From: Microthyrium microscopicum
Taxonomy: Eukaryota; Ascomycota; Dothideomycetes; Microthyriales; Microthyriaceae
Direction: 5' to 3'
DNA: 64,000 bases
Assembly (NCBI GenBank): GCA_010405405.1
Contig: MU004238.1
Location: forward strand, 1,564,374 to 1,628,373
The notes under the pieces were generated by a model, which saw only the letters and a program-made list of their open reading frames with translations, was not told where the DNA came from and made no database searches. This document shows, piece by piece, positions 1-64,000 of the stretch (positions within the stretch are counted from its first letter, which is position 1; each line of letters opens with the position of its first letter). Made by a program: the position numbers and the translations under genes.

Positions 1-2373
1 TTTTCCAAACTGGTTCTTTCGTCTCATATTGCAGCAGCAGACTATCCCCCTCTGGACGCCCATGCTAAGTGCTTGAAGGAGGCCGAGGGTATGATGAACG
101 CTGTTTATGGCTTTGTTGATGTAGCGCGAAAGCAACGTGGCGAGGATATCCCTCGCGTGATTCCGGGTTTTGTGACTGGAAGCAATGTTGGCGGTGCATG
201 GCGCAACAATGCCTTGGCCTCGCTCGACACCCCACCTGCACTTCCATTTTCTGACCAAGACGACTATGATGTGGTTGCAGAGCCTAACGCAAGACTCGAT
301 TCCAAACTTGTGGATAGACTGGAAGATTTACAAAGTCTAATCAGTCAAAGTTGCAAGAAACTAGATGAACAACTCGTGTTGAATGATAAGCTTATCACTC
401 CCTTAAGACACAAACTTATCGGAGATACTGTCTGCAAGTCCTGCGTCAAGGTTCTGGAAATTTATCGCCCATTCATTTCCACAATGGAGTCGATCAACCT
501 TTCGCCTTTGAGTGTCGATCTCACAGATCCTCAGATCAAGGAATACAATCTCCAGAAGCAAATGGTCTACAACCTCACCATGGACTTGATGATCACTTGT
601 CAATCGGTCGCTTCTCCCCTGGCAGATGAATGGGCCGAGGCCAAAAGAGAGTCTCTAGAAGACAGAATGAAACAAGTGAGCGCTGTGTTGAAAGATATGG
701 ACATGGCGACAAACAACGTTATGGGTTCTGTTCGAATGATGGCAGATATGATGCCCATGGAAGATATGATGACCAAAGATGACCGCAAAAGATTACAACC
801 GCGGGATCGAGCCATCTCAAACTCAAGCCAAAAAGTACTGGACGATGGAATGCCTCTAGAGGCGGTCCGTAGCGGCGGTACATCCAAGCTTGAGAGGATA
901 TTCGGCGAGCTGCCTGCCCCTTTGCAAACCCAGGACGTGCCAGAATTTCTCCGTCTCGACCACGAAGGCGAAATAACCTACGACATGAAAGTGAATCCTC
1001 CACAGCTTCGTGGTGGTACGCTCACTGGCCTGATTGAGCAACTTACCCGCCATGATCGTCACAATTCTGACTTCAACAACACTTTTTTACTAACATACAA
1101 GTCTTTCACGAATGCCGAGGAGCTATTCGGAATGCTGGTGAAGCGCTGGAGTATACAGCCACCTTATGGAATCGCTCCCGATGACTATCAAACGTGGGTT
1201 GACCAAAAGCAAAAGCCCATACAATTCCGTGTCGTCAATATTCTAAAGACATGGCTGGACACCTACTGGATGGAGCCTGACTGTGAAGAGTCTCGTCACC
1301 TTCTCCAACGGATGTCTGAATTTGCAAAGAATCATGTCTCCACTACAAATACTCCTGGTGCCGCACCCTTGATTACTGCCATTGAACAACGAATGAAGGG
1401 AGAGCAACAAGTCAAGCGTCTTGTACTCACACTCAATACCCAAACCCCCACTCCTATTCTACCGCGCAACATGCGCCGACTCAAATTCCTTGATATTGAT
1501 CCTATAGAGTTTGCTCGACAACTTACTATCATCGAGTCCCGTCTTTACGGCAAGATTCGACCAATCGAATGCTTGAACAAGACATGGAACAAGACGGATC
1601 CAAATGAATCTGGGCCTCATCCTGCAGCAAATCTTAAGCAGGTCATTCTACACTCCAATCAGCTTACTAGCTGGGTGGCACAGATGATATTAACGCAGGC
1701 CGATGTCAAGAAGCGCTGCATAGTGATCAAGCACTTCGTGGCCATTGCTGATAAGTGTCGGCAGCATAACAATTTCTCTACCTTGACCTCCATTATTTCT
1801 GCTTTTGGTACAGCCCCTATTCACCGCCTCCAGCGCACATGGAAGGAGGTGAAAGGCAACACCAAGGAAACTCTTGAGTCTCTTCGAAAACTCATGGCAT
1901 CCTCGCGGAATTTTGCCGAGTACCGTGAGACGCTGCATAAGGCGCAGCCTCCGTGTACTCCTTTCCTTGGTGTCTATCTAACTGATTTGACTTTCATTGA
2001 AGACGGTATTTCATCCAATCTCAAGAAGAACAACCTCATCAATTTCGCCAAGAGAGCGAAGACAGCCGAAGTCATCCGTGATATCCAGCAGTATCAAAAC
2101 GTGCCGTATAGTTTGCAGCCCGTTCCGGAATTGCAGGATTACATCACGACCAACATGCGAGCCGCTAGTGACGTTGCTGGCATGTATGATTTGAGCTTGC
2201 AAGTCGAACCACGAGAGCGAGAGGAAGATCGAGTTGCAAGGTAAGCTAGCCTACAAATTTTGCTTTTTCATCATGATGATTACCATCATACTACACCACT
2301 TCAACCTCGCTTTTATTATGGTCCCAATGCTAAAACATCTTATAGACTACTTTCCGAGTCTGGCTTCTTGTAG
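1..2373 (+). CDS. Cdc25-type Ras guanine-nucleotide exchange factor, C-terminal part
   Basis: The frame is open at base 1, so the gene starts left of the window; about 755 residues are visible. Exons are 1-2240 and 2346-2373. The RasGEF N-terminal module lies around residues 325-440 (LRGGTLTGLIEQLTRHD, FNNTFLLTYKSF). The catalytic Cdc25 domain is around residues 490-735, with DIDPIEFARQLTIIE, a conserved NFSTLTSIISAF helix and PFLGVYLTDLTFIEDG. It should load GTP on Ras at the plasma membrane and feed cAMP/PKA or MAPK signalling. The apparent stop at 2242-2244 lies inside a perfect donor (CAAG|GTAAGC). Joining to the acceptor TTATAG at 2345 adds RLLSESGFL and a stop at 2371-2373, a tail that looks natural for fungal family members. 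It converges on the TRAP-alpha gene. Family assignment is firm; Cdc25 orthology rather than a sibling RasGEF is inferred because SH3 and upstream parts are not visible. Confidence 0.9.
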
Positions 2374-3180
2374 GCCGAGCGCATTCATAACTCCGATACC
2401 CATTATCCTCTTCCATCAACAACGATAGAAAAAAAGTGCACCTTTAGTCGGTTCTTTTGTTCTTTCCTTCTATCAGATATGCGGCCTGCGTGCTGTGCAG
2501 ACTTCTCATTTTTATACAATCTCAACTTTTCAACGACACGATATGCCGCGAGGCTTTCTGTGTTTCTTAGCAACATCACTTTGGCGAATTACTTACCCGT
2601 GGACTACCCCCTGGCGTTTCGGACCACTATGGGCTCTGATGGAAATCGGGACGGAAATTTTTAGGCATTTTTTATTTTCTGGGACGACGGAAGCTTGTGG
2701 ATTCTTGTTACGGCAGCACTTAGCGGGAGAAGCGGGCGAGAGATGGACCTTTTTTTCCGAGGCATAGATGAAAGAGCGTACATGTGTGGGCAGAGAAGCA
2801 GGTTTTATGATGGCATAGGAGACACCTGATGCAGATGGAGGGTTTGATGATTCATGAGCGAGACAAATGATACGACTCATTGTGACAGAATTCATTATCA
2901 TTGTGCTTTAACAGTGACTAAACTAATTCATTATACAAAGCGATCTGTCCCTTGACTACTAAGCAGCCTCGTTGCGTCGGTCTACCAATTCGCTAGGACA
3001 CGATGATCATGCGTACTTTACATATTCTTTGAATCCTACACGGCATCCTCCTGATTCTTGAACACTGCAGCAGTGTATTAATAATATACAAACTCCAATC
3101 TTCCACTTCCGTAACTTCCCTCAGGTTCCGTATTCATGCATATCCATAATGCTCTCCAGATGACTCCGTCTTTGACCAAT
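2374..3180. other. Convergent intergenic region, no gene seen
   Basis: This lies between two convergent genes and should hold both 3' UTRs. Short frames on both strands show no recognisable domain and no splice-compatible partner. Confidence 0.6.
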
Positions 3181-4094
3181 TTACTTGGCGCGAGTCTTGG
3201 GCTGCCCGCTACGCACCCGCTTAGCCTCAGGGCGCTGCAAATGGCGAGGGTCAATCCAGCTCTCGTCATATCCTGATGCACCAGTCGTGGTCGCTTGGCT
3301 AGGCGCAGAAGCCGGGGCAGTTCTGCGGCTAGCTTTCTTCTGTTGGGGGAAGAATTGCACGATCCATGTGTTATAAATGAAATAGCAAGTGCCACCAAAT
3401 AATGCAATCAAGAACGCATAGATGAAAAGCCTATCCGCTTCCCGTTAGCAAGATACCACTACGACCGGGAAGGCTTGACGTACGTTTGCGGATCAAACAG
3501 CGACAACGGCGCCTCAACCACGGACACCGTCCCATTAAATGCCTCCAACTGAAACTGCACCCCATTCTGATCTTTCACTATGCCCGCCAACAACAACCGC
3601 AAGTCCTGTGGATGTAGCTCAGTCGCAAACTTGTAGGTCAGACTCAAATTGCCAGCTGGCGCAATCTCTGTGTTATACGTAGTCGTTGACAAGTTGCGCA
3701 CTGGGCCTGCGGCTGTGAGCTCAGTCACGTCAAGCGGCCAGAGGGAGCCGCCAATCATGCTGATGGTCACGGGCTGTTCTTCGCCATTGTGGATGGCAAA
3801 GTGGGCGGTGGTGGGCCGGCCGTTGACGAGCTTAATGCCAAAGACTTCGCTGTCGGGGAAGGTTACTTCAGCGGCGACTTTCAGTTGGCTGAGGAGGGGA
3901 TTGGGTGGGGATTGGCCGGCATTGGGTTCATTGGCGTCTGCGACGATGGGCTGGGAAGTTGTTAGGGATTTGATTTTGGGTGGGAGTGGGAGGATGGTTG
4001 TTTATCATACTTCATTGACTCCTGCGGAGGCGGCTTCTTGGGCAAGGGCGCCCATTGCGAAAAGGGCGAGAGTTGCGAGACGCTTGATGGCCAT
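3181..4094 (-). CDS. Translocon-associated protein alpha subunit (TRAP-alpha / Irc22 family)
   Basis: Three exons read right to left: 4094-4011, 3950-3484, 3430-3181, giving 266 residues. Introns 4010-3951 and 3483-3431 have GTATGA and GTACGT donors. The start MAIKRLATLALFAMGALAQ is a clean signal peptide. The lumenal domain carries LVNGRPTTAHFAIHNGEE and a TRAP-alpha-like beta-sandwich with NLS/NLST glycosylation sites. One membrane span follows (FIYAFLIALFGGTCYFIYNTWI) and then a short basic cytosolic tail. The architecture (signal peptide, lumenal domain, one span, basic tail) is that of SSR1 in animals and Irc22 in yeasts, which sit beside the Sec61 channel in the ER. Exon joins keep phase exactly (84, 467, 250 bases). 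It is divergent from the CCCH gene, sharing a 1.35 kb intergenic region. Confidence 0.82.
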
Positions 4095-5447
4095 GATGAA
4101 AGACAATGCAATGGATTGCTAGACAGGACGAAGAAGAGAAGAAAGAGACTGGTGATACAGATGATACAATGGATAGGAGAAGAGACAAGACTACAGCTCG
4201 CGTGAGTTGAGAGATGTGGTTGAAGTGTCCATTCGCCTTGCTTGTTCGGGCTAGCGGGATGAAGCTTGGATGACAACGTAAACTCTGATCCTAATTGGGA
4301 CTGGGCGTGGTGCGGGAGGGCTAGAACAAACAAAGTTTAGACAGCGGGCACTTGCAAGGACACCCTGGGATGTCAACAGGGAGAAACAAGTTGTAAAAAT
4401 GGTGGCGCTACTGCCCACATGGATTTTCTAAGATATCATGTTCTGATTTTTCAAGCAACACTAGATTTTGCTAATGTACCGCATTTAAGCAATAAATAGT
4501 TCGTCTAATGCAGAATATGCCTTTGTTAAATTGCTTCGACTAAAGCTATAGAATGGCTCACTATCAAATGGGGGACAAAATATCTGTTGTGCTTCGTTTG
4601 CCCACAATATCTACCATCCACAATCCATTCTGTTATGTCTGAGCATTTTGTATGCCGTAGAATGTGGTTGATAATTAAATGATATCAAGCCAATGGGAGA
4701 ATTATCGGTTCGGGGTATTCCTAGATAGTAGCGTACGGTATCAGATGCGATTGCAATGGTCAACGTGTCGTTGGTGAATGGTGGTCAAGCTTGAGTGGTG
4801 TTGGCTCCATCGTCACTTCCTCTTTTGAAGACATACTCTAGCAAAACCACCTCTCGCTGTTTCACCTATTGCCTGGCACGCTACCACTTTTTTCTACAAC
4901 TTCCAATCTCTCACATCTCAGATCCGTCTCTCTGTCTCAGCTGCCAACCTTAAAACAATTCTTTCACGACCCAATCTGCAGCCGCCTGGCCTTAAACACC
5001 GTCGCATTAATCCTCGCTCTTGACCTCGCCTGGTTGGTCCAACACGCGCCATCAAGCTCACACCAAACGTCAGCTATCTACATTTCTGACGTCCAAAATC
5101 TATTGTTGGCTCAGATTCTCCTCTGTCTCGCCAATATTCAAAATTCCATTATTCGTTTTTCCATTTCTCATTTTCTGAAGGTGCCAACGTGGGCTGCAAC
5201 TACCCGCAGGCTGCCTTTTGCTGGCCACCTTGCCAGAGTCACTGCAACCGCTCCGCTATTTAACTTGTTCTAATCCTTCGTCGTTTTCACCCAGCAAACA
5301 ACTTGTTTTTCTTGTTTCGAGCCTTAAGCTGATGCTCTCTGGCTCATCAACCGCTACTTCGCCACCGCCTATCTTCTTGGTCAACGATATATCAGATCAG
5401 ACACTACACCACCAAACACCACGAAGAACTCTTCTCATATCACCAAA
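4095..5447. promoter_or_regulatory. Divergent intergenic region between TRAP-alpha and CCCH genes
   Basis: The left half is AT-rich. From about 4800 to 5447 the + strand becomes strongly pyrimidine-rich, typical of a fungal core promoter and 5' leader for the CCCH gene. Frames at 4869-5273 and 5218-5517 lie in this CT-rich leader and do not look like proteins. Confidence 0.45.
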
Positions 5448-7285
5448 ATGTTTCCCTATTACAATAGTCCTCAATCGATTACTTCCCGACCAGCACGCCA
5501 CCAATCTCCACGCATAAGCTATGGTGCTGTTCAACAGCCATCAGGCCCGGCACTCATTGAACGCCCTCCAGGTTTTGAAAATGATGCTCACGTTTTGGCT
5601 CGTGGAAGCCCGATTGGTCGACCATGGACGAAGGATGAAGGCTATCTTGAAGAATCTCGTAGACTTGTTGATGAAAACACTCGACTAAAGCAAGAAAACC
5701 AAGGTCTTCGTGATCAAGCACTGGGCCTTGGGCGACCAATTTTTGACTGCTTAGAAGACAAAGACAAGGTAGCATATGATCACTTTGCTCTTGATTCTGG
5801 AACTACTCTAACTTTTTTCACAGTATGCGATTTTGTTTCTTGATGGCAATTCGACCTTTGTCAGTACCATATTATCTCCCAATCGTTCTTCGCTAACCGT
5901 CCATTAGTTCAATGAGGAACTTATCCGTCTGGGATATCAGGGCGGCAAAGAAGTGGCACAATGTCTCATGAAAGACACTGGCGATGCTTTGATCGGCACT
6001 GTCTCAGGCTGGAAGGCCCCGAACAAGTTACACATCAAGTATTACGTCGATTTGATAGTCATGTCCAAGGTTTACCGATTGTCTATCTTTCTCGACTTTC
6101 TCGACGGCCTGTCTTCTTTTGCTCTTTTTGACTGCGTTGTAGTCACAAAGAGTATGCCATCAAAACTTCAAGGTATGTAATTCTATGACCATGCTCCTAT
6201 ATCCGCGCCATACTAAAGTGCCATTAGCAACCTTGAATTCACATTTATTTCACCCTGCTTGTGCTCAGCTCATTGTCGGATCAAATATGGATGAAGGGAT
6301 TGTGAAGTACCTTTTATCTGTTCTTGCACATAACCCCAAAGCCGCAGAAAAGTTATGCCTTCTTTCTGGGGCGAAATTGGCTCCAGAGTCGATCGGTTTT
6401 GCCATGCCTTCCATCCCAGCGCCTCATGCCATATTTCAGCGACTTTCCATCCAGGCTCCGTCTAGTGAACAGTCAGCCGATAGTCCGGATGTCTCCGAGT
6501 CTCCTGCACCTTCCGATGGACAGCAGCATGGCCATTATAAGGACGCAAATGCTCCCAAACCTTCGGATACCACCAATGGCCAGCCTGCAACAAACAAAAA
6601 GCCACCAAACCCAGCACCAGTGAAGAATTCCTGGGCTGATATCGTCAAGCAGCCGACTCCAGAGCCCATCCTTGTAGCTGAGCCACTCCCAGCCGCGCCA
6701 TCTCGAGCCAGCCGTCACAGTTCTACTGGTTCTACTTGGGACACCATGGCAGCCAATAAAAAATCAAAAGTTCACACCCGTAAAGTCTCGAGTGGTAGCA
6801 ACTTTATGACCGATATCCTCGAAACTTGCGAACAAGACGAAGATGGCATCTGGTGGACCGAGACTGGCCGTCGTATTGACCCCGTCCCAGCGAAGTATAA
6901 CAAAGATGAAGTTGACCGCGTCAAAAAACTCAAGCTTTGCAACGTCCACTACCTCCGCGGGCCTTGTCCTTATGATCAAGCACTCAAACATCCAAAGGTT
7001 AACAAGCATACAAAGGACGGCAAGTGCACCCACCGCCATGACTACAAAGCCACTAAAGCTGAGCTTGAGACCCTCGCTCTTGTAGCTCGTATGGCCCCTT
7101 GTTCAAACGGTATGGAATGCGAAGATGGCCCATGTATCTATGGTCATGTATGCCCTGCGCCCCGTCAGACCAATTTGCACAAGCTCAAGGGTGGCCCTAC
7201 TGCCATAGCGGAAGGAAAGTTATGCATTTTTGGCGTTGAGTGTCGCTTTGATACGAAAATGCACGTCTATGACCTTATAGACTAG
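5448..7285 (+). CDS. Fungal CCCH zinc-finger protein with N-terminal NYN-like domain
   Basis: Four exons: 5448-5768, 5824-5859, 5908-6172, 6228-7285; 559 residues. The N-terminus has a short coiled coil (EESRRLVDENTRLKQENQ). A domain starting YAILFLDGNSTFFNEELI and running to QLIVGSNMDEGIVKYLL resembles the fungus-specific domain found before tandem CCCH fingers. A low-complexity Pro/Ser linker follows. The C-terminus has Cys/His clusters: CNVHYLRGPCPYDQ...CTHRH, CSNGMECEDGPCIYGHVCP and LCIFGVECRFDTKMH. Such fingers bind RNA, so a role in mRNA handling is likely but inferred. Exon 3 reads through a place where an intron might be suspected, but FLDGLSSFALFD aligns by eye with the family, so I keep it coding. 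Compared with relatives I remember, the middle of the domain (after DLIVMSKVY) is shortened. Convergent with the F-box gene. Confidence 0.82.
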
Positions 7286-7753
7286 GGCGTGTTCTTTCAC
7301 TCTTGGACTACTGGATCGGGGCATTATACTTTCATCATTTCTCTGTCTTGCGGGGAACAGTTGTTGTGGTAGCAAACAGAGAGACGATTCTTGTCACTGC
7401 ATTTATCCAGCACGGCTGCTTGTGTCAAGGGACAGAATCGAATAGCAAGGCGTTATGGGGCATTTATGACTATGACTAGAGATATCCCCAGTGCGTCAGT
7501 TCGTTTGGTTCATTTTCTTTAGGATCAATAACAATGAGTCCTTTCTTTACTACTACTCTGCCTTCCAGTACCGCGATGATCGTTTGAAAACAACTCAGTG
7601 ACTAGTGAAATCTTGTGTCGTTTGATACGAGTCAATACTTGAGAACATTTGACAGAAGTAACAGGGATTGAAATCAGAACAACTGATATTACAGATATAT
7701 ATGCAGACCATCTTCAGCCCAAGTACTCTAAACAACGCTATCAGCCAAGCGAA
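7286..7753. other. Convergent intergenic region, nothing recognised
   Basis: The 3' ends of the CCCH and F-box genes face each other here. I see no further gene or repeat. Confidence 0.5.
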
Positions 7754-10223
7754 CTACGGATATCGTTGGAAAAAGACCACTTCATCAGTATAATGATGCA
7801 ATGCTTGTGGCCTATACTGATCAAACGTCTCCCCAGACAGAGGATAAATAAAAACATTATCCTCGACAACAACCTTGTTCCCAAACTCCTTCCTCAACCT
7901 CTTCACATGCTTTGCATATCTCACACCACTATGCGACTCCTGATTCGGCTCTCCCAGCTCCTCTCTCACCAACTTCTCGTTCCTATTATAACGACTCCGT
8001 AAGTGCCGCTTCACATCAGATGCTGCATGATACGGATGCCACACCACAACTTTTTCCAGAAGCGGGTATCGCTCTGCCATCGAGGCGCCGAGACCGTCGT
8101 AGATGCTCGCCATCTCTTCGTACGGTGGGTCATATGCCATCAAATGCAGTGTAAGCACTTTTATGCTGGACGGGAAAATGCTGGCTAGTTGGCGGTTCAG
8201 TGGCTCGCCAGTCTGGGGATCTAGGCCGCGCAGATTGCGAACACCGGCGCTGGTGGTGCGTTTGTTGGCGTATTTGACGAAAGTGGATCGGTCTAGGTAT
8301 TTTATGGGTAAACCTTCTGTTTTGCGGAAACCAATGCCGTGTTTATCGAGTTTCACGGCTGTCATCTTTTCAAATTTACCCTGTTCGTCGGTGGGGATGC
8401 CGACCCATCGTGTGCTGCCGACGCGTGGTTTTTTGAGCATGTTGAGATGGATGCCGAGGTTTTCGAGGGCTGTGAAGCCAGTGAGGGATATGTGGGAGAG
8501 GGAGTAGTTGGCTCGGTGGGAGGTCTTGTAGATGCAGTGGTAGTGGGCGAAGGAAAGGTTGAGTTCTTTGAGGGTGGAGCCTAGGTTCTGTTCGAGGAGT
8601 TTGATTATGGGGGTCATGTTTGCCTCTGATTCATCGTGAGGAGCGAGATGGGCGCCGAGGGTGAGTTTGGTGACGCCTTGGAGTATGAGGAGGAGAAGAG
8701 GGAACATGGTTGCGGTTTGGTTGTATATACCTCCATGCTTGGACTCGAGTTCGGAGTTTTCTAGTTCGTTTTTCAATTGGACTCGTAGTAAGGCTTCCTG
8801 GAGGTGGCATCGATGACCATGCTTTAGGAGGGCCGCGACGGTCGACTGAAACTCTAATCCTACTTGACGGGGTACTTCGAAATCTATGGTACCCTGGGGA
8901 GCTGTTAGTCGCGTATTTTGATACATATCTATAAAAAGCTACAGCAAAGATGACTTACCCAATAAGTTAGCTTTCGGAGATGGGGAAGAAACAACCAAGG
9001 AAGACAGTGGAGTAGATGACTTTTAGCCTCGCTGATGGGAGCGATTTGTCCCCGAGAGTTCAATACTATAGTATCAATCCAGTTCAATGCTCCCGGTAGA
9101 TACTTCTTGGACTCGCCGCCGGCTGTCACCGCTCGTTTGATAAGGTGCTTCGCTATAATTCTTCCCAGTACAATCCATGCCTGCGTTCCAACATCAAAGC
9201 TTGGAATGTCGAGAAAGCTCAGATTCTTCGTATGAATGAGGAGAAGCAGCAATCCAACAATTCGTTTCGACGTAGGATCTAGAACCTTGGGATGAATCGC
9301 ATCGTGCTTGAAGCCTCCAAGAAATTTCTCAATCGTTGTAGGATACACATCTTGGCCATAGGGGGCCATTTCGTGGAAACCATTTACGCCTAAATCGATA
9401 TCATCGTAATCGTAGTCCAGTAACCATTGACCAACTTCTCCGGGAACCTTTTCTTCTTTATAGTGTGGCGTCCCGTCCATCGTGACTCCGTTTACGGTGA
9501 ATTCCGAGCGCCTAAGCAAACATTAGTCTGTGTGTTTATTTCCAAGGTCCGAGTTCCAGCTTCCTAGGCCAAGGCAAGGAACTCCAACGAGAGATATATG
9601 CTTACCAAAGCTTTTTCGCAATCTCTAGCACACCACCATTCCGAACTTCCCAGTCTGGTAAAAAGGGCATAGTTCGAACTTGCACGGATTCACGCTCCGC
9701 CCAAAGAGTATAAACACGCAAATACACGCCGCACTGTTGTGCGAAGTTGTCAAGGGATAGATATCTGTCAAGCATGTTGAAGGGACAGCACTCATTCGTT
9801 GGCCATAACCAACCACGACCCTGATAATTTTGTGGTATACCATCGACTCCAAGCTGGATAAAGTCAGTTTCATACTAACTATAGCTTTAACCAGGAACTT
9901 ACAGTCAAGAAAAAGAGTCGTGAAATCGACGCTGCGCGATGCACCGGTATAAAATGCGGGAACATATCTAGTTGATTATTCCGATCGAGTAATATGCTCC
10001 TATATCTATTGTATGCTTCTATAGTTCTTGTGCGTAGGTATCTATAGAAGAAATTGGCGAATGCTGAATGGGTTACGAGCAAGTTGACCAAGTCGTTTGG
10101 TGGGATTGTATCTAGAACATTGAGAATTATTTCTGGGGGCAATTGCAGGATGTTACGAATGGGTTCTAGTGGAGGAAGGGGAACTGCAGCAAATGACCAC
10201 CCTGAAGTGCCGAATCCTGACAT
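7754..10223 (-). CDS. F-box protein, large fungal type
   Basis: Four exons read right to left: 10223-9903, 9853-9606, 9511-8959, 8893-7754; 753 residues. Every junction uses a GTAAG-type donor and preserves phase. The N-terminus holds an F-box (ILQLPPEIILNVLDTIPPNDLVNLL, about residues 27-55), the Skp1-binding motif of SCF ubiquitin ligases. The remainder is a family-specific region with several leucine-rich stretches (SSIKVLTLHLMAYD, LTKLTLGAH-like segments) that might form an irregular substrate-binding repeat. Large lineage-specific F-box families of this type are common in filamentous ascomycetes. The substrate is unknown. The start is the first ATG before the F-box. Confidence 0.8.
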
Positions 10224-10718
10224 TTTGAATTCTACTGAGGGGAGGAAATAATGATGTTGACGAAGGATATCCAGTCGGTTGTCAATCTGATGTAGTTTAT
10301 AGGACGGGAAATCTTGATTTCTGCAATGAGAAACTCTAAAGTTAGTAGCAATAATTCTCTAAGTGGTAATATGGTTTACAACAAAGTATTGGGTTGGAAA
10401 CAAAGCATTTGGATGCAAACGGATATCTATCTTGAGTTCAGTGAACATGTAGATATCGTAAAGTTTATCTCGAAGCAATGCATTAGCGTACATGTAAATG
10501 CTCCTGTTCCTGTTAATATCATACAGTTGAAACTCAGACAAAATGGTAAGCTGTTCCACTCAATATAGAAATTCAACTAATTTAGTTTTGTTGTTTACGA
10601 AGTCGCTGTGATGCAACAAAGAAATGCTGTGCTGAGGTTGATGCAAAACGCTCCAGATGAATTTGAGGCTGATAAAAGCATTTTGAATACTACAAACGCT
10701 AATGCAAAGCTCCGAGTT
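10224..10718. other. Intergenic region between two minus-strand genes
   Basis: AT-rich; holds the promoter of the F-box gene and the 3' UTR of the Ski3 gene. No supported gene. Confidence 0.5.
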
Positions 10719-13700
10719 CTAGATAGCATCTGCCAAAGATATCCAGCCAACAGCCGAGTAAGGAGCGAGCATAATCGCTCTTTGTCCATCCTTAGGGATC
10801 CCAGTGCCCGAGTACGCCGTGGCCAGCTCCGGGGCAGTCATTGTTCCTCGTGGCGGAATGCTTCTCTTTGATGTGAGAAGCATCATGCCAGCCGCATACT
10901 CATCATTTGTTAAGTCCGCCAAACGTGACCAGCCTCGAGCAGCATATGGCGCACTCATAATCCCTTTGTGTATCGCACGTAGGGCAGCCTTCTCTGCCTT
11001 GACATCGTCAGTGCGAGAGAGCTCACGTATGCTTTCCAGGACACGTTCAACTCGCTCAAGATCTCGCGCGCTAATATCGTCACGAGTGCGGAGAGGTTCA
11101 AGCTCTTGAACAACTGCTTCAGTTGTGTCCTTGTCACCTTCGATGGCGCCCATTATGCCCAAGAGGATTGTTGCGCCAACGTGATCGGAGCCTTTGTTGA
11201 TGACATCAAATAGCTGTTGTTTGGCTACATTGCGCTCATCTTCTCCGCCTTCTGCCCAGAGCACTTCTGCAACAGAGCAGGCAACGTTCGGTGAGTCGTC
11301 GGTGAGTTTGAGAGCCGACTTGAACGATTCGAGTGCGCCGTTCATTTCTTGTGAATAATACTGGGCTAGACCTTGAGTCAGGAGACCGGAGAGCTGAAGC
11401 TTTAGCACGGAATCCTTGGAGATGACGGAACCAGCGTCAGGTAATAGACTCAAAGCCGTCTCCACCTCTGATAGAGCATCTGCATAGTTGGACACTGCAA
11501 GATAGTTGCGTGAGAGATCGGACTTTGCTTGAATGAACTTTTCCAGAGTCTCAGGGGACTCCGTGTCCTCGTATGCAGCCTCCAGCTTCTCACAGACTTC
11601 TTCAAGAACTGTAATGGCTGCAGTATAATTGCCACTTCTCTCGTGATATAGGGCCAGTAGATGATCAAAGGGTAGATCCAGTCCATTGAGAGCTCGCAAC
11701 TGTTGGAGAGCAAATACAGGTTGAATGGCCTGCAGATCGTTAGGTTTCGCAGTAGCCATAGCTTGGTCGAAGGCGGAGGTGGCGAATAGCTTCTTTACTA
11801 CTGGTGTTGAGGACTCGGATATCTCGAAAGCATGTGTGAAGTGAAGTAAGGCCTCCTTCTCGTTCCCAATTAGAAGAGCAATGATGCCTTCTCCTAGCCA
11901 TGCGTGCGAATATTCTGGATCGGCAGACTGGGCACGCGAAAATGCTAGATGAGCAAGCTCAAAATCATTCTGAAGGAGATACAGAGTACCCAGATTTGAC
12001 CAAGCTTTGGGATTACGCTCGTTGAGATGGATACTTCTCACGAAAGAATGTTGAGCAACCTTTGGGTTCAGTTTTGTAGTTGCAACTCCAAGAGAGTTCC
12101 AGAACTCCATGTTACCAGCTTCCAGTTCGATGGCTCGCTTGAAACATCGCATTGCAGCTTTGGCATACTTTAAAGATTTATTTGAACTCTTCAACTCGTC
12201 TGATCTCTCCTCAAGGCAAGTGTGAGCTCTATACTCTGCCCATCCCAGATTATACCAGGACACTGCTTGTGCATGAATATCGTCAGCAGCACAATGAAGC
12301 GCTCGCTTTTGTGCTAAGATGGCTGTTTGCGCCGCGAATTGAACTCGATCGAGGCCCTCTTCATCTTGACATTTCAAGGAATCTAATGTATCTTGGCTCA
12401 CGCTGTCAACTTCGGAAAACTGATCGTACTGTGAAGTTTCGAAATCATGTTCAAGTAGCTCCACAATTTTCTCCGTCGGCATGCGAAGTGTTCGATCTTG
12501 AACCCAAGAAAAGATAGAGCAGGCATCAGCGACAGCTTTCCATAGGTTGAAGGCTTTTGGCTTCTGTTTTGCAATGTTCAGTGCGACATCAAGACTCTGT
12601 GATGCGCATTCAACTGCACGACCAAAGAAGCCGGTGTCAACACTTCGCCAAGAATATTCGATGAGCGTTTGCATTAACGCAATTTCGACACCAAATTCTG
12701 TTTCGCGAGTATCCAATACTTCTCGATAAGCCTTGATGGCTTCTTCGTAGGCTCCAAGCTCTCGGCTGACGTTCGCCAACATATACTTGGTGAACCAATC
12801 TTCGGTAGACTTTTTCATCTTGGTACCGTCTTCGGGATTTTCTGCATGGTTGAATGTTCGTAGTGCAGAGTTGTATCGACCTGAATTGTGATAGCTCTCG
12901 CCTAGACCAACAAAAGAATGATAGTCATCTGGACTGATTCGGAGTGCCGCAAGGAAAGAGACAATAGCTCTCTGATAGTCCAATCGACTCATTTGCACAA
13001 CTCCGATGGCAGAATACGGCCAACTCAGTCCTTTTCTACTCGATCCCGGTGGAGGGCGAGCTTTTCCTGCATCAATGACACGTTGCGCTACTACTTCCAC
13101 AACGTCCCAGTCGCCTTGATCCGCAAATGATCGAGCAAGTCGTTCGGCTGCTACGACTTCAGATGGGGAAAGATCGAAAGCTTTCTGGAAACATTGTCTC
13201 GCTCGTTTCTTATCCCTTCCATAGTCTTCATAAAAGATGCCAAGGCTGGTGTATGCTGGAGCCAGATTGACATTGGCTTTGACCGCGGCGAGGAAGTGCT
13301 TATACGGTCCTTTCCGGTCCTTGCGACTTGATCGAGAGGGATTCAGGTCCCACTGGCATTGCCCGATTCGGTATAGGGTTTCTGCTTGAAGCTCTTTGGA
13401 TGCTTGATCAGTAACTTTGATCTTTTCAAGATTATATTGCAGCTTGTCCAGTCCTCCTTGAAGATCGCCATTCAGTGCTTGTACCCAAGCGGCCTCAACC
13501 GCGACCTTGACATTATCTGGGTCACGAATAGAGGCCTTGGTAAGATATTCGAGAGCGGCAGGATAATTTTGTTCTTCCTCGAGAACTAAGCCAACGCCAA
13601 GCAAGGCAGGAGTGAAGTTTTGTTTCCGCTTAAGAATTGCTTCAAACAATACCTTGGCTTCGGGATGATTGCGGGGTGATTGATATTTGATCAATGCTGT

Positions 13701-15006
13701 AGCGAGCGTTGTGTTCATCGCATCGAGGTTGTTTTGAAATTTTAATCCAGACTTTCGACTTTCCGCTTCGCTAAGCTTCACAGCTTTCCGAACAGTCTCA
13801 ACGGCTCCCTCATATTCTTCAAGATGTAGAAAATATTCCGCGACGATGCGATAAGTTAACGGAGAGCTCTTGGATTCCAATAAACCATCATTCATCATCA
13901 ACAGTCGGTCTTCTGGTTGGAGGATAGAAACGCCACCGCCACCAAAGTCGTCCTCATCTGAGCTTTCGTCAATTGTGCTGACAGGCTTGAATATCGGGAA
14001 TGGGCTGATTGGACTCGTCATGTAGGCATTCAACACCTTGGTGAGGCCTGTATCAGGAAATAAATCGACATACTCGCGGATGGTTAACACATCTATTTTA
14101 CCGACAGTGTCAACGTCCTGCCATTCGAGTTCGATGTTCCAGGCTAGTTCGTATGGATGTTTGATGATCACCATTCCGTGAGCCAACTCTTGAACTTGAG
14201 CTCTGAGAGCCGCTTTCTTGTCCTTTCCAACGACAAGAAGGTGGTCATAAATCCGTTGAAATCTCTTCTCTTCGAATTCTCGTCGTTGAGCATCATCTTG
14301 TGTCCAGTCAATGAGTCCTTGGTATAGCTCGAGTAGATTGCTCTTTTCGTAAACTTCTCGCTTCACATCAGTGGTGACTTGCTCTTTTCGAGCGCCAATG
14401 CGCGTTCTTCGTTCCGAAATTTGATTCTTAATTCTGGCATCTTCCTCTTCTTCCGCCAGCTCGATGATACGATTGTAAGTATGGGCCGGTGGTGGTAGGC
14501 GACCTTCCAGATACGAGTAAAGTGGACTGGTAGGCAGCTGTAATTCCAAGGCTCGTTTTTGTTGTAGTTTGTTACCGGCTTTTCGCGCAAACGTCAATAT
14601 CTTATCAACAACGGTTTGACAACGGTCAAGCTTATCCTCGCTTTCGTATATTTGAGCTAGTTTCACAGAAGCATCCATGAACTGGTCGACTTTTGCTGAA
14701 CCTTGGACTTCGTACACGGTTGTAAGTCCAACCCAAGGCACATCTTCTTCAGGCTTGATTCGGGTCGCTTGCATGTATGCTTTCTCAGACTCATCGTACT
14801 TGCCTATTTTATCGAGCGCACGACCTAGAAAGGTATGTCTGATGAATGTTAGAAGAATTTCGTGTAATGTTAACAAATGAATCTTACCCAAAGAAACTAT
14901 CTGGATCATTCTCGACAACTTCTTTTGCTTTGCGCGCTGCTTCATCATATTTTTTGGCCTCCAAGGCTGATCGGACAGCCTTCAAGGCCACTTTGTTTGA
15001 CGACAT
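10719..15006 (-). CDS. SKI3: Ski3-like TPR scaffold of the Ski complex
   Basis: Two exons read right to left: 15006-14888 and 14838-10719, with a GTAAGA donor; 1412 residues. The first exon supplies MSSNKVALKAVRSALEAKKY and ends DSFFG. The second continues HTFLGRALDKIGKYDE, completing the first TPR. Many tetratricopeptide repeats follow over the whole length (for example FWNSLGVATTKLNPKVAQ, AWSNLGTLYLLQNDFELA, AWLGEGIIALLIGNEKEA). Size, all-TPR build and N-terminal motif fit Ski3, the scaffold that holds the Ski2 helicase and Ski8 and feeds mRNA to the cytoplasmic exosome. The last residues end in SAVGWISLADAI. A frame that starts inside the intron would give a wrong N-terminus, so the upstream exon matters. 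Tandem with the RSA3 gene upstream on the same strand. Confidence 0.9.
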
Positions 15007-15419
15007 GACTTCTGCTTCAAGGGGGTTGTAGAGGTAAAGAAGCGATGATGTAGGAGATTGAATTTAGCAAAGTGTGCAGGTCATGATGAATGTGTGGCGA
15101 TACACAAATCAGAAATTCCAGCTGCTTTTCCGCTGAAGTACCGCTCGGAAAATCTGAAGACTGATTTGGATTTTTACGACATCAAGTCATCATAGGGTGG
15201 GTCTTGATGGTCTGGTTCAAAGGGTGAGATGTGTTTGTGAAGGAAGTGGGGGCTGCGATGATGAGAGGGAGGGTCTAGTAAATTCGTAAATTGCCCCACA
15301 TTAAGCAAGAGATACCAGAAAATAGTAATGAAAGAAAAGTTGAAACAGACTTTAAACTCAATGATAACGCGTTCCGAGAGAAAGGAGCAAAGGTAAATTG
15401 GGTACATTATTTGGGTATC
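15007..15419. promoter_or_regulatory. Upstream region of SKI3
   Basis: Short region between the SKI3 start and the RSA3 stop. It should hold the SKI3 promoter and the RSA3 3' UTR. No open frame of note. Confidence 0.4.
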
Positions 15420-15877
15420 TTATTTGGTATGAACTGAAGCCTCTTCTCCCATGATGCGACTCTTTTCAGCTTCAGAGAAGAGACTGGAACCTTGCTGCAA
15501 TGCAGAGATGAGAATAGGTAATGAAGAATCTTTGAAGTCCACGGCCGATCGGATCTTGTCCAGGTCTTCTTGTAGTTCCATGGTGACTTTTCGAAGATAG
15601 AAAGCATCAAAGTCTGAGTTCCTGCTTTGGTCAGGATGAGAGTCCTGAGAACCGAGGTCAGATTTTGTAGAGGCAAAGACAGAAATAGACAGTTGCATTA
15701 CCTGAAGTTTGAGTTCTGCCTTGGGCTCATGATGCATATCCTCCTGCCCAGCGGGTATGGCGTCCTTTTCTAAAAGACGTGAGATGGATACAATCTGGTC
15801 GCAGCCATACTGCACTTACCAGTCGCTTTATGATCTTGCTTCTGCTTCTTCTGTTTCTTGTTTTTGTCTTTCGTCAT
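15420..15877 (-). CDS. RSA3: Ribosome assembly protein 3 (Rsa3 family)
   Basis: Three exons read right to left: 15877-15820, 15769-15702, 15644-15420; 116 residues if both introns are removed. The first exon encodes a Lys-rich start (MTKDKNKKQKKQKQDHK), as expected for a nucleolar protein. The conserved C-terminal block reads FYLRKVTMELQEDLDKIRSA, then SSLPILISALQQGSSLFS and EKSRIM, which matches the Rsa3 domain. Rsa3 acts in an early nucleolar step of 60S subunit assembly. The second intron (15701-15645, 57 bases) is a multiple of three and has no stop, so a 135-residue retained form is possible. It is head to head with the ECO1 gene. Confidence 0.82.
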
Positions 15878-16120
15878 GACGAAGTATCTACTGTGGAGAG
15901 GTAGATGTGCTATGAAAATTGGGAGAGAAAAAAGTTGAGGTTGTCAAAATCCCAGAATGGAAAGACTAACCGATCATTGAAAGTAAGAACCAGACAGATC
16001 CCTGCAGGACACGACACGTCTTCCAACCACCACGACGCGTCTTAACTTTCGACTACAAGATAAAATAATTGACCACAACACCACATCTTTGGCTCGCTCT
16101 CATAATAACATGCAACCGCA
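15878..16120. promoter_or_regulatory. Bidirectional promoter, RSA3 / ECO1
   Basis: Only 243 bases separate the two divergent start codons, so ribosome assembly and cohesion genes must share upstream sequence. A direct repeat with GACGCGT/CGACACG-like words is seen near 16010-16040 (acgacacgtc, accacgacgcgtc), which may include an MluI-like ACGCGT box; its use is a guess. Confidence 0.5.
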
Positions 16121-17266
16121 ATGACAAAACGCAAATACGGCTCCCGCGCAGCCTCACTCCCTAGCGCAACCTCGTCTTCCCCCAAAAGACGACGCGTAGA
16201 GGACCCGCAACCTCAACCAACGCGACGGCCTACTCCCCAGCAAAAAGTCAAAGTTACCCAACAGACATTTCTCCAGTCATGGCTCAAGAAACCCATTGAA
16301 TCTTCCTCTCCCGTTCCATCATCGCCAATCGCCAAGCTCTCAGACACACCACCCTCGTCTCCTCCACCAGCAGACCCACAACTCTCACCAGAATCGCCCG
16401 AATTTCTACACACGCGCAAACCAACATTCTCCTTCCTTCGCCGTCCACGCTCTGCCCCAGCACCTCTTTCACAATCTCCCTCCACAGGCAATAAACCGGC
16501 GGCCCCAAAGCAGCCGGACAAAGACCTCAAGCAGCTGGCTATTGATCTCGGTGGGCCAACAACGATAACATGTACAGAATGCAGTATGAGCTACACGCCA
16601 TCACAGCCTGGCGATGCGGCTCTCCATACTCGCCACCATGCAGCTCAGCTAGGCGTAATTGATATGTCGCCAGGCCTGTATGCTGAGGTAATCAACGAGG
16701 CAGTTTGGCGCGACAAGGCGGCGGACGAGTGCGTGATTCGTGTAGGTCGACGCGACAAACAGGCCCTACGTGCATTTGCGGAGCGCGTTCTGGCGGTTGC
16801 ATCGCAGGATCTTGGGGCCGTTGTTATTGAGCAAGCGCGATTATGGGGGGAGATACAGCTCAGCAAGGGATTCAAGGAGGATCGATATAGGTTCTTTCTG
16901 TTCTTAAGAAAGAGGAGGTGCGTGGGGATGGTCCTTGCGGAGCGCATTACGCAGGGCTTTATGGTTGAGGATGATGAGACTGTGCTGGAAAATGGAGAAG
17001 ACAATAGATCACAGCGACCCCGGACGCTCAAGATTGGACAAGAGGCGTGTCCAGCGACCTTGGGCATATCGCGAATCTGGACATCTACCTCTGCGCGCCG
17101 GCAGGGAATCAGTGTCAAGTTGCTCAATGCTACACGCTCACACTTCCAACCGATGATAACAACTAGTCGATCGAAGATGGCCTTTAGCCAGCCCACAGAG
17201 CTCGGCACTGCAGTAGCACGTAAATGGTTCGGGAAGAAGAGCGATTGGCTGGTGTATTCAGACTAA
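16121..17266 (+). CDS. ECO1: Eco1-type cohesin acetyltransferase
   Basis: Single exon, 381 residues. A basic low-complexity N-terminus includes a PCNA-box-like stretch (QQTFLQSWL, about residues 47-55). It is followed by the characteristic C2H2 finger (ITCTECSMSYTPSQPGDAALH with HTRHH, about 147-170). The acetyltransferase fold is C-terminal: CVGMVLAERITQGF, then ISRIWTSTSARRQGIS with the acetyl-CoA-binding RRQGI turn, and SQPTELGTAVARKWFG. Eco1 acetylates the Smc3 head in S phase to establish sister-chromatid cohesion. Length and domain order match the family. It converges closely on the Sha1-like gene, 86 bases between stops. Confidence 0.93.
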   Translation: MTKRKYGSRAASLPSATSSSPKRRRVEDPQPQPTRRPTPQQKVKVTQQTFLQSWLKKPIESSSPVPSSPIAKLSDTPPSSPPPADPQLSPESPEFLHTRKPTFSFLRRPRSAPAPLSQSPSTGNKPAAPKQPDKDLKQLAIDLGGPTTITCTECSMSYTPSQPGDAALHTRHHAAQLGVIDMSPGLYAEVINEAVWRDKAADECVIRVGRRDKQALRAFAERVLAVASQDLGAVVIEQARLWGEIQLSKGFKEDRYRFFLFLRKRRCVGMVLAERITQGFMVEDDETVLENGEDNRSQRPRTLKIGQEACPATLGISRIWTSTSARRQGISVKLLNATRSHFQPMITTSRSKMAFSQPTELGTAVARKWFGKKSDWLVYSD

Positions 17267-17352
17267 CGATGGTATATATGAACAGTAACGCTCTTTATGA
17301 AACAACTTATGAACAGAATAATCCTAAGCAAACAATGATCAGCCCCTTATCT

Positions 17353-20300
17353 TCACCACCCCGCCCGTCTCACCCCTCCTTTCTTGCGCTCTTTCGCACT
17401 ACGTACTAACCAACCCCGAGCAGCTGCTTGGAAGACAGTCACGTCCTTCTCCAGCGCACGGATCTTGCCGTCAAGAACACGTCGCCATGCGCGCTGTAAG
17501 ACAGTGGCTGCGGCAATCACGCGATCTCGTGCGTTTACTACTGCTGCACAGTGATTTGCGAGACGCATGAGGTTGATTCGGCGGTGTATTTCGCGGCGCT
17601 TGAGAACGTGTCGATAGGCGCCTTGGATCACGCAGGCAGCACGATGGCCACGAGCGGCAGGTAGGAGGCGTGCGGCGAGGAATGTTAGTGCAGTGAGCGT
17701 AAAGTCTCGAGTTGGTATCACGGTCTGTGGACCGGAAAGTAGAGCGCTGAATGCAGTGGAGCAGCCGACTGCGCGTAATCCTGCGGGCAGATCTGTGCTG
17801 GGGGAAGTGACGCCCAGGTATCGCGTGTACTCTGCGAGGATGGCGGAGAGGGCGCCGGGGCCGGCGAAGGAGGTTGTTAGGTTGGCGATGCGGAACGAGT
17901 GGAGGGCTGCGGTAGCTTTGGACCATTGGAAGAGCATGTGGTAACAAGCTGAGCGAGATGTTGGCTCGAGAGCGGATATGTCGTCCATGGTCTCGTCAAG
18001 GGTGTTGGACTTGCGGAGTGTGGTATGGGCGGCGGCGGTTTCGCGCTTGAGGAGAGGCCAGTCGATGAGGGTTTCCATAGAGTATTGGCCGAGCATGGCC
18101 CAAAGGAGACTGAGTGTCTTTTCACGGTGGCCGTCGACGATGTCGAAGGCTGATATATCTTTGAGAAGCTTCTCTGGCATGCTAGACAGGCGAACCATGG
18201 CGCTGACGGCTACCATTGCGTTTTGAAGTTTATGAGTTCGGCTAGGACATGGATATTTGAGATGCTGGGAGAGTGTCCATAGTGCAGAAGAATTGGCAGA
18301 GCTAATAGAAGCCGCGTGATTCGCTCCTAGGAGTATTTCGACGATTCGAGTCAAACGGACTCCATCCCTCAAGTCTGTGGCCAGGTTTTCGACGTGGTAG
18401 GAGTACTCCTCCAGAGATTGCTGCGAAATGGACACTTCGTACTTTAAGTGCTTGAGTGGACGCATCAGGTCCCCGTATGAAGGGAGAAGTAATGCTCCTA
18501 GAGCCTTGACGACATCTTCTGATGATTTGTGCGGTGAAGAGGATTGAAATAGACATCCTGATATCAATCCCTTCGACTTCGCCATATCCAATACCAAGAC
18601 GAGCATCAGGCTTCTAATCACGGTCCGTCGCCACGACCATATCGGAGAGCCAGCCTGCTCATTCTTGTCTCGTGCTAGCGCAGTAATTGTGTTATTCCCA
18701 GCTTTGGTGAGATTAACATCATTATGCTGCATGAAGAACAGATCGATATAGCGTTCGATGGACTTCTTGTCAGAATGATCTGCGGTATGCAACTCCGACT
18801 TTGACTGTGTGGACGTTCTTGATTGAACAACTTCACGCCCTGTGATTGCCTCTGCGGCTGCTTGTAACGCTTTCAGGTCGTAAACCTCCATGAATGTATC
18901 AAGGAAGGTTCGACGCTGGCCTACATCATCTTTCAAGCGTATTGATCGAGCGAGGAGCTCTTTGGGAACTGTAAGGGAGCCGTACATCAAGGAAGCTTGA
19001 AGTCTTTTGTTCAGATGTGCCATCTCAGGATCGTTATAGAGCTTGATGAAACTGGATCTCATCGTATTGAGTGGTATTGTTTCGCCGCGCTTTGGGTTTG
19101 TCGCATCGAAAAAGGCGTTGATCAGTTGAGTCATTGCAATCTCTTGATGTTCAAGCCAGTTCTCTTCATACAACTCCGGATGTGCAAGATCATCTTGGAA
19201 GACAGCAAATTGCGTATTCAAAGCTGTACTGTGATTAAGAAATGTGACCTTCTTGTTGCGATTTGACTGGGACTGAGACTGGTGTATCGAAGATTGTGAG
19301 GCCGGTTCTGTATCTGGGACTGGTTTTGGCTTGGCTGGCTCTCCCACAACATACATGACGCTCTCGTCTGCATTGCTTCGGGCATGACTAGCGAGGAAGG
19401 ATTTTCGTATCGCCGGCTTTCGATATGGGACTGGTTCTTTGACTGGTTTCACCATAATCTTTTCGCCGCGTCTAGGAACTGCATGCGACATTCTCCGATT
19501 CGTCGACACCGCTCCCAACGCCTTCCGCCCGTTTGCCTGCCGAGTCTTCTGAGGTTCAGGAGCCGGCTTGCTCAAGATATCAACCGTCTCATCTTCCCCT
19601 ACTGTTCCCAAATCAAAACTCATACCCAGCGCCCGCTGCTTCACCGCCGTAAACGCCATCGACTTGCGCTTCGGTCTCCGCGATAAATCCACGCTCTGCT
19701 TGGGCTGCGTCTGTCCAGCATCTTCCTCCTCCAGAACCATATCCATCTGTTCCAGCGATACCGTCAACCCCTCAACATCGCCAATACCCGGCGCCACACT
19801 ACTCCGCCGACGCGGCTTTTGAAGCGAAATAGACCCCCTTCTAAGCGGCTTTTGCTTCGCAAGCGCAATCGTCTCGGAGCCCCCATAAGTGTCATCTTGC
19901 TGACTACTCGACGAGCCAGGATGTATCGTCATAACAGTTGTATCATCTGGCACATAGATTGTACGTCTTCGCCCTTCTCGGCGGCCCACTGATGCTTCTT
20001 TCTCGCGTGCCGCTTGCGCAGCTAGTCGGTCTGCTAGGATGGCGGATACGGGTCGACGGCGGATGGCGCTGGGTGCGCGTGGGAGGTCTAGGTGAGTTGT
20101 GGTGTTCTCAGTATTACTGAGACTTTGCGACTCGGCCTGGCGGACTATGTGTACTGCGGCGCGCGGACGCCGGTTGGGAGAGTTTATGCGGTTGAAGGTG
20201 TTGGTGCCGTTGACTGTGAGTTCGGCGAAGGCAGCGGCGCGACGGGGTGCGGAAGATGCATTTTGCCGGCTGTAGGAATGGAGGTCATCGCGGGCTTGAG

Positions 20301-20433
20301 AGACGAGGCCTTGGGGTGCGTTTGGAGCGTCGTTGTAGGAGGAATATCGTGGGAGATTGAGGGTGACTGTGGAGTTGGAATCGGGACGACGGTGAGGACG
20401 GATGGGTGGCGCGGATAGATAGGTTGGATTCAT
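17353..20433 (-). CDS. ASPM/Sha1-like calponin-homology and IQ protein
   Basis: Single exon, 1026 residues. The N-terminal 400 residues are basic and disordered. A calponin-homology-like region lies around residues 680-800 (LRDGVRLTRIVEILLGA, HKLQNAMVAVSAMVRL, LSLLWAMLGQYSMETLIDWP). Near the C-terminus are at least three IQ motifs (ACVIQGAYRHVLKRREI, ATVLQRAWRRVLDGKIR, VTVFQAAARGWLVRSAKE), which bind calmodulin. This is the layout of the fungal ASPM homologues, which act at spindle poles. Orthology is inferred from architecture. Confidence 0.85.
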   Translation of the reverse strand: MNPTYLSAPPIRPHRRPDSNSTVTLNLPRYSSYNDAPNAPQGLVSQARDDLHSYSRQNASSAPRRAAAFAELTVNGTNTFNRINSPNRRPRAAVHIVRQAESQSLSNTENTTTHLDLPRAPSAIRRRPVSAILADRLAAQAAREKEASVGRREGRRRTIYVPDDTTVMTIHPGSSSSQQDDTYGGSETIALAKQKPLRRGSISLQKPRRRSSVAPGIGDVEGLTVSLEQMDMVLEEEDAGQTQPKQSVDLSRRPKRKSMAFTAVKQRALGMSFDLGTVGEDETVDILSKPAPEPQKTRQANGRKALGAVSTNRRMSHAVPRRGEKIMVKPVKEPVPYRKPAIRKSFLASHARSNADESVMYVVGEPAKPKPVPDTEPASQSSIHQSQSQSNRNKKVTFLNHSTALNTQFAVFQDDLAHPELYEENWLEHQEIAMTQLINAFFDATNPKRGETIPLNTMRSSFIKLYNDPEMAHLNKRLQASLMYGSLTVPKELLARSIRLKDDVGQRRTFLDTFMEVYDLKALQAAAEAITGREVVQSRTSTQSKSELHTADHSDKKSIERYIDLFFMQHNDVNLTKAGNNTITALARDKNEQAGSPIWSWRRTVIRSLMLVLVLDMAKSKGLISGCLFQSSSPHKSSEDVVKALGALLLPSYGDLMRPLKHLKYEVSISQQSLEEYSYHVENLATDLRDGVRLTRIVEILLGANHAASISSANSSALWTLSQHLKYPCPSRTHKLQNAMVAVSAMVRLSSMPEKLLKDISAFDIVDGHREKTLSLLWAMLGQYSMETLIDWPLLKRETAAAHTTLRKSNTLDETMDDISALEPTSRSACYHMLFQWSKATAALHSFRIANLTTSFAGPGALSAILAEYTRYLGVTSPSTDLPAGLRAVGCSTAFSALLSGPQTVIPTRDFTLTALTFLAARLLPAARGHRAACVIQGAYRHVLKRREIHRRINLMRLANHCAAVVNARDRVIAAATVLQRAWRRVLDGKIRALEKDVTVFQAAARGWLVRSAKERKKGGVRRAGW

Positions 20434-20969
20434 TGTTGATATTTCATGCTCCTGAAAATATTTCTTGGGATCAATTCCGGTGTTTTAGGAGAGTAAATGG
20501 AGTTTTGGAGTTCGGTGGAATGGTGGAGATGCATTAGGGGGCAAGGATTGTTGCTAAACTTTGAGCATGTTTCCATGGAAACCGCGAGGTTGAGAAAAAT
20601 TGCCAAATGGTTCACACGAGACGTATCACGTCCTACAACTTCTCAAGTCAAGATCAAGAAGCTTTTGTCAGTAGCGGAAATTCAAGTTTTTCTTGTATAG
20701 CTAATATAATATTTAAGCTGGAATAAAGAAGCTCAGATGGAGCAAAAGGATATCTAAGAACAACGCCATGCCTTTCCCGAAACAGAAGGCGAACGAAGTC
20801 TTTCTAAGTCTGCCAAACAGCCCTTATGTGCATGAAGTGAGGAAATCTAAAGCCGCTTGCGAGGAGTCATGATGAGAAAAGCAGCGGGTACAACGAAAAG
20901 ATCAAGTCCCGAGTCCCAAGTTAGCAGCTAGCTTGAAATTTTGTCGGCAATAAAAAGTGAGGCGGAGTT
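20434..20969. other. Intergenic region, no gene seen
   Basis: Holds the promoter of the Sha1-like gene and the 3' UTR of the UCH gene. Short frames only. Confidence 0.5.
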
Positions 20970-22325
20970 TCAAGGTGACTCGATGACATCTCGAAGGACC
21001 TGATTTTCTGCCAACATCTGGAACCATCTCTGGGCCAATGGCACGTAGTCGTTCTGACGGTCGAGAGCCTTAGTCTCTTCCAGCTTTCTCGACATGACCA
21101 GGTCCTGGACTTCACCACGGATTGATAGTTGTTCTTGGATGAGCTGTTGACGGAGTTCGATGAGTGATGCGACTTCATCCGCTTTTGCGAGAGTCTCCGC
21201 GAATGAGGGGGTGAGAATTGCAGCTTCGATGTCGGACTTGGTAATGTCATGATTTGGACTGGTGCCTGGGATGCTTGAATCGGATGATATGTCGATCAGT
21301 GATTTCCATTCTGAGTCAATGGTGTTGAGTTTTTCTTCAGCTGAAGAGATGAATTTGAGATTTTGGATGAGCTCGGTTCTCTTATCGTCGTAAGGATCCT
21401 TGAGCAACGCGAGAAGATTGAACTCGATGGACTGATCGGCGCAGTCGGCCATTCTGGCTGTGAGAAGAGGGGCGACTTCTTGAATCCAGTCGTCAGTCAT
21501 TACGTCGGCGAATTTTTGCGGATTATTCTGAAGACCATCCAGAGCCCAGATATTACCATCGATAGGCATGTATGCAACGAAATGGAATGCATCTTCTCCC
21601 TGTGGTATCTTTTTCTTCCTGCTGTTGGCTTTTCCTCCAACTCGGCGCTTCTTTCTACTTTCGGACCATTTTTCCTCCATCAGGGCGTCGGCATTGATCA
21701 TGTCGATCTTTCGGGCATACAAATTGTGCGCCGTCTTGATGAATCGAGAGTTGACAATTGCGTCGCCGCGATAAGCAGGCGTAAAGAGCATCGTGTGCTC
21801 ACGCAATGTCCGCATGGGAGCTCCAAGATCGATCATGGTGGGAATGTTGTTGACCATGTTTGTTAATGCCACTGTAGCGCAGCAATTCTCTGCCACTTGA
21901 TTGGCAAACCAGATGTTGGCAGGGCACTTCCCTTCCACCTCACCAGAGACCAGCTCCGGTGAGTACTGGAAGAGGAAGATCAGGCCGAACACTGGTTTGG
22001 GCAGGAATGCCAGCTGGTCCTCGTCCAAGGAGTAGATCTCCTGTAGTTTGGCTCCTTTTACTCCGAGTCCACGGAGGAGATTGTTGAAGATGGCAGGGTC
22101 GGATTCTATCTCGCAGAACCCTTGCCAATTTGACTTTTCCTCCAGGGACGCCGGAGCGTATGGAGCTTCGAAGCTGACCTGCTGGCTAGGCAGGCCAGTT
22201 CGGCGACGTTTGACTCCGGCGACAGGAGTTGGTTGCTCTGCTGGTGGTGGTGGAGGCGGCGGCGGAGGGGATGTGACCTTCCCGTTGGGTGGTGAGTTGG
22301 AGGTGAGTGGAGTTTCTTCTTCCAT
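20970..22325 (-). CDS. Ubiquitin C-terminal hydrolase, UCHL5/UCH37 type
   Basis: Single exon, 451 residues. After a disordered N-terminus with a run of nine prolines (about residues 19-27), the peptidase C12 fold starts WQGFCEIESDPAIFNNLLRG. The active-site segment is WFANQVAENCCATVALTN, corresponding to the NACATQA motif of UCHL5. The catalytic His is in DAFHFVAYMPIDG and the Asp in WALDGL. The C-terminal tail with DYVPLAQRWFQMLAENQVL resembles the UCHL5 ULD tail that binds Rpn13 or Ino80 complexes. A basic insert (KKRRVGGKANSRKKKIP) sits between the Cys and His boxes and may be a nuclear signal. It likely trims ubiquitin at the proteasome or in chromatin complexes. Confidence 0.88.
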   Translation of the reverse strand: MEEETPLTSNSPPNGKVTSPPPPPPPPPAEQPTPVAGVKRRRTGLPSQQVSFEAPYAPASLEEKSNWQGFCEIESDPAIFNNLLRGLGVKGAKLQEIYSLDEDQLAFLPKPVFGLIFLFQYSPELVSGEVEGKCPANIWFANQVAENCCATVALTNMVNNIPTMIDLGAPMRTLREHTMLFTPAYRGDAIVNSRFIKTAHNLYARKIDMINADALMEEKWSESRKKRRVGGKANSRKKKIPQGEDAFHFVAYMPIDGNIWALDGLQNNPQKFADVMTDDWIQEVAPLLTARMADCADQSIEFNLLALLKDPYDDKRTELIQNLKFISSAEEKLNTIDSEWKSLIDISSDSSIPGTSPNHDITKSDIEAAILTPSFAETLAKADEVASLIELRQQLIQEQLSIRGEVQDLVMSRKLEETKALDRQNDYVPLAQRWFQMLAENQVLRDVIESP

Positions 22326-22874
22326 GATGAAAACTGGAGGTTGGCAAAATCAGAAATTCCAGTGGCCTGAAGAGAAAAGAGAAGAAGAGGAGGAAAAGAG
22401 GATGGCCAGGTGGTTATATAGCTAAAAGTGGGGTCAGAGACCGAGAAGTGGCACAATAGGAAGGATCGAATTGCTCAATACGTCCTGACTGTATTGAGCG
22501 ACGAGTACCATATTATCCCATTGATGTGCATCTTGAATGGTAGACCAGGTGAGTTTTGATATATGCAATTGACTATTGTTCATCCAAGCTGCCTTTGCGT
22601 ATTCGTTTCCATATTCCAGTCAGATTTGGAAGCAGTCCATTTCTTGCTTGATGCCACTAAAAAATAGTTGATGGCATGAGGCAAGCACAAGGTCTTGGAG
22701 GATGTTTGTGAAGGAGCAAGAGGTCGTTTGGATGGGGGGTTGCATAACCAGACAGGGGGTTTGGATATCACCACTACGACTCCTGAGCAGTGAATCCAAG
22801 ACATTCATTTTCAAAGTACCGGTTTTGAGGACATATATATTCATAAAGATCAATGTCAGTTGCTATTAAAGTGT
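22326..22874. other. Intergenic region, no gene seen
   Basis: Between the UCH start and the P450 stop, both on the minus strand. No supported frame. Confidence 0.5.
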
Positions 22875-24559
22875 TTATTTTGCAGAATGGAGCTTTATGT
22901 TGACGCCGCCAGCTACTTTATCTACCAATTTCCAATCGCAAGGCAGCCGCGAATCTGGCAAACCTGATCCATCAATTGAATCAATCTTTTGTAGTAGTCT
23001 CACTGTCACATAGGCAACCTCAGCAAGAGCAAATTGTTGTCCAATACATATTCGAGGGCCAGCGTTGAATGGGAGGTAGTTGAATCCAAATTTGCGTCCC
23101 TCCCAGCGTTCTGGATTAAAGCTGTCTGCATCAGGCCCCCAAAGTTCTGGATCGGAGTGCATTGTCCAAACCTACACGGACCAAATGTCAATACCGAAAA
23201 CAAGGAGTAGAGAATGTGTGAGCATATGAATCAGAGACTTACCTCCCAAGCAACAAGGTAACCTTTAGGTACAAACACAGGTGCAGTACCATCAGGGCCA
23301 CCACCTACAGGCAAGGTTGTGTCTCTGACGGCTTCACGAAAGTTGACCGGAACTGCAGGGTAGACTCGAAGAACTTCGTTCAAGCACCATTGAAGATAAG
23401 TACAGTTCTTGAGCCCGCTGAGCGTAATCTCCTTCGGATGATGGAAGGATCCAAAGTCTTGTATAATGGTGTCACGAAGCTTCTTGAAGATATGAGGATA
23501 TTGTGCCAACGAGGCTAGAAGAAAGCCAAGAGTTCCAGAAATGGTGTCGCTGCCTGCCAGAAGGATGTTCAACAACTGGGAGCGGAGCTCTTGCGGATTG
23601 TCCACGTCAGCAACAATAGCATCGAGAACAACATACTTGCCAGATCCTGACTTTTTGCCAGAGCTGCCATCTTTTAGACGTCGCTGGACATATGTGTCCA
23701 CGAAGTTATGAACAACTTTACATTGTTGCTTGAACTCGCGATTGTGGATAAGCCAGTATAGATCGCCGTATAGCATCGATTCCGCCGTCGTCTTCTCTGC
23801 TTTGAAGAAAGCATCCACAAACTGCATCATTTCTTTCTTAGAGACCAAAGTACTCGTATCTGTACTATCATCTCTCTGACTGTATACACTCTCGCCGAAG
23901 AGAAACTCTGTGGCAACATCCATTGTAAAGCGTTCCAATAGTGGTTGCATGTCAAAAGTCGGGGTCCAGTCACCAGACTCTGCAGCATCTGGAAGTGCAT
24001 CAAGGAGGTTTTGGACATGTCTTTCGAAAAGGTCCAGATTAGCTATCTGTTCACGCATAAATTGCGGTTTCAGAAGAGCTCGCGAGTGTTCCCATTTAGC
24101 TCCATTCGAAGAAAACTGTCGGGATTAGCTCTGTTTGCACTTCAAAGTTGCGTAGCGTACAATACCAAGACCCAGAAGGGCCTCGAATGCTCCCACTCTG
24201 GGGCCTGGCTGCTGAAAATCCTGAAACTGGGTCGCTAGCACAGCCTGCAGGTTCTTGGGATCGAAGGTATAATACCATGTCTCTCCTGGTGGGTAGTAGA
24301 TTCGAAATGTTTTGCAGTCTCGTCCTACTTTCGTGCTCATTTCTTTCTTGCGACTTGAGAAAGCATATGATAGTTGGTTTGTCTTCATCCCATTCATTTC
24401 AATCTTGAAATTCTGCGCGCCAAATACATCCCATGGTCGAAAGAGTGGCGCAGATTGGCAACCGAGATATCTCGCCTTCACCACATATCTTATCTGTACA
24501 GCAACACAGTATATCATGAAAAGTGCTATCGCAGCTGACAAGAGTAGTAACAGACCCAT
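22875..24559 (-). CDS. Cytochrome P450, CYP52-like fatty acid/alkane hydroxylase group
   Basis: Three exons read right to left: 24559-24161, 24115-23243, 23171-22875; 522 residues. The N-terminal membrane anchor is LLLLLSAAIALFMIYCVAV. It has the oxygen-binding I-helix LLAGSDTISGTLGF, the ExxR motif in NEVLR, and the haem loop FNAGPRICIGQQFALAEVAY with the proximal Cys. The segment FGAQNFKIEMNG near residue 50 is a hallmark of the CYP52 group and its filamentous relatives, which omega-hydroxylate fatty acids and alkanes. Join GLGI|FSSNGAKWEHSRALLKPQF restores a conserved C-helix region. No other secondary-metabolism gene is adjacent, so it looks solitary. Divergent from POM152. Confidence 0.9.
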
Positions 24560-25095
24560 GCTGAAGAGTGACTGAAGTAGACTGATCGATGTTCTCAGGA
24601 GTCAGCACTGATCAATGCGACTTGAATGTATAATGCTCGTTCTCGTGGCCAGACCAGCGCGAGCTACCTCCAGAGGTATTTCATGAACCTTAGCAAACCC
24701 GTAAGCACTAACCAGATCTGGATCACGCCAAGCGTAGGCTTTCAAGTTTCAAAGCAACTTTGGTGTTTGACCATGGCGGATCTGATGGTTGAAGCAATCA
24801 AGTCCTCAAAGGAGGATGTTTTCAGGTGGCATGAGCAGTTTGGCAATCAATATCATGATGGAGTCGAAATGTGGGCTGTATATGGACCCTTCGAGGGGGG
24901 TGATAGGTAATGTGGAGTTAGGTGGATGATCAGGCGCTAAGGCTCGAGACGCGGTGTTTGGCGACCTGAGTTTTGGTTGCCTCATTACCAACTCGCGTTC
25001 AAAAACATTGAAAATCAACACTTTTAATACTCTACAAATTCCTTTGCGCCATCTCCTCCATTACACCCAAATTCGATCAAGCATAGCAGTATGCC
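24560..25095. promoter_or_regulatory. Divergent promoter region, P450 / POM152
   Basis: Starts of both genes face away from this 536-base stretch. A 94-codon frame at 24626-24910 has no recognised features and I treat it as chance. Confidence 0.45.
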
Positions 25096-28000
25096 ATGAA
25101 CGGAACTCCTCGTCTCCGGTCGGCTTTTCCAACCACTCCTCAACATGTTCCAGGCCACCATCGTCCTGCTCGTCCTTCGTCATTAGCAAATGGCATCCGC
25201 CGCAAAACCAGTCTCCCTCCCGCTCAAAACTTCGGCGCATCTTCCACATCCCCGGTGATACCTTTGGACATACTAGATGGCGCGACTCAGCGTAGATTCG
25301 CTGTTGGCTTATATCTCGCGTTGTTTGCTTGGAAGTTGTCCGAGTGGTGGACACTATACACTTCTGATGATACAGAGTCAGTCTGGCTATTCATGAAATG
25401 GATCTTCATAGACGGCCTATATTTGTTTGGGCTGCCCATACTGCGGATACCATGGCTTGAGTGGTCATCTTCTACGATGACTATTTCATTCTTTGCTCAT
25501 GCATTTCTCAACCTGGTCCTTATGTTTAAATGGGGACTTCCTCTAGGCGCGTTATTCGAGTGGAGCATTAAGAAGGTATGGGATCAAGAGATGGCTGTGT
25601 CGGAACGGAGAGTCAAAACACAAAGCGTAGTGGATACATCTGCGCTCTTGCAAGGAAGACACATTATCAACATTCTCCCCGAAGGCTCTGCCATTCTCAA
25701 CCCCAATTCGGAGATCTTTTGCGTTGGTGGCGATACGATCCATGTCACATTACCCATACAAATCAACCAGACACAACCCGTCCTGATGGAATTGCTGCGA
25801 CGGGATCTTGATGGCGAAGGAGAGGAGATTATAACAATCAAGGCATCTGAAAGCAAGAAGTTGAGAAAGACAGCTGTTGATGCGTACAAAAAGGCAAAAG
25901 GGCAACTTTCTCCAACCGATCCTCTCATTCTACGATACTCAGTTAAAAAGCCAGGGCAATATACTATCCAGAAGATTGTGGATGAATCGAAACTTGAAGT
26001 TCGACCACGTCCCTCAGAGGTTGTTGTAGTCTCCTGTCCATCGGCCAAAGTCATTTCGGAAAGCGTAGATCGCTGTCGTGGAGACTTGTCAGACATCTCG
26101 TTTGCTGTCGAAGGTGCTGCGCCTCTCAAGCTGAAATATCGAAAACTGGTCAGTGGCAAGACCATAGAAGCCTCGTTTCAAAGCATTCAACCTTCAGGAT
26201 TTGTAGCTCCACATTCTCGCGGAAAGCAATTGACAACAACAAAAGCTTCGACTCTGGACATCTCGTGGGCGCAGTCTCAACAAGTAATTGTACCCATCAA
26301 TGAGACTATGCTAGAACTAGGGACTTACAACTACGTTATTGACGAAGTGCAAGACTCCCTAGGCAATCGCGTGGTCTACTTCAACCGCCAGGAAGACGAC
26401 CTTCTGTCAAATTCTAAGCATCCGGAAGTCAGCAAAGCAATGACTGTGTTTGACCGTCCTGCCATCTGGATTGACCCTCGAGCTGGTTGTAATAGAGAAC
26501 GACCACTCAAGGTAGCAGCTGGCCAGGAAGTTGATCTTCCTCATGTTCTTGGCTCCGCAGGTCAGATTAACAATCGCTATACCTTTGCTGAAGAACACAC
26601 CATCGAATACGTTTTCTACCCGGAATCCAGCTTGGGAGATGAAGATGAATCATCACAAGTGTCAAAAGGTGTCTCACGGACCCTTAGAAAGCGCAAAGAA
26701 TCGGACACCATTACCTTGAAAGAGCCGGGCTTGTACGTCATCAAAGATGTCTTCACTAAACATTGTCGCGGAGAGGTTTCGGAGCCATCGTCCTGCCTAT
26801 TGCAGAATCCTGCAAAGCCAGAAGTCAAGATTACTTCGAGTGAGATTACGCATAGATGCGCAAATAGCCCCATTGGACTTCGAATAGGTTTCGATTTCGA
26901 GGGAACACCTCCATTCGTCGTACGATATATGGAACAACAGGATGGACGAAATCCACGACAGCGAATTGAGAGATTCAAGACACACCGTGGTCAGATTGAA
27001 ATTCGGCAAGATGATGCTGGACGGTACAAATACACCTTTCAGGAGATTGGCGATGCCTACTATGAAAGTCAAAAGATTCACGAAGTGCTTGAGCAAGATG
27101 TCAAGCCATCTGCATCAGCTCATATTACCGAGGCTTCCAAGGGCAATGTCTGTCTTGGTCAGTCTGCCAACTTTACTGTCAAGCTTGTTGGTGAGGCGCC
27201 TTGGACTCTGGAGTATGAAGTCATTCATGGCAAAACCAAGAAGAAGCATACTATCAACGACGTTACAAATCCCGCTTACGAAATACAGCTTGCGGACTTT
27301 GCCGATGGTGGAGAGTATACACTCTCTTTGACTAGTGTCACCGACGCCTCGAAATGTAAAGAAACCCTCAAGGATGCCACCAGCTCCTTCAATGTTTGGA
27401 GTCAACGCCCCACTGCAGCATTTGGCAAGATTAATGGCAAGCGTTCTGCTAGTATGTTGGAAGGCAAGGCAATCAAATTACCAGTACAGTTCACCGGCCA
27501 AGGTAGCTTCAGTTACCAGGTCGTCCAAGTAGAAGGCGACAAAGCTGAAGTTCGAACTGGTCAACCTGCATCCACTACATTCGATGTCACAACGGATGGT
27601 ACTTATGTGCTCAACGCCATGTCTGATCAATACTGCTTTGGGGATGTCGACCCAAATGCCGACAAATTCATAGTCTCTTGGATCCCTCGACCTGCGCTTT
27701 CCATTGCACAAAGCCCTGTCATCACCGAAAAATCTGGCAGATTTGACAAGCAAGATGTATGCGAGGGTGAAGAAGACAACGCTGATATTGTTCTTGAAGG
27801 TAAGCAGGGCCTTGTTCATTTCTTTTCTTAGATACTAATATTTTCAGGTGCTCCTCCTTTCGACATCACATACGAGAAACATGCGAAGCCTGATGACAGT
27901 TCCAAGTTCATGAAACGATATCAAATCAGTTCGCCATTTGGACTCGCTTCTATTCCAATGGATACTGCCAAGGCTGGTACCTACGAGTATCGCTTCCTGG

Positions 28001-28965
28001 AGTTGTCGGACAGCAATTATGATCCCTTGAAATCGAGCAAACCTATCACGGTGCTGAATCACCGAGTTCGATCGCGTCCAAAAGCAACATTCACCAACCC
28101 CGGAACAGTATACAACTTCTGTACTACGTCAAGCCCCAATGATGAATCGATTCCCATCAAGCTTACAGGTACTCCACCTTTCAGTATTGACCTTGATATT
28201 CGTCATACTGGTAGTGCCTCTCCTGAGTCTATGACTCTCGAGAAAATAGAATCGAATACTTACGACCTCAAACTTCCACGACATTACCTGAAGTCTGGAG
28301 TTTCTAACCTGTCCATCCGTCGCGTACGAGATGCATTTGGGTGCCAGAGCAAGGTCGACACAACTGCACCACCTTCTCGAGTCCACGTCTCTGTTCACGA
28401 GCCACCAAATATCACCCCTATAGAAAAGGCGGAAGATTATTGTGTAGGCGAACGCATTTCCTTCAGACTCACAGGTGTCCCACCATTCACAGTTCATTAC
28501 ACTTTCGGAGGTGAAAAGCGCAAAGCGTCCGAAAAGACTACTGAATTCACCCGCTTCAATGCTGATGCTGGCACTTTTGTCATCACTTCCATCTCCGATG
28601 CCAGCAGCAAATGCCAATTCACAACGCATCTTCAAAAAGTCATTCATCCTCTTCCTGGTGTCAAGATAAGCTCGGGTCGCGAAACACATGTCGACATTCA
28701 CGAGGGCGGTGAAAGCGACGTAGTGTTTGAACTCATTGGCACTCCTCCTTTCGAACTCACATATACTCGCTCGGAGTATACCAAAAAGGGTCGAAAGGGT
28801 CTCGTTCTTGAGACCAAGACAGAACGCACCGAAGAGCGCACTCTTCGCGCCAAGGAGTCGGAAGGCGGCGAGTATGAGCCAGTGGCAGTACGGGATAAAT
28901 GGTGTTTGACGGACAAGAGCTCTGGTGCACGAGCGGCGCGTAAGGGGCAGAAGCTGTTGCAGTGA
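25096..28965 (+). CDS. POM152: Nucleoporin Pom152
   Basis: Two exons, 25096-27799 and 27848-28965 (donor GTAAGC, acceptor TTTCAG), 1273 residues. The cytosolic N-terminus is followed by hydrophobic spans around residues 60-145 (VGLYLALFAWKLSEWW, FIDGLYLFGLPILRIPWL, FFAHAFLNLVLMFKWG). The rest is a series of immunoglobulin-like repeats in the nuclear envelope lumen, each with a G(T/A)PPF motif: GAAPLKLKY, GTPPFVVRY, GEAPWTLEY, GAPPFDITY, GTPPFSID, GVPPFTVHY, GTPPFELTY. This is the build of Pom152, which forms the lumenal ring of the nuclear pore. Length is right for a filamentous ascomycete. It converges on the Sec14-like gene. Confidence 0.95.
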
Positions 28966-29290
28966 AAGGTAGTAGGATAGTTTGATTTTTCACGGGCGTT
29001 TGATACCACTGCTGAGAGCGTTTTTCGTTCAGTTAGGACCGGATAGGTATTTGTTGCATTGGGAATGGAGTTTTTCATGTTGTTCAGTCATACGAAATTG
29101 GATCTGTGTCATTCAAAGCGAAATATTGCGTTGGTAAACGTTCTTAATATAAGTTATCGTGTATCTGATATTCAACTACAAATCTTTCAAGAAGCTATTC
29201 ACATCACTCGTAATCAACTCCCTCTTTCATTACCGCATCGTCCATTCCCTACTCTAGAGAACCATTTCTACACGCATCCTTCCCCTTTAA
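28966..29290. other. Convergent intergenic region
   Basis: 3' UTRs of POM152 and the Sec14-like gene. Nothing else seen. Confidence 0.5.
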
Positions 29291-31180
29291 CTATCTCGAT
29301 AACGTCTGGTCTCTCAAGAACTCCTTGACCTGCTCATCGCTAATCTTCTCTGCTCCCTCTTTACCACTCGTCTGCACGCCCTCTACACCCGTATCCTTCC
29401 TCGCCTGCCCCACCGTCGCCGTCTCCACCACCGCAGCCCGATCTCCTCCACCCAGCTCAACGACATGGGGCGTCCCCTCTACCATCGCACCCTCCGCGGC
29501 CGTTCCCTCTTGTGCCACAACCTTCCCATCAGACGTACCCTCACGCGGCTGCGCACCAGAAGCCGGTAACGCGACCGCCGCTGAATGATCTCCCTCCGCT
29601 GGCACACCACGCATCGGCAACGCAATCTGTCCCGCCGCCGCATCAGCCGGCGTCTGCGTGCCACTCTTCACCAACTCATGTCCATAATCCGGATCGCCTT
29701 CACCGGGCTGTGTCGCGCTACCATCCGTTGGCGCCACAGTCTCAGTCTTCCAGTCAATGGCGGTATTAACGCGTGATATGCCGTGAAGACTGGTAAAGTC
29801 ACTTTTCGTACTAGCCACAAGTTTTGAGCGCGGAGTGCCGTCGATTCGACCAACTGCTGTCGCTTCCAGAGTACCGGTGGAGGACTCGCGCCACTTGATG
29901 GGGCCGATGGGGAATGTTGGTGGGGTGGGTGTGTCGGATGGCCAGGAGAGGGCGGAGATGATGGCTGGGTCGAGATGGGGCATGGAGCCGAAGGTGAAGT
30001 CGAGGGACCCGCCGTATTTGGTGGGGATGTGTTCGGGGTCGATGTATTTGGAGAGGGTGGGGAACATTTCGCGCTCGGAGAGGATAAAGATTTTTGATAC
30101 TGTGTGAGGTTAGCATGGTTCGGATATGGGAATTCAGACATTGTGTTGAGCTTATGGTACGTGATAGCGATTGGTAGATCAAAGAGTTTGGAGGGCAATG
30201 GATTTTCTGTATGACGGGAGACTTACCGGTTATCGGGTCGAACCAGCGCTTGATCCATGCCCAGACAGTTGGAAAGAATGACGGTGCTCCGATAATCTGG
30301 TTCCGTTAGTACGGGGTCATGATAAATACCTTCAGAAATCCTTACGAAAATACGGTCAAGAGTTTCCGGATAATGCGCTGTTGCCAATGTACTAGCATCT
30401 TGCATATGCGTCTTGAGGTTCCAGAATTGACGAAGTCCTACGCCTGATATGTCGACGATGTTGTTGGACTGAGAGACTGGTGTTTCCGGATGTGGACGAC
30501 CAGGAACAGCAGAGCAGAGAGGAAAGACGAAGCGAGTTAGATTCTCATATAAAGCAAATAGTCGCATCATGTTAGGAGCAACTTTGCTTTTAGGATTGAT
30601 GGGTGGCGATTTGTCTTTCTTCATTGACTTTTCGTATGCTGAGATATTCGAAGAACTGAGATGGGCTACTTCGAAAACGTAAACAGGTATTCCACGTTTG
30701 TCTCTTCTTCCTGTCCATTGTGGATACTTTGACTTGTTAGTATCCGATTATATGGAAGCAAAATCACTCACAAGCCTTCGGGCGGCTTCAAAGTCGTTGA
30801 TGTCTATTTGGTCGTAGTATTGCTCAAGCTGATTTTCCTTTCGCCAGTCTTCTGTATCTTTGAATTGCTCAAAAGCGCCTTCAGTTTCAAACTTTCTCGC
30901 TCGCAGGTATCGTCTGCATAAAAATTAGTCGTCTTTCGTCATATCGCGATATCTTCTGCGGGGAATCGCAAAAAGCAAAAACATACAAGAGTGTCTCATC
31001 ATCGTGACTGGCATATTTCTTGCCATCCTTCCCCGCAGGATGATAATATCCACGCTCTTGACATATAGCCTTGAACTTATCCAAAGACTCTTGCTGGGAG
31101 TTTGTCAAATGTCCCAAGTGAGCAGAGGGGTACTGAAAAGAGTCAACTTTGGTGAGTGGTTCAGTCGACATGGCTGCCAT
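29291..31180 (-). CDS. Sec14-like CRAL-TRIO lipid transfer protein
   Basis: Five exons read right to left: 31180-30987, 30913-30772, 30726-30346, 30296-30227, 30099-29291; 531 residues. All junctions keep phase. The CRAL-TRIO N-module reads DDETLLRYLRARKFETEGAF, the lipid-binding domain includes WTGRRDKRGIPVYVFEVAHL, IVDISGVGLRQFWNLK, YPETLDRIFIIGAPSFFPTV and PTKYGGSLDF, the last being the usual end of the domain. A long C-terminal extension rich in Thr, Ala and Gly (about 200 residues) has no clear fold. Family members exchange phosphatidylinositol and phosphatidylcholine between membranes and stimulate PI kinases. The start MAAMSTEP is chosen because an upstream in-frame stretch is hydrophobic and unlike the family; MSTEP three codons on is also possible. 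Confidence 0.88.
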
Positions 31181-32272
31181 AATCCTCGCAAACAGCCCGA
31201 ACTGGAGTGCTATATGCAGAAAATAAAGCAAGGAAGTTGAAAAATAAGGGATGTAGCTTGTTGATCGTTTTCCCCAACATAAATAGACAATGACGGAAGC
31301 GGTCAAGACTCAATCGGATACAGCCGGAGGTGGCTAGGATTGATTCCAGACACACGAGCATAAAATAAGGCCGATTCGGCGCCGGAAGAAGGGAGGCGCC
31401 AATCAACACAGTATCCGCCATGACGATGCGTGATTGCCTAGATTATGCTCATGGTCAGGAGTTACATTCAGTATAACTATTTCCATCTCTTAATAATATC
31501 ACCTGCCAAAGATGAGTAGGAACCCGGCTCGATATCTGTTTTTATGCAGTGCATGGCAGGTGGTCCGAATTGAGGCTGACCAATTGATATATCTGGTTCT
31601 AAGAAGACCTATTGTAAGATCTGCTTATAAACAGTTCTGGTATAGTCTCATGAAACAGAAAAGGATACCTTATGTCAGACTCTGAGACAAGAACTGTAGA
31701 GTAACATAGGTTCAAGAGCTATCGAGATTACATTGATGTACCTACAACCGCTTTTTTATGTTCTATCTCGACTATGTGCCTTTGACTGCAAATCAGTACA
31801 TGTTTACGGGCACATATAAGTAAATAGTGCAAGACATACAGCACATATCAGTGACAAGAGATATCTATGCCAATTTGCGTCTTGGTACTGTACTCCTTGC
31901 AGTCATTTTGATTTGTTACCTTGACATATCTCGCACATGATTAAGTAGCAAAGAAACACTGCTTCCACATTGACGGGGCCCAGATATGAAAAGAGATAGA
32001 ACCGTGTATAAAATAGAGTAGGTATTCACTTTGAGGTTGATAGAAAGAGGCCATCATCATCATCATTGAGGCTGGAGGGCAATCACCAGCCACATTGAAA
32101 CTTCCCTTCTTGCCTCCACCACCACGAACGTCACTATCAACTTTGGTACTCTACATACACTTGCATCATCGATTGCCTGCCACTCCACACCATTTTTCTG
32201 TGTATGAGCTTCCAAGACACTTTACATTCGTCCACCATCTTCCTCCTCGTACTCCGCAATCGCCAACAGAAT
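31181..32272. promoter_or_regulatory. Divergent intergenic region, Sec14-like / FBXO21-like
   Basis: About 1.1 kb, AT-rich in the middle (31440-32080), with no supported gene. The right end (32080-32270) is C-rich on the + strand, typical of a fungal 5' leader. Confidence 0.45.
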
Positions 32273-34080
32273 ATGGACAACGCATCATTCTCATCACTCC
32301 CAAGCGAGCTGATTGTCCGCATCCTATCATTTCTTCAAGTTTCCAAAGATGTCCTGAATGCAAGTCTAACTGCGCGAGAAATATACTCATGCGCCCAAGA
32401 AAATGAAGTCTGGAAAAATGTAATTGAAAGATGGGCTTATTCAAAACCCCTCACTTCTGCTGTTAAGAACTGGAAGGCATATTACATCAGTCGCCACAGA
32501 CTTGATCTTCACATTGACGACACAGTCAACAAGCTCATATATCGCCCAGAGCCACCCAACAATGCGCGGATACCTAGGTTTCGCGAAATCCCTGAATGGG
32601 ACCTCGATTGTAAAGACCGCCTGCTGCAGCATATCAACTCGCCAAAGGAGGGTGAAGATTTCCTCGCTAGAAAATTCTGGGCCGGCACTCTTCTCAAAAC
32701 TCTTCATCATCGTCTGGCTTTGCAGCAGTGGCAAAAGTTAATAGCGGGAGAAGACACTTCCTTAGAACGAGCGCTGGCAGCATTTGATGTGTTCATTGAA
32801 GAAGGCGATGGAGTCGACTTTGATTATGTCTCCAACAAACTGGACCAAATGGCTCTTGTGTTCAAGCGGGACTGGTCGGATTACGATTCGCTGTCCACGA
32901 GAGGAAAAGCATTACTTTTGGCGCATTACATGCTCCAATACCAAGGCTTCAGCGAGACAACATCAGGATCATCTCAATCCTACTACAATATACGCAACAA
33001 TTTCATTGGCAAATGCTTAAAAAGCCCAACCAAGGCAGGAATGCCTCTGATCTATGTTGCGATATACTGCGCTCTTGCACAACGACTTGGATTAGATGCT
33101 AGACCGATAAACTTTCCTGGACACGTCTACATAGTCATCTATCCTCCAGAAGGCGTAGATCTTGACGATATTAGCAGAGCTCCTAACCAACCAGCAGACT
33201 GCATGTATCTCAATGTGCACTCCATCGAGACTCTGGAAGTCAAGGAGACAACACTACGGCAAACACTCGCCGCAAATGATCCACCCATCCTTGGACGTGA
33301 ACAGGAAAGATTTCTGCAACCAGCCGACACCCTGACAATGATCAGCCGGACCCGTCGCAACATCATGACATGTCTTCATCGGCTTGCGCGTCACCCTACC
33401 GAGCTAGGTTTTCACCAAACACAAGGCGAAGAACTCGTCTACCAGTTTCTTTGGATCAACATGATTTTCGATAACGACGACATCAACGTCTGGGAACGTC
33501 GCCACACCCACGTAGGCTATCTTCGAGAACGAGTAGAGAACATGCACATTGGCGACTGGTACCTCTTCCAAGATATTGTTCTACCCGTCTTTCGCGACCA
33601 GCCAGAGCACGACGCACTACAAAGCAGTATACATAATGCACGCTTGCGAGAGGCTGATGTGGGTGCGCCAAAGTTTCGTACTCCCACTCTACGTAAGAGG
33701 GTTAAGTATGACATTGGCAACGTCTTCCATCACAAAAAATATCATTACACGGGCATGATTATTGGGTGGGATCCTTCTTGCAAGGCCCCGTCTGAATGGC
33801 AGACTCAGCATAGGATTGAAGATCTATCTGGAGGCGGGGACCAGTGCTTTTACAATATTGTGTAAGTTGGACTGATTGAGCTATTGGCTTGTGGCTAATT
33901 GCGTCTAGCTCGGATGATGGAATTGAGAGATATGTCGCTCAAGAGAATATGCGCATGTTTCATGGGACGGAGTCGCCGGGTGAAGCGCTGATGAGACTGG
34001 CTGGACGATATTTCCTTCGTTGGGATGAAGAGAATCGGGCCTTTGTGAGCAACTTGAAGGAAGAGTATCCCGACGATTAG
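32273..34080 (+). CDS. F-box protein with transglutaminase-like and YccV-like domains (FBXO21 type)
   Basis: Two exons, 32273-33861 and 33909-34080, 586 residues. The N-terminal F-box is LPSELIVRILSFLQVSKDVL. The middle resembles the SirB1/transglutaminase-like region of FBXO21 (YYNIRNNFIGKCLKSPTKAG, GLDARPINFPGHVYIVI). The C-terminus is a hemimethylated-DNA-binding YccV-like domain (YDIGNVFHHKKYHYTGMIIG, then QCFYNIVSDDGIERYVAQEN, spanning the splice junction). The same three-domain order occurs in FBXO21, an SCF receptor. I start at the ATG before NASFSSLPSE; an in-frame ATG at 32204 would add 23 residues of poor quality in a pyrimidine-rich leader. Converges on SWC6. Confidence 0.88.
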
Positions 34081-34260
34081 CCGTATACCAGTGCTGTTCG
34101 AAAATATAACCGTATTGATATAATGTTGAAGTTTCGTGTGAGCTCCTTCAGCTTTTCGCGGTGAACAGCCCTCCAAGCTGTAGTCCGAATGTCTTGCGGT
34201 GCCAAAAGGTGCGTTTTCAATGGCGCTATCGTGAAAATGCTCACAACAACCATAATCCTT

Positions 34261-35016
34261 TCATCGATGCGGATGCTCCGCGGCATCATGCGTCTGCTTA
34301 CACGCCAAACAGCACACGTACGATCCGCAAATCGTACACTTCATCTTGCCCCAGTACCCACACATATCGCAAAACTTGCGCACCGGCGCTCCTGACGCTC
34401 TCTCCTTTGCGCGCGCACCAGTATAGCTCAACGCCGGCGCATTGATCAACTTATCCATCGCCTCTTGTCCTGGCATACCAGGAACCCGCATCTTCACCAA
34501 CTCCCTTTCCTCCTTCGTCAATCCTTCCCTCCCCTCCTCTTCTACCACCACATCCTCCACATCCCCCATACCAACATCCTCCTCCCTCCCACCCTCGCCC
34601 AACGCCGCCGCCACATCAGCCGCATGATGCGCCCACGTCTTCTCACTCTGCACCACCCTCCTCACATTCGCCGTAATCTTCCTTCCCCCTTCCCCACCCT
34701 TAGCCCCCGTACGTTTCCACGCCGCGTCCGCAATAACCTTCTTCACCTTCTCCGGCAACACCACCTCCTGCTTGCCCGCATTATCCCTCGCAATCTCATC
34801 AAGCCGTGCCGAAAGTTTCGACGCTTGCGTCTTGGAGTGTGCGCCGGCTAGAATGTCTGCGGCGGAGCGGGCGGCGGCGCGCTTGGTGGTGGTGGTGCGC
34901 GCGGAGGAGGGGATGATGGCTTGTCGCGAGGGGTCGATGGCGGGCTCGAGGACGTAGGCCCAGCCGGGGGCTGCGGCGGTGGGTTTTGTGGTGGGGAGGA
35001 TTTGGATTTGTGGCAT
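34261..35016 (-). CDS. HIT zinc-finger subunit of the SWR1 complex (Swc6/Vps71, ZNHIT1)
   Basis: Single exon, 251 residues. The C-terminus is a HIT-type zinc finger: CDMCGYWGKMKCTICGSYVC with a second half CLACKQTHDAAEH. GYWG is typical of the ZNHIT1/Vps71 branch rather than of the Hit1 or Bcd1 branches. The N-terminal part is Ala/Lys-rich and helical, with a conserved-looking segment (VRRVVQSEKTWAHHAADV). Swc6 helps the SWR1 remodeller exchange H2A for H2A.Z. It is divergent from the seven-span gene with a 490-base shared upstream region. Confidence 0.82.
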   Translation of the reverse strand: MPQIQILPTTKPTAAAPGWAYVLEPAIDPSRQAIIPSSARTTTTKRAAARSAADILAGAHSKTQASKLSARLDEIARDNAGKQEVVLPEKVKKVIADAAWKRTGAKGGEGGRKITANVRRVVQSEKTWAHHAADVAAALGEGGREEDVGMGDVEDVVVEEEGREGLTKEERELVKMRVPGMPGQEAMDKLINAPALSYTGARAKERASGAPVRKFCDMCGYWGKMKCTICGSYVCCLACKQTHDAAEHPHR

Positions 35017-35506
35017 TGTTTGTTTTTAGGATTGAGGATGGGGAATGGAGTTCGATCCTTGAAGTGTTGATGGAGAACTAGAGCGGAGATTGATTAGATG
35101 GAGGTTTTTAAGTCCGTGATGGCTGGGAAAAATCATTGATGGTGGGGATGGTGGTTGGCAGGCACGACGGGAAGGCCAAGATGGGCTTTGAGACGGCTTG
35201 ACTTTTCTTGACTTCTTGACTCTTTGGTCTTGACTTTACTTCATTCTTGTCTATATTTGATATCTTCTACTTCTTTGCACATATCTGTTGATTCCTTGTC
35301 ATTGTAACGACTCGCGCGCAAAAGATTTCTAGTCTCTACCAGGAAGCTCGCCAGCCGGATGATTCGGAAGCTCCAAAAGGTCCATTAATCGGAAAGCTTC
35401 GCTAACCGTGACTGAACTACTTGAGTTATTTCTCCCCTCGAATACATCAATTGACAGTTCGCTCGCGTCAGTCTCTGGGCCCTCGAGGCTCCTCGATCAC
35501 AACAGA
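35017..35506. promoter_or_regulatory. Divergent promoter region, SWC6 / seven-span protein
   Basis: 490 bases between start codons. Around 35200-35290 the + strand is TC-rich (repeated CTTGACT words), consistent with a core promoter. A GTG-initiated extension of the right-hand gene (from 35408) is open but unsupported. Confidence 0.4.
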
Positions 35507-37161
35507 ATGGGACTCATCAACGTTCGAGATCTACTCGCCTTCCCAAATGGCGACAACTCCACAGATACCGTCATTCGAGGCGCACATTTCAACTTGACGA
35601 CACTCAAGTTTTTCAACTACACTCTATATTCCAACAATACGCTATCGAATAACTCTAATTGCTGGCTCATCTTGGACAACTATACACCCACTGCCCTCTA
35701 CTCCAATGGCTCCTTCGTCAACGGCACATCATGCTACTCGCCCGTACTCCCTCTCGAGACTCGCGGTCGGCTCGGTGCCATATTCGGGGCCTTGTTCGGC
35801 ATCAGTATAATGTTCACGCTTATAAACTTGAAAATGCATGGGCAACAATTCCTTCGCGAGGATAAGAGGTTCAGATTGGTCGGTCGGAGATGGCAGTGGT
35901 ACTGGATGATCTTTATCGGCGCATGTGGAATGATAAGTTGCATAACTGGCATTGATGTGGATCGAGATTATCTTCAAGATCTTGCTATAATATTGCAGAG
36001 TTTCTTCTACATGTGCATGGGACAATCCGCGGTTGCAGCTGTCTGGGAAGGAGTAAGACATTGGGGCAGTTGGCAGGAACGACAAATCGTGGACCGTGAT
36101 CCTTTTTCATTGCCGCAAGATGATAAGAGAGGTCAAATTGAGTTTTACATGCCTCTGGTGTTTTACTTGTTTGATTTTATGGTAAGTCTCATGACATTGC
36201 TGATAGAATTCTTGCTAACACCCAACAGAGCTTCTTCCTCACAGCTCCACGATCATGGACCAAGATCCCCAAACAAGGCGGCATCCAACAACAAACTACC
36301 GTCGCTGGCGTCGCTGCCACTGACGGCCGCTTCAAAGCCGGCGCCATCTTCCTCGGCCTTGCCTGGCTCGTCATCCTCTATTGTGTCAAGCACAACATTG
36401 CATACTACCGCTTACGCGCCCACCCCTCCCATGCTATGGAAAAACGCATGCTCAACCCATTCACTGTCATCGGTGCCATCCGCTACTTACCACTGCGATT
36501 CATCCTCGCCATTCCTATCATAGCCGTACTCATCGGCTACAACAACGCCATGGCCTGGAACTTCAACATCAGCGTTATGAAGTACAACGTCGCTGTCGAG
36601 TGGCCTTACGCCCTCGGCTATGGGCCACCTCTACTTGTACTATTCATCTTCAATATCTTCGGCTTCCTTGAGAGAAATGAGGACAAACAACTCATGCGGC
36701 AACGGGTAGACCGTGATCGTCGCGCAGATGAGTCATTGGGATATACGAAGAAACCTACCTGGTGGAGCAAGGCGAGAGGCGATCACCATCTAGACGACAT
36801 GTCACGTTTGCAGGATATGGTAGCTGACGAGGGCATCACGAGTACAGGTCCAAAGCGTGGTGGTGGGTATCAGGATGTGGAGCTCAAGGAGATGGGTGGA
36901 CGACCACCGAATCCGCATCGGTCAACGTCCACGGCACGATTGACGGATGATGACGGCTTGCGCACGCGCAGTCCCGCCAGGGGACGGAACACGTCGTCTG
37001 TACGGACGGGCTCGTCTATGCTCTCGCCGGAGGCGGGAAGGCCACCGTGGCAGACTGATAGGTCGAATAGTCCGGGTGGGAACAGTATACTGACGACTGC
37101 GACGGGCACAACGCTGGCGGGTGAGAGGCAGCAGACAGTGAAGAGCATGCTGGATATCTGA
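35507..37161 (+). CDS. Fungal seven-span membrane protein, DUF2434-like
   Basis: Two exons, 35507-36181 and 36229-37161, 535 residues. The first 100 residues carry many N-glycosylation sequons (NST, NLT, NYT, NNT, NNS, NGS, NGT) and should face outside or the lumen. Seven hydrophobic spans follow: GAIFGALFGISIMFTLI, WYWMIFIGACGMISCITGI, LAIILQSFFYMCMGQSAVAA, FYMPLVFYLFDFMSFFL, GAIFLGLAWLVILYCVKH, LRFILAIPIIAVLIGYN, PPLLVLFIFNIFGFLE. The fourth span is created by the splice junction. A polar, Arg/Ser-rich tail of about 160 residues ends the protein. I believe it belongs to the fungal DUF2434 family; function is unknown. Confidence 0.75.
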
Positions 37162-38580
37162 TAGGCGGTCAACTTGTTATGTTGGGCGGGTGCGTTTGGC
37201 ATCACTGTGGAAAATGGAGTTTTATCACGCAGCATATTTAGTCTTTATGATGGACGGTGTGGCACATTCGTTGATACGTTAATGATTTCAATGTTAATAA
37301 TTTATTGATTGCTTTAAGGCGTCAAATCTACATGTCTACACAGTGACTTCACAAAATATCAACCGTTGCATTTTCGGAAATTTGGTCGCTGTCAGCAAAT
37401 ATGACGGAACAATGACGGAGATGACACCAAACTACAGATGATTGTTGTGCTGGCCCAAATCGAACCTCTCGCTGCGAAAATACGGTAGCATGCAATGAAT
37501 AGTTCGACCTGAGTACCGTAGGCAGTCAAAAAGATGCACATTCGCGGTGATCCTGCTTGGGAGCCTTTCACTGCTGATGCATACGGACGAACCAGGTTTT
37601 CTATGGCATTTGCAGACTTTTTTTGGACCTGAGGATCCAGAGCAATGTTTTTAACTGGCGCAAGTTTAACTAGGTCTGAGCATTATTTTGCATCTTCGCG
37701 GCCGCCCAGGTTAGTGAGGGACAGGTTCGTTGGTGATTCAGTGAGCGGGTGGTCGGCTATTTCTGGTTTGGTCCCATACAAAGCAATTTGATATTGATGG
37801 AAGATGCATTTTCTGCAAATCCAACACAATTTACTGTTTTCAAGGATAAATTATAGGTATAGAATGATTGGATTATGCGTGCACAATAATTCTTTTTCGA
37901 AATAGAGTTTTCATTGTAACATAATCGTCCAGTGACTGATTGCTGCAGCTCCATCAAACCCCCCAATTCCGTATCGACGATAGGAGCCATAAGTTTGGTT
38001 GAGCTAAGCCTGTTCCTTGTGCGAGAGAGGAGCCGCTTTGTTGGTACTGTGATACACGCGAGCCCGTCTTTCAGCATGATAACCGGTACACATCTTGAAA
38101 GCCTGAAATCAGTACCAGATTCCAACATCCTGAGCGGCCACACAATGCTGCCATATGTAACAACCATATCCGATGCGCCTCATCCCTCTGTAATGTTTCA
38201 TCATCAAGCAACTTACCTGCTGTATAATAGCAGTTGTTACTCAAGCCATGTTGCCCAGTGAGAGAGAATTATTTGATGAAGGCTGGGTACTGGAAGTTTT
38301 GTGCGGTACGCTATCAATTTTTCTTCGTCTACCTACCATGGATCCCCATCTCGTTCCCTTCGCAGCAAAACTTGGTACTCTCTGATGGATGAGTTTACTG
38401 ATACCTTCTTGAACTGGTTTAGCGCAACTCTCGTCCAATATCTTGACACTGATGGCAGCGTTGGCGACGATACATGCCTTCTTCAAGCAGTTTAGCGCGG
38501 ACTTTTTCTCAACATCAACACCGCAAACTCTGGTACGTGCCGTGCTCGACGATTGCTGATGCGCCGCCCTCTCGTACACA
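37162..38580. other. Gene-poor region before the repeat island
   Basis: Mostly AT-rich to about 37,900. Two minus-strand frames exist (37757-38167, 136 codons; 38241-38579, 112 codons). They contain some protein-like stretches (MAPIVDTELGGLMELQQ; ALNCLKKACIVANAA), but I recognise no domain and found no convincing splice joining them. They could be remnants of a decayed gene or chance. Confidence 0.35.
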
Positions 38581-38835
38581 CCTGTTCAGGCTTAGCGCGA
38601 AAGTTGGCCATCGCATCACTTGTCCCCCCTTCGGGGTACTTAAGGCCTCCTTCTCTCCGTTTCTTCTGTCTTTCTTTCTTTCTTCTCCATCCCTTCGGGG
38701 AAGCACCACTCACCACTATGTCTTCTTGACTCTGACATTTCCTTCTCCTTTGGCTGTCATGCCTTTTGGACTTGTCTTTCTTCTTTCTTTTTTTCTTTTT
38801 TTCCTCTTCAACATTCTTTCAACAACAACCTTCTC
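38581..38835 (+). promoter_or_regulatory. Pyrimidine-rich promoter/leader-like stretch before the repeat array
   Basis: Two short hairpins with a TTCG loop (CCC-TTCG-GGG near 38626-38637 and TCCC-TTCG-GGGA near 38692-38703) flank a CTTTCTTT tract. A second, longer TTTCTTTTTTTC tract follows at about 38780-38810, then CAACATTCTTTCAACAACAACC. CT tracts followed by CAAC-rich leader sequence are typical just before the start of transcription units of highly expressed fungal genes. This suggests + strand transcription into the repeats; it is an inference. Confidence 0.4.
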
Positions 38836-39095
38836 TTGACATGACTGTCGCTCCTTGACATCTCCACTGGTCTTTCACCATCACTGTCGCTCCTCACAAT
38901 CACTGTCGGTCTTCAGCATCACCGTCGCTCCTCACCATCACTGTCAGTTTTGACATCTCCACTGGTCTTTCACCATCACTGTCGCTCCTCACAATCACTG
39001 TCGCTCCTCACCATCACTGTCGGTCTTCATCATCACTGTCGCTCCTCACCATCACTGTCGGTCTTCATCATCACTGTCGCTCTCGACCATCAGCG
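38836..39095 (+). repeat. 19-base tandem repeat
   Basis: About eleven copies of a unit like ATCACTGTCGGTCTTCATC or ATCACTGTCGCTCCTCACM. Copy starts at 38880, 38899, 38918, 39013, 39032, 39051 and 39070 are exactly 19 bases apart; one interruption (TTGACATCTCCACTGGTCTTTC) is itself present twice, near 38857 and 38952. The unit is not a multiple of three, so it is not a protein repeat. Confidence 0.85.
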
Positions 39096-39124
39096 TTCCT
39101 GTTCGCCATGGCATGTCTTCACTC

Positions 39125-40970
39125 TTGCCTGGGCCCTGACCGCACTCGAGGTTGGGGCCATAGGCGCTCTCGGCCCTTCGCTTGGGGTTGGCCAACTTCA
39201 CTACCAACCCCGTGCGCCTTTCACGACACACTCTTGGGGCTGCCTGACGACCAATTTCCAGGTCGGCCCCACACGCCTCCGAGGACACCGTTCGCCTGGG
39301 GTTGGCCAACTTCACTGCCAACCTCGTGCGCTTTCACGACACACTCTTGGGGCTGCCTGATGACCAATTTCCAGGTCGGCCCCACACGCCTCCGAGGATA
39401 CCGTTCGCCTGGGGTTGGCCAACTTCACTGCCAACCTCGTGCGCTTTCACGACACACTCTTGGGGCTGCCTGATGACCAATTTCCAGGTCGGCCCCACAC
39501 GCCTCCGAGGATACCGTTCGCCTGGGGTTGGCCAACTTCACTGCCAACCTCGTGCGCTTTCACGACACACTCTTGGGGCTGCCTGATGACCAATTTCCAG
39601 GTCGGCCCCACACGCTTCCGAGGATACCGTTCGCCTGGGGTTGGCCAACTTCACTGCCAACCTCGTGCGCTTTCACGACACACTCTCGGGGCTGCCTGAT
39701 GACCAATTTCCAGGTCGGCCCCACACGCTTCCGAGGATACCGTCGCCTGGGGATTGGCCCACCTCACTGCCAATCCTCCAAGCTTTTCACGACACAACTT
39801 TCGGGGTTGCTTGATGACCAATTTCCAGGTGGCCCCACACGCTTCCGAGGCTTTCCTTTCGCTTGGGGATTGGCCCACTTCACTACCAATCCCCCAAGCC
39901 TTTCACGACAAACATCACCGGCTTGCGCCACGATCGCACTCGAGATCGTGGCGCCAAGCTATCCAACGACATGCTCACCGGCTTGCGCTTCGATCGCACT
40001 CGAGATCGGAGCGCCAAGCTCTTTCGGCCTTCGTCTGGGGCATCATCATCACCACAAAGATGGTGCCCACAGGCATTCCATCGACAAACATCACTGGCTT
40101 GCGCTTCGATCGCACTCGAGATCGGAGCGCCAGGCTCTTTCGGCCTTCGTCTGGGGCATCATCACCACTACAAAGATGGTGCCTGCAGGCATTCCATCGA
40201 CAAACCTCACCGGCTTGCGCCACGATCGCACTCGAGATCGTGGCGACAGGCCATGCGACGACAAACATCATGAGCCAATCCGATGACCAATATTCGGATT
40301 GGCTCCCACGCTTTTTCGGCCATCGCATTGCAGTCTGGCACCACCAAAAAGCCGGACTGCCATGCTATTCACAGACACCATCAACGCTTGCGCACTGATC
40401 GCACTCGAGCTCGGTGCGCCAAGCTTTCTCGGCCATTCGCTTGGAGAGTGGCATTACCACCAAGCCGCTCTCCCAAGCTTTCATCGACGACAATCGCATC
40501 GGCTTCGACCGCACTCGAGGTTGGAGCCGCATGCGCTCTCGGCCATCCGCTTGGAGAGCGGCATTACCACCAAGCCGCTCTCCCAAGCTTTCATCAACAA
40601 CATTCGCATGGGCTTCGACCGCACTCGAGGTTGGAGCCGCATGCGCTCTCGGCCATCGCCTGGGCTTGATCACCACCACAAAGATTGAGCCCACAGGCGT
40701 CCCAACGACAACCATCACCGGCTTACGCCACGACCGCACTCGAGGTCGTGGCGATAGGCCATCCGAAGACAACCATCACCGGCTTGCGTCACGACCGCAC
40801 TCGAGGTCGTGATGCCAGGCCATCGACGACATCATCAACGCATGGGCTTCAACCGCACTCGAGGTTGGAGCCTACATGCGCTTTCGGCATCAACACCACC
40901 CACCACCACCACCACCAACCAAACAAAGCCAATGCTTGGGCTCTGGTCATACTCCAAGACCGGAGCCACA
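39125..40970 (+). repeat. Array of about 30 short inverted repeats with varying stems
   Basis: Hairpins with 8-12 bp stems and loops of 6-13 bases start at 39132, 39184, 39236, 39297, 39749, 39865, 39925, 39985, 40038, 40101, 40154, 40218, 40272, 40330, 40390, 40443, 40501, 40553, 40611, 40662, 40726, 40786, 40845 and 40939, plus the copies inside the 113-base repeats. Spacing in the diverged part is 51-64 bases except for the last. Main loops are GCACTCGA and ACCACCACAAA (or close variants). Stems differ: CGCCACGATC/GATCGTGGCG (40218), CGCCACGACC/GGTCGTGGCG (40726), GGCTTCAACC/GGTTGGAGCC (40845), GAGCCAATCCGA/TCGGATTGGCTC (40272), GGAGAGCGGC/GCCGCTCTCC (40553). Non-Watson-Crick pairs are G:T on this strand in all cases but one T:C at 40390. 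No protein frame is kept, because unit lengths are not multiples of three. Confidence 0.85.
39184..39860 (+). repeat. 113-base tandem repeat inside the hairpin array
   Basis: Near-identical units begin at about 39188, 39302, 39415, 39528 and 39641, with diverged units at 39753 and 39869. Steps of 113 are exact for three units. Each unit contains two hairpins: TGGGGTTGGC/GCCAACCTCG and a bulged one, GGGGCTGCCTG/CCAGGTCGGCCCC. In the diverged unit at 39749 the stem becomes GGATTGGC/GCCAATCC, changed on both sides. The high identity of the inner units indicates recent amplification of an older two-hairpin unit. Confidence 0.9.
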
Positions 40971-41765
40971 AGCCTCTCAAACAACCGGCGCTTGATGGGA
41001 GCGTGCCATTTATTTTGTCGATTCGTTGTCAGCAGCTTCGATTTCTTCGTCGCAGACAAAACACGGAGTCCAGGGACAGCTCAATCGAGCCTCAAAGTCT
41101 CATGGCCAGCTCCGAGCATCAAGTGTGCAGATACCCAGATACCCCGGTGTCTCACGGAGTCAGTGACTTGTCACTGGCTCCGGGAGGCTCGTGCTCGCCA
41201 GTCTGTCAGCTTTCTGAGACGTCAGTTTGAAAACAGTTGGCGAGAGGATCCCTGCCGTACCAGCCTGTCACCATTTCAGTCTCCAGTGGATACCTCTGAA
41301 GACAGCCGGCGGGAGGCCTCGCAGGCCAACCCCCATTTCTGCCTTTTGTACACAGGTTCGTCCGAGCTTAAGGAGACTTGGGGGCGCTTGCAGCGAGGTT
41401 GGTGGACATTTCAGAGTTCAGACTTTCGTAAGCCTGCCGTTTCTCTGCATTTGGCTGATCACCAAATCAAAGCAGACCGAGGCAGGCTTGATTCTTCTTG
41501 GGCATTTCAGAGCCCCGTTTGCATTAGGTACGTATACGGTCGGTCGGGCATTTCAGAGCCCACTTCGCATACGCATACGCATACGTGGTAAGAATGATGT
41601 GGAAGAAGTCGAGGCGGTCGTGATGGCCCGGTCCACTGGGGCGTGGAGTCGGGTCAAGTCTTTGCGCATTTCGGATTTTTCTGGACTTCTGGTTTCTGGT
41701 TTCTGGTTTCTGGTTTCTGGACTGTAGACTCTCTGAATTGTAGAATGTAGATTCTGGCCTGTAGA
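40971..41765 (+). repeat. Irregular tail of the repeat island with microsatellites
   Basis: GC-rich at first, with one more strong inverted repeat at 41156-41181 (GGAGTCAGTGA/TCACTGGCTCC). A smaller motif with loop ATTTCAGA occurs three times near 41408, 41502 and 41549, flanked by GGAC/GTTC, GGGC/GCCC and GGGC/GCCC, so the four-base arms also covary. A CATACG(CATACG)n run is at about 41567-41587 and a GTTTCTG septamer run at 41690-41725. Long open frames here (for example 40809-41591) read through the repeats and are not credible as genes. Confidence 0.65.
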
Positions 41766-43198
41766 CTCTGGGATCTGGATTGCTCGGAACACAGTTCCTG
41801 ACTTTCAAGCGTCTTGAGCATAAATCATTTTTTTAACAAGGGAATTTTTCCCGCACCTTTATCTTTTACATTGTCTTCTCCACTTGTGGGGATTGCGAGG
41901 TAGATGATCAAGGTTCATGGTGAAGTGAATGGTAAGCAGCGATTCAAAAGCTTGGTCGACTTTCCGCGTCTTGGTTTTCTCTCGCAATCAGGAATGTTGT
42001 CCAGGAATGTGTCGTACTATGTGACGCTGTGGATGTGACGCTTCATCTTGAGTCCTTGACACTGCTTTGCTCCGAGCAAATTGCTCTCGAATAGGTGTAG
42101 AATGCTCTTCTCATCACATCCCGAGACCAGGAAGAATCCTTTCATGAAACGTATGCGGTAAAGTTTGTTGCAACATCATCTCCCCACATAGAAAGCTGAA
42201 AAGGGGTACAGGCAATTGAAGCACAGACATGAAGTTACGATGGAGCATTGCAGGGTTGGCCACTTCAGCAAAACCCCAAATTCCCAAGTCGCTCATCTTT
42301 AAGACGCTTGATTATGCTCCCGTTCGAGGCCTTTTCATATTCTGAAGAAGCCAAACGGTAAATCTGATTTTTCTGGATTTTTGGAAAGTCTCCAAAAATA
42401 ATTTCAAAGCGTGTAAATGTGGTAAATGAGACTCGATTATTCAATATCTTTTGCTTTTTGCTGTTGTGGAGTTGACAAGGAAGCCCCCTAAATTACTGGA
42501 GACTACTCCGTGCCCCTAAGTTAGTCACCCAAGAGCCCCCATAATTTAGCGACTCCAAAATGTCGACAAATAAGTATCTATTAGATTCTAAAGCTCAACG
42601 TCAACAACCACATTTAAGTGTCACTTTATAGCTTCATAATATCAAGCATAGCGCCAATGTCGTTTTATTCATTGAAAAAGTTGGCTCGTTATGGTGTAAT
42701 AAATGCTTTCAAAAAATGTGTTTCTTGCACTTTTTGATTTCGCCTTCAGACTTCAGCCTTGTCGTCAGCCTTGTTGATGGAGAGCAGATAGCTCAGGGTT
42801 TGATGTATGATCCAGCTGCTGTGCTGTGAGCCCAAAATCTAATGGGCACCTTGATCACGTAAGAAATGGTGTTGTTCACTTCCTCGGCATGGTTCAAGCT
42901 CTTTTGTTCGTTAACCGTTCGAAGTGGGTGAGTGAATGCCGTTGTGTAATATGAAAGTATATCCCCACTCCCCATTCCAAGAAGAGCCATAACCTTGCAC
43001 ATATCCACATTCAACATGACAATTTCGAGAACAACGAATGCAAGACATAAAAGTAAGAATCGTATTCGCTGTCAGCTAACCCGATCATATCATCATAGCC
43101 TCGCGGCTCATGTATCTAAGAAGGTATATAGAACTATATCAGCAAAAGCATATAAACCCATAAATCAAAGCCCAGGTCTAAAACTCCATATCCCATCA
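41766..43198. other. Intergenic region after the repeat island
   Basis: AT-rich, no frame above about 75 codons and no domain seen. Near 42482-42555 there is a repetitive stretch with several GCCCC(C/T)(A/T)A words. Otherwise I see nothing. Confidence 0.5.
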
Positions 43199-44396
43199 TT
43201 ACACAGTGTCTCCATTTCCTCGTCTAAACCGGCTAAATAGTCCCTTCTTCGCCTTTTTCACATGGACAGGTGGTGTCGGGTTTGCAGCAGCTTGCGCATT
43301 CAACTTCGCCATCTCATTATAGTCGAATGGTTGGTTCCAGCGATGCATTGGAATTTCGCCCAGCTTCGTACTATCTGACGCAAACGTGTATAAAGACGGC
43401 GTCATCTTGTCCATTCTGCGTCGTCTTATCTCTTCGAGTGGATCGCGGCCTCCTGACAGTGTATGTTTGTGGGACGCCTTCTGTGCTGGCGATTTAGTCT
43501 CACGACCATGGCTTGTTGTGGGCCGGTGATGCGAGTACTGGGGAGGTGAAGGTGGTGGTGTTGGGAGCGCAGATGATTGGCCATATGCGAGATTTGGTAC
43601 GCTTTTGTTACTGGGTAGTTCGTAGAGCGGTGTCAGTGGTGGAGAAGCTGCTGGTGTTGGTGGAGCGGCTTGATATCTTGGAGCAGTGGAGCGAGAGGAT
43701 TGCGATGTTTGTGAATTCAGTGATTGTGAGGATTGGAGGCGAGAACTCGATGGTGTCTTTTTGCGTACATGTGGTCTTATGATTGCTAGTTGAGGAGCAG
43801 ATGCATTTGCGCTTTCGACGCGGCGGATTATGGAAATCTTGCTGTCTAGGCGAGTATCTCGCTTCTTATCCGTCTTCTTTTTGGCAGCCTTGTCTAATTT
43901 TGTGGATGGTTTCAGGAGGTTGAGACTTGAGCGGGAGAGTCGGTATGATAGCTGGCTGAGAGCATCGATGGCTTCCATCCTAGATGTCTCTGAGAGACTT
44001 GTCAATCTCCCATAATCCAGATCACCACCCTTCTTGCCACCACTTAGGAAAGTCGAAATGATTGAAACGAGGCCGTTGTTCAATTTCAGTAACACGGCTG
44101 TTAAGGAAGCGTGTACTTTCGCTTTCATACAATTAGTTTTCAGTCATTCTATGATCCAGAAAAAGCTTACTATCGCCCTCCCTAAACCTCTCTCCTTGCA
44201 ATGCGTAATTCTTCGAGTACTCCGCATGTATATCCAATGGCCCCTTCTTCAAACTCGAGCTCAACCTCGTCTCGTCCAACGCCGCCTTCTCCTCCTTCTT
44301 GCGCTTTCTCCTCTTCTTCAACTTCTTGAACACATCCAACCCACTCGTAAACGACGTTATAAGCGCCAACACCGACGAATCCGTACTCTGCGCCAT
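43199..44396 (-). CDS. Conserved-looking fungal protein of unknown function
   Basis: Two exons read right to left, 44396-44171 and 44121-43199, 382 residues. I do not recognise the family. The N-terminus reads MAQSTDSSVLALITSFTSGL then DVFKKLKKRRKRKKEEK, a helix followed by a strongly basic coiled segment. The junction joins REGD to TKVHASLTAVLLKLNNGLVS, an amphipathic helix. The second half is disordered and rich in Ser and Pro (LPTPPPSPPQ), then a short ordered C-terminus (EEIRRRRMDKMTPSLYTFA, MHRWNQPFDYNEMAKLNA) and a basic end (KKAKKGLFSRFRRG). The acceptor is weak (GTATGAAAG), so exon joining is less certain than elsewhere. The ordered C-terminal motif suggests a real conserved protein. 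Confidence 0.65.
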
Positions 44397-45454
44397 AATC
44401 CTCAACGCACCGTGAAAGCAACTGCGAAAGCCAAAGATGAACGACCGAGGGGTACAAAGAGCGGGGAGAGGTAAACAGCAGCAAGTTTCACATCGCAACA
44501 ATCAAAGCTTCCGCCCCTCGACCTTTAAACCATCGCGCCTCGCGCGCAGTCAGGCTGAATAAACCAGGATAAGCCTTGTGATGCAGAAGATAGCTCAAGC
44601 GCTTAGCCCCGCTGCAAAGCGAACAGAACTTACACAGGCTGCCGAACCAACCGGATCGCCAACCTGCGTCGCTGCAGCACCTGGTCATGGCTAGATGCAT
44701 AGTGCTTTGGCCCATTTAATGCCCTGCTTTGGCGGGCCGTTGTGAGTGGGCAATGGTTCAAGCTTTGGCAATGGTGTGACTCCACACTGTGCTTTGGACC
44801 TGTTCCTGGACGCATGTGTGATAAAGGGGGACTGTTTTTAGGACAGGTAGGAGGAGAGTATTGATGCATGCTGGTCTTGATGTGCATAGAGGTTTTGTGG
44901 GCTTGATGAGAGGCCGTTGGCATGTGGTGAGTCTGTGTCTGCAAGGCGAAGATGCAGAGCGGGAAGAGCCTTGAATTGGCGACTGGCATAGCGTCAGACC
45001 AGGCAAAAAGGCCAATACTTCTGTAGTTTTGGCAAGTTATTGTGCTCTTGGCGGATAATTTGAGAGTTTTTTAGTTCAATAAAAGGTGCGATATGTCTGC
45101 ATGAACCGTGATTGGTGACTCAGACACGCATCTACACAATAAAATTCCAGCCTTCGAGTTTCTGATGCTGGACGTGACGATACACTAATACACCACTAAA
45201 TTACTGCAACTTCGCACACTACAAGATAATATTGAAGACTTCTGTTAATATGATACACTGTCATGTTTCCGCGCAAGTCGACGTGAGTTCAAAATGCTCT
45301 TGATCATTGATAGTCTCAGTAATGTTATATTGCTTCATTATTCAGGCTCTGTAATGCGAACCATATGCACAAAACCCCATCTCGCGCCATGCTATGCAAA
45401 AAACTTCAATAAGTGCTAGTGGGTATCCAGAACGCCATATCATGCAAGTCTTGT
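44397..45454. other. Intergenic region, no gene seen
   Basis: About 1.06 kb upstream of the preceding gene and downstream of UBP1. Overlapping short minus-strand frames at 44488-45015 have no recognisable features. Confidence 0.45.
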
Positions 45455-47452
45455 TCAAACAACATCGACAACTCTCACCGCTCTATCTAGCCCTTCCTCT
45501 GACTCTTCTTTAGACACAAGTCCTGTCCACATCTTCGGTAGTACAGGCTGCGGCGCCTGCGATACTTTCGGGGTAGGCGCACCGTCATCCGAGGACAGGC
45601 TGTCTGAATTGTCGCTATCATCCGGCAGCGAGATATTGATGGCTTCGTTGAGGACGTGGCCTTGTTCAAAGTTCAATGTGGGCTCGCCAGGCGCCACTTG
45701 CTGATCTTCTTCGGCATCAGCAAAGATGTCATCGTCATCGGCTGGTAATGGGGTGCGACAGGCAATGTTGAGATCCGCTAGGTCCTTGCCGCTACTCTCT
45801 GTGATGAGCTCGTAGAAGAGCATGAACACTTGTCCTTGATGAAAGACGGTTCGGTCTGACACACGGTCCACATCGTCGTCACTTAACTCCCACCAACCGG
45901 GAAAACTTGGTTTGGACTGGGGCTCGGAAGGCTTTGTTGGGTTATGTGTGGGTGGATATTTTCGGTAGCAGATGTAGTGTCCATTTTCATGTCTTCCGTG
46001 GTGTATCACAGCCGCGCGTAGCTCGTATTGCCAATCGGAAGGTTTTGGATACACATAGGATGAGGTAGGTTGTGGAGGAAGCATCGAGCTGCGAGGATCC
46101 GCTATTGAATCTGGTACGGGAATTTCTTTTGCTTCTCCTTCCTGTTTTGATTCCAAATTTTCTGATGCCAGTTCATTGACACACCAAGGTCCTAGATCCA
46201 ACCCAACAGGAAATCGAACTTGTGCTGTATTCTTGTACATTGCTCCAGAGTACTCATCAAACACGCTTCGATTCACGTGTATAGCGAAAGCCTTTGGCGG
46301 CCGGGCAATTGCAGTTTGTTTTGACTTTGTCGTAGACTCCCACAAATTCTTCGATAAAGAGCACTTTTTTATGAGTGTCTCGTCCGCAAAATCATCGTTA
46401 GCTAGCGCTTCCTCAACTGCTGCCAGACGGCTTGTAAGAACAGGGACGAGCGGAGAGGCCTCGTTCTGAGAAAGCATTCTCTTGAGATTGGCTTGTGCCC
46501 GTAGAAGAGTACATTTTGGACATTGGACGCCTTCGATAAACTCCAACTTCGAGTATTCGTCCAGAAGTTCTGAAATGTGATAGGTGTTATATCGACCGAG
46601 TGGCAAGGTAAGGTTATTGAAGGGAATGAGTGATATGCCATCCGAGTGGCCGCACTGTAGACATCCAACGCGCTGAGCAATGAGTCCTTCGAGTGGATTT
46701 TGTAGCTTGTTATCTGCTGCGGCTTTAGTGTCGGGTGTTTCTACCAGGTCAGACACGTCAAGCAAACCACTGAGGCCGTTAGACTTGGAAGCCAGGTTTC
46801 TTCTGTTGATGGCCTCCTTGTCAATCTGGTCCAAGATCTTGGAGTAGTATTCCTGCGCATCCTGTTGTTCTATGCTGCTCATTGATTTCAGAGCGCATGG
46901 CAGCCACATCATTCGCGAATTCTGAGGCGTATTTAGGAGGTACATGGTCTCTGTGAGTACAGTAGACGTGGCTGTGCCATTAGTTCCATCCTCGATGATC
47001 TGATCCAAAAACTTTGGGAACGAGACGAGTGAGGACAGTCCTTGAACAACGCTGTTCTGATAGCACGAGAAGTCGACATTTCCCAATCCCAAAGGCTTTG
47101 ACTGGATCATTCGCTGTGCAAACGCAGGCAGTCCAGTCCGCGCAATGATGCGCCCTGCGGCAGAGCCGGGGGTCTTTCCACCAGAATGTATGAGAGCTGT
47201 TGGTCTGATAAGTCCGGTAGAAAATCGGTATGCCATGTCCTTCAGCCCCAGCAACACCCGCTTCACGAAGAATAATATTCTGTAATGCGCTGTGCCGCCA
47301 GTAACGTGATAGGCACTGGCAAGAGCTATCAGAGCAGGGAGGATGAGTTTGGCATCGATCCAAGTTTCCAAGGCGGGCTTTCGTAGTTGTTGAGTGCCCT
47401 GAAAGGATGAGAACGAGGGTTTTGAGGCTGCCCAAGCAGTGTCGACATTCAT
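45455..47452 (-). CDS. UBP1: Ubiquitin-specific protease, membrane-anchored Ubp1 type
   Basis: Single exon, 665 residues. An N-terminal hydrophobic segment (AKLILPALIALASAYHV, about residues 34-50) and a second weaker one (YRILFFVKRVLLGL) suggest membrane anchoring, as in yeast Ubp1 and animal USP30. The Cys box is LGLGNVDFSCYQNSVVQGL with the nucleophile at residue 130. A zinc-binding pair of CxxC motifs is seen (CLQCGH and CPKCTL). The His box is HHGRHENGHYICYRK, and the third residue lies in WWELSDDDVDRV. The C-terminus is acidic. The Cys box departs from the usual GLxNxGNTCYxNS: residues before the Cys are DFS rather than GNT, so the asparagine that normally shapes the oxyanion hole is not obvious. 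Confidence 0.88.
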   Translation of the reverse strand: MNVDTAWAASKPSFSSFQGTQQLRKPALETWIDAKLILPALIALASAYHVTGGTAHYRILFFVKRVLLGLKDMAYRFSTGLIRPTALIHSGGKTPGSAAGRIIARTGLPAFAQRMIQSKPLGLGNVDFSCYQNSVVQGLSSLVSFPKFLDQIIEDGTNGTATSTVLTETMYLLNTPQNSRMMWLPCALKSMSSIEQQDAQEYYSKILDQIDKEAINRRNLASKSNGLSGLLDVSDLVETPDTKAAADNKLQNPLEGLIAQRVGCLQCGHSDGISLIPFNNLTLPLGRYNTYHISELLDEYSKLEFIEGVQCPKCTLLRAQANLKRMLSQNEASPLVPVLTSRLAAVEEALANDDFADETLIKKCSLSKNLWESTTKSKQTAIARPPKAFAIHVNRSVFDEYSGAMYKNTAQVRFPVGLDLGPWCVNELASENLESKQEGEAKEIPVPDSIADPRSSMLPPQPTSSYVYPKPSDWQYELRAAVIHHGRHENGHYICYRKYPPTHNPTKPSEPQSKPSFPGWWELSDDDVDRVSDRTVFHQGQVFMLFYELITESSGKDLADLNIACRTPLPADDDDIFADAEEDQQVAPGEPTLNFEQGHVLNEAINISLPDDSDNSDSLSSDDGAPTPKVSQAPQPVLPKMWTGLVSKEESEEGLDRAVRVVDVV

Positions 47453-48097
47453 AGTCGCGGGAGAAGGGAGGCGTTTTACACAGGATAAAGTAGGATCACG
47501 CGAAAGGTTTGGGTGTTGAGCTGCGTCATGAGGAAGTCCGAGTTATCATATCGTCGTGAATACGCAGAGAGGGATGGGATCGCGTGTAGTGATGTATTTG
47601 AAGGTGTCGTGGAGGCAAACGGAGGGCCGGAGAGGTGAGAGGAAAGATGGAGGTGGTTCTTTCTCGAAGGAATGCGACCAGGGGTGCCTCATATCCTATC
47701 CACTTGCCGCATCTGCACTGTACACATTTGATATCTTGCGGTCAAGTTAATACTGAAAAGAAGTATTGAGAGTTTTCACCGCAATCCTTAGATAATATAT
47801 ACCAGAAACTAATTTTAAGATTGGCTATATTTCACTGCAAATATCGAAGCTTCCGTGAAGCAAGTTTTAAATCCGTTCTGTTTCTGTACTAGCGATCCCC
47901 GCATACGAAGTACTGGACTGCTACCAAAATATTGTGAACTTTTCGCACAGCTACATCTTCCACACCCAGATTCATATTCCAGATTCCACAATCAACCCTT
48001 CATCATAGACCCTTCATCACAAAACCGTCAATAGCGACATACACGCCATCTCACCTCCTCAACGACTCTCCCACCAGCAACCACCTCACCAACCACA
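47453..48097. promoter_or_regulatory. Divergent promoter region, UBP1 / ALB1
   Basis: 645 bases between divergent starts. The right-hand 150 bases are CA-rich, like a fungal leader. A 64-codon frame at 47556-47750 is not supported. Confidence 0.45.
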
Positions 48098-48714
48098 ATG
48101 GCCAAAACACCCAAACCCAAGAAAAAAAGTCCGTCTCCCCTCCACCCACCCTCACCATATCACTCCCTTTCCCTTTGCACTAACACCACCCAGCCGCCTC
48201 CCTCAACTCCCGCGCCGCCCGCCGCGCCACCTCACCCACAATGATCATCAAAGACCTCCCAACGTCCGCCGGGGGCACCGCCGAACCCTACATCCCACGC
48301 ACCGACGGTTCCTCCGGCATCCGCAAGTCGAAAACCCGCAAAACACGCGCCCAAAAACTCCGCCAGCAAAAGGTCGTTGAGCGAGCAGATCTGGTGAGTG
48401 CGCGCACACAGATGAAGATTGCGAAAAGTGTGGGCAAGCGCAAGGTGGTTAAGGAGAGGCGTAAGGATTGGGAGGCGGTTAATGGGGTTAAGAGGAAAAG
48501 TGGGTTTGAAGTGCTTAAGGATGGTGGGGATGATGATGATGAGGGATGGGATGATGAGGAGGAGGAGGTGGGAGGGGGTGTGGAGGATAGAGTGATGAAG
48601 GATTTGGAGCATGGGGAGAAGATGACGTTGGAGGTTAGACCGTCGGTTGCGGTTGGAGGTGTGGAGAACGAGCAGGATGGACAGGTGGTTGAAGAGGTTG
48701 ATGATGAGATCTGA
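48098..48714 (+). CDS. ALB1: Ribosome biogenesis protein Alb1
   Basis: Two exons, 48098-48128 and 48194-48714, 183 residues. The first exon encodes only MAKTPKPKKK; the second continues TASLNSRAARRATSP, then IRKSKTRKTRAQKLRQQKVV and the acidic tail DDDDEGWDDEEEE. A Lys/Arg-rich N-half with the SRAARR motif and an acidic C-half is the Alb1 family pattern. Alb1 works with Arx1 on the late pre-60S particle. The intron has a GTCCGT donor, which is off consensus, but the join keeps phase and restores the usual start MAKT...KKK. The 5' half uses C-ending codons heavily. Confidence 0.82.
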
Positions 48715-49048
48715 AAAGAAAAAGTGCTGAAGAGATGTTTGTATGATACCCATAGGCAGTGAGCAGGAACTTATGATTGATATGATTTTATTGATATACG
48801 CAACTACACTACTTCAAGATCCGCGTAGGGTTCGATCAGCCCTGCCATACCTTTTGGTTGATGAGCGTGCTCCATATCATGCACATGGGGAGTCCATGCC
48901 TATTAGCTTCTATCCTCTATCGCTTTGGGGTTGTGGCCGGCTATGATACATTGGATATGTTGAACATTCTGATCATACAAGCGTATCTGCTGGAAATCTA
49001 CCAAGAGCCTGAAAAATAGCGACCGTAGACTGGCACAGTGGCTCGTAA
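48715..49048. other. Convergent intergenic region
   Basis: 3' UTRs of ALB1 and the next gene. Nothing else seen. Confidence 0.5.
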
Positions 49049-50395
49049 TCAAGCTTGAGTGATAATGTCTGGAACATGCTCTTCAACAGCAATCTCACTT
49101 AGAGCATTTTCTGGCTCTAGAGCACTGCTCTCGAAGCTTACTTTTCCAAGCGGGAAAGAATCAGAGAGGCTAAGATCATGATCAACTGTCCTATCTGATT
49201 CGAGAGAAGGTAAATCCAGCGAGTTGAGTGAGTCCAATCTTGTGCCATCAATGTCAGATAAAGGAATTGTCGAGAAAGAGCTAACATCAATGCTGGAGTG
49301 GGCTTTTTTGGTAGATGGCCATCGAGAAAATTTCATACGGTTTGGAAGACGCTGAGATGCTGAGCGGGTCAAGCCTCGAAATAGATCAAAGAGACTGGAG
49401 CTTGACGTGTTTCTATGCTCGTTCGTGTCTTTCGGTGGCGGTGAGGTTGGTGGTGGTAGCTGGGCAACATCGATGAATGGTTGCTGCCTCGACTGTCGAT
49501 TTGGCTGCAAATGGTCTGGCTGTGTCCATATGTTGGATTCTTCCGAGGAGGGCGGATATGTCGAAATCGTGCTTGATGTGGTAGGGGAATTCTCCTCGTT
49601 CACACGTTGCATCGTTGATTTCTCTTTCTCTAGACCCAAATGCCGAACGACTTCGGGATTCAGCAGCTTCAGTTCTTGTAAAGGTGTCCGAGCATAGGCA
49701 GCATCAAGGTTCTGCACAATCCCATTGATTGAGGCATATATTCGATCTCGATAGTATGGACGGCAGTTCTAAGGCTCAATTAGCACCAGACTCCTCGGTC
49801 ATTTGTGAAAACTAACATGACAGCATTTCAGGTGACACTTTGCATCAACTTGAGGGCGAGTAGTGCCAGTCTCTGGTTTCGAGGCCGCGAGATGGTGTCT
49901 TTTCGTCGTGACATCAGTGGACACTGATTCATCATCGAGCTCTGAAGCGACATTGGAAGCAATAGCTCTCCGAATTACTTGATTCACGTTGATCTTTTGT
50001 CTCTTCAAAGTTTTGAGCTGATGATCCGAGTACAGCCCTTGCGAGGCTTGAGCCAAGATTGAACGACTAAAACCCAGCTCACGTAGTTCTGCGAGAATTT
50101 GGGATGATTCGTCAGGAGAAGCTGCCAGCTTTCCGTCAGACACCAGTAGAGACTGTAGCCGATCTTGTTGACATTCATAGACCCAACCCATAGACGGCGA
50201 CTTGCGGCAGACATCGCAAATGTTCTTACCGTAGATCAAGTCCATTGATATGTGGGTGCAGTTCGGACGTGCATAACCAGGGCGGTTAGATGCCTGTTTA
50301 CGATTAGATAAGAAGGACACTAGGTGTCGTGAAGGGCGATTTGTGGCATTGTGTTTGGAGGATACATGATGACGGGACGTTGAAAGGACACGCAT
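49049..50395 (-). CDS. Unknown fungal protein with paired cysteine motifs
   Basis: Two exons read right to left, 50395-49817 and 49768-49049, 432 residues. I do not recognise the family by name. Two Cys pairs look like zinc ligands: ICDVCRKSPSMGWVYEC (about residue 58-74) and KCHLKCCHNCRPYYRDRIYA, the latter made by the splice junction. Between them is a helical stretch (QILAELRELGFSRSILAQAS). The C-terminal 220 residues are mostly disordered, with acidic and Ser-rich parts. The GTTAGT donor and TTAG acceptor keep phase. The start at 50395 is the first ATG; MDLIYGKN at 50248 is a later alternative. Confidence 0.7.
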
Positions 50396-52083
50396 GTTGT
50401 GAGATACTGAGATCACTCAAGGTGTGGCTTTTTCCGAGATCAGGTTGTAGCCGAAGATGCGAGATGGGAGTAGCTATAGTAACTCACATGCCGCTCAGCA
50501 CATTTTCTTTTAGCGCTCATGAGATCGAAAAGAGTCAGCCAGGCAAACGAGCAATAGACGTGCTTGGGTTACGAGGACCGGAGCAAACGGAGAATGCAAT
50601 CGTAGCTGTAGCCGTAGCTGTAAAGATGTGAATGATCGGTTGTGTAATGAAGGTAGCTCAGGAAGTTGTAGGTAAACAAGGTCATTCCAGGTTGTTCAGG
50701 CAAAGAAGCAAATGAGGTGATGGAATCTAGAGGAGATGATGGAAAAGGAAAAGAAAATGAAGAGGATTCTGATTCAAACTGCTCGGGCTGATAAGATGCT
50801 ACCTACCACATGCATCCAAGTTGGGCAGTATCGACTGGTCTGATGCTGGTCGTGCTTTCCATCCTTAAGTTTGGTTTAGCCCGTCACACCTCCCATAGTC
50901 GAGAGATTTCGAATCGCGACTGCCTTCTGGAGGCGTAATCCCAAGCTCAGAGTATCTTCCAAGATCTTGATATGATCCAAAATGTTGCGGTCTATTTCCG
51001 AAAGATCTCAAGTCGGTCCAAGGAGAAGAAATATATTTCAAGATCGAGATATTGCTGCGTTGCATCTTCATCCCACGTTGCCAAAGCCATGCACACCCAT
51101 CAAACATTGGGTTTGTACCCTTCCAACCCAGCTCTTCAAACGCTACGCCACGAAAGGTGAAGACTGGCAATGTTTGTCGCCATCTTCCCGATCTTAGCAG
51201 TCATTAAATCATCGGACTGTGGTTAGCTGCTTGGTATCAGGAAGCTAGCACTTGGACACATGCTAGTTATGGGCAGTCAATGCCCAACTGTCGGACAACG
51301 CCAGAGACGCCTGCATGGCAAACATATCTGTCAGAAAAGAGGTGGTACCAGAGTTGCTGGGTCCAAACATTTTGGCAATCTCGACAGCCAAACGACCTTT
51401 TTGTATAGCGGTCCTGATAGCTGATAAGTATAGAGTAGTCATTGGCAGGAGTGCAAGAGAAAAGTGCGTAATTGAAGTTGGCTCAGGTATACACGCATTT
51501 CCACGAGGTGTTCCAAGTGCTCTGTGAAGCTCAACGCTTTCCAGCAATAGGCCTTGCGTTGGATCAGTGAGTACGGGCTCAATGCATCTCCGATACTGAT
51601 GAATATATTGACGCGATGCCCTCTTCCGAGTATAGCTAAATCGCGCTCAGTACGCGCCTGGAAAGATTACAGCGCTCGAGTGGTTTAGTGTATCAAAAGA
51701 GCTGGAGAACCGGATGAAAAGATGGGCTTGTGAGCTGGAGGCCAGCTACTGGCTGCTGTTACTTGCTTCTCAATGATTGAAGTCCGGCAGCCCCAACCTC
51801 CTAGATTTCGAGCTTCTTAAAGTCTCGCCAGGATCCAGATTAATTACAGGCTTGTGCACAGATGCCTCGGGGCACTCCGGCCAATCGGTGAGGTCCGTTG
51901 CTCTCCAAAGACGCGCTAGTTAATTAGCCTGGCTGACTTTACCAGCAATCAAGAACAACAACACATCAAGCGTCAACAAGCCGACTTCTATCTTCATTAC
52001 CCCATTATCACCCCTCTGCGCCCGTTACACATCTTGCGCTATCTTCCATCGAACCTGTTGACGTCGAAGCGTCTTCTGTCAAG
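50396..52083. other. Long intergenic region, one weak frame
   Basis: About 1.7 kb. A minus-strand frame at 51263-51547 (open further upstream to about 51640) reads TSITHFSLALLPMTTLYLSA and AIQKGRLAVEIAKMFGPSNS, with some protein-like character but no recognised domain. A second frame at 50865-51170 is even weaker. The right end (51940-52083) is C-rich and is the leader of the Mpv17-family gene. Confidence 0.35.
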
Positions 52084-53029
52084 ATGTCTGTCAAGTTCCA
52101 GGAGGAGATTACCAAAACTACGACCCAGACCGCGGGTCAAGTTGGCGGCAAAGCCGGCGAGAAACATGACCTCCTCCATGAAGTTGGCGAGGCCCTGACC
52201 AAAGGCGCCGGGCCACAAGGCTATCTCGCTGTATGTTATGTTTTCCATCCAAATGCTATGGCATCATGGCTAATCTTTGCGCTTTGCGACAGGCCTATCT
52301 CCAACAGCTCCAAAGCAATCCATTGCGCACCAAGATGCTCACATCCGGATCGCTTGCTGGTCTCCAAGAATTCCTCGCTTCATGGATCGCTCACGACAAG
52401 AACAAGAATGGCCACTACTTCACGTCTCGTGTGCCGAAGATGGCCATCTATGGTGCTTTCATCAGCGCCCCTCTAGGGCATGTCCTTATCTCAATCCTCC
52501 AGCGAACATTCGCAGGCAGAACCAGCTTGAAGTCTAAGATTCTCCAGATCTTGACCAGCAATTTAATTGTGAGTCTGTTACTCTCAAGTCTCTGCCTCAA
52601 AGTTACTAACCGCCGGGTGTTCCCTAGGTGTCCCCTATCCAAAATTCCGTCTACCTAGTTGCAATGGCAGTCATTGCTGGAGCCCGCACATTCCATCAAG
52701 TCAGAGCTACAGTTCGCGCTGGTTTCTGGCCTGTTATGCGCGTTAGCTGGATTACTTCCCCAGTTACTTTGGCATTTGCGCAAGCATTCTTGCCTCAAGA
52801 AGCTTGGGTGCCATTCTTCAATATCGTTGCATTCGTAATTGGCACCTACATCAACTCGCACACGAAGAAGAAGAGACTAGCAGCACTCCGGAGAAAGCAC
52901 TACGGTGATGGACGTGATCCACGCGATCCACGCAGTGGCTCCGTCGCGGGCGGATCCGTCTATAAAGATTACAAGGAAGAATCCTACGGAGGACCCCAAC
53001 CTCCCGGAGCTGGTCGTCCTCCATACTAG
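52084..53029 (+). CDS. Mpv17/PMP22-family membrane protein
   Basis: Three exons, 52084-52230, 52293-52568 and 52628-53029, 274 residues. Junctions join GYLA|AYLQQLQSNPLRTKMLTSG and TSNLI|VSPIQNSVYLVAMAVIAGAR. The motif YLQQLQSNPLRTKMLTSGSLAG is the classic start of the family, and MRVSWITSPVTLAFAQAFLP with WVPFFNIVAFVIGTYINS is its typical C-terminal signature (W-x-x-F-N). Four hydrophobic segments fit the family. Members sit in peroxisomal or mitochondrial inner membranes and may form channels. A charged tail with DPRDPRSG and a Gly/Pro-rich end is typical for peroxisomal fungal members. The 49-residue N-terminus is hydrophilic. Confidence 0.88.
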
Positions 53030-54297
53030 ACGATACCTACTCAACACCAATTGCACATTTTGAGGTCTTTTGTTTGTGGAACGATTTGAGGACCATCAGC
53101 AAATGGACTATACTATTACAAGGACTGGCTGAACGACTAGCTACATCTTAACTCACAGACTGATGGCGTACAAATTTTTTCTATACCCTGTCGAGTTCGA
53201 GGTATTTTCAACGTCACAGCCAGCTTGCATTCGAACCTGTCTTTTGCGGTTGTATATAGCTATTCTCACTGAGTACGGAATCTTGTAAGTAATGGAACAT
53301 AACCCCCATGCTCAGGAGGAGTACAGGTGTTCGAATTGCGAATCTTGTTTTGAATTAGATCGAGCTAGTTATGTCAAGCCTATATTGCTGAACTGGTGTC
53401 CTTCTCACAAAACTGCGCCTTTGGGTACTTGACAACCCAATTGTTGCACCCGAGTGCGCTAAAAGCCAAACAAAACAGGACGACAGAACTTCATTCATCC
53501 CTCTAATTGCCTACCAACGATACGAGTCAAGTAAGTTCTTTCTAACTTATTGGTGTTGAACAATTTTCTTTATCACGATGACATTCACGTCATGTCTTAG
53601 GTCAGTCTTATGCTATCATCACTGTAATCACCCGCACTAATCGTGCCCAATGTCATCGGTAAGACATGCAACATTCTTTGACAAACAACTAACGAAGCTC
53701 GTTGCTCGACAAACCAGTTTTCTGAAGGCAAAGCTTTTCATCATCGTGGCTACCCTGTCCACCTAACGTTGTCCTTTAGACCCTCTCACTTTGAATCTCG
53801 AACTAACAATTCCCAGCAAACAACGGACGGGATTCAATTATCCAGTGACATGCGGCACGCCACAAACGAGTTGTGCAGCTACTATTTCCAACGCCAGCGC
53901 TTACTTGCATGCAGCAAGAGATTCTTTATTGCATTCTCTACATCACAATTTACATGTCTGAAAGGTTTATTGATGCTATTGGCAACTATCAACACCATGA
54001 TGCGTTGTCAACGGTATCTAAAAGATCATCGTCAGGGCGACCTTTCGGCTGCTACCACCTTCGATGAATAGCGATAAGAGCACCCGCTGACTTGGTCGAT
54101 CTGTAGTAGTCATTCGCACTTGGGATTGTATGTCATTCTAGACCACATCGCGTGCGGGTCACAACGATAGAGGCCTTTATTCAACCAATCTTCTTTTTTT
54201 GTGACACCACTACCCGTTTGATAAGTTTACAGACAAGGTCTGACTCATCTCGTGCGACTGTTATCAAGTTGCTTTTAAACTAACATGGCCCTTATAG
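53030..54297. other. Intergenic region, no gene seen
   Basis: About 1.27 kb. A 100-codon frame at 53769-54071 lies upstream of the next gene without a convincing splice to it. The rest is AT-rich. Confidence 0.4.
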
Positions 54298-56385
54298 ATG
54301 TGCTTCGGAACCAAACCGAAGGAAAAAGGAATTGTAGTCTTATCCCGCAAGAGCAAAAGCAAGACGAAGACCAAAACGAAGACCACAACCAAAATTGAAC
54401 ATAAAGCCATGTTGACGCATCATAATCCTGCGCCTGTTATTCCATATCGTCCACATGCACCATGGGAGCGCTCTCTTGGGCAAATTTCTCATGGCTGGTT
54501 CCCTCCACGACCCTTTCCACCACATTACCGAGCGGCTCGGCCCGAATTTGGAAAGCTTTCTCTTGACGAGGCAACTCTCAAGCTACTCGACTATCTCCAG
54601 AAGGAGAAGGCAATAGCCACTCGCGGTCTGTTCGAGGCAATGCATTCAATTCCAGCGGTGACGCAGCAACCCGAACCAGGATTGTATAGGGTACTAGAGA
54701 AGCTTCAGCGCTACGTATTTCCTGGGGTGATGGGCATAAAACTTCAATACAAGGCAGACGACTTGATGCCGGAAACTCCAGGGTGTGCGATGCTTGGTGG
54801 TCCATACAGTAATCTTGTCGAGCTCCATTTCAACCGTCTTTTGGTTTCTAGGCACTGGCTACACGACTCTCCATTGGGACGACAAATGCTTTTTGGTGTC
54901 TTTCTTCACATGATGATTCACGCATACTTCCTTATGAACTGTACTCCACCAAAGCCAGGCGCGGTCGATGAGCGCTTGAAGCACGAGAATCATTTCGGAG
55001 CCGTACTATACAAGCTCAAAGAACTGTGCAACGAGGCGGGAATTGAGGGTGTGCATCAGATCAGATTTGCATATCCTCTCAACCAACTTCTTGGTCGGCA
55101 ATCATCCAGGCCCTTTGAAGGCTTCTTCAATGAAGCTCCTCGGCCTTTCTGCTCTCATTGCAAGCCAGATGTTCCTGAAATTGACGCGAGCGTAATCAGC
55201 AAATGGATTGAGAACGATTTACGCAAGAGTGTGGATCCCGAAATCTTTCAACTCGGTTCGGATGGCAAATTCAGTGGGAAGAAAAAGTCACAAAGAGGCA
55301 ATCCCAGAGAATACGTACTCTTCCGCATCGGCAAGAAGCTGTATATGCATCTTCTTTCTGACTTCAAGCACGACTCAAGTCTCCTAAGCCATATCAGACA
55401 CCATGATACCGTGTTCGAGCTGCCAAAATGGATGGATGAGAAGTTATTGAAAGAGTTCTTCACCTTTTTCAAAACAGGTACCTTTGGGAATGCGCTGTCA
55501 GATTCACAAGTTCCGGATGGTAGAGGCCCACCGCTCATCAACCAACTCAAGCCAATTGCTGAATGGAAACCCTCACTCCTCGTCAACGTACAAATGGCCC
55601 TTCTAGGCATGATGCTACAGATGTGGGAGTTGCAGAGACATGCCGTGGAACGACTACAAAACTCACATATTACCCATGAAGATCCCATCGCTGTCATCGA
55701 GGCTCTCTTCAATCAGGACCTCGGGGATAGATTTATCCCCCAAGCACTTATCGATTGGTTTACTGCGTGGATGATCGTATATTCCGAAAAGGCCCTGAAG
55801 CCTGGTGATAATCCCAAGGACAAGGGGAACTACGGCCAGATCATCAAAAACAAACGCTACACCGCACTGCTGTCTAGTGCGATTCATCGCAATGAACTCA
55901 GCAACGCTATGGCGGTGGCAGGCAAAAGCTTAGCTACTTATCCTGCCAAGTCGCCTCCTCCACCTCCACCACCTCGCGAGTTCTTTCCCATGTCTTTGTT
56001 CCAGCAAATGTTTAATTCGCCAATGGGCCCGACGCCTCAGATCCCTCAGATCCCTTTCTCTCCTTTTGACTACTCCCGGTTAGCAGTGGCTTCTAGGCAA
56101 GGCCTGCCACCACCATCGTTTCTTCCTCCCCATATGGCGAATGGCATGCTTGGCATGGGTATGGGTGGTCAAGAGCAACACCTGACGATGCTCCTCGATA
56201 TGGGCAAATGGGGACCAGTCCGTAACATGGGCGACAAGACATGGGAGTGCATGGTGGAAGGACTCCCGCATTTCCAGGCTGTCTGGAAAGATGGAAAGTG
56301 GTCCCCACGTGTACAAACAGGAGCCATTCCTGATATGTCACGTATAAAATTTGGTTACCCTGAGCCCATTTGGGGGGTGGCTTAA
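54298..56385 (+). CDS. Fungal SprT-like protein lacking the catalytic glutamate
   Basis: Single exon, 695 residues. The start MCFGTKPKEKG is a common type of start for ascomycete proteins of this kind. After a Lys/Thr-rich stretch, a domain around residues 180-250 reads LFGVFLHMMIHAYFLMNC and then HENHFGAVLYKLKEL. This mirrors the SprT zinc-protease pattern HExxH plus a third His, but the glutamate is replaced by Met (HMMIH). The His ligands are kept, so metal binding might survive without proteolysis. The rest is a large fungus-specific region, with a Pro run (PPPPPPP, near residue 560) and a conserved-looking end (MVEGLPHFQAVWKDGKWSPR). Function is unknown; SprT kinship is inferred from the motif alone. 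Confidence 0.75.
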   Translation: MCFGTKPKEKGIVVLSRKSKSKTKTKTKTTTKIEHKAMLTHHNPAPVIPYRPHAPWERSLGQISHGWFPPRPFPPHYRAARPEFGKLSLDEATLKLLDYLQKEKAIATRGLFEAMHSIPAVTQQPEPGLYRVLEKLQRYVFPGVMGIKLQYKADDLMPETPGCAMLGGPYSNLVELHFNRLLVSRHWLHDSPLGRQMLFGVFLHMMIHAYFLMNCTPPKPGAVDERLKHENHFGAVLYKLKELCNEAGIEGVHQIRFAYPLNQLLGRQSSRPFEGFFNEAPRPFCSHCKPDVPEIDASVISKWIENDLRKSVDPEIFQLGSDGKFSGKKKSQRGNPREYVLFRIGKKLYMHLLSDFKHDSSLLSHIRHHDTVFELPKWMDEKLLKEFFTFFKTGTFGNALSDSQVPDGRGPPLINQLKPIAEWKPSLLVNVQMALLGMMLQMWELQRHAVERLQNSHITHEDPIAVIEALFNQDLGDRFIPQALIDWFTAWMIVYSEKALKPGDNPKDKGNYGQIIKNKRYTALLSSAIHRNELSNAMAVAGKSLATYPAKSPPPPPPPREFFPMSLFQQMFNSPMGPTPQIPQIPFSPFDYSRLAVASRQGLPPPSFLPPHMANGMLGMGMGGQEQHLTMLLDMGKWGPVRNMGDKTWECMVEGLPHFQAVWKDGKWSPRVQTGAIPDMSRIKFGYPEPIWGVA

Positions 56386-57527
56386 TTGGTTACCGACAGA
56401 TTGAGCAATAGAAGTTGTTTTACGACTACCAGCACACTGGATCGGGCGACATTTTGAATTTACACAAGCAACACAGATTTCGGCCTAACGCATTATTCAC
56501 ACAAGCAACATATTTTCCGGCCGAATGAATTTCTCATGCATTTAACGACTTTAACTTCACCATTTGAACGCTAGCTCTACGTACCTACGGACACGACAGC
56601 ATACGTCCGACTGTTCAATATCAATCATATGATACTAGACATGCACCAATCTTCACGGCCTACGCATGGATTCTTGAGATTTAGACTTTACTACTAATTT
56701 TGCATTCATCATGTTCGACAGCATTCGCATTTTTCTGCATCTTAGCTCCCTTGCATTTTACTACCTTGCATTTTTCGGTTTGCGCCTTGGAAGTCTCAAT
56801 TTGTCGGCGGTTTTCTCCATGTTATGCTTGTTATTTGTGCGTTGTGTTCTCTTTGGTGGTTGGTTACCCAAGGTTAGATAGGTTAGATAGCTTGATTTAG
56901 CCATGCATTCGCTTCTAATATCATTACCAATAACTTCCTCATATCTTCAATACGCCATATACTGTTTGGTTTCACAATCTAGCCATTTTGACCTGGATGT
57001 CATCTGATTCAAGCCAGCGCCTTCACAAACCCGGTGTGAATCTATTTACTTTACTGAATTTCATATACACTACGTAATGTACCAGATCTCATAGCGCCAT
57101 TGACATCGCTACAGCGACTTTGCCTCGCCGAGTTGATGGAGACACAAGTGTCTTCTTCCCAGGAGAACAACCGCAGCTATTGAAATAGACAGGTCCACAC
57201 CAGCTATTGTTTTCAGTAGCTCGGCGGCTCATTTGAAACTGCTTGGTGTGTATTTTTGCTATATGCCAGGCATATAATAGTATAATAATCACATTAGCAC
57301 TTACACTTTCTAGAGCAATAGAGCGTAGCACAAATACAACGCGACGTTGCTTTGGAAGAGATCTAAAATCCTCACTTGGTCGCACTTGGGTTTGTGTAAC
57401 CCAATAAAGTGAGTTCATGAGCACGATGGGCTCCTATACTCCAAGCAGTATTTAGCTCGCTGCCATTGCACTCTCCTAATTCTTTCATTACATTTGCGTC
57501 CCCTACGAACTGAACACTGGTGAAAAC
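56386..57527. other. Intergenic region, no supported gene
   Basis: AT-rich, about 1.14 kb. A minus-strand frame at 57089-57424 contains SWCGPVYFNSCGCSPG and a possible GTAAGT...AAGCAG intron, but there is no signal peptide or recognised domain. Confidence 0.4.
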
Positions 57528-57860
57528 ATGCATATCCGACTCGCAACAATCGTGGGCCTCACCATCATACGAACTGTCGTATGCGCTACATGTCCAAATG
57601 ACCTCACCCCCGACAATTTGTATGGAGAGTGCTGTGGTCCATCTCCCGAAGACAAGGCGCTGTTCAACTGTATTCCTACTCCCGGATCACTCGTCGAAAT
57701 CTTTCGCTAATTTGTTCAAGGCACTAATACCGGTTTTCCGGACTGGCCTTTCTTATGCGACACGTCAAGAGGTGAAAAGCCATTATGCTGTAATAGGCGG
57801 TTCATTGGAACGGCTACTGATAACGGATACATCAACACTTACTGCAGGTGGACGACATAA
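57528..57860 (+). CDS. Small secreted protein with eight cysteines in hydrophobin-like order
   Basis: Two exons, 57528-57669 and 57721-57860, 93 residues. The intron (51 bases) has GTATTC donor, GCTAAT branch-like site and TTCAAG acceptor. It splits a Cys codon (T|GC), so neither exon alone shows the pattern. Residues 1-20 are a signal peptide (MHIRLATIVGLTIIRTVVCA). The mature part has Cys at 22, 35-36, 48, 60, 70-71 and 89, the order C-CC-C-C-CC-C. Gaps are 12, 11, 11, 9 and 17. Hydrophobins have this order, and class II members have 11 between CC and C and 8-9 before the second CC. The other gaps differ and the loops are less hydrophobic, so an effector-like relative is equally possible. 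Confidence 0.7.
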
Positions 57861-58557
57861 GATCGTCTATCCGTTAGTATCCGAAATCAAACTATGTTCC
57901 GCCGATTGTTTGATCAGGTTTATGCTAGAGGAGTGATTTAGTGATCGGATTCGGATATTCTAAGGGTAATCCGTCAAAGCATGTCAATCGAAAGGATACT
58001 TCTTAGCCCGACCTCTTCCAATTTGTCTCCAGTTTTCTCGATGAGGTTGCAGACCTTCAAATGTTGTCGCCCTCAAGCATGTGACGAGTTCTAATAATAT
58101 CCTTCGGTTCCAAGCGGTGCACTACCTTAGACTCGTAGAGGATCTCCCGTACGTTCGTAGTATCGTGATTCGTACTGATCCTACTACACAATACCCGGGA
58201 ATAGACCTCATGACATCGTCGTGGCTACTAATGAATAAATAATGCCTCATCCTTGAGAGCAAATACCGCACATGTATCAATGGACGCTTCCGTAAACCTA
58301 AAGGTACAATAATGAGGAGTTGGAGGTGTAGTTAATCCTTGTTTACGTCACTTTTCTCTTGTAGGCGCAGCCAAAGAGTGGCCGTATTCCCGAGATGGAA
58401 GGGTTGAAGTGTGGCTGTCACCGCGACGTAATCGCCCCCCTTGTTGGCCCAGCCAAAAGGAAAATGATTCGAGTGATAATAAACGGAAATCGTTCACTTG
58501 TTGGTTCGGGTTGATGCTCGTTTGCCAAATCCATCTCCAACATCCAACTTGTTCACC
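57861..58557. promoter_or_regulatory. Intergenic region upstream of the vWA gene
   Basis: About 700 bases. No frame of note; it should carry the promoter of the next gene. Confidence 0.4.
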
Positions 58558-61274
58558 ATGAAGGCTTCAAAAGAAGCCATAGCTAACTTCCGGGTCGTTG
58601 CTACCGATGCTGATGAGAAGACTGCCTCTCGGTTTTTGGAGGTAAGTTTCACTAGAAGAAAAGGCGAAAATATATCAAGCCTTTTACATTGATGAAAAAC
58701 ATTTGCTAACCATTTACGAAGGGCTCGAATACTCTGGATGAAGCTGTGAGCGAGTATCTTGAAAATCCGAATAAATACTCTCAAGCATCAGCACCTTCAT
58801 ATAATCAACCGAAATCGATGGGACTATCCAGTAAAGAAAAGCAAAAGCCTAATCACCCTCCTCCAGCGTATGCCTCTGTTACAAGGAGCGCTCCAGGACA
58901 TCTAACTCATACGAATGAAGTCATTCAAGCTGGCCATGTTCGAGCTCAAGACGAAGTATGATATTTCTTGACCCTATAAAATAAATCACTAATAATACCA
59001 TAGCAACAAATGCAAATGCTTCTGCAGCAAATACAATTCGCATACGGCATCTACAACAGCGACATCGAGCCAGAGCATGATACCGACTTTTACTGCAACT
59101 GTGAAATACATCAGTACCAAAGAAGAAAGTGGGCTAGACTAGGAGTTCAAGAAAGATGGTCAAAAGCAGTGATGTATCCAGGTTAGCGAAACACAGCCTA
59201 TCATATCTATCTTGGATCCAAGCTAACTTGGTACTTTGCGACTGATTAGGAGAAAGATCTTACCATGACTGTTATCAGGCAACCATGTTCAGCGGCAATC
59301 CATATCAGAATCGCATTGTCTCGCCATATGCCATGATGGGTGCAGGTGGAAGTATGTTTATGAACGGCTACGGGAGACAAAGGCCTAGTGCAAGATTCTA
59401 CAGCATGTCGGTAGAGCAAACGATAAGGCTTAACAGTTCGCTCAACAACAAGGCGCAGGCTGCCGTGGATGCGCTGGAGCCAACATATAACATCTGGAAA
59501 ATGGACGAAGTGGAGTCAGGGATGGCTTCGTTGTCTATTGACACTCCCAGCTCAGGCTTTCCCAAGGAAAAGAACGAAATATCTGAGAAGGGTATCAACG
59601 AGAAGCGACAGAGTGTTGCAGGATCAATTATGAGTGGCAATGGAGAAGGACCCAGCACCGGAAATTCCAAGCCATCCAAATTTTCTGGGTTAAAGAAAGC
59701 TTTCAACATCAAATCTTCTGAAGAAAGGGCGGTTGCCAAGGTAGAAAAGGTCAAGAATCGGGGTCGACAGCTAAGAGACGAGATTCTTAGAGAAGAACAA
59801 GGCCGATGGCCTGATCAAGAGTGGCGACGTATCGTATCAGAATATCAGGAGCATATTGGCATGACACGCAAAGTATCGGACCTTCGAGCTCGTCAACCTC
59901 TGCAATACCTGCACCTTCTCCGAGCTGGATATTTTGAGCCTATTCCTGTAGCATGGGCCAAGTTGGCCTCGAATCCATTGAAATTCAGCATTGAAGCGGC
60001 TAGTGGCTGGCGAGGTATAACACCCGCATGGCGAGGATACGAAGATACTGCCGAAGAGAGATTATACTGGTGCCTTAATCATCGCGAGGGAACGGCTGGT
60101 ACACGATTAAAGCCCGACATGATCTCAGCTTTAAACATGGCAAGGGCCAGAATGGCTTCCGCAGTTGAAGCTCCGCCGCTGTACTTTGCTGCCGACGATA
60201 CATGTCATACTCAACACACTTCGGAAGGATACTCGAAGCAGGTGATGCCACCTCCATTCCGAGCGTTCGATGCGATCGAAACGGCATCGGACGACACCAT
60301 GATCCTACTGGTAAGATTTTCCCGTCCCAAATCACAATCCTTGACGACATTCGTGGTGTTAGCTCCGATGGTAATTTTATACTAACAACTACTAGGATGT
60401 TTCTGGGTCAATGGATTTCGATCCGCTACGGTGAGTCTTCCTCCTGCAAAGATATACTGTTTTCCTTACCATCGCTTGTTATGGCTGCTATAAAACGCGA
60501 TGGCTACCCAAAATGCGATACATTTCGTGCTGAAAGAACAAATGGCCTCATACTGACGAATGCCAGGCCAAACTATGATCAGTATCTAATCACTGGATAC
60601 TCGAAATCCACACAGCCCAAGAACAAAGGTGAGTCTGCGATGGTCAAGCAGTAAGTATGAGTATGTTACTGACCTTTGCCCTAGATGTTGCCAAAGCAAT
60701 CATTCGACGATTCACTGATGCCATGATCAACCATGACCACAATGGCCGAGGATACGAATTAGTCACATTTGCCACTCAAGCCAACTACATAGGATGCGTT
60801 AACCACCAGAATCTTGACGCTATGTGGAGCAACGTCAGGATCGGAGGAGGAACCAGAGTGATGACGGGCTGGCAGCAGGCTAAAGAGTTACATTTTCAGA
60901 AGCATTCAGCCTCTGCCACACATCATCCCGTTTATGGATGGCAGGCCGGACCCGAAACGCCCATTCTCAGACTGCTTGTTCTCTTGGATGGAGAAGCAAC
61001 AGACATGGACGAGTTCGAGCTTGATCTCCTGAGTCTTTCATGGGTACACGTTACCATCTTCTTGATAGGAGTAGATGGGTGCCCACATCATCATAGGCAC
61101 GCGAATGAGTTGCAGCGGATCAGCGAGGTCAATCACCATGTGTCTTTTGTTGATGCACAAGGAAATACTCCGGAACGATTTGTTACACATGAACTTCTCA
61201 AACGACATCTGGGTTACGAAGTGTCAATGCAGGAATTCGAAGAGCTGGAATTGCCGCCACCTTATACGGCCTGA
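58558..61274 (+). CDS. von Willebrand factor A protein with UBA-like N-terminus
   Basis: Seven exons: 58558-58641, 58722-58955, 59004-59181, 59250-60310, 60396-60430, 60567-60628, 60685-61274; 747 residues. All phases agree. The N-terminus (IANFRVVATDADEKTASRFL joined to EGSNTLDEAVSEYLENP) looks like a UBA/TAP-C-type ubiquitin-binding helix bundle. Two CxC-like pairs follow (FYCNCEIHQ). The vWA domain is complete only after splicing: the tiny exon 5 supplies the metal site DVSGSMD, and exon 7 supplies GGGTRVMTGW and LVLLDGEATDMDE. The metal-ion-dependent adhesion site residues therefore look intact. A proline-rich PPPAYA and a final PPPYTA may be PY-type motifs for WW-domain ubiquitin ligases. 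A role in ubiquitin-linked sorting is a guess. Confidence 0.85.
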
Positions 61275-61424
61275 TTTATCCTGGATTTAGGTTTGCTTTG
61301 ACATTTTTGGATTCCAGCGTCGAGTTAGGTATCTTCGATAGGTTTTTTGAAGGGTTTCAATGACTACTATAATGAGAATTCACATTCAGACCAGCTTTCC
61401 CATCGAAGAAAAAGCCCGAAACCT

Positions 61425-62750
61425 TCAGCCCAATAGACTGGATCCCATACTATCATCGGAGTCTACATAGGAACTGTAATCCGTTTGGCTTGACCCACTG
61501 CTCTGAGGTGGCTTGATATCTTTGTTGTCTTCTTGCTTTGAAAATCCTCGACTTTGCTTTGGAAGTTTGTTGAAATCTGTGCCTAGTACTTCACCTGGGA
61601 TCTTCTCCGCGTTCGATGCCTGATCACCTTGTATCTTGAAGCCAGAGCTAAACCGCTCCATAAGCCATCTGAATGGAGCATGAGTCCGCGCTATGGAGGG
61701 CCACTGATGTTCTGTTGTGGCCGGTGGTTCAGCTTTTGGCCTATCCTTTGGTACACTTTTGTTCAGCAACCTCAACCTGTCCCTCTCAACATGTTTGAGT
61801 AGCTCTGAAGTAATTGGAATTGCAAGCCCTTTCTGTGTATATTGGTGCCAAAGGACTAATGCTACGGTTTCCGTAGGCACAGCCGACGTGGAGTAGTACG
61901 ATTGGGGCTCCGGAAAGTCTTTTGCGTAGAGTTGAGATGACTTTTCCTCGCGAGGTAGATACTCAACGTCAGCGTCCTTGAAAAAGGACGTGATTGGCAA
62001 GGCTTCCAGGAGCAACTGATCCAACATGACACGTTGGCACAACGCCCAGCCGCGGGGGGAGAAAGGCATGGTCTGACCTTGAACCTTGGTAAAGATTGCC
62101 TCGCCATTATTGCGGTACATTGCATATCGCAGGTTATTTCCAACATTGCGAAATAACTCCAGGATGAAAGCTCGTTGAGTGTCGTATTCGTACTGCGCAT
62201 CCCAACTCTGCCATTGCTTAGATGCTCGTCTTCCCAAGCCAGCAGACTGGATCTCTAGCAATGGCTCTAATATGCCTGCTTGCAAATCATCTCTCCACAT
62301 AAGCAGTTCTCCAGTGCTGTATTTGCTGGGTTTGTTGAGGTCAAACTGCTCTCCGAGCCACAAAGATGTTGTGGTAGCTAGATAGTTCAGGTATGGAACA
62401 ACACTCCTCGTAACTAGTGAGCTGTGGGGTCGCCAGCTTGCCTGGAATTCGTTAGTTTAAGATTGAGATCGGAACCACATAACACGACTGAAATGAGGGT
62501 CTAGTCTTTTCGAAGGAAAACCGTAAACCCCTATCGTATTCGAAGGGTACCATGCACTCGATCAGAACCTCATTCTTTGGTAGCTATCGAGTGCGATCGG
62601 AGATCTTAGTTTTTTGATTATGTCGGATGTGACGATGGACTGTGATTTTGTATGAGGGAATCCTACCATGGTAGTGGTGTCAATGATATGTTCTATGCAT
62701 CTCACGAGCATCTGAGCTCTCAGAGACGGTGTATATGATGGTGAAGACAT
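61425..62750 (-). CDS. Fungal protein of unknown function
   Basis: Three exons read right to left: 62750-62667, 62583-62479, 62441-61425; 401 residues. I do not recognise the family. Exon 1 encodes MSSPSYTPSLRAQMLVRCIE; exon 2 reads LPKNEVLIECMVPFEYDRGL and RFSFEKTRPSFQSCY; exon 3 continues ASWRPHSSLVTRSVVPYLNY. The third exon has a conserved-looking tryptophan-rich part (WLGEQFDL, WQSWDAQYEYDTQRAFILEL) and a disordered acidic/Ser-rich end. The last intron has an excellent branch site (ACTAAC) and acceptor (CCAG), but its donor could be GTGGTT at 62478 or GTTCCG three bases on. It converges on the vWA gene, 150 bases between stops. Confidence 0.65.
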
Positions 62751-63976
62751 TATAGACGGCGAAAACCGCGACAAGTATGTCGTCTGAACTGGTGCACGTC
62801 TTTCGGATAAGACAAATTGTGGTCAGCAGATGTTCTCGTCAAATCGATGTTTTAGTAGGTTGCTGCATGAAAACTGCCAGGTGCAATGCACGACTTTTAA
62901 GTACCAAGGTCTTGCAAACTAGCTGAGCTGAGATACCAGTAAACTCATAAATAGGCCTGTGATAGGACATGGCCGAACCGAAACTTGTAGTTTCATGTCA
63001 ATAAACTCTCGATAAAGTTGGTAGCCTTGCAGTCACTATCACTACTACTAGCCTAGTCTTGGTACATACCACAATGTTTGAACCTCGCAACACTAACGAT
63101 CATTTCAACTTTAGGAATGAAAGCTTCCTACCGTATGGACTAAAAAATCATGGGCTTGATGTCATCAAAGATGATGATGTTAGCCAGAAGATCCCAGCGT
63201 CAGCACTATTCTTTATGATGGAGTGCTGTAATATGTATCTGGAGAGCGTTTGTGACCATCTGATGAAAACCCATTTTCTTTGGTCACTTTCAGAGGATCA
63301 GGGTTCCATGAATCTAGTCTTCTTCATTTTCACAATAGCACTAAATCTTTGAGGTCCCAGCTCTTGAACGGGTACTGAAGGAAGGAGTAATCGAAGCCAT
63401 GTGTATAGACTGCTCTTTAATTCGGTCTGCTGTGCCTTTGAGGTCTAAAGTAGAATCTAAGAAATTGGCGAATCAATGTCACGCACATATAGGAGATGTT
63501 GAGCCAGGCCGCGAAGATGTAGAACAGCTTTTGCTTCTCGCTCTTCAATACATCTGACAAGAGGAGGAAGCGGAGGTAGGCGTTCAAGGCGTTGAGCTCC
63601 AAGGGCAGATCTCGCCAACCTCAACCACCAAATCGTAAATTGAGCATGCTACAAGCACTTATTCGATCAGCGAGTTAACAAGGTCGAACCAAAAACGTGG
63701 ATGCTGGAGGCTCTGCGATTGAGGACCGAGAGAACGGAAGCAGATTACCTTTCGATCCGTCCGTGCCGTCGCAATGCTTCTCGTCGTACTAATACCTTAC
63801 CTCGGCAACATATAACCACCACCAGTAATTCTCCAACACCACATAGATGAAATTCTAACTACCTATGTGTCCCCTTTCGATGGGACCATACAATATCAAC
63901 AACCTGTCCACCCGTCTCTGAATTCTACTCCGCCAAATCCACTCCCATAAACGACTAGAATCACAATATCGTCACA
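62751..63976. other. Intergenic region at the right edge
   Basis: Frames at 63059-63352 (+) and 63417-63602 (-) show no recognised domain. The last 250 bases are CA-rich on the + strand, typical of a leader before the ATG at 63977. Confidence 0.4.
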
Positions 63977-64000
63977 ATGGCTCTCCCCCTCACCACCCGC
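63977..64000 (+). CDS. Possible start of a gene cut by the window edge
   Basis: An ATG in good context (TCACAATGG) after a CA-rich leader opens MALPLTTR and runs off the window. Eight codons are too few for any assignment. Confidence 0.25.

Follow-up and report, generated by a model that had tools for sequence, protein, structure and literature searches.

A tandem array of 32 hairpins with covarying stems and conserved loops in the nuclear genome of Microthyrium microscopicum

Organization of the locus

The stretch of DNA analysed here (64,000 nucleotides, hereafter the window) contains a tandem array of 32 hairpins on the + strand, recognised by local folding at 39126-40973. Its flanking genes include a DUF2434 gene at 35408-37161 and, on the other side, one for a ubiquitin protease at 45455-47452. 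The window is fungal nuclear DNA, as had been supposed from the letters alone, given that its SKI3-like protein is 100% identical over 98% to a Microthyrium microscopicum protein (2.18 Mb contig). A pyrimidine tract upstream of the array, followed by CAACA, is a probable transcription start zone, and we take it to resemble fungal Pol II core promoters. It is followed by a leader of 19-base repeats that appears unstructured, since the fold z of 38840-39125 is +1.18 on the + strand. The TGTCG of this leader could pair with the spacer CGACA, a five-base match easily due to chance. Just 3′ of the array lies a fragment of an SBDS-domain gene whose exons, with borders placed from GT-AG ends, are joined without an intron. 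A possible 3′ extension comprises one hairpin and three ATTTCAGA loops on 4-bp stems (41404-41419, 41500-41515 and 41546-41561); the region 40974-41700 has a fold z of -3.3 on the + strand and -4.0 on the - strand, thus showing no strand preference. The features are as follows, hairpins without a bracketed source coming from local folding.

38750-38840, +, pyrimidine tract, then CAACA; probable transcription start zone (sequence)
38875-39092, +, leader of 19-base repeats, TCACCATCACTGTCGCTCC, unstructured (sequence, fold z)
39126-39166, +, hairpin 1, loop GCACTCGA (local folding, covariance model)
39179-39216, +, hairpin 2, loop CCAACTTCACTA
39235-39271, +, hairpin 3, loop containing CGACCAATTT
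39293-39330, +, hairpin 4, loop CAACTTCACT
39348-39384, +, hairpin 5, loop containing TGACCAATTT
39406-39443, +, hairpin 6, loop CAACTTCACT
39461-39497, +, hairpin 7, loop containing TGACCAATTT
39519-39556, +, hairpin 8, loop CAACTTCACT
39574-39610, +, hairpin 9, loop containing TGACCAATTT
39632-39669, +, hairpin 10, loop CAACTTCACT
39687-39723, +, hairpin 11, loop containing TGACCAATTT
39745-39783, +, hairpin 12, loop CCACCTCACT
39802-39837, +, hairpin 13, loop containing TGACCAATTT, several G.U pairs in stem
39861-39899, +, hairpin 14, loop CCCACTTCACTA
39920-39960, +, hairpin 15, loop GCACTCGA (family alignment, covariance model)
39980-40020, +, hairpin 16, loop GCACTCGA (family alignment, covariance model)
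40033-40074, +, hairpin 17, loop ATCACCACAAA (local folding, ACCAC-family alignment)
40096-40136, +, hairpin 18, loop GCACTCGA (family alignment, covariance model)
40149-40190, +, hairpin 19, loop ACCACTACAAA (local folding, ACCAC-family alignment)
40212-40252, +, hairpin 20, loop GCACTCGA (family alignment, covariance model)
40272-40305, +, hairpin 21, loop TGACCAATAT, 12 perfect pairs
40325-40365, +, hairpin 22, loop ACCACCAAAAA (local folding, ACCAC-family alignment)
40386-40424, +, hairpin 23, loop GCACTCGA, stem with one U.C mismatch (family alignment, covariance model)
40439-40478, +, hairpin 24, loop ATTACCACCAA (local folding, ACCAC-family alignment)
40495-40535, +, hairpin 25, loop GCACTCGA (family alignment, covariance model)
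40549-40588, +, hairpin 26, loop ATTACCACCAA (local folding, ACCAC-family alignment)
40605-40645, +, hairpin 27, loop GCACTCGA (family alignment, covariance model)
40657-40699, +, hairpin 28, loop ACCACCACAAA (local folding, ACCAC-family alignment)
40720-40760, +, hairpin 29, loop GCACTCGA (family alignment, covariance model)
40781-40821, +, hairpin 30, loop GCACTCGA (family alignment, covariance model)
40839-40880, +, hairpin 31, loop GCACTCGA, 2-base bulge (family alignment, covariance model)
40881-40933, +, A/C-rich long linker, (ACC)n (sequence, folding)
40934-40973, +, hairpin 32, loop ATACTCCAA (29.5 bits to the GCACTCGA model)
41024-41102, +, SBDS-domain gene fragment, exons joined without intron (sequence matches)
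41155-41561, +, possible 3′ extension, with a hairpin at 41155-41182 followed by three ATTTCAGA loops

The sequence-only reading had described about 30 hairpins, 51-64 bases apart, with stems of 8-12 bp and two loop families, and the array proved real and stronger than that. All four stems quoted as examples were located in it, and 30 of the 31 start intervals fall at 52-63 bases, the exception being the final interval of 95. The stems, however, are mostly 11-16 bp long when wobble pairs and the portion beneath the usual bulge are counted, and the loops fall into more than two families: 11 hairpins have GCACTCGA, seven a CAACTTCACT-like loop, five TGACCAATTT and one CGACCAATTT, six have an ACCAC-type loop, and two are singletons (TGACCAATAT at 40272 and ATACTCCAA at 40934). 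Many hairpins share an arrangement of about 10 bp over a 3′ bulge of one base, with 4-6 bp beneath it; the geometry is not uniform, because in the six T/CGACCAATTT hairpins the bulge is placed elsewhere or absent. Alternation of the spacer classes holds for 26 of the 30 pairs of neighbours.

The loops stay fixed while the spacers differ by 34-59% between units, and units with the GCACTCGA loop differ by 21-32% in their stems; the invariance of the loop among these units is partly true by definition, given that the family was collected via its loop. Together with its closing pair this loop is present 11 times in the array, where variants of it with one or two changes are absent. G makes up 11.6% of the unpaired bases as against 36.6% of the paired ones.

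Folding, covariation and strand preference

At a fixed score the array contains 12 Watson-Crick stems, compared with a mean of 0.5 and a maximum of 3 in 60 dinucleotide shuffles, so that in the control set beforehand as a refuting test the stems far exceed those of composition-matched sequence; 31 other stretches of the window gave a mean of 0.39 and a maximum of 2 at the same score. When wobble was allowed, stems of at least 10 pairs numbered 24 on the + strand and six on the - strand, as against a mean of 0.74 (maximum 2) in 31 chunks of the window and of 0.79 (maximum 5) in 43 chunks, non-randomly chosen and some of them overlapping, from 33 other loci of the genome. Stems restricted to Watson-Crick pairs were nine on each strand (control maximum 4). 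The fold z was -18.8 on the + strand and -6.9 on the - strand for the 3′ half of the array, -8.0 and -3.6 for the 5′ half, and between -0.3 and +0.7 for two flanking controls.

Because the unit has been copied many times, this one genome provides its own covariation test, all covariation being among paralogous units that copying makes non-independent. The 11 hairpins of the GCACTCGA family are 98.9% paired, with both sides changed in nine of 16 pairs, as against only 28-39% paired in slid registers, and the ACCAC family (seven rows, with hairpin 32) is 98.6% paired, with both sides changed in nine of 10 pairs. The 20 distinct arm pairs are 98.5% paired, whereas swapped arms gave a mean of 57.5% and a maximum of 76.5% in 5000 trials. 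We then used a home-made, phylogeny-aware test with a tree-based null on 26 of the 32 hairpins (20 distinct, all paralogous units), leaving aside the six T/CGACCAATTT hairpins because their bulge sits elsewhere. Five of 190 column pairs were significant and all five lie in the stem, which indicates covariation beyond the copying of units, the second point set beforehand as a refuting test. With the 11 GCACTCGA hairpins alone, where power is low, one of 780 pairs passed E<0.05 and the next was a non-stem neighbour (E 0.058). Not all measures of covariation exceeded their shuffles: the observed number of further pair types was matched by 33 of 500 shuffles in the GCACTCGA family and by 177 of 500 in the ACCAC family.

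The pairs that are not Watson-Crick also point to one strand. Across the 32 hairpins we counted 37 G.U against two A.C pairs and 15 other mismatches, under a wobble-neutral scheme that mostly misses hairpin 13; among 27 distinct hairpins the figures were 29 and two, and in the GCACTCGA and ACCAC families wobble occurs at 10 of 26 pair positions and A.C at none. The covariance model scores 55-67 bits on the + strand, for its own training units, and at most 25.7 on the - strand. The claim that structure is under selection is thus supported by covariation, by the G.U excess over A.C, by the + strand preference and by fixed loops on varying stems and spacers; that selection acts on the structure of a + strand RNA is well supported, because of the G.U to A.C ratio and the strand difference in stems of at least 10 pairs.

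Database and genome searches

None of the 4227 families of Rfam 15 reaches its gathering cut-off, and at loose E-values nothing credible appeared, the best weak match (E 0.23) lying on the opposite strand; a tRNA scan found none. DNA searches gave no further copies of the array in its own genome, pointing to a single locus. With up to three mismatches, the GACA spacer has five of its 15 genome matches in the array (reversed control 8) and all 10 outside it carry three mismatches; with up to two, the CGGCC spacer has two of nine in the array, all nine with two mismatches. The seven CGGCC matches outside, against two for the reversed control, are a small excess.

Several candidate relatives were examined and set aside. 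Loop-pair patterns occur in viral contigs as 2 and 8 stretches (8 loci in total), in which the hairpin model finds nothing convincing, and in the 10 loci examined, of 56 places with the GCACTCGA loop sequence in the own genome, its matches were likewise unconvincing, the best score overall, viral loci included, being 15.1 bits. No paralogous array lies behind the matches of the 3′ region on C7 and C11, and the hairpin model gives no match there; what they share with the window is a gene fragment in spliced form together with a stretch of 30 bases. At L044 there is one 18-base repeat in two copies.

Alternative explanations

MicroRNA clusters are laid out as hairpins in tandem, and the genome holds five Piwi-domain matches over the cut-off (two adjacent, two with internal stops) as well as, at two loci, paired RNase III domains suggestive of Dicer. 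A small-RNA precursor, whose hairpins Dicer would cut and whose arms or loops would be loaded on Argonaute, is nevertheless unlikely. The usual Dicer product has 20-23 nt, whereas the longest stems reach about 16 bp with a bulge, too short for a 20-23 bp duplex; the fixed part here is the loops, not the arms as in miRNA genes; and a search of the genome turned up no further DNA resembling the array, though targets of about 20 bases would escape such a search.

It is also conceivable, if decidedly unlikely, that the array is a functionless tandem repeat that began as a palindrome and whose arms are kept matched, within each hairpin, by gene conversion or template switching. Homogenisation does occur in tandem arrays, and here the 113-base units in the 5′ half are 94% matched; some unit pairs differ by paired changes without single ones. 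Arm correction should however yield Watson-Crick arms and be neutral as to strand, in disagreement with the G.U excess and with the 24 to six stems, and it leaves unexplained a loop without near-variants and the G-poor linkers.

A guide or antisense RNA, with the fixed loops base-pairing to some target RNA, we consider improbable. The uniformity of the GCACTCGA loop would suit such a role, and the self-complementary UCGA that it contains makes loop-loop contacts possible; but the loop is not enriched elsewhere, 45 of its 56 genome matches lying outside the array as against 48 for the reversed pattern. Palindromic sites for binding or recombination at the DNA level would account for the perfect palindromes in the array, such as CGCCACGATC/GATCGTGGCG, and for the equality of Watson-Crick stems on the two strands, which must hold in any case; we know of no DNA-level explanation for the G.U/A.C asymmetry together with a wobble-dependent strand preference, and this reading is very improbable. 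Finally, a coding repeat is hardly credible, as the sequence-only reading had also concluded: there are open frames, the longest of 252-260 aa, that overlap it, but the three loop sequences checked occur in all three frames, 24 of the 31 spacings do not divide evenly by 3, none of nine ORFs scanned has a Pfam match and a search for relatives with the 252-aa ORF, the one so searched, gave none at E ≤ 1.

A candidate multivalent RNA

We regard it as moderately probable that the locus specifies a non-coding RNA built by tandem amplification of a two-hairpin module, and that this RNA binds proteins multivalently, as their scaffold or sponge. The + strand would be transcribed into one long non-coding RNA, and its module, two hairpins with two A/C-rich linkers, would have been duplicated many times, the copies diverging while pairing was retained and the loops were held fixed. 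Each hairpin would display its loop, perhaps together with the bulge, as a putative binding site, and the alternation of two spacer classes and of several loop families could allow many copies to be bound. The partners would be one, probably two, RNA-binding proteins, present in many copies per RNA, and the RNA would either scaffold these proteins or titrate them like a sponge. Fixed loops on variable stems resemble protein docking hairpins, as a comparison with what is described of roX suggests (PMC4719309).

A more specific version, which we put forward tentatively and with more doubt than confidence, is that of an architectural RNA, in which some sixteen two-hairpin modules would alternately hold two RNA-binding proteins and, with RNA-RNA contacts through UCGA, nucleate a ribonucleoprotein body. 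The array offers well-defined loops and stems that could serve as bait, and it is a case for asking how a multivalent RNA grows via tandem duplication under structural selection.

Comparison with known systems

Clear covariation is rare among long non-coding RNAs, and to our knowledge few RNAs of this sort have been described from fungi. The array joins covariation beyond phylogeny (by our home-made test on paralogous units) with an absence of coding potential, as a structured non-coding RNA gene does. NORAD, the Xist A-repeat and hsr-omega are repeat-built animal RNAs that gather many protein copies, with repeats unlike the array in sequence and structure. Seventeen covariation-supported families of conserved structural RNAs have been described in fungi, comprising H/ACA snoRNAs, four intergenic RNAs averaging 92-144 nt and mRNA-linked structures, and the array, as a candidate RNA, likewise has structure supported by covariation; neither 'tandem' nor 'repeat' appears in that paper (PMC8216456). 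Hairpin-like structures are enriched in Candida lncRNAs, the available part of whose description contains no tandem array with conserved loops (PMC10926079). No fungal hairpin array was among the literature matches listed, in a search with most subscription journals and all bioRxiv preprints outside its scope, and as far as we found no fungal counterpart of a many-armed docking platform has been described.

In working style the array seems nearest to roX and CsrB, an analogy and not a demonstrated membership of either. The Drosophila roX1 and roX2 are long non-coding RNAs with a short motif repeated within stem-loops, more stem-loops giving better rescue, and in layout alone the array likewise repeats a short motif in stem-loops (PMC4719309). 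It differs in its 32 hairpins, two mostly alternating slots and several loop families, with homology not shown. The roXbox, in sequence and in its position in the stem-loop, is unlike the fungal loops.

In the bacterial CsrB/RsmZ RNAs, a single molecule carries an array of stem-loops whose loops repeat a motif. RNAs of this type sequester CsrA/RsmE (PMC4005645). The likeness lies, at the sequence level, in many stem-loops with a conserved loop motif, presumably in one RNA; the array is far longer and eukaryotic, its loops as folded have no GGA, and it matches no Rfam family at the gathering score. CsrA itself is a protein family of bacteria. Were the architectural reading true, we would know of no earlier case of a CsrB-like RNA layout in a eukaryotic microbe. 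The REP and mitochondrial double-hairpin elements named at the outset as nearest analogues are poor ones, because these short palindromic hairpins are dispersed whereas the array is, by DNA searches, one tandem nuclear locus; tandem stem-loop scaffold RNAs are nearer to it.

Setting and anatomy of the array

The window (C9:1564374-1628373, in a genome of 36.9 Mb and 20 contigs) comes from Microthyrium microscopicum, placed in Microthyriales, Dothideomycetes. The product of 10719-14948 matches 'putative antiviral protein [Microthyrium microscopicum]' with 100% identity over 98%, and its relatives carry the name superkiller protein 3. The array lies in a gap of ~6 kb between the end of a DUF2434 gene near 37161 and an opposite-strand ORF from 43199 (+ coordinates). 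The sequence-only reading had placed about 30 hairpins at 39125-40970, and local folding counts 32 of them between 39126 and 40973.

Features of the array and its leader
38875-39092, upstream of the array: unstructured leader with 19-base repeats
Loop GCACTCGA: 11 hairpins
Loop CAACTTCACT-like: 7 hairpins
Loop TGACCAATTT: 5 hairpins
Loop CGACCAATTT: 1 hairpin
Loop TGACCAATAT: 1 hairpin, at 40272
ACCAC-type loop: 6 hairpins
Loop ATACTCCAA: 1 hairpin, at 40934

In the alignment of the 11 GCACTCGA hairpins a 3′ bulge of one base (two in a single copy) separates 10 upper pairs, with a mismatch in one hairpin, from 5-6 lower ones, among which one hairpin has a C.C. The ACCAC family follows a similar plan, a 1x1 mismatch often replaces the bulge in the CAACTTCACT family, and five of the six hairpins with loop TGACCAATTT or CGACCAATTT have the bulge 4 bp from the loop, the sixth having none. 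Seventeen of the 31 spacers are of the GACA kind (GACA itself in 16, a merely similar sequence in one) and the other 14 carry CGGC or CCGAGG, with GACA present too in one of them. In 26 of 30 cases a spacer is followed by one of the other class, so the repeating module is mostly a pair of hairpins with a pair of spacers. The leader repeats contain eight of the ten TGTCG copies present in 38501-41900, and the reverse complement CGACA is carried by array spacers; from these sequences, long-range pairing is possible.

Excess of stems over chance

With Watson-Crick pairs only, the array has 12 strong stems. The shuffled-control comparison proposed in the sequence-only reading upholds the excess, 60 dinucleotide shuffles giving a mean of 0.5 and a maximum of 3, and 31 other stretches of the window a mean of 0.39 and a maximum of 2. 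Once wobble is allowed, the + strand of the array has 24 stems with 10 or more pairs and the - strand has 6, against a mean of 0.74 (maximum 2) in 31 window chunks and of 0.79 (maximum 5) elsewhere in the genome, the latter from 43 chunks of 33 non-random, partly overlapping loci fetched for other reasons. Folding z-scores (base-pair span at most 60, 60 shuffles each) were -8.0 (+) and -3.6 (-) for the 5′ half and -18.8 (+) and -6.9 (-) for the 3′ half, compared to +1.2 (+) and -0.2 (-) for the leader and -0.3 to +0.7 for two flanking controls.

Covariation of stems and constancy of loops

The array combines hairpin structure, covariation between its units and fixed loops. The covarying stems that had been noticed by eye are confirmed in the GCACTCGA family, where 98.9% of cells are paired (n=175; 28-39% in slid registers), both sides have changed in 9 of 16 pairs, and none of 500 shuffles reached the covariation score; 33 of the 500 attained the count of further pair types. 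With hairpin 32 added, the ACCAC family (7 sequences) has 98.6% of its cells paired (n=70) and changes on both sides in 9 of 10 pairs; here 177 of 500 shuffles reach the same number of further pair types. Across 20 distinct arm pairs (26 hairpins) pairing is 98.5%, compared to a mean of 57.5% and a maximum of 76.5% in 5000 arm swaps, and for the 8 distinct GCACTCGA arm pairs one swap in 5000 reached the observed pairing.

Because the units are related by duplication, we also used a home-made, R-scape-like test (G-test with background correction) in which null alignments were made by moving substitutions along a tree. Among the 11 GCACTCGA units, one of 780 column pairs had E<0.05, a stem pair, and the next best (E 0.058) was a non-stem neighbour; limited to the 16 stated pairs, three fell below 0.05. 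For the 20 distinct upper stems (26 hairpins), 5 of 190 pairs had E<0.05, each of them a stem pair. The tree was derived from the short stems under test, and such a test on paralogous units does not replace orthologs. The arm swaps and this 20-stem test cover the hairpins other than the six with loop TGACCAATTT or CGACCAATTT.

The loops behave differently from the stems. In the GCACTCGA family 8 of 8 loop columns are invariant versus 13 of 58 elsewhere, partly by definition since the loop was the criterion for assembling the family. A less circular count takes the loop together with its closing pair, of which the array has 11 copies and no variant with one or two changes, while the stem parts of these units show 0.21-0.32 differences per site and the spacers 0.34-0.59, according to the alignment used. 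The loop is therefore likely the contact surface and the stem its holder, as judged from sequence conservation.

The selected strand

When G.U and A.C were scored as equal mismatches, the 32 hairpins had 400 Watson-Crick pairs, 37 G.U, 2 A.C and 15 other mismatches, a folding that misses most of the G.U-rich stem of hairpin 13; in 27 distinct hairpins the ratio was 29 G.U to 2 A.C. Nominal P values from these totals overstate, since wobbles are inherited in common between units; by pair position over the GCACTCGA and ACCAC families, wobble occurs at 10 of 26 and A.C at none (two-sided sign test ~0.002, by hand). In two CAACTTCACT-like hairpins the loop is closed by C.A. We know of nothing in duplex DNA for which such an asymmetry would matter, and it thus points to RNA of the + strand, on which selection acts. 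A covariance model scores 55-67 bits on the + strand, on its own 11 training units, and at most 25.7 bits on the - strand. Unpaired bases are rich in C and A with 11.6% G, and paired bases have 36.6% G, as would be expected of linkers that should stay unpaired.

Copies and neighbouring sequences

A search of the genome with the 1846-base array returned only the array itself, although diverged arrays could escape a sequence search, and the leader occurs once. Of 56 genomic sites with the GCACTCGA loop and its closing pair, 11 fall within the array; the other 45 compare with 48 for the reversed control.

Close to the 3′ end of the array, 41024-41102 matches across two exons of an SBDS_N-domain gene on contig C7 (stretch L044, 4876-5028), joined without their intron and with an additional base where they meet; we take the gene to be RTC3-like, and its exon borders were drawn from GT-AG ends without annotation. 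By its sequence, this fragment looks like a piece of reverse-transcribed mRNA (captured cDNA). It is adjoined by 40991-41020, 30 bases identical to a site of intergenic look on contig C11 (stretch L045, 4898-4927); a search with the upstream flank (37200-38599) found nothing of this kind. More hairpins, without strand preference, extend to ~41561, and 41404-41561 contains three ATTTCAGA loops on 4-bp stems (GGAC/GTTC once, GGGC/GCCC twice) that may make up another family of small hairpins. Farther downstream are six tandem copies of TTTCTGG (41678-41720) and a dispersed repeat (42339-42556) with one ~213-base copy at 70% and two 64-base copies at 80-81%, the copies being on contigs C1 and C2.

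Possible function and comparison with known systems

A small-RNA role is possible, since the genome has Argonaute-like and Dicer-like genes, but the shortness of the stems and the constancy of the loops make it less likely.

Small-RNA pathway candidates in the genome
C9:1448821, C5:1865317, C5:139825-140807, C7:2031228: Argonaute-like matches (stops inside the C7 match and one on C5)
C6:2323401, C3:437493: paired RNase III domains, two loci

The array gives no sign of coding, in agreement with the first reading: 24 of the 31 spacings do not divide by three, the loops occur in every frame (three loop sequences tested), none of the nine ORFs scanned had a Pfam match, and a 252-aa ORF had no relative at E up to 1 among 5.8 billion proteins, a set that includes proteins of M. 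microscopicum.

The array would be transcribed as one RNA whose hairpin loops may be bound by proteins, conceivably two partners in alternation along it, and which could act as a scaffold or sponge. A literature search of open-licence papers had no fungal hairpin array among the matches listed. The words hairpin and stem-loop do not occur in the passages covered of a fungal lncRNA review from 2025 (PMC12566771), and nothing like the array appears in those of PMC8216456 (17 fungal structural RNAs) and PMC10926079 (Candida RNA structures). The nearest likenesses are in layout and do not imply membership: the account of roX RNAs describes a short motif on repeated stem-loops, more stem-loops giving more rescue (PMC4719309), and that of the Csr/Rsm small RNAs describes sequestration of CsrA/RsmE (PMC4005645), and the array RNA would resemble both in its arrangement.
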